From positions 3,286,001 through 3,350,000 of the forward strand of contig NZ_JAGF01000001.1 in assembly GCF_000526515.1 (NCBI RefSeq): 64,000 bases of DNA, given 5' to 3'. Positions 1 to 64,000 of this stretch are shown in pieces; position 1 is the stretch's first letter; the number at the start of each line of letters is the position of its first letter. Origin of the DNA: Cellulomonas sp. KRMCY2 (GTDB taxonomy: Bacteria; Actinomycetota; Actinomycetes; Actinomycetales; Cellulomonadaceae). The notes beneath the pieces were generated by a model. It did no database searches. It saw only the letters and a list, made by a program, of their open reading frames with translations, and was not told the origin of the DNA. A program made the position numbers and the translations under genes.

Positions 1-155
1 GTGCGCTGCCAGGGGCCGGCGCCGATCACCGCGGTCGCCTCGGCGTCGATCAGCTCTTGATACAGGTGCTCGGTCGCGGTCCGGACCCGGTCGGTGACCT
101 CGGTGTCCTTCAATGCGGTCAGCAGGTCGAGCAGGGCAGACTGGTCCATGGCCAT
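1..155 (-). CDS. IS256 (Mutator)-family transposase, N-terminal fragment at window edge
   Basis: The reverse strand encodes about 51 residues beginning MAMDQSALLDLLTALK and running off the left edge at GAGPWQRT. The stretch ELIDAEATAVIGAGPW is the typical N-terminal signature of IS256-family DDE transposases, which cut and paste their own element. The start at 155 has AAGGA about 9 nt upstream; the ATG six bases further in is an equally possible start. Only the N-terminus is in the window, so it cannot be said whether the gene is intact. Confidence 0.8.
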   Translation of the reverse strand, partial: MAMDQSALLDLLTALKDTEVTDRVRTATEHLYQELIDAEATAVIGAGPWQR

Positions 156-214
156 CGTGCGATGTCCTTCCGTGAGTTCCCTAGTCCGGTCTCACCGACC
201 ATCGCACGATGGCC
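150..214. repeat. 15-bp inverted repeat around the IS256 transposase start
   Basis: Positions 150-164 and 200-214 are perfect 15-base inverted copies of GGCCATCGTGCGATG, separated by 35 nt. The left arm covers the transposase start codon. It may be part of the element end or a hairpin that limits transposase translation; neither is shown by the sequence. Confidence 0.6.
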
Positions 215-295
215 TTCTCCGTCGCGGTCACCACGACGAACAAGATCGAGAACTACACCACCCCAGGGGACGTCACCGATGCTCGACGCTCGCTC

Positions 296-420
296 ATGTG
301 GGAGCTGAGCGTGGCCGAGCAGCGGTACACCCAGCGGTGCTGTCGGTGGTGGATCACCCACGAGCTCGGCCGGGGCAGTGTGGCGGTCTCCGCGCCATCG
401 GTCTACCGGGCGCTTCGCCA
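296..420 (+). pseudogene. Possible remnant of an IS481-type transposase N-terminus
   Basis: A short stretch reads MWELSVAEQRY and then, after a frame change, AVLSVVD. This resembles the opening of IS481-like actinobacterial transposases (ELSVAEQRY followed by AVL and a helix-turn-helix). No continuous reading frame and no catalytic domain follow, so if the match is right it is a decayed scrap. It lies between the IS256 edge and the end of the EAL gene. The call rests on a short motif only. Confidence 0.35.
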
Positions 421-1797
421 CCCTCGCCAGCTTCGGTTGGCCGCAGGCTCGGGATCGGTCGGCTCTGGGGGCCGGCTCTCTTCCTCGCCGGACAGTCCAC
501 CGAGCGCGGTGTTGTCGTGACCGAGAATCGGGACCCGGCGAATGATGTGGCGGGCGATCTCGTGCACGAGTTCGAAGTCCTGCGTCACCACGGTGTCGTA
601 GAAGCCGGGTGACGAGGCCCGCGCAAAGACAGCGGCCGGTGCCTGGTCGCTCAGCACGATGAAGAACTTCTCTCCCGCGAACGCGTCGCCCCGGGGAAGG
701 CAGACACCGCGGGCTCCCGGTGCGGGCTCTGCAGGCATCTCGGTCCCGAACACGACGAAGACCATCGCGGACTCGGGTACCCCTGTTGCCACCAGCTCGG
801 CGGGAAGGTCGTCGTCGCCTACGCACAGGAGGTAGACCGACGGGCATCCGCTCGCGTGGGGACGGTGCGCGAGCATCGCCCCGAGCTCGGCCAGGTGAGC
901 TCCGCTCGCCCTGACGAGCGGGCTGTCTTCGAAGAGCTCGAACGGCGATGCGACGTGCAGGTCGGTGGGCACCACCTTGATCAATGGGATCGGGGCGTGC
1001 GGGGGTGGGTAGGTCTCGCGGAGCGGGCCGGGCCGTCCCAGGTGGTGCCCTTGGCCATACACGGCTCCAAGTGCCCGAGCCCATCGCTCGTCCTCATCGG
1101 TCTCGATGCCCTCGACAAGCAGGACCGCACCCGTCTTCTCGGTGTGGCGAAGCACGCTGGTGACGATCTCGGAGGCCGCCTCCCGGCCCGCGTTGTTGAG
1201 CCGGCGCAGGTCGAGCTTGACCACGTCGGGTTCCACGATGGGTAGCATCGCGATCGGCGACGGGCTGCTGCCGACGTTGTCGATCGCGATTCCCCAGCCC
1301 ATCTCCCTGGCTCGGTCGGCCGCTGCCAGTACCCCGGCCGGGTCCGCGGCGAGCGCCCGGTCGTTGACCTCGACGAGCACCCGAAGGTGCGACTCGGCCT
1401 TCCGGATCACGGGCGCCAGGTCCGCTGGACACTCCACAGCGAATCCCTCGGGCTCGACGTTGACGAACAATGAGATCGACGGCGGTACACCCTCCTTGAG
1501 GAACGCCGCGAAAGCAGTCGCACGGCACACCCAGTCCAGTTCGGCGACTCGGCCGACCCGGCGAGCGGCCTCGAACAACGCCATCGGGGAGGCAAGAGCC
1601 GTCGCCTCCGGTCCGCGGACCAATGCCTCGAGCGCGACAACCTGACCAGAACGCAGGTCGACCAGCGGCTGAAACACGACACTCAGATCACGTTCCTCGA
1701 GCAGGCGCGTGAACAGGCAGTCAACCTCGTCACCCTCAAACCCCGGGACGTCACGGACGACCTCCGCAGGACCCCGCGCCAACTCGCTCGCGATCAC
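403..1797 (-). CDS. EAL-domain protein with C-terminal DICT sensory domain
   Basis: This 464-residue soluble protein has an EAL domain at about residues 30-265 (c-di-GMP phosphodiesterase fold) followed by a DICT-type domain with FGTEMPAEPAPGARG. The EAL signature is at residues 57-59, NVEPEGF supplies the metal-binding Asn, and LLVEGIETDED the later Glu. The loop normally DDFGTG reads DNVGSS, so the second Asp is Asn. Enzyme activity is therefore uncertain and it may act as a c-di-GMP binder. The GTG start at 1797 is chosen because AGAGGAG lies 6 nt upstream; the frame stays open further up without a signal. It is divergent from a FIST sensor gene, which suggests a shared signalling role. 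Confidence 0.85.
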   Translation of the reverse strand: MIASELARGPAEVVRDVPGFEGDEVDCLFTRLLEERDLSVVFQPLVDLRSGQVVALEALVRGPEATALASPMALFEAARRVGRVAELDWVCRATAFAAFLKEGVPPSISLFVNVEPEGFAVECPADLAPVIRKAESHLRVLVEVNDRALAADPAGVLAAADRAREMGWGIAIDNVGSSPSPIAMLPIVEPDVVKLDLRRLNNAGREAASEIVTSVLRHTEKTGAVLLVEGIETDEDERWARALGAVYGQGHHLGRPGPLRETYPPPHAPIPLIKVVPTDLHVASPFELFEDSPLVRASGAHLAELGAMLAHRPHASGCPSVYLLCVGDDDLPAELVATGVPESAMVFVVFGTEMPAEPAPGARGVCLPRGDAFAGEKFFIVLSDQAPAAVFARASSPGFYDTVVTQDFELVHEIARHIIRRVPILGHDNTALGGLSGEEESRPPEPTDPEPAANRSWRGWRSAR

Positions 1798-2007
1798 TGT
1801 CGGCTCCTCTGGAGACTCGTGGAAGAAGACGCGTGCCCCATCGACACTGCCCCTGCGAGACCCATCGGTTGGCGCGGGAGCTGTGTGAGGCCAACCCGCC
1901 GACGCGAAGAGGATCAGTCGGAACCGCCTCTCATCTCGCGGTGATACCGACCGATGTGAGAGGCAGTCCGTCGCCCGACCAGGGCGGCGCTTGCGATTGG
2001 GGGAACG

Positions 2008-2208
2008 ATGGCCTCGCTCCGGGACCTCGATGAGGTGGCCGCCAGCCTGCTCTCGTCCGTCGGCCAGGCAGTCTTCGGACCCGTGTCGACCCGCGTTCTC
2101 CTTCGCACGGGGGTGAATCTGCGCAGCCCGAGGTCCGACCAGAAGGCGGACGGTGCGGCCGTGGTGAAAGTCGTCTCCGCTCTCGCTGACATGGGGTACC
2201 GGCTGTGA
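2008..2208 (+). CDS. Small conserved-looking protein upstream of FIST gene
   Basis: This encodes 66 residues starting MASLRDLDEVAASLL. ATG 2008 is preceded by GGGGGA at good spacing. The end overlaps the region where the FIST reading frame opens, and the FIST start lies 42 nt downstream of its stop, so the two are probably co-transcribed. I do not recognise a family. The C-terminal half (SDQKADGAAVVKVVSAL) looks helical. It may be a partner of the FIST or EAL protein, by position only. Confidence 0.6.
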   Translation: MASLRDLDEVAASLLSSVGQAVFGPVSTRVLLRTGVNLRSPRSDQKADGAAVVKVVSALADMGYRL

Positions 2209-2249
2209 CCGGCCACGCCACACTCCGACCCGCTTCACCAGGAGTCCTG

Positions 2250-3404
2250 ATGCCGACCACCACCACCACGCTGAGGAAAGCGTCCCGCGCGCAGGCCAGC
2301 GGATCGGCCGAGGAGGTCGTAGCGGCGATCACGGCTGTGCTGCGCGACGGCCTCGCGGGACAGCCCGCCACCGTCGTGCTGTTCTTCGCCTCCGCGTCGT
2401 ACGACCCGAGTGAGCTCGCCGGCCCGCTCAACGCGAGCTTCCCCGAAGCGGCCGTGCTGGGCTGCTCGACGGCCGGGGAGTTCACCGACACCGCCTCGAG
2501 TACCGGTGGAGTCAGCGCGATCGCGTTGCCGACGTCGATCCTCGCACGCGGGGCAGCAGCCCTGGTCGACCTGTCGACCGATCCCGCCGGGGCGATCGCG
2601 ACCGCAACCCGGGCGGTCGAGGCCGCGCTCGGTACCGAGCTGCGGAGATTGGACCCGACACGCCACCTGGGCTTCGTGCTCATCGACGGCCTGCACGGCG
2701 CAGAAGAGGTCGTCAACGAGGCACTGGGCAACGCCGCGCCACTGCTCGATGTCGTCGGCGGTTCGGCCGGTGACGACCTCGCTTTCGCCGAGACCTGGGT
2801 CTCCGTCGGCGATCAGGTGTCCCGCTGCGGAGCGGCGCTCGTCGTTTGCGAGACGACCGGGCCGTTCACAGTGCTCAAGACCTGCACGTTCGAGTCGACC
2901 GCCAAGAAGCTGCGCGTGACCAGGGCTGATGTCGCCGCGCGCACCGTCTACGAGTTCGACGGTCGCCCCGCGACGGAGGCTTACGCTGAAGCCATCGGGT
3001 GCCGGCCCGGCGACCTGGACAGCGCGATCTTCATGGAGCACCCGGTCGGGCTGATGGTTGACGGTGTCCCGTTCATCCGCAGCCCACAGCAGGTGACCAG
3101 CGACGGCGGGATCAAGTTCTACTGCCAGGTCCTCGACGGCATGGAAGTCGAGGTCATGCAGTCCGGCGACATCGTCTCCGAGACGTCCGCCGCGCTCGCC
3201 GCAGCCGTTGACGGCCTCGGCGGCTCGGCGAGCGCAGGGGTGCTCTTCAACTGCATCCTGCGACGCCTCGAGCTCGACGCCAAGGACGAGACTCAAGCGT
3301 TCGTCGACACCTTCGCGGGAATCCCGGTCGCCGGATTCCACACCTACGGCGAGTCCTGGCTCGGCCACATGAACCAGACCCTCACCGGCGTGCTCTTCTC
3401 CTGA
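2250..3404 (+). CDS. FIST sensory-domain protein (FIST_N plus FIST_C)
   Basis: The 384-residue product shows the FIST layout: an N-terminal domain with ATVVLFFAS, AAVLGCSTAGEF and LDVVGGSAGDDL, and a C-terminal domain with ILRRLELDAKDE, IPVAGFHTYGE and HMNQTLTGVLF. FIST domains are predicted intracellular small-ligand sensors, often encoded with signalling proteins. ATG 2250 is chosen over the longer GTG 2205 start because AGGAG sits 5 nt before it. No membrane segment or output domain is present, so it probably passes its signal through a partner such as the divergent EAL protein. Confidence 0.88.
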   Translation: MPTTTTTLRKASRAQASGSAEEVVAAITAVLRDGLAGQPATVVLFFASASYDPSELAGPLNASFPEAAVLGCSTAGEFTDTASSTGGVSAIALPTSILARGAAALVDLSTDPAGAIATATRAVEAALGTELRRLDPTRHLGFVLIDGLHGAEEVVNEALGNAAPLLDVVGGSAGDDLAFAETWVSVGDQVSRCGAALVVCETTGPFTVLKTCTFESTAKKLRVTRADVAARTVYEFDGRPATEAYAEAIGCRPGDLDSAIFMEHPVGLMVDGVPFIRSPQQVTSDGGIKFYCQVLDGMEVEVMQSGDIVSETSAALAAAVDGLGGSASAGVLFNCILRRLELDAKDETQAFVDTFAGIPVAGFHTYGESWLGHMNQTLTGVLFS

Positions 3405-3506
3405 CACGCCCAGCACCCCCGGGGCGATGGGCGGGCCCGGACAGGTGCAGCCAAAGCCGTCGTGCGTGGCTGCCCGGCGGCAGATGCCCGCCCACGCCGA
3501 CCCGCG

Positions 3507-3875
3507 CTACGTGACGTAGCCGGGGATGTCCTGCACGCGGTGGTAGACCGGGATCCCTCGTTCGCGGGCGATGGCCACGTCCTGGTCCGCGCCGGTCGAC
3601 TCGCCCGGGAGGCGCAGGACGGCGTCGCAGTGCTGGAGCAGCCGGTGTGCCGTCGGGTACATCACCCGCTCGGCGAGCGGGTCGTTGACTCCGTCCGCGC
3701 CGGCCGAGCTGAGCACGGGGAGCGCGACCCACTCACCGATCATCGGGATGTGCCCGCTGCGGAAGACGGGCCAGGCCGCCTCCTCCAGCCGGCTGAGGTT
3801 CTGAGCCATGAGAGTCGGGTCGTCGCCGGTTCCTGAGCGGTACGGGCCGGCGATGAGGATCATCAAGGGTTTCAT
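3507..3875 (-). CDS. DUF4406 / nucleoside 2-deoxyribosyltransferase-like protein
   Basis: This is a 122-residue protein opening MKPLMILIAGPYRSG, with PTAHRLLQHCDAVLRLPG and STGADQDVAIARERG. It has the fold signature of the DUF4406 branch of nucleoside 2-deoxyribosyltransferase-like proteins (GPY, then a polar GxSxG-like segment with an acidic residue). The substrate is unknown. ATG 3875 is preceded by TACGGT 7 nt upstream and no ribosome-binding site, so the message is probably leaderless; the longer upstream frame is ignored. It is divergent from a DeoR regulator, which may control it. Confidence 0.75.
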   Translation of the reverse strand: MKPLMILIAGPYRSGTGDDPTLMAQNLSRLEEAAWPVFRSGHIPMIGEWVALPVLSSAGADGVNDPLAERVMYPTAHRLLQHCDAVLRLPGESTGADQDVAIARERGIPVYHRVQDIPGYVT

Positions 3876-3924
3876 GTCGGGTACCGTAGTGTGCAGAAGT
3901 CGGTAAGAACAAGGAGAAACGTGC

Positions 3925-4683
3925 ATGCTGGTTGCGCAGCGTCGGGACGCCCTGCTGGATCGCCTGCGTCGTGACGGACGGCTGGTCGCCAAGGAGCTCG
4001 CCGACGAGCTCGGCGTCTCCGAGGACAGCGTGCGGCGCGATCTGCGGGAGCTTGCCGCGGCGGGCCTGTGCCAGCGGGTCTACGGCGGCGCGCTCCCGGT
4101 GTCCCCGGCCGTGGCCGACTATGCCGGGCGTCAGACGGTCGCCGTCGAGAGCAAGGAGCGCATCGCGCGAGCCGGCGCCCGCCTCGTCGTGCCGGGTTGC
4201 ACGGCCATCATCGACGGCGGGACGACGGCGCTGGCGGTCGTCAGGGCCCTGCCGCGGGACCTCAGGGCGACGATCGTGACGCACAGCCCCACGGTGGCCG
4301 TCGCGTTGGCCATGCACCCGACTGTCGAGGTCCTCGTCCTGGGTGGACGTCTGTTCAAGCACTCCGTCGTGGCCTGTGGTGCGGCTGCGGCGGAGGCCGC
4401 GGCCGGCGTCACGGCCGACATCTTCCTGCTGGGGGTCACGGGCGTGCACCACGAGGCCGGACTGACCACCGGAGACGCCGACGAGGCAGCCATGAAGCGC
4501 GCTCTCGCGAGCCGTGCCGGCGACACCTATGTGATGGCGAGCGCGGAGAAGATCGGCGCGGCATCCCCGTTCCGTGTCCTGCAGGTCACCGAGGTCACCG
4601 GCATCATCACCGACCTGCCCGCCGACAGCCCGGCCCGGCGTGACCTCCTCGATGCCCGTGCCGTCCTCGTGGACGCCGACTGA
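3925..4683 (+). CDS. DeoR/GlpR-family transcriptional regulator
   Basis: This is a 252-residue regulator with an N-terminal winged helix (residues 1-55: LADELGVSEDSVRRDLREL) and a DeoR-type sugar-phosphate sensor domain with DGGTTALAV, TIVTHSPTVAVALA and GVTADIFLLGVTGV. This family represses sugar or nucleoside catabolic genes and is released by a phosphorylated intermediate. AAGGAG precedes ATG 3925 by 8 nt. Length is normal. The only close candidate target is the divergent DUF4406 gene; the 49-bp gap between them would hold both promoters. Confidence 0.88.
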   Translation: MLVAQRRDALLDRLRRDGRLVAKELADELGVSEDSVRRDLRELAAAGLCQRVYGGALPVSPAVADYAGRQTVAVESKERIARAGARLVVPGCTAIIDGGTTALAVVRALPRDLRATIVTHSPTVAVALAMHPTVEVLVLGGRLFKHSVVACGAAAAEAAAGVTADIFLLGVTGVHHEAGLTTGDADEAAMKRALASRAGDTYVMASAEKIGAASPFRVLQVTEVTGIITDLPADSPARRDLLDARAVLVDAD

Positions 4684-4730
4684 GGATCCTCTGGCCAGGC
4701 CGTCGTCCGACGGCGTCCGCCGAGGTCCGT

Positions 4731-7700
4731 CTACTCCCAGCCTGCCGTGAGGCTGCTCACCCGTCCGATCGTCGTGCGCACGGCGGTCCGGCCACGCTCG
4801 ATCATCGTGGCGATCAGCACGGCGAGCAGGCCGACGCCCGCGATCAGCAACCACAGGCCCGCCCCGCCCCAGGCGGGCAGGAGCGCCACGAGCGGGACCG
4901 CGACCAGGACGACCAGCGCCGTCAGCACGACGACCGCACCGGTGGCGACCCGTCGGCGGACCCGGGTCAGGACGCCCCAGCCCGCCACCGCGACGCCGAA
5001 GCCGGCAGCAACCAGGGCGTGCACGATCGACTGCGTCACGGCCTGCGTGAAGGAGGCGCCGACGAGGAAGGCGATCGCGGCGAGCTCGAGAGCGACGACC
5101 TCCGGGCCGGCCGCGTCCCGTCCGCGTGCCCGCCGGTCCCGGCGCCACACCGCGGTGATCGCCAGCAGCGCGAGCCCGACAGCGACCGTGTACCAGGAGG
5201 GCCCGCCGTCGATCGCGGCCTTGACGAACAGCACCCAGGACGTGCAGGCCAGGGCGGGGGCGAGCATCTGCAGGCCGACGGAGCGCTGGGCCACCCCGAT
5301 GGCGGCGGCCTGGACGGTCACGGCCGCCAGGGCCGGTGCCAGCAGCCCGATGTCGGGCGCCGGCACCAGCCCGGTCAGGACGGCGACGACGGCTGCGCCG
5401 CCGCCGAGCTCGGCACACGGACGCGCCAACGGACTGCCGGGGGACAGGAAGCTCAGGGCGAGGGTTCCGGCAGCCAGCACGGCAGCGACGGCGGCGAGCA
5501 CCGTGAGCTGGGTCGCGGGTGCCGCATCCCCGACCTGGAACGACATCATCAGGCCCGCGAGCACGACCGCAGCGGCCAGGTCGCGCAGCCACGGGAGGCG
5601 CAACGCTCCGGTGGCAGCGACCAGCCCGAGGACGACGCCGAGCAGGCCCAGCAGCACCCACCCGCTCGGCTCTACGGCGGCACCGGAGACCACCTCGGAC
5701 CGTTCGCTCGTCAGCGCCGCGACAGCCGTCACGAGGACTGCGGCACCGCCCCAGACGTGCAGCCAGGACCGGTCGACGAGCCACGTCCGGTCCGTACGAC
5801 GGAGCCACGCGAGACCGGCGACGAGCAGCGTGACCGCGCCGGCGCCGGCGGCGGTGGCATCGACCGAGTGCTGGGCCGACCAGGCGAACCAGTCCAGTGC
5901 GGCGACCCAGGACGCGAGCGCAGCGAGCACCCCGGTGACCTGTCGCACGACACGCACGTCACCCGACGCGCGGAGGGCCAGCCCGGTGTGCGCGACCGCG
6001 AGGAAGAGCAGGGCCAGCGCGAGCCATCCGGCACCGGCCACCCCGGACCCGACGAGGACCAGGATCGTGGCCGACCAGCCGAGCACCTCGGCGAGCGCGC
6101 GGCGCCGGTGCAGCCGCAGGGCCACCGTCAGGACCTCGAGCCCGATCAGGACGAAGGTGATGGCGTGCGCCGGGCCGCCGACGGCGACGGCAAGACCCGT
6201 CAGGGCGACGGGACCGGCCGCGACGAGCAGCGGGACGTCCCAGCGGCTCCAGGCGCCACGGTCGGGCGTCAGGCGGTACAGCGCCTCGCCGGCGACGAGC
6301 AGGCCCGCGGCGACGGCCACGCTGACCCACGGCCGCGCGTCCAGTGCGGGACCGGCCAGCTGCCACGTGCCGACCCAGGCCAGGAGGGTCGCACCCGCGC
6401 CGAGCACCCCGGCGCGCGCGAGCACGCCGACCAGGAGCAGGACCGTGCCTGCGAAGAGGGTCAGGAGTCCGGCTGCCGGTCCCGGTACCGGTCCGGTGAC
6501 GGCCAGCAGGCCGAGGCAGACGTCGAGCGCGCCGAGGAAGGCCGGTGCGACGAGCCAGGCATGACGCGGTGCGGGGGTCGGCACCCAGGGTCGGTGCCAC
6601 AGGTCCGCCGCAGCAGCGCCGACGAGCAGCGTGCCGCCGACCACCACGAGGGTCGTGGCTGCCGCCGTCAACCGGCCCAGCGCGTCGAACCACGGCACGG
6701 TCTGCCAGGCCAGGAGGCCGACGAACGGGGTCACGGCCGCCCAGGCGGTCCACACCATGGGCGCGGCGCGGCGCGAGCCGGGCAGCAGCAGGACGGCCGC
6801 GATGAGGCAGGCGAGGCCGACGACGGCCGTCCACAGCTCGCGTGACGCCGTCGTGCCGAGCAGGGCGAGGAGTGCTGCGACGAAGGAGCCCCCGACCATC
6901 GTCGTGACGAGGCGCGGGGACAGCGGCAGCCGGGCCGCGGCGGCGTAGACGACGGCGGTCCCCATCGGTACGGCCAGGGCCCACGGGTCGTCCAGAGGGA
7001 GCGTCCCTGCGGCGTCCAGGACGAGCCAGACCGTCACCGGCAGCCCGAGGGCGGTCAGAGCCCACGGCAGGTGGCGCAGCACGGACCCGGCGGCGGCAAG
7101 GAGCTCGCCGACCGGCGAACGGTCGCGGTCGTCGCGCCCAGCAGTGAGGGCGAGGCCCGCGGTGGCGAGGGCGACCACGGTGACCAGGCCCCAGCGGGGA
7201 CCGGCCAGGCCGAGTGACACGGCGGCCACGACGTGACCGGTGAGCCCGAGCGAGGCGGCGGCACGGCCGGGGTGCGCGCCCTCGACGGGTGTCCGATCGG
7301 CGGCCGGACGGGAGCGGTGCGCCGCACCGACGACCGCCAGTGCCACCACGCCGAGCAGCACTCCGCGCGTCACGTCGGCGATGTCGGCGGCGACGCAGCC
7401 CATGAGCCAGGCGGTCACGGCCAGCCCGGCGATGACCCATGGTCGCGCGACCGGTGACGTCGGTCCGACAGTGCCGAGCACCGCGAGGACCAGCACGCTG
7501 CCGATGACCGTCCACCGCTCGGCGGGCAGGGTCGCGAGGTCCCAGGCCAGGAGTGCCCAGAGGGCGACGACCGGGACGGCGCCGATCCACCAGCGGCGCC
7601 AGAACCGGTCGACGTCCCCGCGGGCCAGGACCGGGTGCATCGCCGGGAGGGTCGCCGCCGCGACGGTCGCCGTGGCCGCGACCAGCCCCGTGGTGAGGTC

Positions 7701-9284
7701 GGTGGCGAGGCCGAACGCGACGAGGGCCGCGACCGGCAGTGCGGCGGCCACGACGTCGAGTGCTCCCGACGAGCCGTCGACCGCGTACGGGGCGGTGCGC
7801 CGGGCGATCGCCCAGGCGGCCACGACGGCGAGGGTGGCAGCCGCCCACCGCGGGTCGGCCCAGACCGCCACGAGGCAGGCGAGCAGGCCGAGAGCCGGCA
7901 GGACGACAGCCGGCCGGGCTCCGGTCGGCCTAGGGACAGCCCGGCGCGTCGCCACGTCCAGCAGCACGAGGAAGCCGCCGGCCGCGAGGGCGACGGCCGG
8001 GGCAGGCGCCAGGTGGGTGAGCAGTGCGAGGGTGACCAGCGCCCACCACACGGGTGCCACCACATCGGCCACCGCGTCCGGGACGGCCGGACGGAGCAGG
8101 GCGAGGACGACCAGCAGCAGGACTCCGGTGACGATGACCGGACCGGTCGGCGAACCTTCCGCCGACCAGGTCAGCAGTGCGAGCACGGCCAGCACGACGG
8201 TGCCGGGCACGGCCGCCGTGCGGGCGGGCTCGGCGAGGCGCGCCGACGGCCACCGGCGGGCGGCGAGGAGCGTGAGCACGAGTGCCACCGACGCCGCAGC
8301 GAGCTGGGCGCTGCTGGGAACCGCGACGTCCTTGCCCCCGGGGATCGGTCGCCCGACACCGAGCGTCGCCATCGCCACGGCGAACCAGAGCATCGGCGCG
8401 GCGACCAGGCGCAGCCCGCTGGCGACGTCGTACCTCGACCACACCGCGTACCCGGCACCGGTGACGGCGCAGGCACCGGTGAGTGCGACCGCCAGGGCCG
8501 TCCCGTGCAGGTCGGGCGGCACCGGGAAGCCGTCCAGCACGGAGGTGATCAGCATGACCGGGAGCAGGAAGCCCCCCACCGCCTCGAGGGCCCGACCGAC
8601 GACGACCGCGCCGTGGCGCAGCAGCAGCCTGGCCGCGATGAAGGGCACGGCCGCGCTCGCGAGCTCGGCCACCGGCCGGAGGCTGGGCGTGACGTCGGCG
8701 AAGGCGAAGACGACCAGGCCGAACACCCCGACGAACAGCAGCAGGACGCCGAGGTAGGCCAGTCCGTGCACGCCGAGGTCGGAACCGGTCGCCGTTCGGA
8801 TGCGCGCCCACCGTTGCGCCGACGCGGACGGTTCGCGGACGACGACGGGCCGCGCCCAGGTGCCCTCGGAGCCGGTCTGGCGGTCGGCCGGTGGTGCGGC
8901 GGTCTGCGTGCGCGGGGGCTCGACCGGCCAGGCGACGGGCTCAGGTGCCGTAGCGCGCGGGGCCGTCGCCGGCTGGGGCGCTGCGGAGTCCTGCCTCGCC
9001 TCGCGCGCGAGGTCGCTGATGACGGCGGTGAGGCCGGCCAGCTGCGTCTCGGAGAGGAAGCCCCGGGAGCGTGCCTCGGGCAGGAAGACCTCCTCGACGA
9101 AGACGAGCTCGTGGAGATCGGCCCGGGTGAGGTGCCGACGGACCGGCGCGGCGTCGTGCCAGACCGCGTGCCCGTCGCCGACCCACGCACCCCAGTCCTG
9201 ACCCGACCAGTGCCGCAGCGGAGCCCTGTGGGTCGGGTCCGGATACCACCCGACGGGGGCGCCTCGCCACTGTGCCGGGTCCAT
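4731..9284 (-). CDS. Giant DUF2510 polytopic membrane protein
   Basis: At 1517 residues this is the largest gene in the window. The first about 35 residues form a DUF2510 motif (VGWYPDPTHRAPLRHWSG), a short domain attached to many actinobacterial membrane proteins. A soluble region to about residue 175 includes a proline-rich linker. The remaining about 1,340 residues are almost unbroken hydrophobic segments of Ala, Val and Leu, probably more than 40 helices. The architecture matches SCO7613-like uncharacterised membrane proteins. GGAGG lies 7 nt before ATG 9284. No catalytic motif is evident and its function is unknown. Confidence 0.8.
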   Translation of the reverse strand: MDPAQWRGAPVGWYPDPTHRAPLRHWSGQDWGAWVGDGHAVWHDAAPVRRHLTRADLHELVFVEEVFLPEARSRGFLSETQLAGLTAVISDLAREARQDSAAPQPATAPRATAPEPVAWPVEPPRTQTAAPPADRQTGSEGTWARPVVVREPSASAQRWARIRTATGSDLGVHGLAYLGVLLLFVGVFGLVVFAFADVTPSLRPVAELASAAVPFIAARLLLRHGAVVVGRALEAVGGFLLPVMLITSVLDGFPVPPDLHGTALAVALTGACAVTGAGYAVWSRYDVASGLRLVAAPMLWFAVAMATLGVGRPIPGGKDVAVPSSAQLAAASVALVLTLLAARRWPSARLAEPARTAAVPGTVVLAVLALLTWSAEGSPTGPVIVTGVLLLVVLALLRPAVPDAVADVVAPVWWALVTLALLTHLAPAPAVALAAGGFLVLLDVATRRAVPRPTGARPAVVLPALGLLACLVAVWADPRWAAATLAVVAAWAIARRTAPYAVDGSSGALDVVAAALPVAALVAFGLATDLTTGLVAATATVAAATLPAMHPVLARGDVDRFWRRWWIGAVPVVALWALLAWDLATLPAERWTVIGSVLVLAVLGTVGPTSPVARPWVIAGLAVTAWLMGCVAADIADVTRGVLLGVVALAVVGAAHRSRPAADRTPVEGAHPGRAAASLGLTGHVVAAVSLGLAGPRWGLVTVVALATAGLALTAGRDDRDRSPVGELLAAAGSVLRHLPWALTALGLPVTVWLVLDAAGTLPLDDPWALAVPMGTAVVYAAAARLPLSPRLVTTMVGGSFVAALLALLGTTASRELWTAVVGLACLIAAVLLLPGSRRAAPMVWTAWAAVTPFVGLLAWQTVPWFDALGRLTAAATTLVVVGGTLLVGAAAADLWHRPWVPTPAPRHAWLVAPAFLGALDVCLGLLAVTGPVPGPAAGLLTLFAGTVLLLVGVLARAGVLGAGATLLAWVGTWQLAGPALDARPWVSVAVAAGLLVAGEALYRLTPDRGAWSRWDVPLLVAAGPVALTGLAVAVGGPAHAITFVLIGLEVLTVALRLHRRRALAEVLGWSATILVLVGSGVAGAGWLALALLFLAVAHTGLALRASGDVRVVRQVTGVLAALASWVAALDWFAWSAQHSVDATAAGAGAVTLLVAGLAWLRRTDRTWLVDRSWLHVWGGAAVLVTAVAALTSERSEVVSGAAVEPSGWVLLGLLGVVLGLVAATGALRLPWLRDLAAAVVLAGLMMSFQVGDAAPATQLTVLAAVAAVLAAGTLALSFLSPGSPLARPCAELGGGAAVVAVLTGLVPAPDIGLLAPALAAVTVQAAAIGVAQRSVGLQMLAPALACTSWVLFVKAAIDGGPSWYTVAVGLALLAITAVWRRDRRARGRDAAGPEVVALELAAIAFLVGASFTQAVTQSIVHALVAAGFGVAVAGWGVLTRVRRRVATGAVVVLTALVVLVAVPLVALLPAWGGAGLWLLIAGVGLLAVLIATMIERGRTAVRTTIGRVSSLTAGWE

Positions 9285-9497
9285 GGTCCGTCCTCCGAAC
9301 GTCGACAGGCCAACGGTGCGGCCCTGCGGTGCTGGTCCAGCCACGTGCGCGTCTGCGCGCCGATCCGGACGTCGCCGATCCGGCGGTCCGCCGGCCCCCT
9401 GACACTAGTCAGCCCGGCGGGGTCGGGTCGGGGTTGTGCACAGGATCCTGCGGGTCGGTCGCGGGGCCCTCGCCGGGCGTGCCGCTGTTCGCACCGG

Positions 9498-10238
9498 ATG
9501 CCGGCTCACGCGACGGAGGGGTGGTGGAACCGGGGCGACTGCGCGCGTCCCGCCGACCAGGGCACGGAGTCGGGCACCGGGAGCGCCAAGAAGGCCGGGC
9601 GTGCGACGCCCACCGCCGACGAGCCGACCGAGGTGAAGCCCGAACGCACCCCGACGCGCTCGGCCGAGCCGGCTCCGACCGTCGACCCGCACCCCGCGCT
9701 CGAGCACCTCGTGATCGCGACCACCGGTCTGGGTCCGTTGACCGTCGGCAGCATCCCGCCGGCCGACAACCCCGGTGCGGCGATGATCGAGTGGGATGCG
9801 GACGCGTGCGCGGACACGGCTGAGGAGAACCCCGAGATCGGTCGATGGACGTCGAGCGGGTACGGCGAGGACACCGGCTACACGGGTGACCCGGTGGTCC
9901 CGTTCGCCGTCGACGCGTCGGACGCCGGGGTGCACCGCATCGACGTGCTCGGCAGCAGCCCCGCGACGGCCGAGGGGATCCATATCCGCTCGACCCTCGA
10001 CGGGCTCCGGGCCACGTACCCGTCCCTGACCGGTCCGGTGGCCGGCCCGGGGTCGCAGGTGTGGATCCTCCAGGACGCATCCGGCTCGGTCGCCTTCGAG
10101 ACGCAGGGGGACGCCGACGGCCTGCGACCGCCGGGCACCGTCGAGAGCGTGATCCTGATCCGCATCCTCGCGCCCGGCTACCCGGCGGACTTCGCCACGG
10201 CGAACAGCGGCGATGTCGCCGGGGCGTGCGTGCTGTGA
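9498..10238 (+). CDS. Hypothetical protein with Pro/Thr linker; start uncertain
   Basis: The frame encodes about 246 residues. After a low-complexity part rich in Pro, Thr and charged residues comes a compact domain, ALEHLVIATTGLGPLTVG to DFATANSGDVAGACVL, with two Cys (DACADTA and GACVL). Third-position GC is high through the frame. The C-terminal half looks like the extracellular part of an actinobacterial lipoprotein, yet no signal peptide or lipobox lies in frame upstream and ATG 9498 lacks a ribosome-binding site. The 5' end may be missing or frameshifted. I cannot assign a function. Confidence 0.5.
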   Translation: MPAHATEGWWNRGDCARPADQGTESGTGSAKKAGRATPTADEPTEVKPERTPTRSAEPAPTVDPHPALEHLVIATTGLGPLTVGSIPPADNPGAAMIEWDADACADTAEENPEIGRWTSSGYGEDTGYTGDPVVPFAVDASDAGVHRIDVLGSSPATAEGIHIRSTLDGLRATYPSLTGPVAGPGSQVWILQDASGSVAFETQGDADGLRPPGTVESVILIRILAPGYPADFATANSGDVAGACVL

Positions 10239-10254
10239 CACCCGTCCGGTGGCG

Positions 10255-10446
10255 TCAGCCCTGAACGGCGAGCACGACCGTCGCGAGGAAGACCAGCGAT
10301 CCGAGGGCCAGGCCCGCGACGGCGACGCGGAAGGTCCGGCGTTCGGTATCGCGGCGGCCGGCCTGGCCGTGGCGGAAGGCCACGACGAGACCGGCCGCGC
10401 CTCCGATGGTCAGGACGGCGCCGAGCGCCAGCAGGGCGGGGTGCAC
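10255..10446 (-). CDS. Small two-helix membrane protein
   Basis: This is a 63-residue product with two hydrophobic helices, LLALGAVLTIGGAAGLVVAF and VAVAGLALGSLVFLATVVLA, joined by a basic loop GQAGRRDTERRTFR. GTG 10446 is preceded by CAGACT 6 nt upstream and no ribosome-binding site, fitting a leaderless message. It converges with the preceding gene, the two stops being about 16 nt apart. Family unknown; a small envelope protein is the most that can be said. Confidence 0.55.
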   Translation of the reverse strand: MHPALLALGAVLTIGGAAGLVVAFRHGQAGRRDTERRTFRVAVAGLALGSLVFLATVVLAVQG

Positions 10447-10531
10447 CGCGCCAGTCTGCCCGACGACGGTGCCCGAGGGTGCCCGACGACGGTGCCCGGC
10501 GACGGCGCAGGCCGACCCGCCGGGCGAAGCC

Positions 10532-10864
10532 TCACAGGCCGGACGGTGAGCCGTTCGGTCGGGTGGTGTCGTCGTAGCCGGTCGGGATGTCCCAGGTGCT
10601 CGACGCGCTCTCGTCCTTGGACGGCCGCACGGCGTCGGTGGCCGACCGGACCGCGCCGGCGACCTTGTCCTTGAGGTCGGGCGCCACCTCCCGGATGAAC
10701 TCCTCGGCGCGCTGCTCGACGTCACTGACGGTCTCCTGGACCCGCGGGTCCTCCCAGACGCGCTTGGCCTGGAGGCGGATCTTCTCGAACTGCTCACGGC
10801 CGGCCCGGGTGCCAAGGACGTACCCCACGGCTCCGCCGATCACAAATGCTGCCTTGGCCCGCAT
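10532..10864 (-). CDS. YtxH-like single-helix membrane protein
   Basis: The 110-residue protein opens MRAKAAFVIGGAVGYVLGTRAG, a glycine-zipper-like helix followed at once by GREQFEKIR, as in YtxH-type actinobacterial proteins. The rest is a charged amphipathic stretch (QETVSDVEQRAEEFIREV, DLKDKVAGAVRSATDAV) and a disordered tail. AAGGAG lies 8 nt before ATG 10864. Such proteins are membrane-associated and of unknown role, sometimes linked to stress. Confidence 0.75.
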   Translation of the reverse strand: MRAKAAFVIGGAVGYVLGTRAGREQFEKIRLQAKRVWEDPRVQETVSDVEQRAEEFIREVAPDLKDKVAGAVRSATDAVRPSKDESASSTWDIPTGYDDTTRPNGSPSGL

Positions 10865-11006
10865 GTGCGGTGCTCCTTCGCTCGATGGTGCGCCCCGTGA
10901 CGCCGTCCACCCGGTCGAGCCTAGGTCGCTCCCGGAGGCGGCGCGCGCGCAACGGCCGGTGGGTCCGGCGGTCGGCCGTCCGGCGACCACTGCTCGACGG
11001 GGACCG

Positions 11007-12089
11007 TCAGCCGTGCGCGGGCAGGCCGGACACGAACCCGTCGACCAGCCCGACGGGTGCCCAGGCACCGTCCGCCATGCTCGCCAGGACGACGACGTCG
11101 ACGCCCTGCGCGGGGTAGTGCCGCAGGATCCCGCTCGCGCCGGCGTTGATGCCGTCCTTCGACCAGGAGCGGACGGTGCCGTCCGGCAGGACCTGCAGCT
11201 CGGGGCCGAGCGCGTGATGGATCGCCACACCGTCCTGGCCGACATGGTGCAGGGCCTGCGGTGTGACGAACGCCTGCGTCCCCGCGGCGGAGAGCAGACG
11301 ACCGGCGCGAAGGGCAGCGGCGAACGCGAGCAGGTCCCCGGCCGTGACGTGTGCACCACCGTCGGGCGAGCCGATGGGCGGATAGCTGAAGATGTTCGCC
11401 TGCCAGCCCGTGATCGTGCCCGCCTCGTCGCGGACCGGGTCCCAGCCCTCTGCGACGTCCGGGACGGCGTCACGGCGGTCGAAGAAGCCGGACCTGGTCA
11501 TCCCGGCGGGACCGAAGACGTTCGCCACGACGTAGTCGCGGTAGGTCTGCCCCGTGACCGCCTCGACGGCCAGCCCGGCGAGCACGTAGCCCACGTTGCA
11601 GTACCGGCAGCCCTGTCCCGGCGGGAAGCTCGGCGGCTTGTCGACGAACTGCGGCAGGAAGTCGGCTGTACGCGTCACGGCGTAGCAGGGCTTGTCGACC
11701 CACAGGGCGGCGTAGTCCTCGCCGGCCTCCTCGTCGGCGTCGTCGGCGATGCCGGAGGTGTGGCTGAGCAGGTGGCGGAGGGTGACGTCGGGGGAGATCG
11801 TCGAGCCGGCGAGGTCGACCACCCGGGTGATCGACGCATCCAGGTCGAGCGTCCCGGCGTCGACCTGCTGGAGGACGGCGACCGAGGTGAACAGCTTGGT
11901 GATCGAGGCGGTGTCGAAGCGGCTGGAGAGCTCGATCGGGACGGGCCATCGGCGCGACGCCGGTCCGTAGGCACCCTCGAAGAGCCGCTCCGGACCGCGC
12001 TGGACGGCCACCACGCCGGCGAAGGCGTCGTGCCCGGCGAGCTGCTCGAGACGGTCGTGCAGGGCATCGAGGCTCGAGGGAGCGGACAT
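11007..12089 (-). CDS. Serine hydrolase, class C beta-lactamase family
   Basis: This is a 360-residue penicillin-binding-protein-like hydrolase. The catalytic SxxK is in [11 protein letters not shown] and the second motif YxN is YCN in [28 protein letters not shown] is the usual marker between them. The third motif is probably the HHA-type segment near [10 protein letters not shown]. There is no signal peptide, so it is probably a cytoplasmic esterase or peptidase, not a true beta-lactamase. Start 12089 is chosen because TAGGTT lies 7 nt upstream with no ribosome-binding site (leaderless pattern). It is divergent from def. Confidence 0.85.
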
Positions 12090-12139
12090 GCGAGCCAACC
12101 TACGGTCCGTGGTGTCGCCGGTCATGGGAATATGGGCGC

Positions 12140-12631
12140 ATGGCCATGAGAGAGATCCGCGTCGTGGGAGACCCCGTCCTGCGCACCCCGTGCGAGCCGA
12201 TCACGCAGATCGACGAGCGCGTCCGGTCGCTGGTCGAGGACCTCCTGGAGACGGTCGACGCGGAGGGCCGCGCAGGTCTGGCAGCGAACCAGATCGGCGT
12301 GAGCCTCCGGGCCTTCTCCTGGAACATCGACGACGAGCTGGGCTACGTGCTCAACCCTCGCATCGTCGAGGTGTCGCAGGAGGAGTACCAGGACGGTGAC
12401 GAGGGCTGCCTGTCGGTGCCCGGCCTGTGGTACCCGACCAAGCGTGCGTGGTACGCGCGGGTGGTCGGCGAGGACCTGGACGGCAAGGAGGTCGTCGTGG
12501 AGGGCACCGAGCTGATGGCCCGCTGCCTGCAGCACGAGGTGGACCACCTCGACGGGATGCTCTACCTCGACCGGCTCGAGCGCTCGGTGCGCAAGAAGGC
12601 CATGCGCACCATGCGGGAGCAGCTCGCCTGA
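12140..12631 (+). CDS. def: Peptide deformylase
   Basis: This 163-residue metalloenzyme removes the formyl group from the N-terminal Met of new proteins. All three family motifs are present: [11 protein letters not shown], the metal-ligand Cys in EGCLSVPG, and HEVDH in [11 protein letters not shown]. The order and length are normal for a type I enzyme. Two in-frame ATGs (12140 and 12146) are possible. The upstream GAATAT hexamer 6 nt before 12140 fits a leaderless start, and no clear ribosome-binding site is seen. Confidence 0.95.
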
Positions 12632-12769
12632 GCCCGACGGCGGTTCGTGCTGGCGCTCGGACCGCATGATCAGGCATGCTGGGACCAGCACGCCGCGAGA
12701 CCGTGCATCCTCCCGGATCGGGATGAGGTCGTTGGGGAAGACGAACCTCGACCCGTCAGGAGGGCTGAC

Positions 12770-13270
12770 ATGGCTGGTGCCATCACCCGCGGTGTACTTT
12801 TCGTGCACTCTGCGCCTCGTGCGTTGTGCCCCCACATCGAGTGGGCGGCCGGCGGCGTCCTCGGGTCACGCCTGTCGATGGACTGGACCGAGCAGCCGGC
12901 ATCGCCCGGCCTGTTCCGCGCGGAGCACTCCTGGCAGGGTCTGCAGGGCACCGGCGCCCGGCTGACCTCGGCCCTGCGCGGCTGGGCGCACCTGCGCTAC
13001 GAGGTCACCGAGGAGGCCAGCCACGGGGCGGACGGCGCCCGGTGGAGCCACACCCCCGAGCTGGGCATCTTCCATGCCGCGACGGACGTGCACGGCAACA
13101 CGATGGTCCCCGAGGACCGGATCCGCGCCGCCCTCGAGCACGCGGGGGATGCCGACCGGCTCCGTCGCGAGCTCGACCTCGCCCTCGGCCAGGCCTGGGA
13201 CGACGAGCTCGAGCCGTTCCGCTACGCCGGCGCCGGGGCGCCGGTCCGCTGGCTGCACCGGGTCGGCTGA
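12770..13270 (+). CDS. DUF3145 family protein
   Basis: The 166-residue product opens MAGAITRGVLFVHSAPRAL with CPHIEWAAGGVLG and matches the actinobacterial DUF3145 family across its length. No enzyme motif or membrane segment is apparent. ATG 12770 has a strong ribosome-binding site, AGGAGGG, at good spacing. It converges on fabF. The function is not known; its restriction to actinobacteria is family knowledge. Confidence 0.85.
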   Translation: MAGAITRGVLFVHSAPRALCPHIEWAAGGVLGSRLSMDWTEQPASPGLFRAEHSWQGLQGTGARLTSALRGWAHLRYEVTEEASHGADGARWSHTPELGIFHAATDVHGNTMVPEDRIRAALEHAGDADRLRRELDLALGQAWDDELEPFRYAGAGAPVRWLHRVG

Positions 13271-13297
13271 GCAAGGTCGGCTGAGCCGGGTCGACCG

Positions 13298-14542
13298 TCA
13301 GGCGCTGGTGACCACCAGGGCCACGTTGTGCCCGCCGAAGCCGAACGAGTTGTTGATCGCGGCGATCTGACCGCCGGGCAGCGCCCGCGGGGTGTCCCGG
13401 ACGAGGTCGACGACGAGCTCGGGGTCGGGCTGTGCGACGTTGATCGTGGGCGGCGCCGTGTGCTCTCTGACCGCCAGGATCGTGAAGATCGTCTCGAGCG
13501 CACCGGCACCACCGAGGAGGTGCCCGGTCATCGACTTGGTCGCCGAGAGTGCGACGCGGTCGGCGTCGGTGCCCAGCACCTCACGGACACCACGTGCCTC
13601 GATGAGGTCGCCGACGACGGTCGACGTGGCGTGCGCGTTGACGTGCACGACGTCGGCCGTCGAGACCCCGGCGTCGGTCAGTGCGCTGCGCATCGCGGAG
13701 GTCTGGCCACGGCCGCTCGGCTCGGGCGAGGTGATGTGGTAGCCGTCGGAGCTCAGCCCGACGCCGGCGATCCTCGCGTAGACGCGCGCCCCGCGTGCCG
13801 CGGCGTGCGCCGCGCTCTCGAGCACGACGATCCCGGCGCCCTCACCCAGGACGAACCCGTCACGGTCGACGTCGTAGGGCCGTGAGGCGCCCGCCGGGTC
13901 GTCGTTGCGGGTCGAGAGGGTACGCGAGGCCGCGAAGGCGGCCATCGGCATCGGGTGGATGGCTGCCTCGGTCCCGCCGGCGACGACGACGTCCGCCCGC
14001 CCCGACCGGATCATCTCGACGCCGTAGCCGATCGCCTCCGCACCTGAGGCGCAGGCCGAGACGAGCGCGTGGGCGCCGGCTCGGGCGCCGATCTCGAGCT
14101 CGACGTACGCGGCAGGGGAGTTGGGCATCAGCATGGGCACGGTCATCGGAAGGACGCGGCGGGCGCCCTTCTCGCGCAGGGTGTCCCAGGCGTCGAGCGT
14201 CGTCCAGATGCCGCCGATCCCGGAGGAGACGACAGCGCCGAGGCGCTCGAGGTCCACCACGGGGTTGCCGGCGTCCGCCCAGGCCTCGCGCGTCGCGATG
14301 ATCGCGTACTGCGCCGACGGGTCCATCCGCTTCATCTCCGGGCGCGCCAGGACGGTGTCGGGGGCCACCGCGAGCTGCGCCGCGAACCCGACCGGGAGCC
14401 CGTACCGCTCGACCCAGTCGTTCTCGAGGGTCCGGACGCCGGAACGGCCGGCGAGGGCAGCCTGCCACGTGCTGGGAACGTCTCCGCCGAGCGGCGTCGT
14501 CGCGCCGAGTCCGGTGATGACGACGTCAGGTCGTGTGGTCAC
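13298..14542 (-). CDS. fabF: 3-oxoacyl-ACP synthase II
   Basis: This 414-residue ketosynthase elongates acyl-ACP with malonyl-ACP in type II fatty-acid synthesis. The active-site Cys is in VSACASGAEAIG, the two His in NAHATST and KSMTGHLLGGAGALE, and the C-terminal glycine loop in NNSFGFGGHN. It is the last gene of fabD-fabH-acpP-fabF, and a strong hairpin separates it from acpP. AGGAGG precedes the GTG start at 14542. Confidence 0.95.
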   Translation of the reverse strand: MTTRPDVVITGLGATTPLGGDVPSTWQAALAGRSGVRTLENDWVERYGLPVGFAAQLAVAPDTVLARPEMKRMDPSAQYAIIATREAWADAGNPVVDLERLGAVVSSGIGGIWTTLDAWDTLREKGARRVLPMTVPMLMPNSPAAYVELEIGARAGAHALVSACASGAEAIGYGVEMIRSGRADVVVAGGTEAAIHPMPMAAFAASRTLSTRNDDPAGASRPYDVDRDGFVLGEGAGIVVLESAAHAAARGARVYARIAGVGLSSDGYHITSPEPSGRGQTSAMRSALTDAGVSTADVVHVNAHATSTVVGDLIEARGVREVLGTDADRVALSATKSMTGHLLGGAGALETIFTILAVREHTAPPTINVAQPDPELVVDLVRDTPRALPGGQIAAINNSFGFGGHNVALVVTSA

Positions 14543-14589
14543 AGTTCCTCCTGGGCGGTGTGCGGGTGGCTCCGCAGGGGGTGGTCGAC

Positions 14590-14621
14590 CGGTCGGGGTC
14601 CGGACTGCCGGACCCCGACCG
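14590..14621 (-). terminator. Hairpin between acpP and fabF
   Basis: A perfect 14-bp stem (CGGTCGGGGTCCGG and its complement) with a 4-nt loop lies in the 127-bp gap between acpP and fabF. There is no T-run after it on the reverse strand. It could be a partial terminator or a 3' stabiliser that makes acpP more abundant than fabF. Confidence 0.6.
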
Positions 14622-14669
14622 CTGTCGCACGTGCTGGTCGGGTGCTGCTCAGGTGCTGGACAGGCCTGG

Positions 14670-14918
14670 TCAGGCCTGGGCGCCGTTGATGAAGGTGACG
14701 GCGTCGCCGACGGTGGCGAGGTTCTTGACCTCGTCGTCGGGGATGCGGACCTCGAACTTCTCCTCGGCGAGGGTGACGATCGTCATCATCGACAGCGAGT
14801 CGATGTCGAGGTCGTCGGTGAAGGACTTCTCGAGCGTCACGGAGTCGGTCGGCAGGCCGGTCTCCTCGCTGACGATCTCGGCCAGGCCGGCCAGGATGTC
14901 CTGCTCGCTGTACGCCAT
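14670..14918 (-). CDS. acpP: Acyl carrier protein
   Basis: This is an acidic 82-residue carrier with the phosphopantetheine Ser in DLDIDSLSMMTIV (the usual DSL). It carries growing acyl chains between the fab enzymes in the cytoplasm. AAGGAGACAC lies just upstream of ATG 14918. It sits third in the fab operon, between fabH and fabF, as in Streptomyces. Confidence 0.96.
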   Translation of the reverse strand: MAYSEQDILAGLAEIVSEETGLPTDSVTLEKSFTDDLDIDSLSMMTIVTLAEEKFEVRIPDDEVKNLATVGDAVTFINGAQA

Positions 14919-15012
14919 CGTGTGTCTCCTTGATGTGGTGCCGGTCGCCCGGTCGGGCGACGGCGACTGTTGTCGGACGTGCTCCGGTGCGCTGCTGGGC
15001 GCGCCGGGGTTC

Positions 15013-16020
15013 TCAGGGCAGGACGACGACCTGTGCCGCGTAGACCAGGCCCCCGCCGAAGCCGATCTGCAGTGCCAGGTCGCCCGGCTGGACGGTGCCT
15101 TCGCGCAGCATGCGCTCGGTAGCGAGCGGGATCGAGGCGGCCGAGGTGTTGCCGGTCTCCGCGATGTCACGGGCGATCGCGACCGTCTCGGGCAGCTTGA
15201 GCTGCTTGACGATCTGGTCGATGATCCGCATGTTCGCCTGGTGCGGGATGAACGCCTGGATCTGGTCACCGGTGACCCCGGCGGCGTCGAGCGCACGCTG
15301 GGCGATCGGGGCCATCTGGAAGCTGGCCCACCTGTAGACGCTCGGGCCGTCCTGGCGAAGGGTCGGCCAGCCCAGCTCGGGGTGCTCCTTGAGCTCGAGC
15401 CAGCCGTGCGTCTGGCGCACCGCCTGAGCCTTGGACCCGTCCGAGCCCCAGACCGTCGGACCGATCCCCGGGAAGTCCGACGGGCCGATGACGACCGCCC
15501 CGGCACCGTCGCCGAGCAGGAACGAGATCGAGCGGTCGGTCGGGTCGATGAAGTCGCTCATCTTCTCGGCGCCGATCACGAGCACGTGCCGGGCGGCGCC
15601 CGAGCGCACGAGGGCGTCGGCCTGGCCGATGCCGTAGGAGTAGCCGGCGCATGCGGCCGAGATGTCGTACGCGGCAGCCGGCGTCGCGCCGAGCCGGTCG
15701 GCGATGATCGCGGCGCCGGCCGGCGTCTGGTGGAACCAGGTGACGGTCGAGAGGATGACCGCGTCGATGTCCGCCCCGGTCAGTCCGGCATGCTCGATCG
15801 CCAGGCGCGCGGCGGCCTCGGACAGGTCGAGCACGTCGACCTCGCTGCCCGCGCGCCGACGCGTCACGATGCCGGTGCGCTGGCGGATCCACTCGTCGGA
15901 GGAGTCGATCGGCCCGGCGATGTCGTCGTTGGTGACGACGTTCTCGCCGCGGACGGCACCGAGCCCGAGGATCCGGGAGAACTGGGCGCCGTGGGCCTGG
16001 GTCAGGGTAGGTCGGGTCAC
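15013..16020 (-). CDS. fabH: 3-oxoacyl-ACP synthase III
   Basis: This 335-residue enzyme starts fatty-acid chains by condensing acyl-CoA with malonyl-ACP. The catalytic triad is Cys in ISAACAGYSYGI, His in FIPHQANMRI and Asn in ETGNTSAASIP. In actinomycetes FabH usually prefers branched starters; this is family knowledge. The GTG start overlaps the fabD stop by four bases (GTGA), showing translational coupling. Confidence 0.95.
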   Translation of the reverse strand: MTRPTLTQAHGAQFSRILGLGAVRGENVVTNDDIAGPIDSSDEWIRQRTGIVTRRRAGSEVDVLDLSEAAARLAIEHAGLTGADIDAVILSTVTWFHQTPAGAAIIADRLGATPAAAYDISAACAGYSYGIGQADALVRSGAARHVLVIGAEKMSDFIDPTDRSISFLLGDGAGAVVIGPSDFPGIGPTVWGSDGSKAQAVRQTHGWLELKEHPELGWPTLRQDGPSVYRWASFQMAPIAQRALDAAGVTGDQIQAFIPHQANMRIIDQIVKQLKLPETVAIARDIAETGNTSAASIPLATERMLREGTVQPGDLALQIGFGGGLVYAAQVVVLP

Positions 16021-16982
16021 GCCGGGTTCTCCTCGGTGGTCGGCGGGGTGCCGGCGTGCCGGCGGACGAGGTCACGTGCGGCGTCACAGTCGGCCGGTGT
16101 CTTGACCGCGACCGTCTCCACCCCGGGCAGGCTACGCCGAGCCAGGCCGGTGAGCACCCCCGCCGGCGCGAGCTCGATGATCCCGGTGACGCCGAGGCTC
16201 GCCATCGTCTGCTGGCACAGGTCCCACCGCACCGGCGCGACGATCTGGTCGGCGAGGCGGCGGAGCACCTGCGGGCCGGTGGTGGCGGGCGGGTACGCGG
16301 CGCCGTCGGCGTCCGAGAGCAGGGTCAGCCGGGGTGGTTGCGCCGCCCAGCCGGCGGCCACCGGGGCGAAGACGTCGAGGGCCGGCGCCATGAACGGGGT
16401 GTGGAACGCGCCGGCGACCTGCAGCGGGATGACCCGCGCCTTGGCCGGCGGCTGCTCGGCGAGCCTGGCCAGCCCGGCGAGGGAGCCTGCGGCGACGACC
16501 TGGCCGCCACCGTTGACGTTCGCCGGGTGCAGGCCGGCCGCGGCGATCGCGGCCAGCACCTCTGCCGGGTCCCCTCCGACGACGGCGCTCATGCCGGAGG
16601 GTGCGAGCCCGGCGGCGTCGGCCATGGCCCGTGCGCGCCGGGCGACCAGCGCCACCGCCCCGGCGTCGTCGAGGACCCCGGCGACCGCGGCAGCGGCGAA
16701 CTCGCCGACCGAGTGCCCGGCGGTCACCCCCACGACGTCCGACGCGTCCTGGTCGCCGAGCAGCACGCGCAGGGTCACCAGGGACGCCGCGACGATCAGT
16801 GGCTGGGCGACAGCGGTGTCGCGGATGGTGTCCGCGTCCGACGTCGTGCCGTGGGTGCGCAGGTCCGTGCTCGCGGCCTCGCCGAAGGTGGCGACCTGCT
16901 CCTCGACGCCCGGGAGCTCGAGCCATGGGGACAGGAAGCCGGGTGACTGGGAGCCCTGACCGGGGCAGACGATGGCAAGCAC
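16017..16982 (-). CDS. fabD: Malonyl-CoA:ACP transacylase
   Basis: This 321-residue acyltransferase loads malonate from CoA onto ACP. The oxyanion motif GQGSQ is near the start, the nucleophile Ser is in TAGHSVGEFAAAA, and the catalytic His is in AGAFHTPFM. It is first of the structural fab genes, and its stop overlaps the fabH start. The GTG start at 16982 has no ribosome-binding site; a weak CACAGT hexamer 6 nt upstream may mean a leaderless message. Confidence 0.95.
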   Translation of the reverse strand: MLAIVCPGQGSQSPGFLSPWLELPGVEEQVATFGEAASTDLRTHGTTSDADTIRDTAVAQPLIVAASLVTLRVLLGDQDASDVVGVTAGHSVGEFAAAAVAGVLDDAGAVALVARRARAMADAAGLAPSGMSAVVGGDPAEVLAAIAAAGLHPANVNGGGQVVAAGSLAGLARLAEQPPAKARVIPLQVAGAFHTPFMAPALDVFAPVAAGWAAQPPRLTLLSDADGAAYPPATTGPQVLRRLADQIVAPVRWDLCQQTMASLGVTGIIELAPAGVLTGLARRSLPGVETVAVKTPADCDAARDLVRRHAGTPPTTEENPA

Positions 16983-17060
16983 CCGACCACTGTGCCCAAC
17001 CGGACCTGCGTCGCGGGGCCACGACGTGCACCAAGCTCGCAGGACGTCCTTGTGCGGAAC

Positions 17061-18245
17061 CTACAACGCCTGCGCGGTCGTTCCTGTGCCGTCCAGCCGT
17101 CCGAGGGCGAGGGCGGTCTGCAGCACGTAGGCCTCACGCGGATCGAGCGGGTCCCAGCCGGTGACGTCCGACACCTTGCGCAGGCGGTACCGGACGGTGT
17201 TCGGGTGGACGTAGAGCACGCGTGCGGCCGCCTCGAGCGACCGGCCGTTCTCGACGTGTGCGGCGAGCGTGTCGAGCAGCGAGCCGCCGGCAGCGACCAG
17301 CGGGACGTAGGCCTGCTCGATCAGGGTCCGGCGGGCCACCAGGTCACCGACCAGGACGCGCTCGGGAAGCAGGTCGTCGGCCAGGACGGGCCGGGGCGCC
17401 GTCGGCCAGGCGGGTGCGGCGGCGAGCCCGGCGAGTGCGGCTGCGGCCGACCGACCCGCCTCGGCGAGACTCGGCACGGACGGGCCGATCACGACCGGCC
17501 CGGGGCCGAACCGGGGGAGCAGGGACGCGGCAGCGGCCCGCAGGTCGCCCTCGCCACCGATCGCGATGATCAGGCGGTCGCCCTGGATGCCCACGAGCGC
17601 GTCGCCGGCGGCCCGCCGGGTCGCCCGGCGGAGCTCGGCGGCCCGGACGTCGTCGAGCGGCTGAGACGTGGTACCGACCATCACGAGGGTGTGGCCGTGC
17701 CCGCTCCAGCCGAGCGCGGCGACCCGGGAGCGCAGGGCGTCGTCCGCCTCACCGCGTACCAGCGCGTCGACCACGAGGGCCTCGAGGCGGGCGTCCCACG
17801 CACCGCGGACCTCGGCGGCGCGTGCGTACACCTCTGCCGCGGAGAAGGCGACCTCACGCGAGTAGCGCAGGACGGCCTCCCGCAGGTCGCGCTCCGCACC
17901 GGGGGCTGCGAGCCGGTCGCTCTGGTCCTCGACGACCTCGACGATCAGCCGCACGAGCTGCAGGGTGTGCTGGAGCGAGATCGACCGGGTCAGCTCGGGG
18001 GGCGCGGACGCGAAGATCTCGCTCGCACCGTGCGGGGGTGTGCTGGGGTCGGAGAACCACGTGATGAAGCTGGAGATCCCGGCCTGGACGACGAGACCGA
18101 CCGACGAGCGGTCCTCTGCGGACAGCACCCGGTACCAGGGCAGGCTCTCGTCGAGCTTGCGCATCGCTGCGGCGGAGAGCAGCCCGCTCCCGTCGTGCAG
18201 TCTGCGTAGCGTGTGTCTCTGGTCGCGCTCGGCCTGAGCAGGCAT
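17061..18245 (-). CDS. fasR: FasR-like regulator of fatty-acid synthesis (PucR/CdaR type)
   Basis: The 394-residue protein ends in a PucR-type helix-turn-helix (RSLEAAARVLYVHPNTVRYRLRKV) after a central GGDEF-like/CdaR domain and an N-terminal ligand region. Its place directly upstream of fabD matches streptomycete FasR, an activator of the fab operon; the symbol rests on that synteny. ATG 18245 is chosen over an ATG 12 nt upstream, because TATGCT, which contains that earlier ATG, makes a good -10 hexamer 7 nt before 18245. Confidence 0.85.
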   Translation of the reverse strand: MPAQAERDQRHTLRRLHDGSGLLSAAAMRKLDESLPWYRVLSAEDRSSVGLVVQAGISSFITWFSDPSTPPHGASEIFASAPPELTRSISLQHTLQLVRLIVEVVEDQSDRLAAPGAERDLREAVLRYSREVAFSAAEVYARAAEVRGAWDARLEALVVDALVRGEADDALRSRVAALGWSGHGHTLVMVGTTSQPLDDVRAAELRRATRRAAGDALVGIQGDRLIIAIGGEGDLRAAAASLLPRFGPGPVVIGPSVPSLAEAGRSAAAALAGLAAAPAWPTAPRPVLADDLLPERVLVGDLVARRTLIEQAYVPLVAAGGSLLDTLAAHVENGRSLEAAARVLYVHPNTVRYRLRKVSDVTGWDPLDPREAYVLQTALALGRLDGTGTTAQAL

Positions 18246-18402
18246 GGCAGCGAGCATAGGGCCCAGGAGGCACGGGTGGGCCCTCGTCTTGTAGGGAGCC
18301 GACAAGTTGCGGGCCTGTCCTGCGTCCGTCCGTCGGCCGCATCGCCGAGCTCTGCAGGCCGTCACCCCGGTGCGTCAGGTCATGTGCGGCTATCGTCGGG
18401 GT

Positions 18403-19086
18403 ATGCCATTCCTCCCACGGCTCCGTCGCCTGCTTCGACGACCGGTGTCCGCCTCGAAGGTCGGGCTGCGCCGTCCGACGCCGTCCCGACGACGGGACAC
18501 GGTGCAGGAAGACGCCGTTCGCGCGATGCTCGGTGACGATCCCAACGACCCGCGGGCGTTCCAGGCGCTCGCCGAGATCGTCCGGCGCAGGGCTGCGGAG
18601 GTCGGCACCGACGGCGACCCGCTGACTGCTCCGCAGGACGACGGCGAACGCCAGCGAGCGGCCGATCTTGCCGTGTGGGCGCTGGCCGAGGAGCTCGCCG
18701 GCCACCCGCGCTCCTGGTACCCCCTGATCGAGCTCGCCCGGCTCTCGCTGACCGACGACCGCGAGGGCGCCCTCCGTCGGCTGACGACGGCGGCCGAGCG
18801 CGACCCGTCCGGGCGTGCCCTGCTCGAGGGTCTCCAGGTCCTGCGCGAGGCCGGCCTGCCGGTGGAGGCCCTCGGCCTCGGCGTCGGCCACTGGCGCGTG
18901 CGCGAGCACACGCCGGAGATCGCCCGGCACCTGGTGCTCGCGGCGATCGAGGCGGGTCGTCCGATGGAGGCCCGTCATCACCTGCAGGCTCTGGACCTGC
19001 ACCCCGACCATTCGGCCGTGGCACGACTGCGGCCCGAGCTCGAGGCCTACGTGGCCGAGGCGGAGCAGCGGATCGCCGGCACCTGA
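18403..19086 (+). CDS. Helical (TPR-like) protein of unknown function
   Basis: The 227-residue product has a basic N-terminus (MPFLPRLRRLLRRPV) and then helical repeats: DPNDPRAFQALAEIVRRR, DLAVWALAEELAGHP, GRPMEARHHLQALDLHP. The pattern suggests a tetratricopeptide-like scaffold, without a clear consensus. TATCGT lies 6 nt before ATG 18403, so the message is probably leaderless. It is divergent from fasR and ends against the shared terminator with aceE. Function unknown. Confidence 0.7.
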   Translation: MPFLPRLRRLLRRPVSASKVGLRRPTPSRRRDTVQEDAVRAMLGDDPNDPRAFQALAEIVRRRAAEVGTDGDPLTAPQDDGERQRAADLAVWALAEELAGHPRSWYPLIELARLSLTDDREGALRRLTTAAERDPSGRALLEGLQVLREAGLPVEALGLGVGHWRVREHTPEIARHLVLAAIEAGRPMEARHHLQALDLHPDHSAVARLRPELEAYVAEAEQRIAGT

Positions 19087-19143
19087 GTCGCCCGGCGCTC
19101 CACGCGCCGACGGACCGGGCGGACGACGGACCGCACCTACAGG

Positions 19144-19195
19144 TCGAACGACAGGGCCCCACCGACCAGCTGGTCGGTGGGGCCCTGTCGTTCGA
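19144..19195. terminator. Bidirectional terminator, perfect 52-nt palindrome
   Basis: Both arms of 26 nt are exact complements with AGCT at the centre. The element lies between the stops of two convergent genes, the TPR-like protein and aceE, so it can terminate transcription from both sides. Several T residues near each foot support this. Confidence 0.9.
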
Positions 19196-19207
19196 TCGTC
19201 GAGCGTG

Positions 19208-21946
19208 TCAGGAGTCGCCACCTGCCGTGCCGGAGGCACCGGCCCGGACGTCGTGGATCTGGTAACGCTCGATCGCCTGGGCCGGGGCGTCGGCCGGCAC
19301 CTCACCGCGGCGGGCGAGCAGCAGGAGGACCTTGACCACGGCGGACGGTCCGTCGATCTTGAAGTGCCGGCGGGCGGCCTGGCGGGTGTCGGAGAACCCG
19401 AAACCGTCCGCGCCGAGCGTCGCGTACTCACCCGGCACCCACGCCCGGATCTGGTCCGGCACGAGGTGGTCGTAGTCGCTGGTCGCGACGAACGGCCCCT
19501 GCGCGTCGCGCAGCTTGTCCGTCAGGTAGGCCGTGCGGGGCTCCGCGCCCGGGTGCAGGAAGTTGTGCTCGTCGGCCGCGAGGCCGTCACGACGCAGCTC
19601 GTTCCAGCTGGTCACCGACCACACGTCCGCCCGGACGCCCCAGTCGGTGGCGAGGAGCTCCTGGGCCTCCAGGGCCCACGGCACCCCGACGCCGGAGGCA
19701 AGGAGCTGCGCGCGCGGCCCGTCCCCCTCGGCGACCGACACCCGGTGGATCCCGCGGAGGATGCCGTCGACGTCGACGTCCTGTGGCTCGGCAGGCTGGA
19801 CCAGCGGCTCGTTGTACACGGTCAGGTAGTACATGACGTTCGGGTCGCGCCCGTCGTCGCCGTACATCCGCGACAGACCGTCCCGGACGATGTGCCGGAT
19901 CTCGTAGCCGTACGCGGGGTCGTAGTGCACGACGGCGCGGTTGGTGGCGGCCAGGATCGGCGAGTGGCCGTCCGCATGCTGCAGACCCTCACCGGTCAGG
20001 GTCGTGCGGCCGGCGGTCGCGCCGATGATGAAGCCGCGCGTCATCTGGTCGCCCGCTGCCCAGAACTGGTCGCCGGTGCGCTGGAACCCGAACATCGAGT
20101 AGAAGATGTAGAAGGGGACCATCACCTCGCCCTGGGTCGCGTAGGACGTCCCGACGGCCTGGAACGCCGACGCGGAACCCGCCTCGTTGATCCCGGTGTG
20201 CAGGATCTGACCCGACTCGGACTCCTTGTAGGAGAGCATCAGCTCGCGGTCCACGGCCAGGTAGTGCTGGCCCTGGGTGTTGAAGATCTTGGCGGTCGGG
20301 AAGATCGCGTCCAGGCCGAACGTGCGCGCCTCGTCGGGGATGATCGGCACGATCCGGTGGCCGAACTCCTTGTCCTTGATCAGGTCCTTGAGCAGCTTGA
20401 CGAGCGCCATCGTGGTCGCCACGCGCTGCTGGCCGGAGCCCTTGGCGAGCCCGTCGTAGACCTCGGCGGACGGCAGAGTCACCGGGCTGTGCTCGGTCCG
20501 GCGTTCGGGCACGAACCCGCCGAGCGCCTTGCGCCGCTCGAGCAGGTACTGGATCGCCGGGTCGTCCGGGCCGGGGTGGTAGTACGGCGCCTGGTACGGG
20601 TCGGCGAGCTCCTCGTCGGTGAACGGGATGTGCAGCGAGTCGCGCAGCTCCCTGAGGTCGTCGCTCTTGAGCTTCTTCATCTGGTGGGTCGCGTTGCGAC
20701 CGGCGAAGCCCGAGCCGAGGCCGTAGCCCTTGATGGTGTGCGCGAGGATGACCGTCGGCTGACCGGTGTGCGCGACGGCCGCGGCGTAGGCCGCGTAGAT
20801 CTTGCGGTAGTCGTGCCCACCTCGCTTGAGGGCCCAGATCTCGTCATCGGTCATGTTCGCGACGAGCGCCTTGGTGCGTGGGTCGCGTCCGAAGAAGTGC
20901 TCGCGCACGAAGGCGCCGTCGTTGGCCTTGTACGTCTGGTAGTCGCCGTCGGGTGTGATGTTCATCAGGTTGACCAGGGCGCGGTCCTTGTCCGCGTTGA
21001 GCAGGGCGTCCCACTCGCGGCCCCAGATCACCTTGATGACGTTCCAGCCGGCGCCACGGAAGGAGGCTTCCAGCTCCTGGATGATCTTCCCGTTGCCGCG
21101 CACCGGTCCGTCCAGGCGCTGCAGGTTGCAGTTGATGACGAACGTGAGGTTGTCGAGCTCCTGCTGGGCGGCGAGCTGGAGCATGCCGCGGCTCTCCGGC
21201 TCGTCCATCTCGCCGTCGCCGAGGAAGGCCCAGACCCTCTGCTGGCTGGTGTCCTTGATCCCGCGGTTCTGCAGGTAGCGGTTGACCCAGGCCTGGTGGA
21301 TCGCCGACGCCGGGCCCAGACCCATCGAGACGGTCGGGAACTCCCAGAAGTCCGGCATCAGGCGCGGGTGCGGGTAGGAGGACAGCCCACCCTGCGGGGC
21401 CGAGACCTCCTGGCGGAACCCGTCGAGCTGTTCGGCGGTGAGCCGACCCTCGAGGAAGGCTCGGGCGTAGACGCCGGGGGCCGCGTGACCCTGGAAGTAG
21501 ACCTGGTCGCCACCGCCCGGGTGGTCCTTGCCGCGGAAGAAGTGGTTCAGGCCGACCTCGGTGAGCGTGGCGACCGACGCGTAGGACGAGATGTGCCCGC
21601 CGACGCCGATGTCGGGGCGCTGGGCGCGGGTGACCATCACGGCGGCGTTCCACCGCAGCCAGCTGCGGTAGCGGCGCTCGACGACCTCGTCACCGGGGAA
21701 GTAGGGCTCCTCGTGCACGCCGATCGTGTTCACGTAGGGGGTGTTGATCGACGTCGGCACCGCGACGTTGCGTTCGCGGGCCCGCTTGAGCAGGTTCAGC
21801 AGGACGTACCGGGCTCGCGGGCCCCCCCGCTCGTCCACCAGACCGTCGAAGGAGTCGATCCACTCGCCGGTCTCCTCCGGGTCGATGTCCGGGACCTGGC
21901 TGAGCAGTCCGTTGATCAGCGGGCCCGTCGTGTCGCGTGCAGCCAC
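19208..21946 (-). CDS. aceE: Pyruvate dehydrogenase E1, homodimeric type
   Basis: This 912-residue thiamine-diphosphate enzyme decarboxylates pyruvate and passes the acetyl group to E2. The cofactor motif is [10 protein letters not shown] followed by [25 protein letters not shown] and the long transketolase-like domains are in normal order. Length equals that of actinobacterial AceE. GTG 21946 follows AGGTGAGG at 5-6 nt; a TTG nine bases upstream is possible. No E2 or E3 gene is adjacent. Confidence 0.96.
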
Positions 21947-22313
21947 CAGCAACCTCACCTCTCGTTCGCACCGGTGGCCTGCTGGCCACGGTGCTCGGTC
22001 GGCCCGTCGGTGGCGCACTCATGTCGGCCACCTGCGGTCGTAGGACCATTGTCCGGCCTCGGGGCACCGAAAGTCACACCGGGACCGGCGTGATGTCCGT
22101 GACACGCCGCCCCGCCGATGCCCGGGCGCGCGCCCGCCACGGACGTCGCGCGGGCACGGTGAGCGGGCCCGCCGCGCGGACTGCGGCCTTCGCCGCGAGC
22201 GGGACACTCCGGCTCTGTGGCGCTTGCCACACCACGGGAGCATGCTGTGGGCTACCGTGTGGGCGCCGCGCACCACAGGGTGCGCTCCAGCAGCTGGCTG
22301 GTCGTTGCGCAGG
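21947..22313. other. Gene-free divergent promoter region, aceE / DUF3052
   Basis: This 367-bp stretch separates two divergent genes and holds no convincing reading frame. It contains a short hairpin, GTGGCC-TGCT-GGCCAC, near the aceE side, which could be an operator or leader structure. Promoters for both genes should lie here, but no hexamer pair stands out. Confidence 0.5.
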
Positions 22314-22766
22314 ATGAAGGGGACGGCACAAAGAGTGGGATCGACCGCGGAGCCTGACGGCGGCCACGGCGGAGCCGGGGCCACCCGGCTCGGCTTCGCA
22401 GCCGGGCAGGTTGTCCAGGAGTTCGGCTACGGCGACGACATCGACGACGATCTTCGTTCGGAGATCGAGACGATCATCGGAGCTGAGCTCGTCGACGAGG
22501 ACTACGACGACGTCACCGACGGGGTGATCCTGTGGTGGCGCGAGGACGACGGTGATCTCACCGACGCGCTCGTCGACGTCCGCACGGCCCTCGACGACGG
22601 TGGCCTGATCTGGCTGTTCACCCGCAAGCCGGGCAGGGACGGGCACGTCGGCCACAGCGACATCGAGGAGGCTGCGACGACCGCCGGCCTGCACGCCACC
22701 AGCACCATGACGATCGGCGCCGACTGGTCGGCGACCCGGCTCGGCACGCGCAGCCGCGGCAAGTGA
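22314..22766 (+). CDS. DUF3052 family protein
   Basis: The acidic product of about 150 residues contains VVQEFGYGDDIDDDLRSEI, VTDGVILWWREDDGDL and AATTAGLHATS, the DUF3052 signature. Two starts are possible: ATG 22314, or GTG 22335, which begins VGSTAEPDGG and has AAGGGGA about 12 nt upstream. Its stop overlaps the start of the peroxiredoxin (GTGA), so the two are co-translated. Function is unknown. Confidence 0.85.
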   Translation: MKGTAQRVGSTAEPDGGHGGAGATRLGFAAGQVVQEFGYGDDIDDDLRSEIETIIGAELVDEDYDDVTDGVILWWREDDGDLTDALVDVRTALDDGGLIWLFTRKPGRDGHVGHSDIEEAATTAGLHATSTMTIGADWSATRLGTRSRGK

Positions 22767-23244
22767 CAGCGGTGGCGGCCACGTCGCCCGTGCCCCGCGG
22801 CCCGGGGAGGCGGCGCCCGAGCTCGTGCTGCCGGACACCCACGGCACGCCGGTCTCGGTGGCTGGGCTGCGCGGGGTGCCGGTGGCCGTCGTGTTCTTCC
22901 CGTTCGCGTTCTCCGGGACCTGCACGAGTGAGCTGTGCGAGCTGCGCGACAACCTCGAGGACTTCGAGGCGGTCGGCGTCCGCCTGCTCGCGGTCTCGTG
23001 CGACTCGCAGCACACGCTGCGGGCCTGGGCCGAGCGGGAGGGTTTCGGTTTCGACCTGCTCTCGGACTTCTGGCCGCACGGCGCGGCGGCGCGTGCGTAC
23101 GGCGTGTTCGACGCCGAGCGTGGGCTGGCCGGGCGCGGCAGCTTCCTGATCGACGCCGACGGCATCGTCCGCTGGAGCGTGGTGAACCCCCGCGGCCAGG
23201 CACGTGATCTGGGCGACTACCGGGCGGCGCTGGCCGCGCTGTGA
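22763..23244 (+). CDS. ahpE: AhpE-type peroxiredoxin with apparent frameshift near its N-terminus
   Basis: The protein reduces peroxides with a peroxidatic Cys in FAFSGTCTSELCELRD and has the AhpE/BCP fold. From 22825 the frame is intact to 23244, but it lacks a normal start. The natural start GTG 22763 overlaps the DUF3052 stop (GTGA) and reads VTAVAATSPVPRGPG, then leaves the frame at the CCCGGGG run at 22801-22807. One extra G there would join it to EAAPELVLPD. This is either a sequencing error or a true -1 frameshift. A shorter product from GTG 22825 would lack about 20 residues. Confidence 0.8.
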
Positions 23245-23334
23245 GCTCCGCGCCCGCCGGGCGGCGCCCAGCCGGTCCGACCGGGACGTCCGAGCAGCGA
23301 TGACGCCCCGCCGCCGGTAGGCTGTCCCGCCGTC

Positions 23335-23408
23335 GGGCCTGTAGCTCAGTTGGTCAGAGCGCCGCGCTTACACCGCGGAGGTCGTCGGTTCGAGACCGGC
23401 CGGGCCCA
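23335..23408 (+). tRNA. tRNA-Val (anticodon UAC)
   Basis: The cloverleaf is complete: acceptor GGGCCTG pairs with CGGGCCC; the D stem is GCTC/GAGC; the anticodon stem is CCGCG/CGCGG with loop CTTACAC, giving anticodon TAC; the T stem is GTCGG/CCGGC around TTCGAGA. The discriminator is A. The CCA end is not encoded (CCG follows). Confidence 0.95.
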
Positions 23409-23481
23409 CCGAGCGGTACGTCGCGCTCCTGATCCGACCCGTCCGACCCGGTGCGCCGGCGCTGCTGTTAGCGTCCGTGCC

Positions 23482-24345
23482 GTGCAGGTCAGCGCGCTCC
23501 ACCTCTACCCGGTCAAGTCGCTGCGCGGCGGCCCGGTGCCGCGCGCCGACGTGGAGCGGGCCGGACTGCGCGGCGATCGACGCTGGATGGTCGTCGACGA
23601 GGCAGGGTCGGTGCTCTCGGCACGGGACCTGCCCGCGATGCTCGCCGTCACCGCACGGACCGGTCCTTCCGGCGCGCTCGACCTGACCGCGACCGGCCGT
23701 GCCGGGCTGCACGTCGAGCCCCCGCGCGGCGGACCTGTGGTCGCGGTGCAGCTGTCCCGCCTCGCCACCGCTGTCGGGGCCGGCGAACCGGCCGACGGAT
23801 GGCTCTCGGACGTGCTCGGCCGCCGCGCCCACCTGGTCTGGCTCGACGACCCGGGCCGGCGCACCGTGTCGGCCGGGCACGGTGGGCGACCGGGAGACGT
23901 CCTGAGCCTTGCCGACACCGGGCCGCTGCTGCTGACCTCGACCGCGTCCCTGCGACGTCTGGACCGTTGGGTCGATGCGGGGTATGCCGAGCGGTACGCC
24001 AGGTGCGGCGCCGCGGCCGGCAGCCGCCCCGCGCCCCTCGACATGGAGCGGTTCCGGCCCAACGTCGTGGTCGACGGTGACCTCGAGCCCTTCGTCGAGG
24101 ACACCTGGCAGACGGTCCGGATCGGTACGACGGACTTCCGGGTCTCCGAGCTGTGCGACAGGTGCGCGCTGGTGACCCTCGACCCGCAGACCCAGGTCCG
24201 CGGTCAGGAGCCGTTGCGCACGCTGGCCAAGCACCGCCGCTGGGACGGCCGCACCTGGTTCGGGGTGCGGCTGGTCCCCGAGGGAACCGGGTCGCTGCGG
24301 ATCGGCGACCCCGTGCTGCCCGGTCCCGGTACCGTTCGACCGTGA
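23482..24345 (+). CDS. MOSC-domain protein
   Basis: The 287-residue protein starts with the MOSC N-terminal beta-barrel (LHLYPVKSLRGGPV, GDRRWMVVD) and ends in a MOSC domain with SELCDRCALVTLDPQTQ, whose Cys is the molybdenum or sulfur-carrying residue in related proteins. Relatives include the amidoxime-reducing mARC family and YcbX. GTG 23482 has TAGCGT 7 nt upstream and no ribosome-binding site, so the transcript is probably leaderless. It opens a four-gene operon in which every junction overlaps by four bases. Confidence 0.87.
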   Translation: MQVSALHLYPVKSLRGGPVPRADVERAGLRGDRRWMVVDEAGSVLSARDLPAMLAVTARTGPSGALDLTATGRAGLHVEPPRGGPVVAVQLSRLATAVGAGEPADGWLSDVLGRRAHLVWLDDPGRRTVSAGHGGRPGDVLSLADTGPLLLTSTASLRRLDRWVDAGYAERYARCGAAAGSRPAPLDMERFRPNVVVDGDLEPFVEDTWQTVRIGTTDFRVSELCDRCALVTLDPQTQVRGQEPLRTLAKHRRWDGRTWFGVRLVPEGTGSLRIGDPVLPGPGTVRP

Positions 24346-25595
24346 GCAGCGACGCACCGGACGCACCGACCCTCGCCGAGGTCATCGCCCATCTCGAACG
24401 GCGGTACCCACCACGGACGGCCGAGTCGTGGGACGCGCCCGGAACCGTGTGCGGTGACCCGTCGCAACCGGTGCGCAAGGTCCTGTTCGCCGTCGACCCG
24501 ACGTCCGACGTCGTCGACGAGGCGCTCGAGTGGGGCGCGGACCTGCTCGTCACGCACCACCCGCTCTTCCTGCGTGCGGTGCACTCGGTCGCTGCGACGA
24601 CGTTCAAGGGCGCGATCGTGCACCGGCTCATCCGGGGCGGCTGCGCGCTGCATGCCGCCCACACCAACGCGGACGCCGCACAGGGCGGTGTCGCGGACGC
24701 CCTCGCGACGGCGATCGGGCTGGTCGACCTCGTGCCGCTGACCCCGTTGCCGACCGAGGAGCTCGACAAGCACGTCGTGCTCGTCCCCCTCGAGCAGGCG
24801 GACGCTCTCGTCGACGCGATGGCGGCGGCCGGCGCGGGCGAGCTGGGGGAGTACAGCCGGTGCGCGTGGACCGCGACGGGAACGGGCACCTTCGTGCCGG
24901 GAGCCGGTGCGAACCCGACAGTCGGCGCGATCGGGGTGGCCGCCGTGATCGCCGAGGCACGGGTCGAGATGATCGCGCCACGCAGGCTGCGGCAGGCCGT
25001 CGTCGCGGCTGTGCGGGCAGCCCACCCGTACGAGGAGCCGGCCTTCGACGTGCTCGAGACCGCCACGCTGCCCGGCTCGACCGGGACCGGCCGGGTCGGT
25101 CGGCTCCGGGAGCCGATGACGCTGCGCGCCTTCGGTGAGCAGGTGGCGGCGGCGCTGCCGGCCACGGAGCAGGGCGTGCGTCTCGCCGGCGGCCTGGACA
25201 GCCTCGTCGCCACGGTCGCCGTCGTCGGCGGCTCCGGAGACTCGCTGTTCGACGCCGTGCGGGTCGCCGGGGTGGACGCCTACGTGACGGCCGACCTGCG
25301 CCATCACCCGGCGTCCGAGCTGCGCGAGCGCGCCGAGTTCGAGGCGGCTGCCGGCGGCCGTGCGCCGACCGACGGGCGACCGTTCCTGGTCGACGTCGCG
25401 CACTTCGCCAGCGAGTGGCCGTGGCTCGACCACGCGGCGGCTGCGCTGGTCGCCGACCTTGCCGCTGGTGCGCCCGGGTCCGACGACCGTCCGGGCACTA
25501 CGGTGGAGACCCGGGTGAGCACCCGACGCACCGACCCCTGGACGGGGCGCATCGCCGCACCCGTCCGCACCGAAACCAGAGGATCTCACCAGTGA
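24342..25595 (+). CDS. Nif3-like dinuclear metal-centre protein
   Basis: This 417-residue protein of the Nif3/YbgI (GTP cyclohydrolase 1 type 2-like) family has metal-binding motifs LVTHHPLF, HTNADAAQGG and LRHHPASE, and an insert domain carrying AHPYEEPAFDV. The family's reaction is not settled. GTG 24342 overlaps the MOSC stop (GTGA). Length fits the family, with a longer C-terminal tail. Confidence 0.88.
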   Translation: MSSDAPDAPTLAEVIAHLERRYPPRTAESWDAPGTVCGDPSQPVRKVLFAVDPTSDVVDEALEWGADLLVTHHPLFLRAVHSVAATTFKGAIVHRLIRGGCALHAAHTNADAAQGGVADALATAIGLVDLVPLTPLPTEELDKHVVLVPLEQADALVDAMAAAGAGELGEYSRCAWTATGTGTFVPGAGANPTVGAIGVAAVIAEARVEMIAPRRLRQAVVAAVRAAHPYEEPAFDVLETATLPGSTGTGRVGRLREPMTLRAFGEQVAAALPATEQGVRLAGGLDSLVATVAVVGGSGDSLFDAVRVAGVDAYVTADLRHHPASELRERAEFEAAAGGRAPTDGRPFLVDVAHFASEWPWLDHAAAALVADLAAGAPGSDDRPGTTVETRVSTRRTDPWTGRIAAPVRTETRGSHQ

Positions 25596-26335
25596 CTACC
25601 GCTCCCGTGGCCGACCAGCTCCGGCTCCTCGAGGTCCAGGCGCTCGACACCCGTGCCGCGCAGATCGCCCACCAGCGCAAGATCCACCCCGCCCATGCTG
25701 CCGTGACCGAGATCGCCGACCAGCTCGCCGACGTCGAGTCGGCAGTCGTCACCTCACGGACCGCCGCGGCCGACCTCCGCCGCGAGCTCGCCAAGGCCGA
25801 GGCCGACGTCGAGCAGGTCCGCAGCCGTGCCCAGCGCGACCAGGTCCGCCTCGACTCCGCTGCGGTCACCGCCAAGGACGCCGTGGCACTGACCGGTGAG
25901 CTCGAGGCCCTGGCCCGACGTCAGGGCGCCCTCGAGGAGATCGAGCTCGAGGTGATGGAGCGGCTGGAGGCCCACGAGTCGGTCCTCGCCGACCTGACCC
26001 GCGCGCGTGACGAGCTCCTGGCCAAGCAGCAGGCCGCCGCCGTCGAGCTCGAGCGCGAGCTCGGATCGCTCGACGAGCAGGCCGCGCAGCTCGCCGTCGA
26101 GCGGGCCGAGCGGGCCGAGGGGCTCGACCCGGAGCTGGTCGCGCTCTACGACCGCCTGCGCGCCCAGCTCAGTGGTCTGGGCGTCGCGGCGCTGCGGGGC
26201 CGCCGGTGCGAAGGCTGCCGGCTCGAGCTGAACCCCAGTGACGTCGCGCACCTCAACGCCGCCCCGCCCGAGCAGGTCGTCCGGTGCGAGGAGTGCGGGC
26301 GGATCCTGGTGCGAGGGGTGGACGCCGCTCGATGA
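25592..26335 (+). CDS. Coiled-coil protein with C4 zinc ribbon
   Basis: The 247-residue product is a long helical hairpin (residues about 30-180, rich in Glu, Ala and Leu) followed by a zinc ribbon with two CxxC pairs, RRCEGCRLEL and VRCEECGRIL. This matches the actinobacterial zf-RING_7/CT398-like family. AGAGGA lies 8 nt before GTG 25592, which overlaps the Nif3 stop. A nucleic-acid or protein-docking role is assumed from the fold only. Confidence 0.87.
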   Translation: MTTAPVADQLRLLEVQALDTRAAQIAHQRKIHPAHAAVTEIADQLADVESAVVTSRTAAADLRRELAKAEADVEQVRSRAQRDQVRLDSAAVTAKDAVALTGELEALARRQGALEEIELEVMERLEAHESVLADLTRARDELLAKQQAAAVELERELGSLDEQAAQLAVERAERAEGLDPELVALYDRLRAQLSGLGVAALRGRRCEGCRLELNPSDVAHLNAAPPEQVVRCEECGRILVRGVDAAR

Positions 26336-27528
26336 CGCCGACGGTGCGGCGTCTGGTGGTCGAGGCGGACGGCGGGTCGCGGGGGAATCCCGGGCTGGCC
26401 GGGTACGGCGCCGTCGTCCGGGACGCCGCGACAGGTCGTCTGCTCGCCGAGCGCTCCGGGTACCTGGGCTTCGCGTCGAACAACGTCGCCGAGTACTCGG
26501 GCCTGGTCGCAGGGCTCGACGCCGCTCGCAGCATCGACCCCGGTGCGGCGGTCGAGGTCCGGATGGACTCCCGCCTGGTGGTCGAGCAGATGTCCGGGCG
26601 GTGGAAGATCAGGCACGAGGACATGCGACGTCTCGCGGCGCAGGCCGCAGCGGTGCACCCGGTGGAGCTCGTGACCTACACCTGGGTGCCGCGCGACGAG
26701 AACAGCGCAGCGGACACCCTCGCCAACCAGGCGATGGACGCTCGCGAGGGCGTCGTGCGCGACCACCCGGACGGCGACGGACCGGGACCCGCCGAGCCGA
26801 CGTCCGGGGACGCCGACGCCTTGAGCCGCCCGGACCGCTCGGCGCGGGCCCGGCGACCGTCCGGCGCCGCGATGCGGTTCGACGACGAGGAACCGGTGAC
26901 CGTCGTGCTGGTCCGCCACGGCGAGACCCCGATGACCACGAGCCGGGCGTACTCGGGGTCCTCCGTGCCCGGGCCGAGCCTGACGGCGTCCGGCCGCGTC
27001 CAGGCGGCGCGGGCTGCCGACCTGGCCCTCCGGATCGGCCGCTCGCTGTGGCCGGACCTGCCGCACCCCACCGCCGTCGTCGCCTCGCCCATGGTCAGGA
27101 CGCAGGAGACCGCCGCCGCCGTCGGGCGCCGCATCGGCCTACCGGTGGTCGTGGACGACGCGTTCGCGGAGTGCGACTTCGGTCAGTGGGAAGGGCTCAC
27201 GGCGGCCGAGATCGAGGATCGGTGGCCCGGTGCGCTCCACCGGTGGCACGTCGACGCCGCCTACCGGGCCCCCGGGGGCGAGTCGATCGAGGACGTCGGC
27301 GTGCGGGTCGCCGGAGCCCTGGAACGCCTGCGCGACGGCGGTCTCGACCGCACCGTCGTCGTGGTGAGCCACTCGGTGACGATCCGTGCGGCGATCGGCC
27401 TGACCCTCGGTGCGCCGTCGTCCGCGTGGGCCTCGTTCCGGATCGCGCCGGCGACCGTCAGCATCATCCGGATCTGGGCCGACGGCGAGCGCGAGGTCAC
27501 TGTCGTGGGGATGCCGACCGACACCTGA
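26332..27528 (+). CDS. Bifunctional RNase H / histidine phosphatase (Rv2228c type)
   Basis: The 398-residue fusion joins an N-terminal RNase HI-like domain (VVEADGGSRGNPG, NNVAEYSGL, VRMDSRLVV, DENSAADTLAN) to a C-terminal phosphoglycerate-mutase-like domain (LVRHGETPMTT; second His in VVVSHSVTIR). In Mycobacterium the homologous protein also acts in alpha-ribazole phosphate removal for cobalamin; this role is by analogy. ATG 26332 overlaps the zinc-ribbon stop (ATGA). A strong terminator follows. Confidence 0.9.
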   Translation: MTPTVRRLVVEADGGSRGNPGLAGYGAVVRDAATGRLLAERSGYLGFASNNVAEYSGLVAGLDAARSIDPGAAVEVRMDSRLVVEQMSGRWKIRHEDMRRLAAQAAAVHPVELVTYTWVPRDENSAADTLANQAMDAREGVVRDHPDGDGPGPAEPTSGDADALSRPDRSARARRPSGAAMRFDDEEPVTVVLVRHGETPMTTSRAYSGSSVPGPSLTASGRVQAARAADLALRIGRSLWPDLPHPTAVVASPMVRTQETAAAVGRRIGLPVVVDDAFAECDFGQWEGLTAAEIEDRWPGALHRWHVDAAYRAPGGESIEDVGVRVAGALERLRDGGLDRTVVVVSHSVTIRAAIGLTLGAPSSAWASFRIAPATVSIIRIWADGEREVTVVGMPTDT

Positions 27529-27560
27529 TATGGAGGGACCCGCTGTCAAGTGGGCAGGGT

Positions 27561-27595
27561 GAGGCGCCGCCCGGATGGGTTCTGGGCGGCGCCTC
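27561..27595 (+). terminator. Rho-independent-like terminator after the MOSC-RNase H operon
   Basis: A perfect 12-bp stem (GAGGCGCCGCCC with its complement) encloses an 11-nt loop and is followed by CTTGTT. It lies 32 bp after the RNase H gene stop. Confidence 0.85.
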
Positions 27596-27824
27596 CTTGT
27601 TGACTCTGTGGCCCCGGGGTCCGGTGAGCGTGTCGTTGGCGACGCGCGGTCAGACTGATATGCGCGGGTTGGCTACCGCAGGACGGGCTGTTCGGCAGGA
27701 GCGGATCGCGGGTCTAGAGTCGGGCGTCGCGAGCCTGGGGGCTCGTTGCTCATAGGAGTTTCGCGGGTCGCTCCACGCGCTGCTACCGGTCTGGGGTCAG
27801 GAGTCAGATCGTGGGCCTGGTGGT

Positions 27825-28937
27825 TCAGCGGGCCGTCGTGTGGTCCTCGAGGGTGGCCAGTGACCAGCACCAGCCGGCGAGCTCGCGGGCGATGGCGACG
27901 TTGGCGATCACGGGTCGCTTGTGGTGTTCGTCGAACCGGACCCAGCGGGCGTGCAGACGCCGGTTCCCCTCGTCACCGCGGGCGCGGGCAGCCGGTGAGG
28001 CCAGGTCCCAGCGGGCCAACATGGTCGCACCGGGTCGGTAGCGGGCCCGGTGGTGCCAGGCTGCTTCGACCAGCAGCCGACGGGCGTGGGTGTTGCCGGT
28101 CTTGGTGATCGAGCCCTGCACCCGGCGGGCCCCCGAGGAGTGCTCGCTGGGGACCAGACCGACGAAGGAGCCGATGGTGTTGCCGGTGAACCGGTGCCAG
28201 TCACCGATCTCGACCGCCAGGGCGAACGACGTCAACGTCGAGACACCCCGCAGGCAGCTCAACCGCCGCACGACCGGGGTGAACTCGCTGTCCGTGGCCA
28301 TCGCGGTGATCGCAGCGTCGAGCCGGTCGCGGCGCGCATCGGTGGCGAGCACGGCGTCGTAGTCGGACTCGAAGGCCATCTGCACCGCCGGGGCCTCGAA
28401 GTGCTGGCGTCGTAGCCACCCGTCGTGGGTCCCGGTCCACGCCTGCCCGCCGTCGTAGACGATCCCGTGGCGCAGCAGCAGCTTCGAGAGCCGGTGCCGG
28501 GCTCGCATCAAGTCCCCGCGGCAGTCCTCTCGCGCCCGGACCAGGTCCCGGGCCGCCTCCTGGTCCTCGGAGGGAATGACCACGGCGGTGATCTCGTCCA
28601 GCCGCAACAGCCGGGCGAGGTGCACCGCGTCCCTGGCGTCGGTCTTGACCCGATCCCCCGACGGTCGCTGCAACTTCGAGGGAGCCGCGACCACGCACCG
28701 AATCCCGTCCGCCTTCAGTGCCCGCGCGAGCCCGAAGCCGGTCGGCCCGGCCTCATACGTCGCCGCGACCGGACCCGGCAACGCGCCTATCCACCCGCGG
28801 ATGTGCTCGTGCGAGGGCGTCAACCTCGCCTGGAACAGCTCGCCCGTCACGCCATCGATCGCAGCCGCCGCGACCGACCGTGCGTGCACGTCGAGCCCCA
28901 CACTCGTACGCTCAGAGAACACCGGGGCCTCCCACAC
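27825..28937 (-). mobile_element. IS110-family element, transposase gene
   Basis: The 370-residue transposase has the N-terminal DEDD (RuvC-like) domain, opening VGLDVHARSVAAAAI with YEAGPTGFGLARAL and DRVKTDARDAVHLARLLR, and the C-terminal Transposase_20 domain with CLRGVSTLTSFALAVEIGD, IGSFVGLVPSEHSSG and GSITKTGNTHARRLL, including the conserved Ser. The frame is intact and starts at GTG 28937. IS110 enzymes recombine DNA guided by an RNA from their non-coding ends. No terminal inverted repeat is seen, as is usual, so the exact ends are unknown. It lies between the RNase H operon terminator and yaaA. Confidence 0.92.
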
Positions 28938-29002
28938 ATGTCGGATAGGCCGAGCAGGCAGCCCCTACTCGGTAACCCACGAGATTGCGTGAGTGAGGCC
29001 CC
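28924..29002 (-). ncRNA. Candidate IS110 guide (bridge) RNA fold at the transposase start
   Basis: The flank just upstream of the transposase folds strongly. GGGGCCTC (28924-28931) pairs with GAGGCCCC (28995-29002), and inside them CCGAGCAGG (28950-28958) pairs with CCTACTCGG (28964-28972) with one wobble pair. IS110 elements encode a structured RNA at this end in one subgroup. The fold is seen; the RNA and its function are inferred. The outer arm overlaps the transposase start codon. Confidence 0.35.
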
Positions 29003-29043
29003 GGCCCGCAACCACCCACACCCGGGCGGTCACTCCATACCGT

Positions 29044-29835
29044 CTAGCCGGGCGCGCGCACCACGAGGACCAGGACGTGGCCGCGGGCGCCGCGGTCCTG
29101 GAGCGCGACATCGACCAGCGTCGTCCCGACCAGCTCCCCGGCCACGTCGAGCAGGTCCGTCGGCGTGCGTGGCTCGGACCCGGCCCGCGTCACCAGGTGA
29201 CGCGTGAACAGACCGCGGGTGTGCTTGGCCGAGTGGGACACGATCGTCCGCCTGCCGTCGGCCTCGCGCAGGACGGCGACGGTGACGTGGCCTGCGGCCG
29301 TCGCGGGAACGGACCAGGCGGCGGCGTACGTCGCAGAGCGGCAGTCCACGACCAGCCGCCGCGCCGCGTGCGCGTCGAGCGCCCGGCCGAGCGGCCGGCG
29401 CCAGGATGCCGCGAGCGGACCGACACCGGGCAGGTCGGTCCCCGTCGACAGCCGGTAGGCGGGGATCAGGTCCGCGGGCCCGACCACGCCCCACAGCGCC
29501 GAGATGGTCCGCACGCAGCGGTCCGAACGCTCACGCGCCGCGTCGTCGGGCAGGTCGTCGAGGCGTGCGGCTCCGTAGAGGACACCTGTGTAGACCGCGC
29601 GGGCCGGTGCGGTCGGGGCGGTGCGCAGACCGACGTTGCGGGCCACCTCGCCGGCCAGGGACGGGCCGACGCGGAGCACCGACATCGCCGCGGGGGAGGC
29701 GCTGACGCGGACCAGGGCACCCAGGACGCGCCGTCGATGCGTCGTCAGGAGCGGCGACGACAGTGCGGTCAGATCGACCGGGGCCCCCGTCGTGGGGGCG
29801 GTCTTGCCCTCGGACGGGGGGAGCAGCACGAGCAC
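29044..29835 (-). CDS. yaaA: Peroxide stress protein YaaA (UPF0246)
   Basis: The 263-residue protein starts VLVLLPPSEGKTAP and contains VYTGVLYGAARLDDL, SALWGVVGPADLIPAYRL and SHSAKHTRGLFTRHL, all diagnostic of the YaaA family, which limits iron-driven damage under peroxide stress. GTG 29835 follows TACCCT by 6 nt with no ribosome-binding site (leaderless pattern). It is divergent from rnpB and 56 bp away. Confidence 0.9.
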   Translation of the reverse strand: MLVLLPPSEGKTAPTTGAPVDLTALSSPLLTTHRRRVLGALVRVSASPAAMSVLRVGPSLAGEVARNVGLRTAPTAPARAVYTGVLYGAARLDDLPDDAARERSDRCVRTISALWGVVGPADLIPAYRLSTGTDLPGVGPLAASWRRPLGRALDAHAARRLVVDCRSATYAAAWSVPATAAGHVTVAVLREADGRRTIVSHSAKHTRGLFTRHLVTRAGSEPRTPTDLLDVAGELVGTTLVDVALQDRGARGHVLVLVVRAPG

Positions 29836-29890
29836 GCTCGAAGGGTAGTGGTACCGGGTGGAGGTCGCTGGACGGGTACCCTGGGCAACG

Positions 29891-30287
29891 GATGAGTCGG
29901 CCAGGCGGTCGCGTCGAGGGTGGTCAGCCACCGTCGCCGAGGAACGTCCGGGCTCCGTAGAGCGAGGTGGTGGGTAACACCCACCCGGGGTGACCCGCGG
30001 GACAGTGCCACAGAGAACAGACCGCCCGGTCCGCCAGGCTTCGGCCCGACGGACCGGGTAAGGGTGAAACGGTGGTGTAAGAGACCACCAGCGCACCGGG
30101 TGACCGGTGCGGCTAGGCAAACCCCACCTGGAGCAAGGTCAGACAGGGAGCGTTCGAGGGCTGCTCGCCCGAGCTCCCGGGTAGGCCGCTGGAGGCGTGC
30201 GGCAACGTACGTCGTAGAGGGATGGCCGCCACCCGCGCGGGGGTAACCGCGCGCGGGGACAGAACCCGGCGTATCGGCCGACTCATC
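29891..30287 (+). ncRNA. rnpB: RNase P RNA (type A)
   Basis: The ends pair as GATGAGTCGGCC with GGCCGACTCATC. The conserved core is present: GAGGAACGTCCGGGCTCC near the 5' end, GGGTGAAACGGTGG and AGGCAAACCCC in the middle, and ACAGAACCCGGCGTA near the 3' end. It is the catalytic subunit that matures tRNA 5' ends. Its last 29 bases double as the left attachment repeat of an integrated element and restore a complete gene. Confidence 0.95.
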
Positions 30288-30288
30288 C
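30259..30288. repeat. attL: 30-bp direct repeat in the rnpB 3' end
   Basis: ACAGAACCCGGCGTA, then T, then CGGCCGACTCATCC. It differs by one base from positions 33907-33936. Integration therefore rebuilt the rnpB end. Confidence 0.9.
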
Positions 30289-30313
30289 ACTTTCTGGCCC
30301 CTGACCTGCGCGT

Positions 30314-31417
30314 TTACTGCGCGAAGGGTGCTGCTGTACGCAGGGAGTACGCAAGATTCCCCAGAACTGAGTCGACGGCGGCCCTCGTCCGGTCATCTGA
30401 GTCCGGCCACAGGTGGCTGTAGGTGTCGAGCGTCTCGGCCGCGTTCGCGTGCCCGAGCCTGGCCTGAACGGTCTTCACGGACTCCCCGTGCCGGATCAGC
30501 AGGCTGGCGTAGTAGTGGCGCAGACCGTGGAAGACGAAGCCGTCGACCACCGCCTCCCGACAGACCCGCCGCCACATAGTCCCGAAGTTGCTGCGCCGAA
30601 GCGGCTTACCCTCACCGTTCGTGAAGATCAGACCCAGATGCCCCGCCGGGAAGCGCGCCAGGTGAGCGGCCAGCGCGTCGATGACGACGTCAGGGAGCGG
30701 GATCGTCCGCACGCTCGCTGCCGTCTTCGGAGGCCCGAAGGTCGGCGCTCTGCCTGTGACCGTCGTCAGCTGTCGGTCGATCGTGAGGCTGCGTCGCAGG
30801 AAGTCGACCCGGTCGACTGTGAGCCCGAACGCCTCACCCTGGCGCATCCCGGTACCGGCAGCGAGCACCACGAGCGCGCGGTACCGCTCGGGGACGGTGT
30901 CGATTGGGCGCTGCACCTGCTCGGTCGTGATCGGCTCGACCTGCGCCTTGTCGACCTTCGGCAGGCGGCTGCCCACGCATGGTGACGAGGCGATCCGCCG
31001 ATCCATGACGGCGCTCTTCATCACCGCCGAGAGGTGTCGATGGATCACCCCGACCGTGGCGGGGGCGAGGGTCGCCGAGAGCCGCTTGACCAGAGTCTGC
31101 ACGTCGCTCGGAAGGATGCTCGACAGCGGCCGGTCGCCCAGGTACGGGTAGACGTGCCTGCGGAGCGTGCGCTCGACGTGGTCCTCGGTGCTTGCCCTGT
31201 GTACCTGGCTCGCGCGCCACTGCTCGGCGTACTCGGCGAGAGTGATCCGCCCAGCTTTCGGTGCGACGTACTGACCGGTCACGACGGAGGCTGTGACCTC
31301 GTCGAGCCAACGCTGCCCGTCGACCTTGCGGGCGAAGTGCTTGACGTGCTGCCTCCCTGCGGCGTCCCGGTACCGGGCACGCCACCGGCCGTTCTCATGC
31401 TTGCTGATGGATGCCAT
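30314..31417 (-). CDS. int: Tyrosine recombinase / integrase
   Basis: This 367-residue phage-type integrase has an N-terminal AP2-like arm-binding region (residues 1-55: ISKHENGRWRARYRDAAGR), a SAM-like core-binding domain (TLAEYAEQWRAS onward) and a catalytic domain with R in GTGMRQGEAFGL, HxxR in FHGLRHYYASLL, H in GHANAAETLD and the nucleophile Tyr in TYSHLWP. It joins attP on the element to attB in rnpB. Its 3' end contains two GTACGCA arm-type sites and lies 25 bp from attL. Confidence 0.93.
   Translation of the reverse strand: MASISKHENGRWRARYRDAAGRQHVKHFARKVDGQRWLDEVTASVVTGQYVAPKAGRITLAEYAEQWRASQVHRASTEDHVERTLRRHVYPYLGDRPLSSILPSDVQTLVKRLSATLAPATVGVIHRHLSAVMKSAVMDRRIASSPCVGSRLPKVDKAQVEPITTEQVQRPIDTVPERYRALVVLAAGTGMRQGEAFGLTVDRVDFLRRSLTIDRQLTTVTGRAPTFGPPKTAASVRTIPLPDVVIDALAAHLARFPAGHLGLIFTNGEGKPLRRSNFGTMWRRVCREAVVDGFVFHGLRHYYASLLIRHGESVKTVQARLGHANAAETLDTYSHLWPDSDDRTRAAVDSVLGNLAYSLRTAAPFAQ
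30336..30353. promoter_or_regulatory. Left arm-type integrase sites (2 x GTACGCA)
   Basis: Two GTACGCA heptamers begin at 30336 and 30347, exactly 11 bp apart, inside the 3' end of int. The same heptamer recurs at the right end of the element. Confidence 0.65.
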
Positions 31418-31496
31418 CTCAGTCGCCCTCGCTCAGGTAGCCATCCTTGCGGGCCCGCTGCACGTAGAGGGTTGCGGTGACCTGACCAGCGCCACC

Positions 31497-31528
31497 GAGG
31501 CCCCGACTCCACGCAGAGTCGGGGCCTC
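31497..31528. terminator. Hairpin upstream of int
   Basis: A perfect 13-bp stem, GAGGCCCCGACTC with its complement, encloses CACGCA. It lies in a 336-bp gap (31418-31753) between int and the pentapeptide gene. It could stop transcription from the pentapeptide gene entering int, or shape int expression. Next to int a 20-residue open tail, ending KDGYLSEGD, stops just before the int ATG; it may be a scrap of a lost upstream gene such as an excisionase, but it has no start of its own. Confidence 0.7.
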
Positions 31529-31753
31529 ACCCTTGGGCGCAGGGGAGGGGCGTCCAGATCGCTGCACACCACGAGCACGGAAACTAGCGCCGGTAGCGTT
31601 CCGTCTCCCCCCGAGGCCCACCCCCTCGCGCGCGAGGTAGATGCTTGGCGATCGGATGGACTCCGGAGGGAGCCCTGTTGCTGCTCCGCTATCGAAATGG
31701 TGCCCTGCGAGCGGCGACCCTCATACCCCCACCATCAACGTTGCGTCTTCAAG

Positions 31754-32992
31754 TCAAGAGCGCGGCTCCCCGGCTCCCTCCGGCGTCGCGAGTTCGCGAA
31801 GGGCTTCCGGCACCGTCCCGGGGAAGGTGGCGCGCTCAATCGACCCGCCGTCAAGAAATCTGACGCTCGCGAAAGTTGGAGCATCACCGGAGAACTCGGC
31901 ATCATCGAACCATGCTTTCGCGCGAAAGACGGTGTCCGAAAAGTTGGCTCCGTCGAAGTGTGCGCCGCGGAAGTAGGCATCGCCGTTGTGCACGGCGTCA
32001 GACTGGTGCCCCGCCGTACCGCGAGCAAAGACGCAATGGTCAAACGCCGCGCCGTCGAACTTCGACCGCGAGAACGTCGCACCGTTGGTGAACTGGCTCC
32101 TTGAGAAGGTCGCCCCTTGTCTGAACTCGGCAGAATTTGCCTGTAGTCCTCCAGAGAAATGCGCTCCAATTGCGCCTATTCCCTGGTTGAACACCGTCTT
32201 GTTCATGAGAACAGTTCCGTTGAACCTTGCATAGAAGGCCATGACCTGGCGCTCGAAGCGGGCTTCGTTCAGAACCAACTGCCCGTTAAATTCAGTCATG
32301 ACCATCTGGACATCGTGCTGAAACGTCACCCCCTCAAGGTTGACTGTTCCGTCGAATCGGCAGTTAATCCAACCCAGCCGGTCACCCACCACAATGCCGT
32401 GCAGGTCAAGGTTGTAGGCGCTCCACGATCTCACCGCTGCAGCGGACCTCTGCGTGCGCTGCGCTATTGCCTCGAGAATCGTCTGTTGCACCGGCCCGTC
32501 GCTCGCGCGATTCAGCCTCAAGTAGGCACACATTAGCTGAACGACGGCGGGCCGAAGGCGCGCGGATTCATCTGCCAAGGCGGCAGCGGCGTACACGCCG
32601 GCAAGTCGGATCGCCCCGTCGTCGCTGCCCAATTGCTGTGCAGCCGCGTCGAGCCTGAGGCTGTCGCGTCGGAGTTCCTGCTCCCTCTGCTTCCGGTATG
32701 CGACAGTGAGGGCAACAATTCCACCGAGACCAGCAACGAAGGTTGCTGCCAGTTTCATGATCTCCAGTGAATCAGGGTTTTCTGAGGGCGCGCTTGGCAG
32801 CCAATGCCACACGCCGGTTGCATACCACCGTACGACAGGCACTAGAAGAGCGAGGATCGCTAGCGCCAACCCCGCAACTAGTGTCACCGCAGGGAGGAGG
32901 GGCAACTCCCGGCGGGACAGAGCCGGAGCTGTGGCCCTAAGGCGCCGTCCCCAAGCCTCACGAACACGAGACGCTCGCCGCACCTGAGCCAT
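31754..32992 (-). CDS. Membrane-anchored pentapeptide-repeat protein
   Basis: The 412-residue protein has two N-terminal membrane helices (residues about 30-55 and 80-98), a charged helical linker containing QQLGSDDGAIRLAGVYA and VVQLMCAYLRL, then about 180 residues of pentapeptide repeats with the A(D/N)LXX-like spacing (FDGTVNLEGVTF, FNGTVLMNKTVF, FSGGLQANSAEF, FDGANFSDTVF) that build a right-handed beta-helix. The linker motif is common in actinobacterial pentapeptide membrane proteins of unknown role. ATG 32992 has only a close AAGG. Codon use is less GC-rich than neighbours, fitting its place as cargo of the integrated element. Confidence 0.85.
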   Translation of the reverse strand: MAQVRRASRVREAWGRRLRATAPALSRRELPLLPAVTLVAGLALAILALLVPVVRWYATGVWHWLPSAPSENPDSLEIMKLAATFVAGLGGIVALTVAYRKQREQELRRDSLRLDAAAQQLGSDDGAIRLAGVYAAAALADESARLRPAVVQLMCAYLRLNRASDGPVQQTILEAIAQRTQRSAAAVRSWSAYNLDLHGIVVGDRLGWINCRFDGTVNLEGVTFQHDVQMVMTEFNGQLVLNEARFERQVMAFYARFNGTVLMNKTVFNQGIGAIGAHFSGGLQANSAEFRQGATFSRSQFTNGATFSRSKFDGAAFDHCVFARGTAGHQSDAVHNGDAYFRGAHFDGANFSDTVFRAKAWFDDAEFSGDAPTFASVRFLDGGSIERATFPGTVPEALRELATPEGAGEPRS

Positions 32993-33208
32993 CCTTGGAG
33001 TATGGCGGATTCACCCGGCCGCGTGCGTCTCGCCCTGCCGGGCGCCTACGAACCCGTTGCACCTTGCTGGCACGGCGGTCGCCGCCGCCCCTGCCAGGTG
33101 ATCTGATCGCTCCCCTGGGCGAGTTCATGGTCTCGCAGGGGCGCGGAACGGACGGCTAGCGCCGGACCTGTCGGCGCGTCCCGGCCCGCGCGTACCCCCA
33201 GGGAGCAG

Positions 33209-33658
33209 CTACGAGCCCTTGCCGAGTTCGGCGTTAATGCGAGCCGTGATCGTGTTGACGGCCAACTGCGCTTCGATCGCGTTGCGGTTCCACTCGGGGC
33301 GCGCATCGTCAGCAGCCATCGATTGAAGCTTCTCATCGCTCCCGACGCGCTTTTCCCACTGTGCGGGGACCAGATCTGGTCCGAGGAGTCCGATGAGCGT
33401 CAGTGCCTCCGCGCCCATGCGCTTCGACTCCTCCGTGTTGGTCGAGCCGCCGCGGTTCAGGTTCTCGAGGAGCCGAGCTAGGACCTCGAGGTCGAACATG
33501 AGCTTCGCGTGTGTGAGTGACGCTCGACGGTCGTCCGCTGCGATCTGGCGAGCGTTCTCGCGATCCTTCGCGGAGACCACCAGGGCGATGACGGCGGCTC
33601 CGACGGCTGCCACGGCGACCAGCGTCTGTATCCAGAGGTTCAGTTCTTCCGTTGTCAT
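33209..33658 (-). CDS. Small single-helix membrane protein of the integrated element
   Basis: This 149-residue product has one N-terminal helix (LWIQTLVAVAAVGAAVIALVV) and a cytoplasmic helical tail (DRENARQIAADDRRASL, KLMFDLEVLARLLENLNRG). No family is recognised. It lies upstream of the pentapeptide gene in the same direction, so the two may be one transcript, although 216 bp separate them. The N-terminal helix plus coiled region resembles small accessory subunits, by shape only. Confidence 0.65.
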   Translation of the reverse strand: MTTEELNLWIQTLVAVAAVGAAVIALVVSAKDRENARQIAADDRRASLTHAKLMFDLEVLARLLENLNRGGSTNTEESKRMGAEALTLIGLLGPDLVPAQWEKRVGSDEKLQSMAADDARPEWNRNAIEAQLAVNTITARINAELGKGS

Positions 33659-33775
33659 GCTGGACGGTACCGCCGGCCTCTCACAACGCCGCCGCCCCCG
33701 CCATCGGCGGGTGCAGGACTGCGGTAGGTAGACGACGTCCTCAAGCCCACCGGCCCACCGACGTCGCCGGTCGCT

Positions 33776-33804
33776 GTACGCAGTTTGTACGCAAGAAGTA
33801 CGCA
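33776..33804. promoter_or_regulatory. Right arm-type integrase sites (3 x GTACGCA)
   Basis: GTACGCA begins at 33776, 33787 and 33798, in exact 11-bp steps, about one helical turn each. It matches the two heptamers at the left end in sequence, orientation and spacing. Confidence 0.7.
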
Positions 33805-33906
33805 GAACGGCCGCAGACGCTCAGCGCCTTCCACCGCCCGTCAACGGTGTTTCCGCTGGTCAGGGGCGTGAGCGACCTTCAGGTCGCAGGTCAGGCACCC
33901 GGTCGA

Positions 33907-33936
33907 ACAGAACCCGGCGTACCGGCCGACTCATCC
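33907..33936. repeat. attR: 30-bp direct repeat of the rnpB 3' end
   Basis: ACAGAACCCGGCGTA, then C, then CGGCCGACTCATCC. This is probably the original chromosomal rnpB 3' end, displaced by the insertion. Confidence 0.9.
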
Positions 33937-34041
33937 GCCCTCCCGCCGTCCGAGCCGTGTCGCTCGCGCACGGCCCCGACGTCCGGCAAGGTGAGACCCG
34001 TGCGGTGCCGCATCGCCGCCGTGTCCCGGAGGGGGGTGGGC

Positions 34042-34416
34042 ATGCCCGAGACCAGAGCAGCGCCCGTGGGCGGGATCACGGTGGTCGAGCAGGCCGACTG
34101 CACCGTGGCGCACCTGTGGGGCGAGATCGACGAGTCGCTGCGGGATCAGGCGAGCACGGCGCTGATGCGGGCGCTCGACCGGGACCTGCCCGTGGTCCTG
34201 GACACCAGCGAGGTCCGGTTCATCGACTCGACCGGGGTCGCGTTCCTCATCCAGTTCTGCCGCGTCGGGCGTGACGACGGGCTCTCGGTGCGTCTGCACG
34301 AACCACCGCAGGTGGTCACCGACGTCCTGGAGATGCTCGGGATGCGGGACATGTTCGACGACGAGCCGTCCGGTCGGCGCGAACCCGAGGTGCGGTCCGG
34401 GCCCGTCGTGCGCTGA
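34042..34416 (+). CDS. STAS-domain anti-sigma factor antagonist
   Basis: The 124-residue protein has the STAS fold with the phosphorylatable Ser in RFIDSTGVAFLIQFC, preceded by PVVLDTSEV. Such proteins bind anti-sigma kinases and release an alternative sigma factor when not phosphorylated. GGAGGGGG lies upstream of ATG 34042. No kinase or sigma gene is adjacent. It is the first chromosomal gene after the integrated element. Confidence 0.87.
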   Translation: MPETRAAPVGGITVVEQADCTVAHLWGEIDESLRDQASTALMRALDRDLPVVLDTSEVRFIDSTGVAFLIQFCRVGRDDGLSVRLHEPPQVVTDVLEMLGMRDMFDDEPSGRREPEVRSGPVVR

Positions 34417-34446
34417 GCTCGCCCGGGCTTCGGCGCGCGGCGGCCC

Positions 34447-35616
34447 TCAGGTCCGATGGCGCTGCACCTGGCGTTTGTGCTCCGCCGCCTGCTCGGGGTC
34501 GGCCAGGCGGGGGTCTTCGGGGGCCCGGCCAGCGGTCAGGGCATCGAGGTAGGTGCGGTCGGCCGCGATCCGACGCCGGAGCTCGGCGGCGTCACCGACC
34601 GTGCCGTGACCGGGGACCACCTGGCGCACGTCGTACCGCGTCGCGGCAGCCTCGAGCACCTCGAGAGCGGTCCGGTAGTCGCCGACGGGGTCGGCCGACG
34701 TCTCGTCCAGCAGCGGGATCTCCAGGTCGGACAGCATGTCGCCGGCGATCAGCACCGCCGCCCCGGGGAGCACGAGGGCGGCGCTCCCGGTGCAGTGCGC
34801 CGGGTACGGCACGACGACGGCGCGGAGCCCGTCCCACGGGACGGCTGCCGATCCGTCCGGCAGCGGGGTGAGCCGGCCGGTCAGGGCGTGGTCGTGGCCG
34901 GGGGACTGCGCATCGCACTCGTGGCGCAGCGCCTCGTGCTCGGTCGCCGCGCGCCTGGCGCCGATCGGCGTCGCCCAGCGCGGCCCGCGGCCCAGGCCTG
35001 CCGTCCACAGGACGTGGTCCCAGTGCGGGTGCGTGCTGAAGCCGACGACCGGCGTCCAGCCGCGCCGGGCGATCTCCGCGGCCAGGTCCGTGACCTCGTC
35101 GACGTCGAGTGCGGGGTCCACGACCAGGCAGCGTCCGTCGGGGCCGACGACGACGGTGCTCGTCGTCATCCAGGTGCGCGGGGTGGCCACCCAGACACCA
35201 TCGGCGACCTCCGCCAGTCGTGGTCGGTGCCGTGGCGTCGTCGGTGGTCGGTCGCCGGCGGGCTCCTGCCGGCCGGCAGCCCGGGTGGTCGCGGCGGTTC
35301 CCGTGGCTCCCGTGGCCCCGGGTTCCGCCGGGACGAGCACGGTGCCGTGCTCCAGGTCGACGGTCCAGTGCGGGTCGGCGTCGCCGGGCTGCACCAGGTC
35401 GTGCCGCTGGCGCTCGGCTTCCTCGTGCCGGAACCGGGCGGTGGGCTGGAAGATCTCGACGATGTCACCGAAGCCGGGGCCACCAGATCCGACCCGTGGC
35501 GCACGTGGTCGCCGGGTGGCCGGGTCCCGGTCGCCGAGGCGCGCGACCAGCCGGTCCACCGCGAGGACGACCAGCACCGCGAGCCCGACGACCGGCAGGT
35601 ACGCGACCGGCTCCAC
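34447..35616 (-). CDS. DUF6191-like membrane segment fused to an MBL-fold hydrolase
   Basis: The 389-residue product begins with a membrane helix (YLPVVGLAVLVVLAVDRL) and a DUF6191-like region (FGDIVEIFQPTARFRHEEAE, WTVDLEHGTVLVP). After an Ala/Thr/Gly linker comes a metallo-beta-lactamase domain with the metal motif STHPHWDHVLW, a later His in PAHCTGSAAL, Asp in LIAGDMLSDLE and His in VVPGHGTVG. It could be a metal-dependent hydrolase held at the membrane. GTG 35616 lies 12 nt after the ppgK stop, so it is probably the tail of the map-ppgK operon. The fusion is unusual. Confidence 0.75.
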   Translation of the reverse strand: MEPVAYLPVVGLAVLVVLAVDRLVARLGDRDPATRRPRAPRVGSGGPGFGDIVEIFQPTARFRHEEAERQRHDLVQPGDADPHWTVDLEHGTVLVPAEPGATGATGTAATTRAAGRQEPAGDRPPTTPRHRPRLAEVADGVWVATPRTWMTTSTVVVGPDGRCLVVDPALDVDEVTDLAAEIARRGWTPVVGFSTHPHWDHVLWTAGLGRGPRWATPIGARRAATEHEALRHECDAQSPGHDHALTGRLTPLPDGSAAVPWDGLRAVVVPYPAHCTGSAALVLPGAAVLIAGDMLSDLEIPLLDETSADPVGDYRTALEVLEAAATRYDVRQVVPGHGTVGDAAELRRRIAADRTYLDALTAGRAPEDPRLADPEQAAEHKRQVQRHRT

Positions 35617-35628
35617 GCGTCGCGCCGC

Positions 35629-36414
35629 TCAGTCCAGCTGGGTGGCCCGGGCCGCGAGCGCGGCGGCGCCCACGATGCCGGCTGCGTTGCGCAGGGCTGC
35701 GGGCACGATCGGGGTGCGCAGGTCCAGCAGCGGCAGGAAGTGCGCGTGCCGCTTGCTCACGCCGCCGCCGACGACGATGAGGTCCGGCCAGAGGAGGTCC
35801 TCGACCACCCGGAAGTAGCGCTGCAGGCGCACGGCCCACTGCTCCCAGGTCAGGTCCTCCCGCTCGCGGGCGCTGTCGGCTGCGCGGCTCTCGGCGTCGT
35901 GCCCGTCGATCTCGAGGTGCCCGAGCTCGGTGTTGGGCACCAGGGTGCCGTCCACGACGAGGCACGAGCCGATACCGGTGCCCAGGGTCACCACCAGCAC
36001 GATGCCCGAGTGGCCGCGGGCCGCTCCGTAGAGGGTCTCGGCGTAGCCGGCGGCGTCGGCGTCGTTGACGGCGAGCACCCGACGGCCGGTCGCGTCAGCG
36101 ATCACCGCGGTGACGTCGGTGCCGATCCAGGAGTCGTCGACGTTCGCGGCAGACCGTGCGATGCCGTGCTGGATCACGGCGGGGAACGTCACGCCGATCG
36201 GCAGGTCCGCCGACAGGTCGAAGGAGTCGACCAGTGCGGCGACGGCCGTGGCGACGGCCCTGGGGGTGGCCGGCTTCGGCGTCGGGATGCGCACCCGGTC
36301 GGCGCTGAACTCGCCCGCCACGAGGTCGACGGGCGCGCCCTTGATGCCGCTGCCGCCGATGTCGATGCCGAACGCCGCGGTCGGTCCTGGCTGTGGGCTC
36401 ACGATGGGGTTCAT
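35629..36414 (-). CDS. ppgK: Polyphosphate glucokinase (ROK family)
   Basis: This 261-residue kinase phosphorylates glucose with polyphosphate (and usually ATP). It shows the phosphate loop [28 protein letters not shown], and the glycine motif [13 protein letters not shown] followed by [15 protein letters not shown]. Basic patches fit polyphosphate use, a trait of actinobacterial glucokinases. Its ATG overlaps the map stop (ATGA). Confidence 0.93.
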
Positions 36415-37301
36415 GGCAGGGTCAGGATCTCCGCTCCGGTCTCGGTCACCACGAGGGTGTGCTCGAACTGCGCACTGCGCCTGCGGTCCCTGGTCACGAC
36501 GGTCCATCCGTCGTCCCACATGTCCCACTCGTACGTGCCGAGGTTGATCATCGGCTCGATCGTGAAGACCATCCCGGTCTCGATGACCGTCGCGTGGTGC
36601 GGGGCCGAGTCGTAGTGCGGCACGACGAGGCCCGAGTGGAACGCCTCGCCGACACCGTGGCCGGTGAAGTCCCGTACGACCCCGTAGCCGAAGCGCTGCG
36701 CGTACTTCTCGATCACGTGGCCGATGACGTTGATCTGGCGGCCGGGCGCGACCGCCTTGATGCCACGGATCATCGCCTCGTGGGTGCGTTCGACGAGCAG
36801 CCGGGACTCCTCGTCCACGTCCCCGACCAGGAAGGTCGCGTTGGTGTCGCCGTGCACGCCGTCGATGTAGGCCGTGATGTCGACGTTCACGATGTCGCCG
36901 TCGGCGAGGACCGTCGAGTCCGGCACGCCGTGGCAGATGACCTCGTTCACCGAGGTGCACAGCGACTTGAGGAACGGGACCTGCTGCGGGTGCGGCTGGT
37001 AGCGGAGGGTCGACGGGTAGGCGCCGTGGTCGCACAGGAACTCGTGGCCGATCCGGTCCAGCTCGTCCGTCGTGACGCCGGGCTCGGCGTGCCTGCCGAC
37101 CTCGACCAGCGCCTGGGCGGCGATCCGGGACGCCACCCGGATCCGCTCGAGCGTCCCGGCGTCCTTGACCTCCGAACCGGTGAAGGGCAGCTCACGGTTC
37201 TTCCCGACGTACTCGGGCCGTTCGATGTGACCCGGGACGGTGCGCACAGGGCTGACCGTTCCGGGAACCAGTGTGCCCTCCGGTGCGTGCGCGATCGACA
37301 T
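36411..37301 (-). CDS. map: Methionine aminopeptidase, type I
   Basis: This 296-residue metalloprotease removes the initiator Met. The five metal ligands are in [19 protein letters not shown] (two Asp), [12 protein letters not shown] (His), VFTIEPMIN (Glu) and AQFEHTLVV (Glu). An N-terminal extension of about 45 residues ([21 protein letters not shown]) is typical of actinobacterial MapB-like enzymes. Start 37301 is supported by TAGACT 7 nt upstream with no ribosome-binding site (leaderless pattern). Confidence 0.94.
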
Positions 37302-37372
37302 GGCTGGCAGTCTACGGATCAGCGGCACGGGCCGCGCCGCAGGGCCCAGCAGCAGACGCACGGGAGGCAGCC

Positions 37373-37639
37373 ATGGACCGGGACGCAGGGCACGACGCAG
37401 GGCACGACGCAGGGCACGACGCAGGGCACGACGCAGGGCACGAGGCAGGCCAGAGCGAGCCCGCCCAGTACTGGTACAACCCGATCACCGGCGAGGTGGA
37501 GGAGGGCAGGGTCAGTCCGTGGACCGACCGGATGGGGCCGTACCCGACGCGCGAGGCAGCGCTGCACGCCCTGGAGCGTGCCGCCGGCCGCACCGAGGCG
37601 TGGGACGAGGAGGACCGGCGCTGGCGCGAGGAGGAGTGA
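37373..37639 (+). CDS. Small actinobacterial protein with N-terminal DAGH repeats
   Basis: The 88-residue product has five copies of DAGH at its start, then a conserved part, [36 protein letters not shown] and [11 protein letters not shown]. The latter half is a widespread actinobacterial small-protein motif that may bind through its tryptophans; function unknown. GGGAGGC lies before ATG 37373. The repeats are encoded by a perfect 12-bp tandem repeat and probably vary in number among strains. Confidence 0.75.
37382..37441 (+). repeat. Tandem repeat, 5 x 12 bp (GACGCAGGGCAC)
   Basis: Five identical units lie in frame within the small protein gene and encode DAGH each. Perfect identity suggests recent slippage. 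Confidence 0.95.
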
Positions 37640-37692
37640 CCGGTGCCCGGTGCCCGGTGACCGGTGCCCGGTGACCGGTGCCCGGTGACCGG
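37637..37692 (+). repeat. Tandem heptad repeat, 8 x TG(A/C)CCGG
   Basis: Eight consecutive 7-mers, alternating TGACCGG and TGCCCGG, start at the stop codon of the small protein and fill the gap to the panB stop. Each unit contains CCGG, so the tract can also form short stems. Confidence 0.93.
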
Positions 37693-37697
37693 CCGGC

Positions 37698-38528
37698 TCA
37701 CTCGGGGAAGCTGTGCTCCGCGTCCGGGAACGCGCCGGTCCTGACTTCGTCGTTGTACGCGCGAGCGGCGTCGAGCAGTGCCGTGCGGAGCTGGCCGTAC
37801 TGCTTGGCGAACCGCGGCGACCAGGCGCTGAGACCGGCCATGTCCGGCCAGACGAGCACCTGCCCGTCGCAGTGCGGTCCCGCGCCGATGCCGATCGTCG
37901 GGATCGCCAGGATCTCGGTGATCCGAGCGGCCAGCGGCGCCGGCACCATCTCCAGCACGACAGCGAAGGCGCCGGCTTCCTGGAGCGCGATCGCGTCCTC
38001 TGACAGCCGCTCGGCAGCCTCCTGACCGCGGCCCTGGACCCGCTTGCCGCCCAGGACGTTCTCGGACTGCGGCGTGAAGCCCAGGTGGCCCATCACGGGG
38101 ATGCCGGTGGAGGTCAGCAGCCGCACGTGCTCGGCGACCCGGCGACCCCCCTCGAACTTCACTGCCTGCGCGCCGGCCTCCTTGAGCATCCGGACCGCCG
38201 TGGCGTGCGCCACCTGCGGGGACGCCTCGTAGGAGCCGAACGGCAGGTCGGCGACGACGAGCGCGCGTCGGGTCGCTCCGGCCACCGCACGTGTGTGGTG
38301 GATCATCTCGTCGACGGTCACCGGGATCGTGCTCCGGTAGCCGTAGAAGTTGTCCCCGAGCGAGTCGCCCACCAGCAGCACGTCCGTACCGACCTCGTCG
38401 AAGATCTGGGCGGTCGGGGCGTCGTAGGCGGTGAGCATCGTGATCCGCTCGCCACGTTCCTTCGCCTCGCGCAGGTGGTGCACGCGGACGCGCTTGGGCT
38501 GGGCCGGGGTCGGCGTCTGCTCACTCAT
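37698..38528 (-). CDS. panB: 3-methyl-2-oxobutanoate hydroxymethyltransferase
   Basis: This 276-residue TIM-barrel enzyme makes ketopantoate for pantothenate and CoA. Key parts are [29 protein letters not shown] (metal Asp), [18 protein letters not shown] and [12 protein letters not shown]-type Glu in VVLEMVPAP. Its start overlaps the nadE stop by eight bases, so the two are translationally linked. AAGGGA lies 8 nt upstream of ATG 38528. Confidence 0.95.
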
Positions 38529-40173
38529 CGGAGGTTCCCTTCGGTTCACGCCAGCGACTGGTCACCGGGAGCCTGCGGTCCCGGCCGAATGCGAGGGCCG
38601 AGACCTTCGGGCCCGGCGGGTACTGACGGCGCTTCCACTCGGCGCGATCGACGAGGGACAGCACCTTGTCGACGACCGTGGGGTCGAAGCCGCGGGCGAG
38701 CAGCTCCTCGCGACCCTCGGCGTGCTCGACGTAGGCGTCGAGGACCTCGTCGAGCAGGTGGTACGGCGGCAGGCTGTCGGTGTCGACCTGCCCGGGGCGC
38801 AGCTCGGCCGACGGTGGCTTGGTGATCGAGGCCTCCGGGATCGGCGGCAGCTCGCCGGCGTCGATCGCCGTCCGGTTGCGCCAGCGCGCGAGCGCCCACA
38901 CGCGGGACTTGTCGACGTCCTTGAGCGGGGCGTAGCCGCCGACGGCGTCGCCGTAGATGGTCGAGTAGCCCACCGCCAGCTCCGACTTGTTGCCGGTGGC
39001 CAGCACCAGGTGACCCTCGACGTTGGAGATCCCCATCAGGATCACGCCGCGCACCCGTGCCTGCAGGTTCTCGCCCGCGATGCCGGGCAGCTCGAGCTCG
39101 GCCTCGAAGGAGTCGACCATCGGCCCGATCCGCTGGATGCGGTAGTCGGCACCGATCCGGGCAGCGAGATCGGCCGCGTCGTCGCGCGAGTGCTCGGAGG
39201 AGTGTCGCGACGGCATGGACACGCCCACGACGTTCGCGCCGCCGAACGCATCGGCGGCCATCGCCGCGACGAGGGCCGAGTCGATGCCGCCGGACAGGCC
39301 GAGCACGACCGAGCCGAAGCCGTTCTTGGTCGCGTACCCGCGCAGCCCGGTCACCACCGCCAGGTAGACCTCGGCGTCCGGGTCCATCGGCGCGGCCAGG
39401 AGGCCCGGCTGCGGCGTGCCGTCGGCCGGCAGGTCCCACATCAGGAGATGCTCGACGAACTGCGGCGAGCCGGCCAGCGGTGTCCCGTCGGCGGCCACGA
39501 CGAACGAGCCGCCGTCGAAGACCAGGTCGTCCTGACCGCCGACCATGTTGACGTAGGCGACCGGCGCACCCACCTCGCGGGCCCGGCGGGCAGCGAGCTC
39601 GGCGCGCGCATGGCCCTTGCCCTCCTCGTACGGCGAGCCGTTGAGCACGAGCAGCAGCTCGATGCCGAGGTCGTCCATCGCGGACAGCGGGCCGCCGTCC
39701 TGCCAGATGTCCTCGCACACGACGATGCCGATCCGGCGGCCGTCGACCTCGATCACGCACCGGCTCTCGCCCGGGGCGAAGATCCGGTACTCGTCGAAGA
39801 CGCCGTAGTTGGGCAGGTGGTGCTTGTCGTAGCGCGCGACCACCTCGCCGCCGTGCACGACGACTGCCTGGTTGGTGGCCCGCCCGTCCGCGTTCCGGCC
39901 GAGAGTGCCCAGCACCACGACGAGGTCACCCAGACCACGCTCGACCAGGCCGGCTGCGACGTCGTGCAGTGCGCGTTCGGCCGCGCGCGCGAACGAGTCG
40001 CGCAGCGCGAGGTCCTCGATCGGGTACCCGGTGATCGTCATCTCCGGGAAGACGACGAGGTCGGCGCCCTCGGCTGCTGCGGACGCCGACCAGTCCAGGA
40101 TGCGGTCGGCGTTGCCGGTCACGTCGCCGACGCAGGTGTCGATCTGGGCCAGGGCGAGGCGGAGTGGTCCCAT
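38521..40173 (-). CDS. nadE: Glutamine-dependent NAD+ synthetase
   Basis: The 550-residue protein has an N-terminal nitrilase-type glutaminase (Glu in [11 protein letters not shown], Lys in [10 protein letters not shown], Cys in [11 protein letters not shown]) and a C-terminal synthetase with the ATP loop [12 protein letters not shown]. It amidates nicotinate adenine dinucleotide to NAD+. Start 40173 is chosen because TAGGGT lies 7 nt upstream with no ribosome-binding site; the ORF can extend only to an upstream non-conserved ATG. It is followed by panB with overlap. Confidence 0.95.
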
Positions 40174-40271
40174 GACGTCAACCCTATCCACGGACCCGCC
40201 GGCAGCGACTCCGGCAGGGTGGATGCGGACATGGCATCACCCGGAACCATCCGTGGGGCAGGATGTGGTCC

Positions 40272-41609
40272 ATGGACAGGCAGCAGGAGTTCGTTCTCCG
40301 CACGGTCGAGGAGCGGGACATCCGCTTCATCCGTCTCTGGTTCACCGATGTGCTCGGGATCCTCAAGTCGGTCGCCGTGGCACCGGCCGAGCTCGAGTCC
40401 GCGTTCAACGAGGGCATCGGCTTCGACGGCAGCGCCATCGAGGGGCTGACCAGGGTCTACGAGGCCGACATGCTGGCCAAACCGGATCCCTCGACCTTCC
40501 AGGTGCTGCCGTGGCGCGGTGAGACCCACGGCACCGCGCGGATGTTCTGCGACATCCAGACGCCGGACGGGCAGCCGTCCCTCGCGGACTCCCGCTACGT
40601 GCTCAAGCGCGCCCTCGCGCGGGCCAGCGAGAAGGGGTTCACGTTCTACACGCACCCCGAGGTCGAGTTCTACCTGTTCGAGAACCCGGCCGACGCGGAC
40701 AAGCCGCTCGTCCCGGTCGACTCGGGCGGCTACTTCGACCACGTGCCGCGCGGCACCGGTCACGACTTCCGGCGCGCCGCGATCACCATGCTCGAGTCGA
40801 TGGGCATCTCGGTGGAGTTCTCCCACCACGAGGCGGGCCCCGGCCAGAACGAGATCGACCTGCGGTACGCCGACGCCCTGACCACGGCGGACAACATCAT
40901 GACCTTCCGGACGGTGGTCAAGGAGGTCGCGCTCGAGCAGGGCATCTACGCGTCCTTCATGCCCAAGCCGATGGCCGAGCACCCCGGGTCGGGCATGCAC
41001 ACGCACCTGTCGCTCTTCGAGGGTGACCGCAACGCCTTCCACGAGCCGGGTGCCGCTCTCGAGCTGTCGACGACCGCCCGGCGCTTCATCGCCGGTCTGC
41101 TGCGCCACGCCGCCGAGATCTCCGCGGTGACCAACCAGTACGTGAACTCCTACAAGCGGCTGTGGGGCGGCGCCGAGGCGCCGAGCTACGTCTGCTGGGG
41201 TCACAACAACCGTTCGGCGCTCGTCCGGGTCCCGATGTACAAGCCCGGCAAGGGCAACTCGAGCCGCGTCGAGTACCGCGGTGTCGACTCGGCCACGAAC
41301 CCCTACCTGGCCTACGCGTTGCTGCTGGCCGCCGGCCTCAAGGGCATCGAGGAGGGCTACGAGCTCCCCGACGGTGCCGAGGACGACGTCTGGGAGCTCA
41401 CCGACGCCGAGCGTCGCGCCCTGGGGATCGAGCCCTTGCCGTCCTCGCTCGAGCAGGCCGTCGCCATCATGGAGACGTCCGAGCTGGTCGCCGAGACGCT
41501 CGGCGAGCACGTCTTCGACTTCGTCCTGCGCAACAAGCGCGAAGAGTGGAACGCCTACCGGGCGCAGGTCACGCCCTTCGAGCTGAAGCGGTTCCTGTCG
41601 GTCCTGTGA
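40272..41609 (+). CDS. glnA2: Glutamine synthetase, GlnA2 type
   Basis: This 445-residue type I glutamine synthetase has GFDGSAIEGL, EVEFYLF, GPGQNEIDLRYADAL, GSGMHTHLSLF and NPYLAYALLLAAGLKG. The order and length match GlnA2 of Streptomyces and Mycobacterium, which is encoded next to glnE. Start 40272 has CAGGAT 7 nt before it and no ribosome-binding site; the ATG at 40263 would fall inside the promoter. It is divergent from nadE. Confidence 0.93.
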   Translation: MDRQQEFVLRTVEERDIRFIRLWFTDVLGILKSVAVAPAELESAFNEGIGFDGSAIEGLTRVYEADMLAKPDPSTFQVLPWRGETHGTARMFCDIQTPDGQPSLADSRYVLKRALARASEKGFTFYTHPEVEFYLFENPADADKPLVPVDSGGYFDHVPRGTGHDFRRAAITMLESMGISVEFSHHEAGPGQNEIDLRYADALTTADNIMTFRTVVKEVALEQGIYASFMPKPMAEHPGSGMHTHLSLFEGDRNAFHEPGAALELSTTARRFIAGLLRHAAEISAVTNQYVNSYKRLWGGAEAPSYVCWGHNNRSALVRVPMYKPGKGNSSRVEYRGVDSATNPYLAYALLLAAGLKGIEEGYELPDGAEDDVWELTDAERRALGIEPLPSSLEQAVAIMETSELVAETLGEHVFDFVLRNKREEWNAYRAQVTPFELKRFLSVL

Positions 41610-41619
41610 GCGCCGGCCG

Positions 41620-44600
41620 GTGAGCGAGTCGGGGACGCCGGAGCCCGGTCGACGGCCGGTCGCGAGCCTGCGCGCGCTGCTGGTGCGGCTCGGGTTCGCC
41701 GACGCCGCGCGGGCGGCCGCCCTGCTGGCCGACCGGGACCTGCGTGCCGTCGTCGGACCGGTCGACGCCGGCGCGCCGCTGATCGATGCGCTGGGCGCGG
41801 TCGCCTCACCCGACGACGCCCTCGTCGCCCTGACCAGGATCGCCGGGTCGGCCGCGATCACCGGCGAGGCCGGATGGTTGCGCACGACCCTGCTCGACGG
41901 CGGTCCGGTCCGTGACCGTCTGCTCGCCGTGCTGGGAGCCTCGACGGCCCTCGCCGACCATCTGGCCCGGCACCCGGACGACCTGGTGGCTCTGGCCGAG
42001 CCGACGCCCATCGGCGGCGACGCGGGGATGGTGCGGATGGAGCTGCTGGCCGCGGTGGGTGCCGCCGACGGTGGGCCCGGCGTCGCGCCGGTCGCCACGG
42101 TGACCGGTGCGGAGGGCGTCGACGCGATGCGCCGGGCGTACCGGCGCCGGCTGCTGCGGATCGCCGCGGCGGACCTCGTCTCGACCGAGCCGCTGTCCCT
42201 GCTCTCGGCAGTCGCCGCAGCCCTCGCCGACCTCGCGTCGGCAGCCCTGGAGGCGGCCCTCGCGCTGGCGCGGGCCGACCAGACGGACCACGGCGCGGGC
42301 GTGCGGCTGGCCGTGATCGGCATGGGCAAGTGCGGCGGGAGGGAGCTCAACTACGTCAGCGACGTCGACGTCATCTACGTCGCGGAGGCCGGCGACGGGT
42401 ACGGCGAGGAGCAGGCGCTGGCTGCCGGGACACGGCTCGCGGCGGGTCTGGCGCGGGCCTGCTCCGGTGCGTCGGGCGAGCCCGCGCTGTGGCCGGTCGA
42501 CGCGGCCCTGCGCCCCGAGGGCAAGAACGGACCGCTCGTGCGCACGGTGGCGAGCCATGTCGCCTACTACGAGCGCTGGGCCAGCACCTGGGAGTTCCAG
42601 GCCCTGCTCAAGGCCCGCGTCGTGGCCGGGGACACCGAGGTGGGGCGCGCCTACACCGACGCGCTGACCCCCATGGTGTGGCGCGCGGCCGAGCGGGAGA
42701 ACTTCGTCGAGGACTCGCAGGCGATGCGTCGGCGGGTCGAGCAGAACGTCCCCACCCAGGAGGCAGACCGCCAGCTCAAGCTCGGCGTCGGTGGCCTGCG
42801 GGACGTCGAGTTCACCGTCCAGCTGCTCCAGCTCGTGCACGGGCGTGCCGACGACTCGATCCGCAGCCCGAACACCCTGACCGCCCTGGCGGCGCTGGCA
42901 GCCGGTGGCTACGTCGGACGCGACCACGCAGCCCGGCTCGCGGTCTGCTACCGACTGCTGCGCGTGCTCGAGCACCGGATCCAGCTGCACCGGCTGCGGC
43001 GCACTCACCTGATGCCGACGGCCGAGCCGGACCTGCGCCGGCTCGCCCGGTCGATCGGCCTGCGCACCGGTGCGGCCGACGCCGTCGTGGAGCGGTGGCG
43101 CTCGACCCGCCGCGATGTCCGCCACCTGCACGAGGAGCTCTTCTACCGCCCCCTGCTGCCCGCCACGGCGAGCCTGTCCCGCGAGGACGTGAGCCTCGCG
43201 CCGGAGGCGGCACGTGCGCGGCTGTCGGCAATCGGCTACCGCGACCCGGCCGGTGCGTTGCGGCACATCTCGGCGCTGACCGAGGGGCTGAGCCGGCGGG
43301 CCGCGATCCAGCGCCAGCTGCTCCCGGTGCTCCTCGGCTGGTTCGCCGAGGGCAGCGACCCGGACGCCGGCCTGCTCGCGTTCCGTCGGTTGTCCGACGA
43401 GCTCGGAGCGACCCACTGGTACCTCAAGCTGCTGCGTGACTCGGGGGTCGCGGCCCAGCGACTGGCGACCCTGCTGTCCACCTCGCGGTACGCCGCCGAT
43501 GCCCTGGGTCGATCACCCGAGTCGGTCGCATGGCTCGACGACGACGCCGAGCTGGCACCGCGCGACCGCGAGCGGCTGGCCGCCGAGGCCGACGCCGTGC
43601 TCACGCGCCAGGACGACACCATCGAGGCGGCGACCCTGCTGCGCGCGCTGCGGCGTCGCGAGATGTCCCGGACCGCGGTGGCGGAGGTCCTCGGCCGTCG
43701 GTCGGTCACGTCTGCGGCGCAGTCGTTGACAGCTGCCGCCGACGTCGTGCTCTCCGGCGCCCTGCGGGTCGCCGAGTACGAGGTGCGTCAGACGCCCGAC
43801 GGCCTGCTGACCCGGACCGCCGTGATCGCCATGGGCCGGCTGGGCGGTCGCGAGCTGGGCTACGGGTCGGACGCCGACGTCCTGTTCGTGCACGACCCGG
43901 TGCCCGGCGCAGCGCAGGATGCCGCGCAGGCGCAGGCCACGGCGATCGCCATGCGCCTGCGGGCCCTGCTCGGCGCCGTCGGGGCCGAGCCGCCGCTCGA
44001 GGTCGACGCGGACCTGCGGCCGGAGGGCCGCAACGGACCGCTGGTCCGCACGATCGGCGCGTACGCCGAGTACTACCAGCGGTGGTCGTCGCCCTGGGAG
44101 AGCCAGGCGCTGCTGCGAGCCCGCCCGGTCGCCGGTGACGAGGAGCTGGGGGAGCGGTTCCTCGCGCTCATCGAGCCGCTGCGCTACCCGCTCGGCGGGG
44201 TCGATGCGCACACGGTCCGTGAGGTGCGGCGGCTCAAGGCCCGGATGGAGGCGGAGCGACTGCCACGGGGCGTCGACCCCACCCGGCACCTCAAGCTGGG
44301 CCGGGGCGGGCTGAGCGACGTGGAGTGGACGGTCCAGCTGCTCCAGCTCCAGCACGGGTTCGAGGTCGAGGGCCTGCGTACGCCAGGGACCCTCGAGGCT
44401 CTGGCCGCCGCGGCGGATGCCGGACTGGTCGATGCGGCGGACGCCGTGACGCTGCGTGAGGCGTGGGAGCTGGCGTCCCGGCTGCGAGATGCCGTCGTGC
44501 TCTGGACCGGCAGGGTCGGCGGTGCCATGGGCGACGTGCTGCCGCACGATCGGCGCGAGCTGAGCGGTCTGGGCCGGCTGGTGGGCCTGGGGCCGGCGTC

Positions 44601-44679
44601 GGGTGCCGAGCTCGAGGAGACCTACCTGCGGACCGGTCGTCGTGCCCGGGCCGTCGTCGAGCGGGTCTTCTACGCCTGA
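41620..44679 (+). CDS. glnE: Glutamine synthetase adenylyltransferase / deadenylase
   Basis: This 1,019-residue enzyme has two nucleotidyltransferase halves, each with the catalytic motif: GMGKCGGRELNYVSDVDVIYV-like (residues about 228-248) and AMGRLGGRELGYGSDADVLF (about 737-756). One half adds AMP to glutamine synthetase and the other removes it, according to nitrogen status. GTG 41620 follows the glnA2 stop by 10 nt. The likely target is the main GlnA1 encoded elsewhere; that part is family knowledge. Confidence 0.95.
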   Translation: MSESGTPEPGRRPVASLRALLVRLGFADAARAAALLADRDLRAVVGPVDAGAPLIDALGAVASPDDALVALTRIAGSAAITGEAGWLRTTLLDGGPVRDRLLAVLGASTALADHLARHPDDLVALAEPTPIGGDAGMVRMELLAAVGAADGGPGVAPVATVTGAEGVDAMRRAYRRRLLRIAAADLVSTEPLSLLSAVAAALADLASAALEAALALARADQTDHGAGVRLAVIGMGKCGGRELNYVSDVDVIYVAEAGDGYGEEQALAAGTRLAAGLARACSGASGEPALWPVDAALRPEGKNGPLVRTVASHVAYYERWASTWEFQALLKARVVAGDTEVGRAYTDALTPMVWRAAERENFVEDSQAMRRRVEQNVPTQEADRQLKLGVGGLRDVEFTVQLLQLVHGRADDSIRSPNTLTALAALAAGGYVGRDHAARLAVCYRLLRVLEHRIQLHRLRRTHLMPTAEPDLRRLARSIGLRTGAADAVVERWRSTRRDVRHLHEELFYRPLLPATASLSREDVSLAPEAARARLSAIGYRDPAGALRHISALTEGLSRRAAIQRQLLPVLLGWFAEGSDPDAGLLAFRRLSDELGATHWYLKLLRDSGVAAQRLATLLSTSRYAADALGRSPESVAWLDDDAELAPRDRERLAAEADAVLTRQDDTIEAATLLRALRRREMSRTAVAEVLGRRSVTSAAQSLTAAADVVLSGALRVAEYEVRQTPDGLLTRTAVIAMGRLGGRELGYGSDADVLFVHDPVPGAAQDAAQAQATAIAMRLRALLGAVGAEPPLEVDADLRPEGRNGPLVRTIGAYAEYYQRWSSPWESQALLRARPVAGDEELGERFLALIEPLRYPLGGVDAHTVREVRRLKARMEAERLPRGVDPTRHLKLGRGGLSDVEWTVQLLQLQHGFEVEGLRTPGTLEALAAAADAGLVDAADAVTLREAWELASRLRDAVVLWTGRVGGAMGDVLPHDRRELSGLGRLVGLGPASGAELEETYLRTGRRARAVVERVFYA

Positions 44680-44767
44680 TCACCGACCCGGGTCGGCCAG
44701 TTCGAGCACCCGTTCGCCGATCGACGCTCCGGCGCACCCGGCTCCGGCGTTGGCCGGCGCGGATGGG

Positions 44768-45259
44768 TCAGGGGCGCAGGCCTCGGCGAGCGCCCTCGAT
44801 CTTCGGGCAGGCGTCGGCCACCACGAGCAGGCCGGCGGCCTGGGCACGGTCCTCGGCTGCCGGGTCGCGGACCCCGAGCTGGAGCCAGACGGCTCGGGCG
44901 CCGATCGCGATCGCGTCGTCGATCACGGCGCCGGCGCGCGAGGAGTTGACGAAGACGTCGACGACATCCACCGGCTCGGGGACATCTGCCAGGCTCGGGT
45001 ACCCGGGCGCTCCGTGCACGGACTCGGCGTGGGGGTGCACCGGCACGATCTCGTGGCCGAGAGTCTTGAGGTAGGCCGCGACGCCGTGGGCAGCCCGGGC
45101 CGTGTTCGTCGAGAGCCCGACCACCGCCCAGCGCGCGGGTTCGGTGAGCAGCCGATCGATCGTGGCCGGGTCGTTGGCGGAGGCTACGGCGTGGTCGGCG
45201 GCGGCGGCCGCAGCCTCGGGGGAGGCGTCGTCGTCGCGGGGGTCGTCGGGTGTCGTCAC
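44768..45259 (-). CDS. CoA-binding (Rossmann) domain protein
   Basis: The 163-residue protein has an acidic Ala-rich head (residues 1-40) and a CoA_binding_2 Rossmann domain with RWAVVGLSTNTARAAHGVA, GHEIVPVHPHAESVHG, YPSLADVPEPVDVVDVFVN and KIEGARRGL. The family resembles YccU-type proteins of unknown reaction. GTG 45259 is the chosen start; no ribosome-binding site stands out. It converges on glnE. Confidence 0.82.
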   Translation of the reverse strand: MTTPDDPRDDDASPEAAAAAADHAVASANDPATIDRLLTEPARWAVVGLSTNTARAAHGVAAYLKTLGHEIVPVHPHAESVHGAPGYPSLADVPEPVDVVDVFVNSSRAGAVIDDAIAIGARAVWLQLGVRDPAAEDRAQAAGLLVVADACPKIEGARRGLRP

Positions 45260-45340
45260 GGACCCAGCGAAGCACAGGCGGGCGGGACCGGCACGGCATT
45301 GCGAGCGGCCCGACCGGTCGCGTCCGCTCCTGAGGCGGGG

Positions 45341-46240
45341 TCAGGGGCCGGCGCCTGATGCGAGCAGGTCGCCGTCCGCTGCGAGCCGGGCGACGACCTC
45401 GCCCGGGCTCAGCTGGGTGATCCCCTCGGTGACCTCGTCCCACCGGCGGGGTGCCGCGACGGACGGCTGCTCCCGGCTGCGCAGCGAGTACGGCGTGATC
45501 GTGGTCTTGGCTGGGTGGTTCTGCGACCAGTCGAGCAGCACCTTGCCGGGCCGCAGCACCCGCTTCTGGGTCGAGAGCACCAGGTCGGGGTGCGCTGCCG
45601 CGAGGCTGCCCGCGACGCCCCTGACGTAGTCGCGCACCTCGAGCGCGGTACGCCGGCCGTCGAGCGGGCTGTAGAGCTGCATCCCCTTGCTGCCGCTGGT
45701 GACCGGGACCGTGGTGGTCAGGCCGTCCTCGGTGAGCCGGGCCGCGACCAGTCGGGCGACCCGGACGCACGCGTCGAGCCCGGCCGGGGGACCGGGGTCC
45801 AGGTCGACCACCAGTCGGTCCGGCCGGCGCAGCCCGCCCCGTGGGCCCACCCGCCACTGCGGGGTGTGCAGCTCCACGGCGCCCTGGTTCGCCGCCCAGA
45901 CCAGCCCGGCCAGGTCGTCCAGGAAGGGGTAGTCGACAGTCGTGCCCTCGTCATCGGTTCCGGGGCTGGCATGCAGCGTCTGGTGACGCAACCAGTCGGG
46001 GGCGCCGCGCGGGGTGTTCTTCTCGAAGAACTGCTCCCCGTCGACGCCTTCGGGGAAGCGGATCCGGGTCACCGGCCGGTCCCGCAGCTGGCCGAGCAGC
46101 GCCGGCGCGACCTGCGTGTAGTAGTGGATCATCTCGGCCTTGGTGAAGCCGGTCGACGGGTACAGCACCCGCTCGAGGTTCGTCAGGCGCACCCGCCGGC
46201 CGTCGATCTCGACCCACTGCGCGGTCCGGTCCGGGCTCAC
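45341..46240 (-). CDS. LigD-type polymerase/primase domain protein (NHEJ)
   Basis: The 299-residue protein is a stand-alone LigD polymerase domain: LTNLERVLYPSTGFTKAEMI, HYYTQVAPALL, FFEKNTPRGAPDW, the metal DxD in RLVVDLDPGP, and VTSGSKGMQLYSPL. Such domains fill gaps and add ribonucleotides at DNA breaks with Ku. GTG 46240 overlaps the stop of a short ligase remnant (GTGA), and GGAGGAG lies just before it, so it was once coupled to a ligase gene. ku is divergent. Confidence 0.9.
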   Translation of the reverse strand: MSPDRTAQWVEIDGRRVRLTNLERVLYPSTGFTKAEMIHYYTQVAPALLGQLRDRPVTRIRFPEGVDGEQFFEKNTPRGAPDWLRHQTLHASPGTDDEGTTVDYPFLDDLAGLVWAANQGAVELHTPQWRVGPRGGLRRPDRLVVDLDPGPPAGLDACVRVARLVAARLTEDGLTTTVPVTSGSKGMQLYSPLDGRRTALEVRDYVRGVAGSLAAAHPDLVLSTQKRVLRPGKVLLDWSQNHPAKTTITPYSLRSREQPSVAAPRRWDEVTEGITQLSPGEVVARLAADGDLLASGAGP

Positions 46241-46422
46241 GGCTCCTCCCACGGGTCGATCATGACGACCTCGCCATCCAGCACCGCCGACTGCACCGCC
46301 GACTGCATCTCGGCGATCTCGGCGATCCCGGCGAGCACCCGCACACCCTCCCGCGTGACCTCGTCGACCGACTCCGGGCCACGCGGAAGACCGGCCCCGG
46401 AGGGCGCAGGGGTGGCGAGCAT
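46237..46422 (-). pseudogene. Remnant of an ATP-dependent DNA ligase gene
   Basis: A 61-codon frame reads MLATPAPSGAGLPRGPES, then VDEVTREGVRVLAGI and VLDGEVVMIDPW. It keeps the opening of LigD/ATP-ligase proteins (MLATPA..LP.GP) and a scrap like the LDGEVV segment, but lacks the nucleotidylated Lys motif and some 250 residues. It ends by overlapping the polymerase gene. The most likely explanation is a large internal deletion; a genuine small leader protein is the alternative. Confidence 0.6.
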
Positions 46423-46519
46423 GGGCTGCACGGGTCCATCCTGCCCAGGAAGGTGCCGACCGGCACCTGGACCGCTGTGCGCCGCGCTCACCGCGCGTGG
46501 CCCGGGCGAGGAGGACGAG

Positions 46520-47545
46520 ATGCGCGCTATCTGGACGGGCGCAGTGGCGTTCGGGCTGGTCAACGTGCCGGTGAAGCTGTACGCGGCGACCGGGGAGCAC
46601 AGCGTGCCGCTGCACCAGGTGCACCGCGACGACGGCGGTCGGATCCGCTACCGCAAGGTGTGCAGTGTGTGCGGCGAGGACGTGCCGACCGATGACCTTG
46701 CCAAGGGCTACGAGACCGACGACGGGCACATGGTCGTGCTGACCGACGAGGACCTCGCCGAGCTGCCGCTCGCCACCGAGCGGGAGATCGCCGTGCTGGA
46801 GTTCGTCCCGTCGGACCAGGTCGACCCGATCATGCTGGCCAAGACCTACTACCTCGAGCCGGAGAAGACGGCGGCGAAGCCGTACGCCCTGCTGCGGGAG
46901 GCGCTCAGCGCCACCGACCGGATGGCAGTGGTCAAGGTCGCGCTTCGCCAGCGCGAGTCGATGGCGGTGCTCCGGGTGCGCGGCGACGTGATCTGCCTGC
47001 AGACGCTGCTCTGGCCGGACGAGGTGCGCGAGGCCGACTTCCCGATCCTCGCGGCCGAGGTCGCCGTCCGGCCGCAGGAGCTGCAGATGGCCTCCTCGCT
47101 CGTCGAGTCGCTCGCCGCCGACTTCGACCCGTCGGCGTTCGAGGACTCGTACCAGGCGGCGCTCGAGTCGATGATCGAGGCGAAGGTGACCACGGGTCGG
47201 ACCGTGGCCGTGCCGGTCGCCGGCGAGCAGGACGAGGGTGGCGGCGAGGTCGTCGACCTGCTCTCGGCCCTGCAGCGCAGCGTCGAGAAGGCCCGGGACG
47301 CGCGCGCCGGCGGCAGGGCTGACCGCGCCGGCGGCGGGGCTGCCACCGCGAAGCCACCGCTCAGGAAGGTGCCGGCGACGAAGGCGTCGGCCAGGACGGC
47401 GTCCGCCACCGAGGCGCCGGCCGCGAAGGCAACGGCCCGCAAGGCTCCGACGCCGAAGGCCGCGGCCGACCCGACGCCTGCCGAGGAGGCGCCGGCGACC
47501 AGCACGCCTGCCAAGAAGACCGCGACGCGCCGTCGGGCGTCCTGA
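46520..47545 (+). CDS. ku: Ku protein (non-homologous end joining)
   Basis: This 341-residue DNA-end-binding protein has the Ku core at residues 1-255 (MRAIWTGAVAFGLVNVPVKL, LHQVHRDDGGRIRYRKVCS, MLAKTYYLEP, ALESMIEAKV). A Lys/Ala/Pro-rich tail of about 70 residues (KPPLRKVPATKASA, TPAKKTATRRRA) resembles histone-like tails known in actinobacterial Ku, which aid DNA binding. GAGGAGG lies before ATG 46520. It is divergent from the LigD polymerase gene. Confidence 0.95.
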   Translation: MRAIWTGAVAFGLVNVPVKLYAATGEHSVPLHQVHRDDGGRIRYRKVCSVCGEDVPTDDLAKGYETDDGHMVVLTDEDLAELPLATEREIAVLEFVPSDQVDPIMLAKTYYLEPEKTAAKPYALLREALSATDRMAVVKVALRQRESMAVLRVRGDVICLQTLLWPDEVREADFPILAAEVAVRPQELQMASSLVESLAADFDPSAFEDSYQAALESMIEAKVTTGRTVAVPVAGEQDEGGGEVVDLLSALQRSVEKARDARAGGRADRAGGGAATAKPPLRKVPATKASARTASATEAPAAKATARKAPTPKAAADPTPAEEAPATSTPAKKTATRRRAS

Positions 47546-47548
47546 CCC

Positions 47549-48601
47549 GTGGCGCGGCAGGACGGTGCCGGCACGGCGCGCGACGGCGTCGTCGCGACGC
47601 TGCACCGGATCGCCTTCCTGCTCGAGCGCGCGCAGGCGTCCTCGTACCGGTCCGCGGCGTACCGCGCGGCCGGTGACGCCCTGCGGGACCTGGACGAGGA
47701 CACCTGGGTCGCCCATGTGCGGTCCGGTGGCTGGCAGGACCTGCGCGGGATCGGTGACCGGACGGCGGAGGTGGTCACGACAGTCCTGAGCGGGCAGGTC
47801 CCGGTGGTCCTCGCCGAGCTCGAGGACGAGCTCGCGGCGAGCCTGGTGGCCGTGACCCCGGACGGTCAGGCCCTGCGCGTCACCCTCCGGGGCGACCTGC
47901 ACGCGCACACGGACGCGAGCGACGGTGCCGTGCCTGCCGCGGACATGGCACTGGCGGCGGTCCGGATCGGGCACGAGTACCAGGCGATCACCGACCACTC
48001 GCCACGGCTCACGGTCGCCAACGGGCTCTCGGCAACCCGCCTGCGCGCCCAGCTGGCGGACGTCTCGGCGATGAACACGGTGCTCGGTCCGTTCCGCCTG
48101 CTGACCGGGATCGAGGTCGACATCCTCGACGACGGGGTGCTCGACCAGGAGCCGGAGCTGCTGGGAACGCTCGACGTCGTCGTCGCATCGGTGCACTCCA
48201 AGCTGCGCATGGACCGGGCGGCCATGACCCGCAGGATGCTGGCGGCCGTCCGGGGCCCGCACATCGACGTCCTCGGCCACTGCACGGGCCGGCGCGTGCT
48301 GGGCCGCGAGCGTCCGCCGAGCGAGTTCGATGCCCGGGCCGTCTTCGCCGCGTGCGCCGAGCGCGCGGTCGCCGTCGAGGTCAACTGCCGGCCGGACCGC
48401 CAGGACCCGCCCGACGACCTCATCGCCCTGGCGGCGCAGGTCGGGTGCCTGTTCAGCATCGACTCGGATGCGCACGCACCGGGCCAGCTCGACTGGCTCG
48501 TGGACGGCTGCGAGCGGCTCGTGACGCACGGTGTCGGGCACGATCGGGTCGTGAACACCTGGCCCGTCGAGCGACTGCTCGGGTGGACCGCCCGCCGGTG
48601 A
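47549..48601 (+). CDS. PHP-domain protein with PolX-like N-terminal region
   Basis: The 350-residue protein has a helix-hairpin-helix-like head (residues about 15-85: YRSAAYRAAGDALRDL, LRGIGDRTAEVVTTVL) and a PHP metal-phosphoesterase domain with GDLHAHTDASDG, YQAITDHSPRL, TGIEVDIL, VASVHSKLRM, HIDVLGHCTG and SIDSDAHAP. This is the arrangement of the C-terminal half of bacterial PolX without its polymerase. GTG 47549 starts 3 nt after the ku stop, so the two form an operon. A role in trimming 3' ends during end joining is an inference. Confidence 0.85.
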   Translation: MARQDGAGTARDGVVATLHRIAFLLERAQASSYRSAAYRAAGDALRDLDEDTWVAHVRSGGWQDLRGIGDRTAEVVTTVLSGQVPVVLAELEDELAASLVAVTPDGQALRVTLRGDLHAHTDASDGAVPAADMALAAVRIGHEYQAITDHSPRLTVANGLSATRLRAQLADVSAMNTVLGPFRLLTGIEVDILDDGVLDQEPELLGTLDVVVASVHSKLRMDRAAMTRRMLAAVRGPHIDVLGHCTGRRVLGRERPPSEFDARAVFAACAERAVAVEVNCRPDRQDPPDDLIALAAQVGCLFSIDSDAHAPGQLDWLVDGCERLVTHGVGHDRVVNTWPVERLLGWTARR

Positions 48602-48646
48602 GGCACCCGGGCCCCTGACCGGCGTCCGCGCCGGTACGGTCCGTGT

Positions 48647-48733
48647 ATGGCGTCGCGGCCGTGCCGGCTCGGGGGCGGACCGTGCCGCGCCCTGTGCGCG
48701 GCCGGCGGCACGACCGTGGTGCGGCTCGCATGA
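48647..48733 (+). CDS. Possible 28-residue leader peptide
   Basis: ATG 48647 is preceded 6 nt upstream by TACGGT, the leaderless pattern, and encodes MASRPCRLGGGPCRALCAAG and a few more residues. The TGA overlaps the ATG of the first propeller gene (ATGA), so its translation could feed that gene. Four Cys and Arg codons give no obvious attenuator. It may be spurious. Confidence 0.3.
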   Translation: MASRPCRLGGGPCRALCAAGGTTVVRLA

Positions 48734-50298
48734 GGCCGGGCGACCGCGGTACGGGCCGGTACGGCTCTGCCGTGCACGGGTCGACGGGTGTGCGGCCCAG
48801 CGCCGGCATGGTCGACGTCGAGCTCGACGACCAGGTGCCGACGGAGGTCCCGGAGGACGGCCCGCCCACCGAGCCGTCGAGCGCCGACGGCGACGGCGGG
48901 GACCGGACGGGCCTCGACGGGCACGACCGTGGGCCGGCGCGTGCTCGGCGCACCGTCCGGTGGCTCGGCGTCATCGCGATCGTGCTCGCCGTCGTGGTGA
49001 CCACCAACGTCGTCGAGGCCCGCCGGGTGGACCGGAAGGTCGCTGCGATCGCCGCGATGCCCGGGCTCGTCGGTTCGCTCGACGAGCCGCTGGAGCAGGT
49101 CTGGGAGCTCGACCGGAACCGTGTCACAGGGGTCGCCGGGGACCTCCTGATCCTCCAGGAGGCCGGGACGTATCGCGCGACGGACGTGGTGACCGGGGAG
49201 CAGCGCTGGCAGGTCTCGCGCGCTGCCGCCGCGCGTGCCGACCGGTGCGGCGGGCTCGTCGGGACGGACACGCCGATGGTCCTGTGCTGGCGCGGCGAGG
49301 TCGGCGCCGCCGACGGGGACACGGGGGCCGGCGGTGCCTCACCGGCCGCGATGATCGGTCTGAGCCTGCAGGACGGGAGCGTCGTGCTCGAGCGGGAGAC
49401 GGAGCTGCCCTCGGCCGGCTACGGGATCGTCGACGGGGACCTGGTGACCGGCGATCGGACCGGTCGGGTCCTGGCGGTCCAGCGGATCGATCCGAGCACC
49501 GGCGACGTCCGCTGGGCGACCGAGGTCGAGCTGGTGGGGCGGCAGGTCAGCGGCGGCTACATCGCGACGGTCAGGGCCTCCGACGGGTTCGTCCTGGTCG
49601 CTGGTCCGACGTCCGCCGTGCTCTCCGGTGACGACGGAGCGGTGCTCGGCATCTGGCACCACACCGATCCCGCGTCGCTGGCCGACGAAGGGAATGCTGT
49701 CACGGTGGGGACCACCACACGCGGGTTCGCCGTCTGGGAACAGATGGTCGACGGTCAGCGGTCCGGGGTCGGCACCTGGTACCCGACGCACGGCGAGCCG
49801 GTGCCGATCGACGGGTTCCTCGCCGAGCCGGCGATGTCCGACGGGTCCGCCCCGGGCGTCCTGCTGCTCCAGGATGCGACGTCGTCGGTGCTCGAGGCGA
49901 TCGACGCCACGACCGGTGAGCAGCTGTGGTCGGTGGAGCTGCCGGGCGGCACGGTCCTGATGCGCCGCGACGGTGCACTCGTGCTGTGCGACGCCGAGCA
50001 GGTCCTCGCCCTGGACCTGAGGAAGGGCACGGAGCTGTGGTCCCGACCGGTCCCGGGGCTGCGGGCCGACGGCCGATTCGTCAGCGACGGGTGGACGCTC
50101 GTGGTGATGGCGGTCCAGGAGGGCAGTTGGCAGATGCAGGCGGTGTGGCTCGACGACGGCGAGCGCCGGTGGCACGCCATCGCACCGAGCCCCCTTCAGC
50201 TCTTCGTCCTGCCGAGCGCTGCCGCACCGACAGCCCTGTACGCGGTCGACGGGAGCGTCGTGGTGGATGTCGGCCAGTCCCTCATCGGGATGGCATGA
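48730..50298 (+). CDS. Membrane-anchored PQQ-like beta-propeller protein, paralogue 1
   Basis: The product of 522 residues (or 496 if ATG 48808 is used) has an acidic cytoplasmic head, one membrane helix (VRWLGVIAIVLAVVVTTNVV) and an extracellular eight-bladed-type propeller of PQQ-like repeats (TYRATDVVTGEQRWQVS, RIDPSTGDVRWATEV, AIDATTGEQLWSVEL, ALDLRKGTELWSRPV). The repeats lack the Asp-containing PQQ enzyme site, so it is probably a binding or scaffold domain. It is similar to two later genes at 50393 and 55300. Start 48730 overlaps the possible leader peptide. Confidence 0.75.
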   Translation: MRPGDRGTGRYGSAVHGSTGVRPSAGMVDVELDDQVPTEVPEDGPPTEPSSADGDGGDRTGLDGHDRGPARARRTVRWLGVIAIVLAVVVTTNVVEARRVDRKVAAIAAMPGLVGSLDEPLEQVWELDRNRVTGVAGDLLILQEAGTYRATDVVTGEQRWQVSRAAAARADRCGGLVGTDTPMVLCWRGEVGAADGDTGAGGASPAAMIGLSLQDGSVVLERETELPSAGYGIVDGDLVTGDRTGRVLAVQRIDPSTGDVRWATEVELVGRQVSGGYIATVRASDGFVLVAGPTSAVLSGDDGAVLGIWHHTDPASLADEGNAVTVGTTTRGFAVWEQMVDGQRSGVGTWYPTHGEPVPIDGFLAEPAMSDGSAPGVLLLQDATSSVLEAIDATTGEQLWSVELPGGTVLMRRDGALVLCDAEQVLALDLRKGTELWSRPVPGLRADGRFVSDGWTLVVMAVQEGSWQMQAVWLDDGERRWHAIAPSPLQLFVLPSAAAPTALYAVDGSVVVDVGQSLIGMA

Positions 50299-50392
50299 GG
50301 CGGGTCGCTGTCGGCCACTCGCCGGCGAGGTGCGCGGTGACGGGCCCACCTCGAGCGATGCGTGGGTGCGTGACCCGGAGCTAAGGTCGGTC

Positions 50393-51829
50393 ATGGGGTT
50401 GCCCAGGTGGCGCCACGCGATGGATGAGGTCGAGCTCGTCGAGGACGAGCCGGTCGAGGACCTGTCGCGAAACGGCCGGGCGCGACGGATCTCGGGGCGG
50501 ACGGCTGGTGCCGGGGTGCTCGCGCTCGTGGCCGGCGGGCTCGTCACGGTGGTGGTGACGGCCGAGCCGCGCCCGGACGACACCGTCGGGGTCATCGCCG
50601 GTGCAGCGCCGTCGTTGACCTCACCGCTCACCGAGACCTGGCGGGTCGAGACCCCCGAGGGCTGGTCCCTGGCCGGTGACCTCCTGATGACGGCCGAGCG
50701 GCAGGGCGCCGGCGTGCAGGTCGTCGCGCACGACCTGACGACCGGCGCCGAGCTGTGGCAGGTCGTCGTCGAGCCCGCCCCTGGCAGCGTGGCCTGCACG
50801 GCCCAGGCCGAGGGCCCGGACGGCGCCGTGGTGGTGTGTCAGGCGCTCGGCGGCCTCGCTCCGTCCGGCCGCCCCGGTCAGGACGTGGCCCAGGACCCCG
50901 GGCGGATCCTGCTCGTCTCCGCGCAGGACGGCGGCCCGGCCGGCGAGATCCGGCTCCCGCCGAACCACGCCGGCTACGACGTCGTCGACGGTGACCTCGT
51001 GCTGATGGCTGCCGGGTGGTCCGCCCTGGACGTCGAGCGTCGGGACCTGGTCACCGGACGGACCGTCTGGACCGCCGATCTCGCGCTCGAGCCCGTCCTC
51101 GACGGGGATCGCGAGGTGGCTGTCGAGCTGCCGGCTCCCAGGGTGCGGGCCCAGGCCGGTGACGTGCTCGTCACCGGCCCGGTCGCCGCGCTGCTCGACG
51201 GGGACGACGGTGCGGCGATCGGCGTGTGGCGTCCGGAGGTCTCGCTCTCGGGCGACGTCGGCTTCCCGCGGGTGACCACGACGCCTGGCGGGCTGGGCGT
51301 CCAGATCGGCGCCGACACCCGCCCCGCACCCACCTCCTGGTACACCGCGGCCGGGGACCTGGTGGGCACCTTCGACGGGACGGCAGCCGAGCCGCTGGTC
51401 ACCGACGGGTCGGAGTCGGACGTCGTGCTCTCGTCGACGCCGTGGTGGGGCTCGCTCCGCGCGGTCGACGTCGCGCTCGGCGAGGTGCTGTGGTCCGTCC
51501 GCACGGACCAGGGCCGAGCGGTGCTCCGCGTCCGCGGGACTGTCGTGCTCGCGCACGAGGGTCGGCTGCAGGCCGTCGACGTCCGGACCGGTGAGCGGCA
51601 CTGGGTGGTCTCGGCAGACGGCGTCGAGGAGGTCCATGCCGTGTCCGACGGCGCGTTCGTGCTGGGCACCGGTCCGTCACCGGGCGGGGCGCCGAGCGTC
51701 TCGGCGATCTCCGTCGCCGACGGCAGCCTGCTGTGGCGTACCGCCATGCCGGTGGGCGGGCAGGACCTCGAGGTGCTCGACGGGCGGGTCGTCGCGGTCG
51801 GTCCCGGGGTGCTCATCGGGCTCGGCTGA
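50393..51829 (+). CDS. Membrane-anchored PQQ-like beta-propeller protein, paralogue 2
   Basis: This 478-residue protein opens MGLPRWRHAMDEVELVEDEP, then has a membrane helix (AGVLALVAGGLVTVVVTA) and PQQ-like repeats (DLTTGAELWQVVV, DLVTGRTVWTADL, DVALGEVLWSVRT, DVRTGERHWVVS). TAAGGT lies 5 nt before ATG 50393 with no ribosome-binding site. It shares long near-identical stretches with the gene at 55300, including GVQIGAD(T/S)RPAPTSWYTA. The cytoplasmic VELVEDEP motif is also conserved between the two. Confidence 0.8.
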   Translation: MGLPRWRHAMDEVELVEDEPVEDLSRNGRARRISGRTAGAGVLALVAGGLVTVVVTAEPRPDDTVGVIAGAAPSLTSPLTETWRVETPEGWSLAGDLLMTAERQGAGVQVVAHDLTTGAELWQVVVEPAPGSVACTAQAEGPDGAVVVCQALGGLAPSGRPGQDVAQDPGRILLVSAQDGGPAGEIRLPPNHAGYDVVDGDLVLMAAGWSALDVERRDLVTGRTVWTADLALEPVLDGDREVAVELPAPRVRAQAGDVLVTGPVAALLDGDDGAAIGVWRPEVSLSGDVGFPRVTTTPGGLGVQIGADTRPAPTSWYTAAGDLVGTFDGTAAEPLVTDGSESDVVLSSTPWWGSLRAVDVALGEVLWSVRTDQGRAVLRVRGTVVLAHEGRLQAVDVRTGERHWVVSADGVEEVHAVSDGAFVLGTGPSPGGAPSVSAISVADGSLLWRTAMPVGGQDLEVLDGRVVAVGPGVLIGLG

Positions 51830-52645
51830 GCCCGTGCGGGGCCTGTCCCCGCTCGGCCGCAGGGTGACCAGCAGGGCGGCTGCGACGCCGATCGCGATGA
51901 CGGCGGGCTCCTTGCCGACGATCGTCGGTTGCCCGATGGGGCAGCTGATCCGGTCGATCTCGGCGTCGGCGTGGCCGGCGTCGCGCAGCCGGCTGCGGGA
52001 TCGTGCCCACTTGGCGGTGGACCCGATGAGGCCGACCGTGCCGAGGTCGCCCCGGCGCAGCGCCGCGTCGCACAGCGCGAGGTCCTCGGCGTGGTCATGG
52101 GTCATGACGACCACGTGCGCTCCGGGCGGCAGCTCGCGCAGGACGTCCACCGGCGTCGGCGCGTGACGGAGCCGGACGGCGGCGCACCCGCCCAGGACGT
52201 CCGCGAGGCACTGGGCGTCGACCTGCCAGAACTCCCCGGTACCGGTCACCAGGTGGGTGCTCCGGGCGGGTGGGGCGGGGCGATCCTGACGGCGGGCCAG
52301 CGGATCGGCCGGGTCGGGGCTGCCGAGCGCGTACGCGGCGTCCCGGATCGGCCGGTAGCCGGTGCACCGGCACAGGTTGCCGCCGAGGGCCTGCAGGTCG
52401 AAGCCGTGGGGCGCGTCGTTCGACGCCCGGTCGGGCCGGTAGTACTCAGCGGCCATCGCGCACACGAACCCAGGGGTGCAGTAGCCGCACTGCGAGCCGC
52501 CCCGGTCGGCGATCTCACGCTGGACCGGGTGGAGATCGGCGACCGTGCAGGCACCCGGTGCGGTGCCGAGACCCTCGACCGTGACGATCTCCTGACCGTC
52601 GAAGGCCAGGACGGGCGGCCAACGACGGGCTACGGCCCACGACGC
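51830..52645 (-). pseudogene. In-frame fusion remnant of xdhA and xdhC (xanthine dehydrogenase locus)
   Basis: The reverse-strand frame joins two gene pieces. The upstream half (about 52300-52645) is the later part of a xanthine dehydrogenase iron-sulfur subunit: SQCGYCTPGFVCAM, GGNLCRCTGYRPI. The downstream half (about 51880-52190) is the C-terminal part of the XdhC accessory protein: VVVMTHDHAEDLALCDAAL, GLIGSTAKWARSRSRL, IVGKEPAVIA. The first 2Fe-2S site, the FAD and Mo subunits, the XdhC N-terminus and a proper stop are missing, and the frame runs into the antisense of the propeller gene. A deletion fused the ends of an operon. Confidence 0.8.
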
Positions 52646-52956
52646 CCGGCACGGTCGAGACCGAGGCGCCGGACCGCGGCTCCTGCGTGCCGAACCACGG
52701 TCCGGGCCTGATTCGGACGATAGTCCTGCGACCAGGGCGTGCCAAGGATCGCCGGCGGGACCTCGTGACCCGTCGGCGCACGCAGGTGGCGCTCGGACCG
52801 GACCGACGTCGGTCGTCGCAGCAGGTGGGCGTCGGACCGTCGGTGAGCGAGTCGGAGCCGAACCTTAGCCGGGCCTTCGCGTGCTCCTTGCACAGGGTGG
52901 GCAATCGTGCACTCGACGCGGACGTCGTGCCGGGACCATCGACTCCAGGAGCCACC

Positions 52957-53058
52957 ATGCAGTGGAATCGCCGATCGGCCACCGCCTTCGCGCCCGCGGT
53001 GCTGCTCACGGATGCCGGCTCCGGCTCCGACGAGAGAGGCCCCGGTGGAGGTGAGTGA
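52957..53058 (+). CDS. 33-residue protein resembling a broken lipoprotein leader
   Basis: ATG 52957 follows CAGGAG at 6 nt. The product, MQWNRRSATAFAPAVLLTDA and a short tail, looks like a lipoprotein signal peptide in which the lipobox Cys is now Ser (GSGSD). Its stop lies one base before the GTG of the next small gene. It may be what remains of a lipoprotein gene. Confidence 0.4.
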   Translation: MQWNRRSATAFAPAVLLTDAGSGSDERGPGGGE

Positions 53059-53059
53059 C

Positions 53060-53275
53060 GTGGACGGCATGGACGCGATGCGCGACCCGGTCACCAGGAC
53101 CGTGACCACGGGGCACGTCCGCCTCGTCTACCACTACAACGACGGGCACGACTTCACGACGGAGTCGATGCTCGAGGGCGAAGCAGTGGCCTACATGCCG
53201 ATCCTGCAGGCGCGGCCGCTCGACCCTCACCACTACGTCGCACCGTTCGCGACGATCGAGCTCCAGCCCGTCTGA
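53060..53275 (+). CDS. Small hypothetical protein
   Basis: The 71-residue product reads VDGMDAMRDPVTRTVTTG, then VRLVYHYNDGHDFTTESML and ATIELQPV. GTG 53060 is chosen because GGAGGTGA lies 5 nt upstream. It looks like a single small beta-sheet domain; no family recognised. It could also be the continuation of the upstream lipoprotein-like frame after a frameshift. Confidence 0.5.
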   Translation: MDGMDAMRDPVTRTVTTGHVRLVYHYNDGHDFTTESMLEGEAVAYMPILQARPLDPHHYVAPFATIELQPV

Positions 53276-53364
53276 GGCGCTTGCGGCCGGGGCGCCAGTT
53301 CGCCATCGGCTCAAGGGTCACGGGCCCGGGAGACTCCGCCGCGTCCGGAACGGGTCGGCGGTCG

Positions 53365-54288
53365 TCAGCCCATGGCAAGGTCCGTGACGGGACCCGTCCG
53401 GATCTCCGTGAGCGCGGAGACCAGGGCGCGAAGCGCCGGGATGCCGGCCGCATCGGGGTGATGGGTCAAGGAGATGCGCCGGATGCCCACGCCGTCGACC
53501 TCCTGGACCGCGATACCCCTGTTGCGCACGCTGCGCAGCGCGAGCTCGGGCAGCAGGGCGACGGCCAGACCCTGCGCGACGAGGGACTGGACGATCACAT
53601 AGTCGTCGGTGCTGTGCCGAACGTCCGGTGCGAAGCCGGCACGGGCGCACACCCGCATGAGGTGCTCTCGGCACTGGACGCAGCCGCCCACCCAGCGCTC
53701 GCCGGCAACCTCGGCCAGTCGGACCCGCTGTCGCCCGGCGAGGCGGTGCTCGGTCGGCAGGACGAGACGGATCGCGTCCTCGCCGAGGGGATGGTCGGTG
53801 AGCGCGCGGACCAAGAAGCCCCTGGAAGCCGGTTCGTCGTCGTACCGGAAGACCAGCGCGGCGTCCACGTCGCCCGAGTCGAGCAGGCCGAGCGCCTGCG
53901 GGGGCTCGGCGTCCGTGAGGCGTACCTCCAGGCCCGGCGCGCGGCGAACCATGACCTCCATCGCCGCGGGAACGAGGGTTGCCCCGGCGGTCGGGAACGT
54001 GGCCAGGCGGACGCTACCGGCGGTGCCGTCCGCGATCGCGGCCACCTCTGCGTCCGCGGCTCGAAGGCGCGCGGCGACCGCGTTGGCGTGCGCCAGCACG
54101 ATCTGGCCTGCCTCGGTCGGGACGGTGCCGCGAGCGCCGCGCACGATCAGCGGCACCCGCAGTTCCCGTTCCAGGGCACGGACGTGCTGGCTGACCGCCG
54201 GTTGGGTCCAGCCGAGCTCCCGGGCGGCGGCGGCGAGCGAGCCCGCGCGAGCAACTGTGCCAAAGATCAACATGCGCTTTGCGTCCAT
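53365..54288 (-). CDS. LysR-family transcriptional regulator
   Basis: This 307-residue regulator has an N-terminal winged helix (MLIFGTVARAGSLAAAAREL, TQPAVSQHVRALERELRVPL) and a periplasmic-binding-like effector domain (GSVRLATFPTAGATLVP onward). A short Cys pair, CVQCREHLMRVCA, lies in the effector domain. ATG 54288 has CATACT 6 nt upstream and no ribosome-binding site. It is divergent from an Asp/Glu racemase gene, which it probably controls. Confidence 0.9.
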   Translation of the reverse strand: MDAKRMLIFGTVARAGSLAAAARELGWTQPAVSQHVRALERELRVPLIVRGARGTVPTEAGQIVLAHANAVAARLRAADAEVAAIADGTAGSVRLATFPTAGATLVPAAMEVMVRRAPGLEVRLTDAEPPQALGLLDSGDVDAALVFRYDDEPASRGFLVRALTDHPLGEDAIRLVLPTEHRLAGRQRVRLAEVAGERWVGGCVQCREHLMRVCARAGFAPDVRHSTDDYVIVQSLVAQGLAVALLPELALRSVRNRGIAVQEVDGVGIRRISLTHHPDAAGIPALRALVSALTEIRTGPVTDLAMG

Positions 54289-54290
54289 GC

Positions 54291-54307
54291 CCCAAGTATG
54301 GCTTGGG
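54291..54307. promoter_or_regulatory. Inverted repeat at the LysR promoter
   Basis: CCCAAG-TATGG-CTTGGG lies directly before the LysR start and contains its presumed -10 hexamer. It is a likely site of autoregulation. Confidence 0.5.
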
Positions 54308-54364
54308 TCCTGGTCAAGCACCTCGGCATTCCGGAAGCGGCCGCGAACGGCCACGATGGCACCC

Positions 54365-55105
54365 ATGCGAACAATCGGCTTGCTGGGCGGGATGAGCTGG
54401 GACTCCTCCGCCACTTACTACCGCATCATCAACGAGGAGGTCCGTGATCGCCTCGGCGGGCATCACTGCGCGCAGGTCGTGATGGTCTCGCTGGACTTCG
54501 GGGTGGTCCGTGAGCTCCAGGTGCGTGGCGCATGGGACGAGGCCGCGGCGCTGCTCGTGGACGGCGCGGTACGGCTCGAGGCCGCCGGCGCGGACGTCGT
54601 CGTGCTCTGCACGAACCTGATGCACAAGCTGGCTCCCGCCATCGAGGCTGCGACCCGCGTACCCCTGTTGCACATCGCCGACGCGGTCGGGGCCCGCGCC
54701 CAGGAGCTGGGCGTCGATCAGATCGGGGTGCTCGGTGCCCGGCAGGTGATGGAGGAGCCCTTCTACCGCGATCGGCTTCGCGAGCGATGGGGCATCGACG
54801 TCATCGTCCCCAGCGACGAGGACCGGGCGGTGGTCAACCGCGTGATCTTCGACGAGCTCACCACCGGCCGGATCGAGCCGGCGTCCAAGCGGGCCTACCT
54901 CGAGATCGTCGACCGGCTCGCCGACCGTGGCGTGGGAGCGGTTGCGCTCGCCTGCACCGAGATCGGGCTGCTCATCGGCGCTACCGACACCGATCTCCCC
55001 CTGATCGACTCCGCCCAGGTGCACGCCCTTGCCGCGGTCGACGCCGCCCTCTCACCCGGGGATGCGACCTGGGACCGGCAGCCGGCACTCCGAAGCGGGG
55101 TATGA
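54365..55105 (+). CDS. Aspartate/glutamate racemase family protein
   Basis: This 246-residue cofactor-independent racemase has GLLGGMSWDSSATYY at its start and both catalytic Cys in VVLCTNLMHKLA and VALACTEIGLLI. The family interconverts L- and D-aspartate or glutamate, or acts on related acids. It matches the YgeA-like broad-specificity group most closely, by motif. It is divergent from a LysR regulator and monocistronic. No ribosome-binding site is seen before ATG 54365. Confidence 0.88.
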   Translation: MRTIGLLGGMSWDSSATYYRIINEEVRDRLGGHHCAQVVMVSLDFGVVRELQVRGAWDEAAALLVDGAVRLEAAGADVVVLCTNLMHKLAPAIEAATRVPLLHIADAVGARAQELGVDQIGVLGARQVMEEPFYRDRLRERWGIDVIVPSDEDRAVVNRVIFDELTTGRIEPASKRAYLEIVDRLADRGVGAVALACTEIGLLIGATDTDLPLIDSAQVHALAAVDAALSPGDATWDRQPALRSGV

Positions 55106-55299
55106 CACGACGACTGACTGTTGCTGCGGTTTCGAGTGTCCCGGTCCGGTGCCCGAAGGGTGACGCGTGCAGGCGACCTCGGACATCCGTGCAGGCGACT
55201 TCGAGAGCTGACACCGGAGTCGTGCACCTGCCGGCAGCGCCCGGCAGGTGCAGGCGGTCGGGCTCGACGACGGGCGGGGTCCCGGCGTTAGTGTCGCTC

Positions 55300-56754
55300 A
55301 TGGGGTTGCAGCGGCGGCGCCAGGGGATGGATGAGGTCGTGCTCGTCGAGGACGAGCCGGTCGGCCGTGACGCGCGGTCCCGGGCCGGCCCGGCCGGCGA
55401 CGCGCGGGTCTCGCCACGAGCCGGCGTGATCGCCCTGCTCGTGGCGACGGCCGGAACGAGCGTGGCCGCCGTGGTCGCCACGGGGCCCGCCGTCGACGGG
55501 GTCGCCGGCGTGCTCACGGGTGCCGCGTCGTCACTGGTCTCCCCGCTGGCCGAGGCATGGCGGCTCGACACCCCACAAGGCTGGACGCTCGCCGGGAACC
55601 TCCTCATGACCACCGATGCGCACGGCTCGCAGGTCGAGATCGTCGCGCATGACCTTCCCACCGGTGCGGAGGTGTGGTCGGTGGTCCTCGATCCGGCGGC
55701 CGGCGGGGTCGACTGCCCGGCCCAGGCGGTCGGCCCGCAAGGAGCCGTCGTCGTGTGCCAGGCTCTCGGTGGCCTGGTGCCCTCCGGGAGCCCAGGGCAG
55801 GTCCAGGACCGCGCCCAGGACCCGGGACGGATCCTCCTCCTGTCAGCCCAGGATGGTGGCCCGGTCGGCGAGATCCGGCTTCCGCGCGATCACGGAGGCT
55901 TCGACGTCGTCGACGGGGACCTCGTCCTCCTGGCGGTCGGACCGGGGTCGCTGTCGGTCGAGCGGCGGGACCTGGTCACCGGCCGGACCGTCTGGACGAC
56001 CGAGATCCCGGTCGAGCCGGTCCTGGACGAGGGTGTGGAGGTGACCGTCGACCGGCCGGCGGCGCGGATCCGTGGCTACGGCGGGCGCGTGCTCCTGGCC
56101 GGGCCGCTGACCGCACTGCTCGACGGCGAGGACGGCCACCTGGTGGACCTGTGGCGGCCCGTGGTGTCCCGGCCGGGTGACGTCGGCATCCCGCGGGTCA
56201 CCACCACCCCGAACGGGTTCGGTGTCCAGATCGGTGCGGACAGCCGACCGGCCCCGACGTCTTGGTACACCGCGTCCGGCGAGCTCGTCGGCACCTTCGA
56301 CGGAGCGCTCGCCGAGCCGGTGGTCACCGACGGGTCCGGTCCGGATGTCGTGCTGTCGGCGACGCCGTGGTGGGGGTCGCTGCGTGCGGTCGACACCGGC
56401 CTCGGCGAGGTGCTCTGGTCCGTCCGGCTCGACGAGGGCGTGCCGGTCGTCCGCACCCGAGCTCAGGTGCTGCTGGCCCAGGGGGGTCGGCTGCAGGCCC
56501 GGGACGTGCAGACCGGGGCGCAGCGATGGCTGGTCGCCGCGGACGGGGTCACGGCGATCCACCCCGTCTCCGACGGCGCCTTCGTGCTCGGCACCGGGTC
56601 GGAACCGGGCGGGGCGCCGAGCATCTCCGCTCTGTCCCTGACCGACGGCAGTCTGCTGTGGCGCGCCGCCATGCCCCCCGGTGGCGAGGGGCTCGCGGTG
56701 CTCGGCGGCCAGGTGGTTGCCGTGGGCGACCGCGTCGTGATCGGCCTGGACTGA
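55300..56754 (+). CDS. Membrane-anchored PQQ-like beta-propeller protein, paralogue 3
   Basis: This 484-residue protein opens MGLQRRRQGMDEVVLVEDEP and has a membrane helix (GVIALLVATAGTSVAAVVAT) and the same repeat set as the gene at 50393 (DLPTGAEVWSVVL, DLVTGRTVWTTEI, DTGLGEVLWSVRL, DVQTGAQRWLVA). TAGTGT lies 5 nt before ATG 55300, as in its paralogue. The two probably arose by duplication, before or after the intervening genes entered. The ligand is unknown. Confidence 0.8.
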   Translation: MGLQRRRQGMDEVVLVEDEPVGRDARSRAGPAGDARVSPRAGVIALLVATAGTSVAAVVATGPAVDGVAGVLTGAASSLVSPLAEAWRLDTPQGWTLAGNLLMTTDAHGSQVEIVAHDLPTGAEVWSVVLDPAAGGVDCPAQAVGPQGAVVVCQALGGLVPSGSPGQVQDRAQDPGRILLLSAQDGGPVGEIRLPRDHGGFDVVDGDLVLLAVGPGSLSVERRDLVTGRTVWTTEIPVEPVLDEGVEVTVDRPAARIRGYGGRVLLAGPLTALLDGEDGHLVDLWRPVVSRPGDVGIPRVTTTPNGFGVQIGADSRPAPTSWYTASGELVGTFDGALAEPVVTDGSGPDVVLSATPWWGSLRAVDTGLGEVLWSVRLDEGVPVVRTRAQVLLAQGGRLQARDVQTGAQRWLVAADGVTAIHPVSDGAFVLGTGSEPGGAPSISALSLTDGSLLWRAAMPPGGEGLAVLGGQVVAVGDRVVIGLD

Positions 56755-56790
56755 GGATCCGGGTTTGGGCGCGACGAGCCGCTCAGCGGT

Positions 56791-57288
56791 TCAGCTGCGC
56801 ACGTCGGCGGCGAGCAGCTCGTCGATCTGGCCCATGGCGCCCGTCATGCCCTCGACCATGCCCATGGCGGCGAGCTGCGCCATCTGCTCGGCGGTGGCGA
56901 AGTGCGAGGTCACGGTCATGCGGGTGCCGTCCGTGATCTCGTCCAGCTCGACCCGCCCGCGGAGCGTGGGCATCTCGGGGTTCGGCATCCCGGACGCGTC
57001 GGCGAACCCGTCGTCGAACTCCAGGGAGCTGGGCTCGTCGACCGAGACGATCCGCCACCAGCCGTGGGCCTCCTCGCCGTCGGGCCCGGTCATGTGGTAC
57101 TTCGACCCGCCGCCCGCGGTCAGGTTGTGCTCGGTGAAGGTGGCGGGCCAGTCCGGCGGGCCCCACCAGCGCTCGAGCTGCCGCGCGTCGGACCAGATCT
57201 GCCAGACCCGGGCGGGCGGGGCCTTGAGCTCGGCGACGATGGTGAAGGTCAGGGCCTGGGCATCGCTGGTGGTGCTGACGACCGTCAT
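56791..57288 (-). CDS. SRPBCC (AHSA1-like) protein
   Basis: The 165-residue protein has the Bet v1/START-like hydrophobic-pocket fold of AHSA1 proteins: PPARVWQIWSDARQLERWW, GPPDWPATFTEHNL, GWWRIVSVDEPSSLEF and MTVTSHFATAEQMAQL. Such proteins bind small hydrophobic ligands and are often paired with ArsR regulators. ATG 57288 overlaps the ArsR stop (ATGA). Confidence 0.88.
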   Translation of the reverse strand: MTVVSTTSDAQALTFTIVAELKAPPARVWQIWSDARQLERWWGPPDWPATFTEHNLTAGGGSKYHMTGPDGEEAHGWWRIVSVDEPSSLEFDDGFADASGMPNPEMPTLRGRVELDEITDGTRMTVTSHFATAEQMAQLAAMGMVEGMTGAMGQIDELLAADVRS

Positions 57289-57635
57289 GGGGTCTCTCCT
57301 TCGGTGGGTTCGGCGAGGATCTCCTCGATGCGGCCGATCCGACCGCGCCAGATCTCCTCGTACTCCTCGAGCAGCCGTACGGCCGCCCGGACGGTGGCGA
57401 CCTCGCCGCGCACGATCTGCTCGCGGCCGCGTCGCTCCTTGGTCACCAGCCGTGCCCGCTCGAGCACGGCGACATGCTTCTGGACGGCGGCGAAGCTCAT
57501 GTCGTACCGCCGCGCGAGCGCGGACACCGACGACTCCCGCTCCAGCACCCGCATCACGACGTCGCGCCGTGTCGCGTCGGCCAGGGCGGCGAAGATCCGG
57601 TCCACCTCGGCCTGGTCCCGCTGTTCTACAACCAT
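57285..57635 (-). CDS. ArsR-family winged-helix regulator
   Basis: This 116-residue regulator has the helix-turn-helix VSALARRYDMSFAAVQKHVA and the wing LVTKERRGREQIV; no metal-binding Cys pair is seen, so it probably does not sense metals. It is co-translated with the SRPBCC gene, a common pairing. TAACGT lies 8 nt before ATG 57635 without a ribosome-binding site, and a palindrome covers the start. Confidence 0.9.
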   Translation of the reverse strand: MVVEQRDQAEVDRIFAALADATRRDVVMRVLERESSVSALARRYDMSFAAVQKHVAVLERARLVTKERRGREQIVRGEVATVRAAVRLLEEYEEIWRGRIGRIEEILAEPTEGETP

Positions 57636-57644
57636 GTGGTTGTA
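57627..57644. promoter_or_regulatory. Palindromic operator over the ArsR start codon
   Basis: TACAACCA-TG-TGGTTGTA is a palindrome with 8-bp arms. It overlaps both the ATG and the presumed -10, so a bound repressor would block its own leaderless transcript. Confidence 0.65.
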
Positions 57645-57717
57645 CGTTAGTTGTCGAGCGCGGGCTTCGCAAGGGGTCGAGGTACCCCGAGGCGCACGCG
57701 TGGTCGGGCTGGCCGAC

Positions 57718-57865
57718 CTACCCGCGCAACGTCTCGGGACTGACCCTCAGCTGCTCACCGACCCGCTGCAACGCTCCCGGCCGAGTCACAGGGACACGCC
57801 GCGCGTCGACGGCCATCGACCGCCCGCTCCCGAAGCTCCTCGGGGTAGTTCCTCGGTGCTGCCAT
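57718..57865 (-). pseudogene. IS3-family transposase OrfA remnant
   Basis: The frame opens MAAPRNYPEELRERAV, the classic IS3 OrfA start, then shifts frame and resumes at GEQLRVSPETLRG before a stop. The middle helix region is missing. No inverted repeats or OrfB remain. Confidence 0.75.
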
Positions 57866-57949
57866 GACTCTCATCCTCTCGGGGATTGAGAGCCTCCATC
57901 AGACCCGGCACGAGACAGTCCGGGCATGAGCACTTTGCTAACGCTCGGC

Positions 57950-58600
57950 TCAGGCTTGCCGAGTGGATCGCACGCACCGGGTGCAGTGCGGCGGAGCACC
58001 GGGCTCGCCGGGTCCAGGGCGTGATGACCGCGGAGTGGTCTGTGTCCAGCGCCCTGGGCAGCGATAGTTGATGGCCTCTCCTCGGTGAGTCCTCTGCACA
58101 CGCGACATCGGATCCGGCCCGCCCAGAGGAACGCTCGGTGAGGCCGCCCTTGACTGCAGGCGTACTGGCCGCGTCCGTGGCAAATCCGAGGCCAGGTGCA
58201 ACCGAATGCGCGGGAACCCAGGCGCTGGCACAACGGGTTGTCGCACCGGTGCCCCAGCACCTCGGCCGCCGCCAGCACCGACACCCCGTGCACCAGCGCG
58301 AACGCGAACCGGTACGCAACGACGACCCGGCCCGCGCACCTGACGCATTCGCCGCGGAGCCAAGCTCGCGGTCCACCGGGGCGAGCTGGCGCAGGAGCCG
58401 GGCCGCTGCGACGGCGTCGTCGCGGATGCTCGTAAGTGCGCGCCGCCGCGCGTCGATCGCGGGGGAGCACCTGGGCTTCCATGGGCAGTGGCGGCTCGGG
58501 ATGCAGGGCGACCAGTTCAAGGGCATGAAGGTCTCGCAGGTCGCCGATGAGCGCGGCGGGTGGCGGCTCCCGGCGTTCCCTGCTGACGACATCCGGCAAG
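57950..58600 (-). pseudogene. Decayed HNH-endonuclease-like gene
   Basis: Pieces in two reverse frames match a known actinobacterial HNH protein: DDAVAAARLLRQLAPVDREL in one, then AYRFAFALVHGVSVLAAAEVL and GHRCDNPLCQRL in another. The GHRCDNPLC segment is the metal-binding HNH-type core. The switch of frame shows at least one indel, and the C-terminus is scrambled. Confidence 0.55.
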
Positions 58601-58838
58601 TGATCACCGCGCCGACGAGCAGATGCTGGACGACACCCCGACGGTCGTCGCCGTGCGCCTGTCCCGGTCCTCCGTGGTCTGGGTCTGTCGGGCGCCTCGG
58701 CCGATACGAGCCATCAGCGAAGTCACCTCGTCAGGGTGACCTCGCTGGGGGCGTGCGGCGTCGGGTCGTCGGCCAGTGACATCGCCACGAAGCCAGTCCC
58801 TGTGCAGAGATCGGCTCGGGCCGTCAGCGTAGGGAACG
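58601..58838. other. Gene-free stretch after HNH remnant
   Basis: No coding frame is convincing here. A small inverted repeat, GTCACC with GGTGAC 7 nt away, lies near 58723-58741 and could be a weak terminator. Confidence 0.4.
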
Positions 58839-59309
58839 TCAGCCCTCGAGGTGCTCCAGGACTTCACCGGTGTCGGCGTCGAGCACGACGACGCCAGTTT
58901 CCGGCCAGTCACTCGCAGGTGCTGGTGAGAAGTCCTCTATGCGGGAGCAGGAGACTCTGTCGTAGGTCGAAAGCACCTCGGCCGTCTGGACGTCCACCAG
59001 TGCGGTCCGCAGATGATCCCTCATCTGCTGGGGCCAGTCCTCAGGGTCTTGGAGAATGGCGCTGCTCTCGTCGGCGGGAGAGGAACTCCACCAGCCCTCG
59101 TAGTCCCGCCCTTCCGCGGCGACGCCCGGGGGGAACTCAGCGCAGGGCCCGACCGACGCAGGTTCCGCGTTAACGACCGACGCAGCGTCCGCGCCAACGG
59201 TCGGCGCACGTTGCGCGTCAACGGTCGGCGCCGCGGCACAACCGGCCAAGGCGACGGCAAGAACGATCCCGCCGGTCAGAAGCTGCCCATAGTTCCGGTT
59301 CCAACTCAC
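58839..59309 (-). CDS. Lipoprotein of unknown function
   Basis: The 156-residue product has a lipoprotein signal peptide (YGQLLTGGIVLAVALAGC, lipobox ALAGC at about residues 22-25). A Thr/Ala-rich linker with the repeated PTV(D/G)A motif follows, then a small domain with two Cys (VGPCAEFPPG, RVSCSRIEDF) ending VLDADTGEVLEHL. GTG 59309 is chosen over the longer frame because AAGGGGGA lies a few bases upstream. No family recognised. Confidence 0.72.
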   Translation of the reverse strand: MSWNRNYGQLLTGGIVLAVALAGCAAAPTVDAQRAPTVGADAASVVNAEPASVGPCAEFPPGVAAEGRDYEGWWSSSPADESSAILQDPEDWPQQMRDHLRTALVDVQTAEVLSTYDRVSCSRIEDFSPAPASDWPETGVVVLDADTGEVLEHLEG

Positions 59310-59368
59310 CCTGTCCCCCTTCAAGCGCACCGCCAGCCCGTCGATCCGAGCCTACTCACGGTTTACCA

Positions 59369-59413
59369 CGCCAGCCCACCCCACGCAGTGGTTCCGGGTG
59401 GGGTGGGCTGGCG
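59369..59413. terminator. Strong hairpin, 15-bp stem
   Basis: CGCCAGCCCACCCCA pairs perfectly with its complement around a 15-nt loop. It stands upstream of the lipoprotein gene and could end transcription from the right. Confidence 0.6.
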
Positions 59414-59587
59414 GTCAAGACCCTGCCCGGGCTCGAGTTGCAGGCCTTGCATGCGAGGACGCCTCTACACGTGCGGACCCGTGTTCGTCTGCGAGGTCGG
59501 GCCGCGCCTACGCTCCAGTACACGACCGTCCCCCAGCGTCGCCCCAGAGGGTGCGTCCGCGGTGGCTGTCTGGACGGACGCCGGTGA

Positions 59588-59633
59588 CGCACTGGCACCG
59601 GGACGCTGAGTCCCCCGTCACGGTGCCAGTGCG
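59588..59633. repeat. Inverted repeat, 13-bp stem
   Basis: CGCACTGGCACCG pairs perfectly with CGGTGCCAGTGCG around 20 nt. It may be a terminator of the secreted-protein gene to its right or a mobile-element end; nothing decides between them. Confidence 0.55.
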
Positions 59634-59827
59634 AGGCCCAGCATCGGCTGCCACAGTCGCCGTCTGTCTCGTTCGCGGTGATCGGGTAGCAGCAGGAACT
59701 CGTCACGTAGGAGGGCCGCTCCGTGACCTGGGCGTGCTGACGCCGGGAGTGCTTCGGCGGACGTGTCACCTCGAGCGGCTCGCCCGGTGTCACGCCCAGT
59801 GCGGCGGCCTCTAGTTCGGCGCCGCCC

Positions 59828-60466
59828 TCAGGCGATCTGGACTCGCCAAACGTCTACCTGCCCATAGACGTTGAGGTCGTAGAAGTCGTACTCCGTCATC
59901 GACGGCCCCCGCCAAACCGACCAGTAGAAGTTGTTCGCCAGGTGGTAGAAGACGCGGCCCTGGTAGTTGCCTGGCTGGAGCTTCACGGTGTTTGGCAGGA
60001 TCGCCGAGGACGGCATCAGGGTGGTGCCGGAGTCCTTGTAGCAGGCAGCCTTGTACCCGACACCCGCCTGGTAGCCGTACCAGACCTTGTAGTAGCCGCT
60101 GCCCGAGGCGCAGTCACGCCCCACGATCATCGGTGAGACCGTGTCGCCCCCCGGCGCGCTCGTAGTCTCGACAGCCTCGATCACCCGATCCGGGGCGACA
60201 ATCCGAGACTGCCGTGCCCGAAGCTCGCTCTGCTGTCGCCTCTGGCTGGGGGTCAGCGATGACACGAAGGCCTGCTGACGCGCGACGGCATCTGCGTCGA
60301 AGCCCATCTCCGCCAGCTCTGAGGGCAGCGCAACCAGGCTGTCCGGCGGAATCAGCGGCGGTGAGCTCGCTGCGGGGACAGTTGCCTGGCCCACACCTGC
60401 TGCGCTAGTGCCGAGTACGCACGCCGCAGCGACCAGAATGACCGCGAGAGGTTGTCGTATGCGCAT
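59828..60466 (-). CDS. Secreted protein with aromatic-rich C-terminal domain
   Basis: The 212-residue protein has a Sec signal peptide (MRIRQPLAVILVAAACVLG, cleavage near AAGVGQA), a helical part (MGFDADAVARQQAFVSSL, QSELRARQSRIV) and a C-terminal domain rich in Tyr and Trp (YYKVWYGYQAGVGYKAACY, FYHLANNFYWSVWRG), with two Cys that could pair. The latter part looks like a small beta-sandwich. ATG 60466 follows GAGGAA at 5 nt. Its function and family are unknown. Confidence 0.72.
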   Translation of the reverse strand: MRIRQPLAVILVAAACVLGTSAAGVGQATVPAASSPPLIPPDSLVALPSELAEMGFDADAVARQQAFVSSLTPSQRRQQSELRARQSRIVAPDRVIEAVETTSAPGGDTVSPMIVGRDCASGSGYYKVWYGYQAGVGYKAACYKDSGTTLMPSSAILPNTVKLQPGNYQGRVFYHLANNFYWSVWRGPSMTEYDFYDLNVYGQVDVWRVQIA

Positions 60467-60690
60467 GAGATTCCTCGATTCTCGGTGGGATAGGCGCACG
60501 GCAGTCAGTCACACGGAGCCTTCTTGAGGAGTCGCGCTCGTGATGGGTGCGTCGCTGCCGAGGCTAAGGCCCGGGAACACCCCTGGAGGTGTGATCGACC
60601 GCCCACTTTTCTGGGCGGCCCAGCGGCACCTTGTCGCGTCTTCGCGTCATACGTTGAGTTCGACGCAACCGCGACGCGAAGGGGGCCGAA

Positions 60691-63075
60691 GTGTCCGATC
60701 CGTGGGTTCAGAACGTCCAGCAGTGGCTCAACGACACCTACACCGGAGTAACCGGCTGGGATCCAGTCGACGTCGACGGATTCACTGGCTGGGAGACGAT
60801 GTACGCGCTCACGAAGGCGCTACAGCACGAGCTCGGGATCACAGCACTGTCGAACACCTTCGGCCCCGCGACCCTGACTGCGTTGTCGGCGCTCGGTCCC
60901 ATCGGGCCGTCGACGACCCACCAGCACATCGCGAACATCAATCGGATCCTCGTCGGCGGCCTGTACTGCAAGGGCTACAACGGGGGCAACGGCCAGCTCA
61001 CCGGGGTCTACAGCGACTTCACCGTCATCGCCGTCCAGCTCCTGCGCGAGGACGTCGGCATCGCACCCGCCGACGGGACGATGCCGGCGAAGGTGTTCAA
61101 GGGGCTGCTGACGATGGATGCGTACCGCTTGCTCCCGGGCGGCTCGTCGGCCCTCCGAGACGCCCAGAAGTGGCTTAACGACACGTACGACCTCCGGTCG
61201 GCGTTCTACTACATCCCCACCGACGGGCTCGGCTCACGGAACGTGCTGAAGGCCCTGATCTACGCCGTCCAGTACGAGGGTGGGATGAGCGACTCGGTGG
61301 CGAACGGCAACTTCGGCCCAGCGACCCAGACGAGCCTGCAAACCAACGGACTGCTCACCACAGGGACGGCGGGCAAGGAGAACTACAAGCGCATCTTCCA
61401 CGCCGCCATGCTCGTGAACGGTCAACGCGTGGCCTTCAGCTCCACCTTCACGGCGGAGTTCGCTGAACAGGTCGCCGAGTTCCAGGAGTTCGTCCAGCTG
61501 GTGACGAACGGTGAGGGCGACTTCCGGACCTGGGCGTCACTCCTGCAGTCCAAGGGCGACCCGGAGCGCCCCGCCCTGGGTTGCGACACGGCCACACCCC
61601 TGACAGCCGTCTCAGCCGCCGCGCTCTACGCGGCCGGCTACCGCATCGTCGGCAGGTACCTGGTCACCGCGGGCAGCGATCCGACGTGGAAGGTGCTGCA
61701 GCCCGGTGAGCTCCAGACCATCCTCGCCGCAGGGCTCCGCGTCTTCCCGATCTTCCAGATGACGGGCGACACCCTCACGTACTTCACCGAGGCGCGCGGC
61801 TTCGTCGACGGGCAGGCTGCAGCGGCTGCCGCTGCCAGCTTCTTCTTCCTGTCCCATACGACGGTCTACTTCGCCGTCGACTACGACGCCCAGGACGCCG
61901 AGGTCACCCCGCGGATACTCCCGTACTTCAAGGGAGTCATCCGAGGGCTGCGCGAGACGCCGGGTCCGATCTACCAGGCCGGCGTCTACGGCACCCGCAA
62001 CGTGTGCACGCGCGTCTCCGAGGAGTTCGGGCTCATCCACTCGTTCGTGTCCGACATGTCGACCGGCTACTCCGGGAACATGGGATTCCCGCTGCCGGCG
62101 AACTGGGCCTTCGACCAGATCCACACGATCTCCGTGCCGTACAACGGCGGCTCCGTGGCGATCGACCGCAACGTCTGGTACCGCTCCGACTCGCCACAGC
62201 ACGTCGGTGGCGCGGACATGGGTGTCGATACGATCTACGGGACGTCCGACGTCAACGGGCCCTTCATCGAGTGGATCTCGTTCGTGGAGAACCGGGCAGT
62301 CCAGTACCACGCGGACCACCCCAACTCCGCGAGCCCTCGCGTGTTGGCCCTCCAGTACGCACGGGTGGCCGAGGGCCGGTACCAGGGGATCGCCTATGAC
62401 AACATCGCAGGCGGGGTGGACTCGGGCTGGGTCTCCTACGTTGAGGGGCAGATCGCCGATGCCGGGATCACGCCGGTCCTGACCATCATCGACCCGTGGA
62501 CCGGTGCGGGCATCACGTTTGACCACATGGCGTACACGATGCAGTCCGTACTCGCTCACGGGATGCCGGTCAAGCCGGCACCGAACCGGGGCGACATCGG
62601 CGGGTGGGGTGGAGACCTCATCACGATCCTGCACGACTACCTGAGCGACAATCGCGGATACGAGAACTCGGAGGCCTACGGCGCCGCTCTCATCGGATCG
62701 TCGATGCTGTCCAGCTCCTTCTCCCAGGATGACCTTCTGGCAGACGTCGACGGCTACAACCTCGCCTTCGCAATGATCGACGACTCGAATCTGGACCTCC
62801 TGACCGTCACCGCAGGCTCCTACCAGTCGGGAGGCACGGGACCCTTCCGCACACGCCGCCGCTTCACCGAGTTCTACGACAGCCGGTTCGGATCCTCTGC
62901 CGAGGTCGACGCGAGCGGCAAGCAGCTGTTCCGGGACACCGGGGATCCGACCCTCTCGGTCGTCAGGGCCGGGATCCTGATGCCGCATGTCCTGGGCGAC
63001 ATCAGCGACGCGACCATCGAGGACGTCGTCAACGGGTTCCAGGACGTGATCGACCGCCGTCGGTCCGTCGAGTAA
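60691..63075 (+). CDS. DUF1906 glycoside-hydrolase-like protein with peptidoglycan-binding domains
   Basis: The 794-residue protein has two peptidoglycan-binding-like domains (residues about 5-70: VQNVQQWLNDTY, FGPATLTAL; and about 155-225: DAQKWLNDTY, NFGPATQTSL). A DUF1906 (Rv2525c-like) TIM-barrel follows at about 295-495 (AGYRIVGRYLV, GLRVFPIFQMT, VYFAVDYDAQD, YQAGVYGTRNV). A 300-residue C-terminal part of unknown kind completes it. AAGGGGG lies 6 nt before GTG 60691. No signal peptide, Tat motif or membrane helix is visible, so export is unexplained. Confidence 0.8.
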   Translation: MSDPWVQNVQQWLNDTYTGVTGWDPVDVDGFTGWETMYALTKALQHELGITALSNTFGPATLTALSALGPIGPSTTHQHIANINRILVGGLYCKGYNGGNGQLTGVYSDFTVIAVQLLREDVGIAPADGTMPAKVFKGLLTMDAYRLLPGGSSALRDAQKWLNDTYDLRSAFYYIPTDGLGSRNVLKALIYAVQYEGGMSDSVANGNFGPATQTSLQTNGLLTTGTAGKENYKRIFHAAMLVNGQRVAFSSTFTAEFAEQVAEFQEFVQLVTNGEGDFRTWASLLQSKGDPERPALGCDTATPLTAVSAAALYAAGYRIVGRYLVTAGSDPTWKVLQPGELQTILAAGLRVFPIFQMTGDTLTYFTEARGFVDGQAAAAAAASFFFLSHTTVYFAVDYDAQDAEVTPRILPYFKGVIRGLRETPGPIYQAGVYGTRNVCTRVSEEFGLIHSFVSDMSTGYSGNMGFPLPANWAFDQIHTISVPYNGGSVAIDRNVWYRSDSPQHVGGADMGVDTIYGTSDVNGPFIEWISFVENRAVQYHADHPNSASPRVLALQYARVAEGRYQGIAYDNIAGGVDSGWVSYVEGQIADAGITPVLTIIDPWTGAGITFDHMAYTMQSVLAHGMPVKPAPNRGDIGGWGGDLITILHDYLSDNRGYENSEAYGAALIGSSMLSSSFSQDDLLADVDGYNLAFAMIDDSNLDLLTVTAGSYQSGGTGPFRTRRRFTEFYDSRFGSSAEVDASGKQLFRDTGDPTLSVVRAGILMPHVLGDISDATIEDVVNGFQDVIDRRRSVE

Positions 63076-63082
63076 GGCTGAC

Positions 63083-63496
63083 CTAGCGACGGAACGAGTG
63101 AAGGAGCTCGACTGCCTGGGCGTTCAGGAACCAGATCGCGACGACTGCAACGGCGGTAACGAACAGCGGATACGTCCAGTACCGACGTCGCCCGGCGAGC
63201 CAGCCGGACGCCGTGACGAGCACCGCCAATACGAGTGCGGTGAGTGTCACGGCGTCCGTGGTTTCGACGATCTGTCGCCGGGCATCCCTAAGCGCGGCGT
63301 TGTCTGCGGCCGACTCGAGCGTCCGCACGTCGAGGTCGCGCATCATCCGAATGAAGGTCCAGTGGGCCTCGTGCCCGACGAGGATGATTACGGTGGGCAC
63401 GAGCATGAGTGCCCCGATCAGCCGTGGGCGCTGTCGGCCCGTGCTGCCCGCGGTCGTGAGGGTTGGGGTGGCGTCCGCCCCCTGGGAGGTGCTCAT
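63083..63496 (-). CDS. Small membrane protein with three helices
   Basis: The 137-residue product has hydrophobic helices at about residues 26-44 (LIGALMLVPTVIILVGH), 83-101 (AVTLTALVLAVLVTASGW) and 107-127 (YWTYPLFVTAVAVVAIWFL), with an extracytoplasmic loop rich in Asp and Arg between the first two. No family recognised. Its ATG overlaps the stop of the next gene on the right (ATGA), so the two are co-translated. Confidence 0.7.
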   Translation of the reverse strand: MSTSQGADATPTLTTAGSTGRQRPRLIGALMLVPTVIILVGHEAHWTFIRMMRDLDVRTLESAADNAALRDARRQIVETTDAVTLTALVLAVLVTASGWLAGRRRYWTYPLFVTAVAVVAIWFLNAQAVELLHSFRR

Positions 63497-64000
63497 GGTC
63501 TCGACCGTACGGTGCGTACAGCAGAAGCTGGTGTAGGCCTCGTGGGAGGTGTGTGACGGCCACCCTCAAGGGCCTGTGCTCCCCACCGCTGCAGGTCGTC
63601 GTGCGTGCCGATCAGCGGTGTGAAGTCGCGCGTGGTCGCGAGCACCCGCCTGACCAGCTCTGGGTCGTCCGCTCGTTGCTGGGGCAGCAGGAAGTGGACG
63701 GGATTGCCCGACCACGCTTGCACGCGTTCGGCGAGCCGAGCTAGCCGGTCACGCAAGGCGTCGTCGGTGTCTTTCGGCAAGGCTTCGAGAAGGAGGAGGT
63801 CAAAGGGAGCGTCCGGACGCCGCGTGCCGTGGCCGCTCGTGCGGAGCCCGGCGAACAGCGGGGGTTGGGGCCACAGGGCGAGATCCTCGCGTAGTTGACG
63901 CTGGAAGCGCTCGCCCACGTCCGAGAGGCGAATGACCGCCTCGGCGGCGACGTGGTCGCGGTTGAGGCGGTAGACGTGATGCTGCCCGTCCTCGGCCCGG
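63493..64000 (-). CDS. HTH plus nucleotidyltransferase-like protein, partial, degenerate active site
   Basis: This gene runs off the right edge; about 169 residues are visible. HHVYRLNRDHVAAEAV is the end of a winged-helix region like that of MNT-type regulators. After it, PPLFAGLRTSGHGTRRPDAP and FDLLLLEAL occupy the place of the catalytic GSxARG...SDxDL motif, but the Gly-Ser and both Asp are lost. The C-terminal part is helical (DALRDRLARLAERVQAW). It probably no longer transfers nucleotides. No HEPN partner is seen in the window. Confidence 0.6.
   Translation of the reverse strand, partial: RAEDGQHHVYRLNRDHVAAEAVIRLSDVGERFQRQLREDLALWPQPPLFAGLRTSGHGTRRPDAPFDLLLLEALPKDTDDALRDRLARLAERVQAWSGNPVHFLLPQQRADDPELVRRVLATTRDFTPLIGTHDDLQRWGAQALEGGRHTPPTRPTPASAVRTVRSRP

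What the first reader, a model, noticed from the sequence alone, without database searches (positions are those of the whole stretch)
30259..33936. Compact integrative element targets the 3' end of rnpB
A tyrosine integrase adjoins the rnpB terminus, and the last 30 bases of rnpB recur with one mismatch at the far side of a 3.65-kb insert. Most such elements use tRNA or tmRNA genes; the RNase P RNA gene is a rarely reported target. The insertion preserves the RNA by supplying its own copy of the 3' strand.
Basis: partly seen in the sequence, partly recalled or inferred. Interest (0 to 1): 0.75.

Follow-up and report, generated by a model that had tools for sequence, protein, structure and literature searches.

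The report
Mobile element in RNase P gene
A small mobile DNA element has inserted itself exactly at the end of the bacterium's single gene for the RNase P RNA and repaired the gene with its own copy of that end, and related insertion enzymes in other actinobacteria, including those of two isolated phages, point to the same gene.

Summary
Confirmed and extended. The genome's only rnpB (29893-30289, +) ends in a 30-bp core (30259-30288) that recurs with one mismatch at 33907-33936. Between them lies a 3.65-kb insert (65% GC; window 72%) with an intact tyrosine integrase facing rnpB, a pentapeptide-repeat protein and a small protein without known family. In 6 of 18 congeners one of the two host genes right of the far repeat follows rnpB; 17 of the genus's 19 rnpBs carry the far copy's base at the mismatch, so the copy now in rnpB is probably element-derived. 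It is not a one-off. Of 80 related integrase loci, nearly all Actinomycetota, 66 have rnpB within 7 kb (50 within 720 bp, convergent). At least 27 of 221 family genomes show an element or remnant at rnpB: compact islands, relaxase elements, a satellite-like element, a tailed prophage. Two isolated Arthrobacter phages carry, by int, a string that is the rnpB end in 7 of 8 fetched genomes. Some relatives use other sites. My searches of the open library found no report of rnpB as an integration target. Present activity is untested; the compact element has no recognisable transfer, replication or packaging gene.

The parts
29893..30289 (+). rnpB, RNase P RNA class A, with its 3' end probably supplied by the element (target gene)
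   Evidence: RF00010 290.2 bits; single copy in genome
30259..30288 (+). rnpB-side attachment core (30 bp, within the rnpB 3' end)
   Evidence: 29 of 30 identical to 33907-33936
33907..33936 (+). far attachment core, probably the displaced native rnpB 3' end
   Evidence: its base at the mismatch (C) is that of 17 of the genus's 19 rnpBs
30289..33906 (.). inserted element between the two cores, 65.4% GC (window 71.9%)
   Evidence: window integrase not found within 1.5 kb after rnpB in 17 of 18 congeners
30314..31417 (-). tyrosine integrase, 367 aa, C-terminus facing rnpB, conserved catalytic residues present
   Evidence: Pfam PF00589/PF22022/PF14659; PHROG phrog_1 254 bits; R192, K231, H297, R300, H323, Y333 invariant in a 12-row alignment (their catalytic role recalled)
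31754..32992 (-). pentapeptide-repeat protein, 412 aa, with apparent N-terminal membrane helices (cargo)
   Evidence: PF13576 78.8 bits; helices read by eye
33209..33658 (-). 149-aa protein with one apparent membrane helix, no family match (cargo)
   Evidence: ORF list (helix read by eye); no Pfam, NCBIfam, PHROG or PADLOC match
30300..30309 (+). CCTGACCTGC, half of an inverted pair flanking the core, 11 nt from it; probable integrase-binding site
   Evidence: positions; a TGACCTG-like motif follows the core in 33 of 51 related loci
33886..33895 (+). GCAGGTCAGG, the other half of the inverted pair, 11 nt from the far core
30336..30353 (+). two GTACGCA repeats at 11-bp spacing; probable arm-type integrase sites
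33776..33804 (+). three GTACGCA repeats at 11-bp spacing; probable arm-type integrase sites
34042..34416 (+). host STAS-domain gene: right flank; found 241-359 bp after rnpB in 4 congeners
29044..29829 (-). host YaaA-family gene: left flank

Best explanation
A compact integrative element inserted by site-specific recombination between a core in its own circular form, nearly identical to the rnpB 3' end, and the rnpB 3' end of the chromosome. Its tyrosine integrase binds the core and the flanking repeats, exchanges strands in the 5' part of the core, and leaves rnpB rebuilt with the element's 3' end while the native end is displaced 3.65 kb downstream. Shown from sequence: repeats, insert, intact integrase frame, empty sites in the genus, recurrence at the same gene in many genomes, and free phages carrying the core beside a related integrase. 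Inferred: circular intermediate, exchange region, binding sites, present activity. The element has no recognisable transfer, replication, packaging or excisionase gene, so it probably moves rarely and with outside help (a phage, a conjugative element, or DNA uptake).
For: rnpB and repeat. Integrase domains and invariant residues. Empty sites and host flank. Mismatch base: the far copy matches 17 of the genus's 19 rnpBs. In G187, G189 and G191 the rnpB copy deviates (GGCTGG) while the next far copy has the form of the other genomes of their genus (GACCGG), so elements overwrite the gene's end; P1 stays fully paired in the case tested, G191. Recurrence: 50 of 80 related integrase loci have rnpB within 720 bp, convergent; 11 more at 0.7-7 kb; 5 with rnpB just before the integrase start. 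Attachment motif: exact TGACCTG within 60 nt after rnpB in 2 of 18 congeners, both occupied (G005, G017), and in none of the other 16. Other elements at the site: 16.3 kb with a portal and a weak capsid match (G005), TrwC relaxase elements, a 57-kb tailed prophage (G083). Free phages: Kukla has the core 14 bases after its integrase gene without rnpB around it, TripleJ has the same match beside its integrase; that string is the rnpB end in 7 of 8 fetched genomes.
Against: No excision, circle or integration was observed. Related integrases also sit at other sites, so similarity alone does not predict the target. G016 has T at the mismatch and one core only, so T is not proof of element origin. 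No excisionase found in 9 small ORFs tested. Empty sites are from other species; past the core the right flank agrees with them in gene order but in few bases (about ten in the best case, L007), and 12 of 18 congeners show neither host gene within 1.5 kb.
Confidence: 0.93

Rival explanations
1. A stranded remnant: a larger rnpB-targeting element (satellite or mobilizable element) came in by this mechanism and lost everything but integrase and two cargo genes; it no longer moves.
For: No rep, relaxase, packaging or excisionase match. Larger elements with related integrases occupy the site, and remnants with integrase fragments exist (G080, G119, G190, G124). Of the 7 compact elements, four (L122, L133, L134, L147) have a broken or N-terminally shortened integrase.
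Against: In the window element the integrase frame and residues, both cores, inverted pair and arm-like repeats are intact. Three other compact elements (L081, L082, L090; 5.3-7.0 kb) have a full-length integrase.
Confidence: 0.4
2. The 30-bp repeat is a duplication of the rnpB end by homologous recombination or misassembly, and the integrase is a bystander.
For: Nothing specific; only that no movement has been observed.
Against: Integrases abut rnpB in 50 of 80 related loci; second cores are found at the other end of many such elements; a free phage carries the same core by its integrase.
Confidence: 0.02
3. The integrase is not rnpB-specific but uses various sites, rnpB being one of several.
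For: L103 and L105 next to what reads as the secA end; L111, L123, L125 and L129 away from rnpB or on other contigs. In the phylum sample the two best hits after the own genome (G752, G837) are not near rnpB.
Against: In the quick tree the 64-row group around the window holds 54 rnpB, 3 other and 7 unknown rows (support 93); a separate starred clade of 17 holds 12 other and 5 unknown: target follows lineage, with a few switches.
Confidence: 0.05

Closest known systems
Genomic islands of tyrosine integrases in tRNA and tmRNA genes (Islander, PMC4383910: abstract in a listing and a term search; TIGER/Islander, PMC12424338: whole text)
   Same: Integrase next to a structural RNA gene, 3' end restored by the element, displaced fragment marks the far end
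   Different: Target is the RNase P RNA gene; the TIGER note gives only tRNA/tmRNA, coding and intergenic classes
Actinobacterial integrative conjugative elements (AICEs; PMC3218068, passages)
   Same: Actinobacterial tyrosine integrases acting at 3' ends of RNA genes
   Different: The window element has no recognisable replication or transfer gene; the vast majority of tyrosine-integrase AICEs there are at tRNA genes
Phage-inducible chromosomal islands / small satellites (recalled; passages on mycobacterial ones in PMC10654092)
   Same: Small integrase-bearing islands; G005's 16.3-kb rnpB element has a portal and a weak capsid match
   Different: The window element has no recognisable packaging or replication gene
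Arthrobacter phages TripleJ and Kukla
   Same: Related integrase (41%) beside a core matching the rnpB 3' end
   Different: Phages of 45-47 kb; their integrases are nearer (47%) to that of the G083 prophage, a second lineage

Membership tests
Tyrosine-integrase integrative element (genomic island) | Tyrosine integrase with conserved catalytic residues | tested here: met
   (residue roles recalled)
Tyrosine-integrase integrative element (genomic island) | Direct repeat of the target at both ends | tested here: met
Tyrosine-integrase integrative element (genomic island) | Empty site in relatives | tested here: met
   at genus level; no same-species strain tested
Tyrosine-integrase integrative element (genomic island) | Target gene restored by element-borne end | tested here: met
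   full-length rnpB and paired P1; element origin of the end is likely, not proven, for the window, clearer in G187, G189, G191
Tyrosine-integrase integrative element (genomic island) | Excision and integration activity | not testable with these tools
   needs PCR or plasmid assay
Integration in a tRNA or tmRNA gene | Target is tRNA or tmRNA | tested here: not met
   the window's two tRNAs are at 17490 and 23335, away from the cores; no tmRNA
Integrative conjugative or mobilizable element | Relaxase or transfer genes in the element | tested here: not met
Prophage or phage satellite | Packaging, capsid or replication genes in the element | tested here: not met
Known anti-phage defence island | Match to a defence model | tested here: not met
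   PADLOC, 3 proteins, none

The most novel reading that the evidence does not exclude
RNase P RNA is a phylum-wide attachment site in Actinomycetota, third in kind beside tRNA and tmRNA, used by at least two integrase lineages and by islands, relaxase elements, satellites and tailed phages; each arrival rewrites the 3' strand of helix P1 of the host's only RNase P RNA, so the ribozyme's terminal helix evolves partly under the control of mobile DNA.
Probability: 0.6. Interest if true: 0.75.

Novelty: new variant of a known kind. Interest (0 to 1): 0.66.

Why it matters
It adds the essential, single-copy RNase P RNA gene to the RNA genes that mobile elements use as landing sites, and shows that the use is widespread rather than an accident of one genome. 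It gives a family of integrases with a largely conserved target that could serve genome engineering in harmless actinobacteria, explains otherwise uncalled islands next to rnpB, and makes a question testable: how an element that overwrites part of an essential ribozyme is kept harmless. Two isolated phages provide a likely laboratory system.

Tried and rejected
Literature: nine searches combining rnpB or RNase P with integration terms showed no title or abstract start on integration in rnpB, and the seven papers opened for their mention of rnpB or RNase P mention a promoter, phylogeny, references or annotation. Searches matched 216, 427 and 392 papers and listed only 20, 20 and 15, on mapping of elements, added nothing on this. 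The paper on integration-site mapping that I most wanted (PMC7192596) is not held, so an earlier report there or in a subscription journal or supplement cannot be excluded.

Excisionase: 9 small ORFs of the element, no Pfam match up to E 1. Defence role of the cargo: no PADLOC match; the pentapeptide protein has relatives under 60% identity in 89 plasmid records (78 Streptomyces) and one phage record, which says little.

Viral loci: 3 of 12 had a core at 3 mismatches or fewer and one more at 5. L072-L074 have none on either side within the contig; in the tree they group with integrases that sit the other way round beside rnpB.

Wrong labels: in the tree I labelled L036, L039, L041 and L042 'other' and L038 'unknown' because rnpB is 13-57 kb away or on another contig. 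One search then showed an rnpB core near each of these five integrases. The tree was not rerun; its 'other' count of 22 is too high by four. Rows dropped: 6 duplicates and 17 short or fragmentary loci. L071 counts as rnpB there on a weak core (5 mismatches).

Phylum sample: G266, an integrase 21 kb from rnpB on the same strand, looked like a far-end case; no core lies near it, so it is rejected. G795 was confirmed by the same test.

Own second integrase 35 kb downstream: no core nearby, no tRNA or tmRNA in 17 kb.

Controls against me: with the looser pattern (up to 3 mismatches) the reversed control hit once each in G191 and G183, of 30 genomes, so single 3-mismatch hits there may be chance; the 8 genomes counted on a further core alone rest on hits with 0 or 1 mismatch.
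Full report
The observation. The window lies in a one-contig genome of 4,495,232 bases. rnpB is found at 29893-30289 on the + strand with 290.2 bits over the full model, and it is the only match in the genome. The 30 bases at 30259-30288 recur at 33907-33936 with one difference; nothing else in the window on either strand comes within 10 mismatches. A core pattern with up to 2 mismatches hits this whole genome twice, and the reversed control pattern not at all. The insert has 65.4% GC; the window has 71.9% and the adjoining 10-kb stretches 72.6-72.7%.

The contents. The insert holds three convincing genes, all on the - strand. The first is a 367-aa tyrosine integrase with SAM-like, central and catalytic domains (phrog_1, 254 bits), whose gene ends about 25 bases from rnpB. 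R192, K231, H297, R300, H323 and Y333 are invariant in an alignment of 12 relatives; that these are the catalytic residues is recalled. The second is a 412-aa pentapeptide-repeat protein (PF13576), the third a 149-aa protein without any family match. Their membrane helices are my reading of the sequence. No replication, relaxase, capsid or excisionase match was found in these three proteins or, with Pfam alone, in nine small ORFs.

The attachment region. Two GTACGCA repeats (30336, 30347) lie inside the left end and three (33776, 33787, 33798) inside the right end, all at 11-bp spacing; CCTGACCTGC (30300-30309) and GCAGGTCAGG (33886-33895) form an inverted pair, each 11 bases from its core. 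GTACGCA also occurs three times elsewhere on the window's + strand. A TGACCTG-like motif (four spellings allowed) follows the rnpB core within 45 nt in 33 of 51 related loci. Exact TGACCTG within 60 nt after rnpB is present in 2 of 18 congeners, both occupied (G005, G017), and absent from the other 16. I infer that these are integrase-binding sites.

Empty sites. Of 18 congeners, 17 have no match to the window integrase in the 1.5 kb after rnpB. Four have the STAS gene and three the metallo-hydrolase gene that lie right of the far repeat in the window, six genomes in all; twelve show neither. One of the 17, G017, turned out to be occupied by an element with its integrase at the far end. The mismatch base is C in 17 of the genus's 19 rnpB genes and T in the window's rnpB and in G016; the far copy has C. 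The likeliest reading is that the far copy is the old rnpB end and the copy now in rnpB came with the element, which puts the exchange in the first 15 bases of the core.

What happens to the RNA. Leaving out the one base that the model draws unpaired, the copy now in rnpB pairs at all 14 positions with the 5' strand of P1; the far copy leaves one A-C mismatch. In G187, G189 and G191 the rnpB end has GGCTGG while the next far copy has GACCGG, as do the rnpB-side copies of other genomes of that genus; further far copies vary. In G191, the case tested, all 13 positions still pair, with two more G-U pairs than the native form. This supports restoration of a paired end, not exact restoration of the old sequence.

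Recurrence in the family. In 221 genomes of the family, the nine best integrase hits (the window's own and eight of 52-70% identity) are all on the rnpB contig within 6 kb of its 3' end and face it. Elements or remnants at rnpB were seen in at least 27 of 221: 19 with an integrase homologue or fragment (G000, G005, G061, G162, G191, G189, G210, G019, G185, G187, G119, G190, G124, G065, G080, G083, G094, G043, G017) and 8 more with a further core at 0-1 mismatch (G163, G165, G179, G184, G188, G193, G194, G195). In G179 and G019 the second core is on another contig. This is a lower bound: 38 genomes were checked for rnpB position and 30 with the looser pattern, whose reversed control hit once each in G191 and G183. 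G162 has five hits on the rnpB strand, G188 four, G185, G191 and G193 three, as tandem arrays would give.

Kinds of element. G005 (Actinotalea ferrariae, to judge by a contig of the same length) has two cores 16.3 kb apart with a portal match and a capsid match below Pfam's cut-off between them. G185 and G191 carry TrwC relaxases. G061 has cores 19.7 kb apart with restriction-associated domains among its genes. Seven loci have compact elements of 2.3-7.0 kb with a far core; in four of them the integrase is broken or shortened. A second integrase lineage, about 40% identical to the window's, lies at the far end of elements in G083, G094, G043 and G017, 13-57 kb past rnpB, with an rnpB core within 90 bp of the integrase in the first three and 1.2 kb past it in G017. 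G204 has the same arrangement, but its rnpB is on another contig. The G083 element has terminase, major head and tape-measure matches and weaker portal and endolysin matches: a tailed prophage.

Recurrence in the phylum. A scan of one genome per species found 155 relatives, of which 80 were kept. Of these 80, 50 have rnpB within 720 bp of the integrase C-terminus, convergent; 11 have it at 0.7-7 kb; 5 have rnpB 228-326 bp before the integrase start; one has only a weak core (L115); 13 have none by this test. L158, one of the 13, is an integrase fragment with rnpB 196 bp away in another orientation; L118, L146, L149, L152 and L153 are short or partly on small contigs. The names on the records are nearly all actinobacterial (Geodermatophilus, Blastococcus, Nocardioides, Mycobacterium, Terrabacter, Janibacter, Acidimicrobiia and others); L083 (an unverified 'Bacillus') and L115 (a 'Bacteroidales' bin) are exceptions and may be mislabelled. 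The scan favours close relatives because of its peptide patterns. In an even sample of 396 phylum genomes, 63, the own genome included, had a hit at E 1e-60 or better. I checked rnpB in 40 of the other 62. Two have an integrase near it (G700, 0.4 kb; G753, 3.5 kb), and G795 has one 17 kb past rnpB with a core, 2 mismatches of 30, 85 bases after the integrase. G266, 21 kb off, has no core. The two strongest hits, G752 and G837, are not near rnpB, and in broken assemblies adjacency cannot be excluded. So the habit is widespread but not common outside this family.

Other targets. L103 and L105 (Blastococcus) have, just after the integrase, a sequence that I read as the C-terminal end of secA (the motif is recalled). 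L111 is 100 kb from rnpB, and L123, L125 and L129 are on other contigs; Rfam finds no RNA gene in these loci. In a quick tree of 100 integrases the group of 64 rows around the window has 54 rnpB, 3 other and 7 unknown rows (support 93, not starred), and a starred clade of 17 has 12 other and 5 unknown. The labels predate the far-end finding, which turns four 'other' rows into rnpB rows.

Free phages. Arthrobacter phages TripleJ and Kukla have an integrase 41% identical to the window's. In Kukla AGAACCCGGCGTATCGGTCAACCCATCC begins 14 bases after the integrase gene; a search with the rnpB end finds the same place in both phages, at E 0.02. That string, allowing one mismatch, occurs in 10 of 396 genomes of the order, all in one family. 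Of the 8 loci fetched, 7 are the end of rnpB by alignment; the eighth, with no rnpB, lies about 0.8 kb past an integrase homologue in a genome with a second copy. Here the element-borne copy of the rnpB end is seen outside a chromosome. Among 12 IMG/VR integrase loci three have the core at 3 mismatches or fewer; L075 runs on into a full rnpB, and L068 seems to by eye but ends too soon to be called.

Comparison with what is known. [quoted passage not shown] The TIGER note (PMC12424338, whole text) sorts islands into tRNA/tmRNA, coding and intergenic targets. Term searches with passages of the AICE survey (PMC3218068) and of the Mycobacterium prophage study (PMC10654092) show tRNA and tmRNA genes as targets and no occurrence of rnpB or RNase P; those words are also absent from PMC10023795, PMC9934374, PMC12884075, PMC8371274 and PMC4383910. 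I found no report of rnpB as a target, some of whose lists were capped; subscription journals and supplements were not searchable.

Verdict. [quoted passage not shown] The mechanism is a known kind; the target, its breadth and the rewriting of a ribozyme helix are the new part. Whether this copy still moves is open.

Noticed in passing
G000:C1:3351830-3352954 (L174:2831-3955), about 2 kb past the window end: A second related integrase (38%) 35 kb past rnpB, without an rnpB core or tRNA nearby; its target is unknown.
   Followed up: partly
window 27825-28937 -: An IS110-family transposase gene about 1 kb upstream of rnpB.
   Followed up: no
L103, L105 just after position 8110: Related Blastococcus integrases lie beside what reads as the secA 3' end: a possible switch of target from an RNA gene to a coding gene.
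   Followed up: partly
L137, L139, L141, L142 and L124, before position 7001: Integrases (four of the five in Mycobacteriaceae) sit with their start, not their end, towards rnpB: an inverted arrangement at the same site.
   Followed up: partly
L036, L039, L041, L042, L194 (and L176-L178): Elements with the integrase at the far end and a core after it, one of them a tailed prophage, in rnpB.
   Followed up: partly
L162, L164, L166, L171: Runs of rnpB-end fragments downstream of rnpB, apparently scars of successive insertions.
   Followed up: partly
L158 / G234:C1:2756778-2758233: Integrase fragments on both sides of rnpB in a Mycobacterium genome, apparently a rearranged remnant.
   Followed up: no
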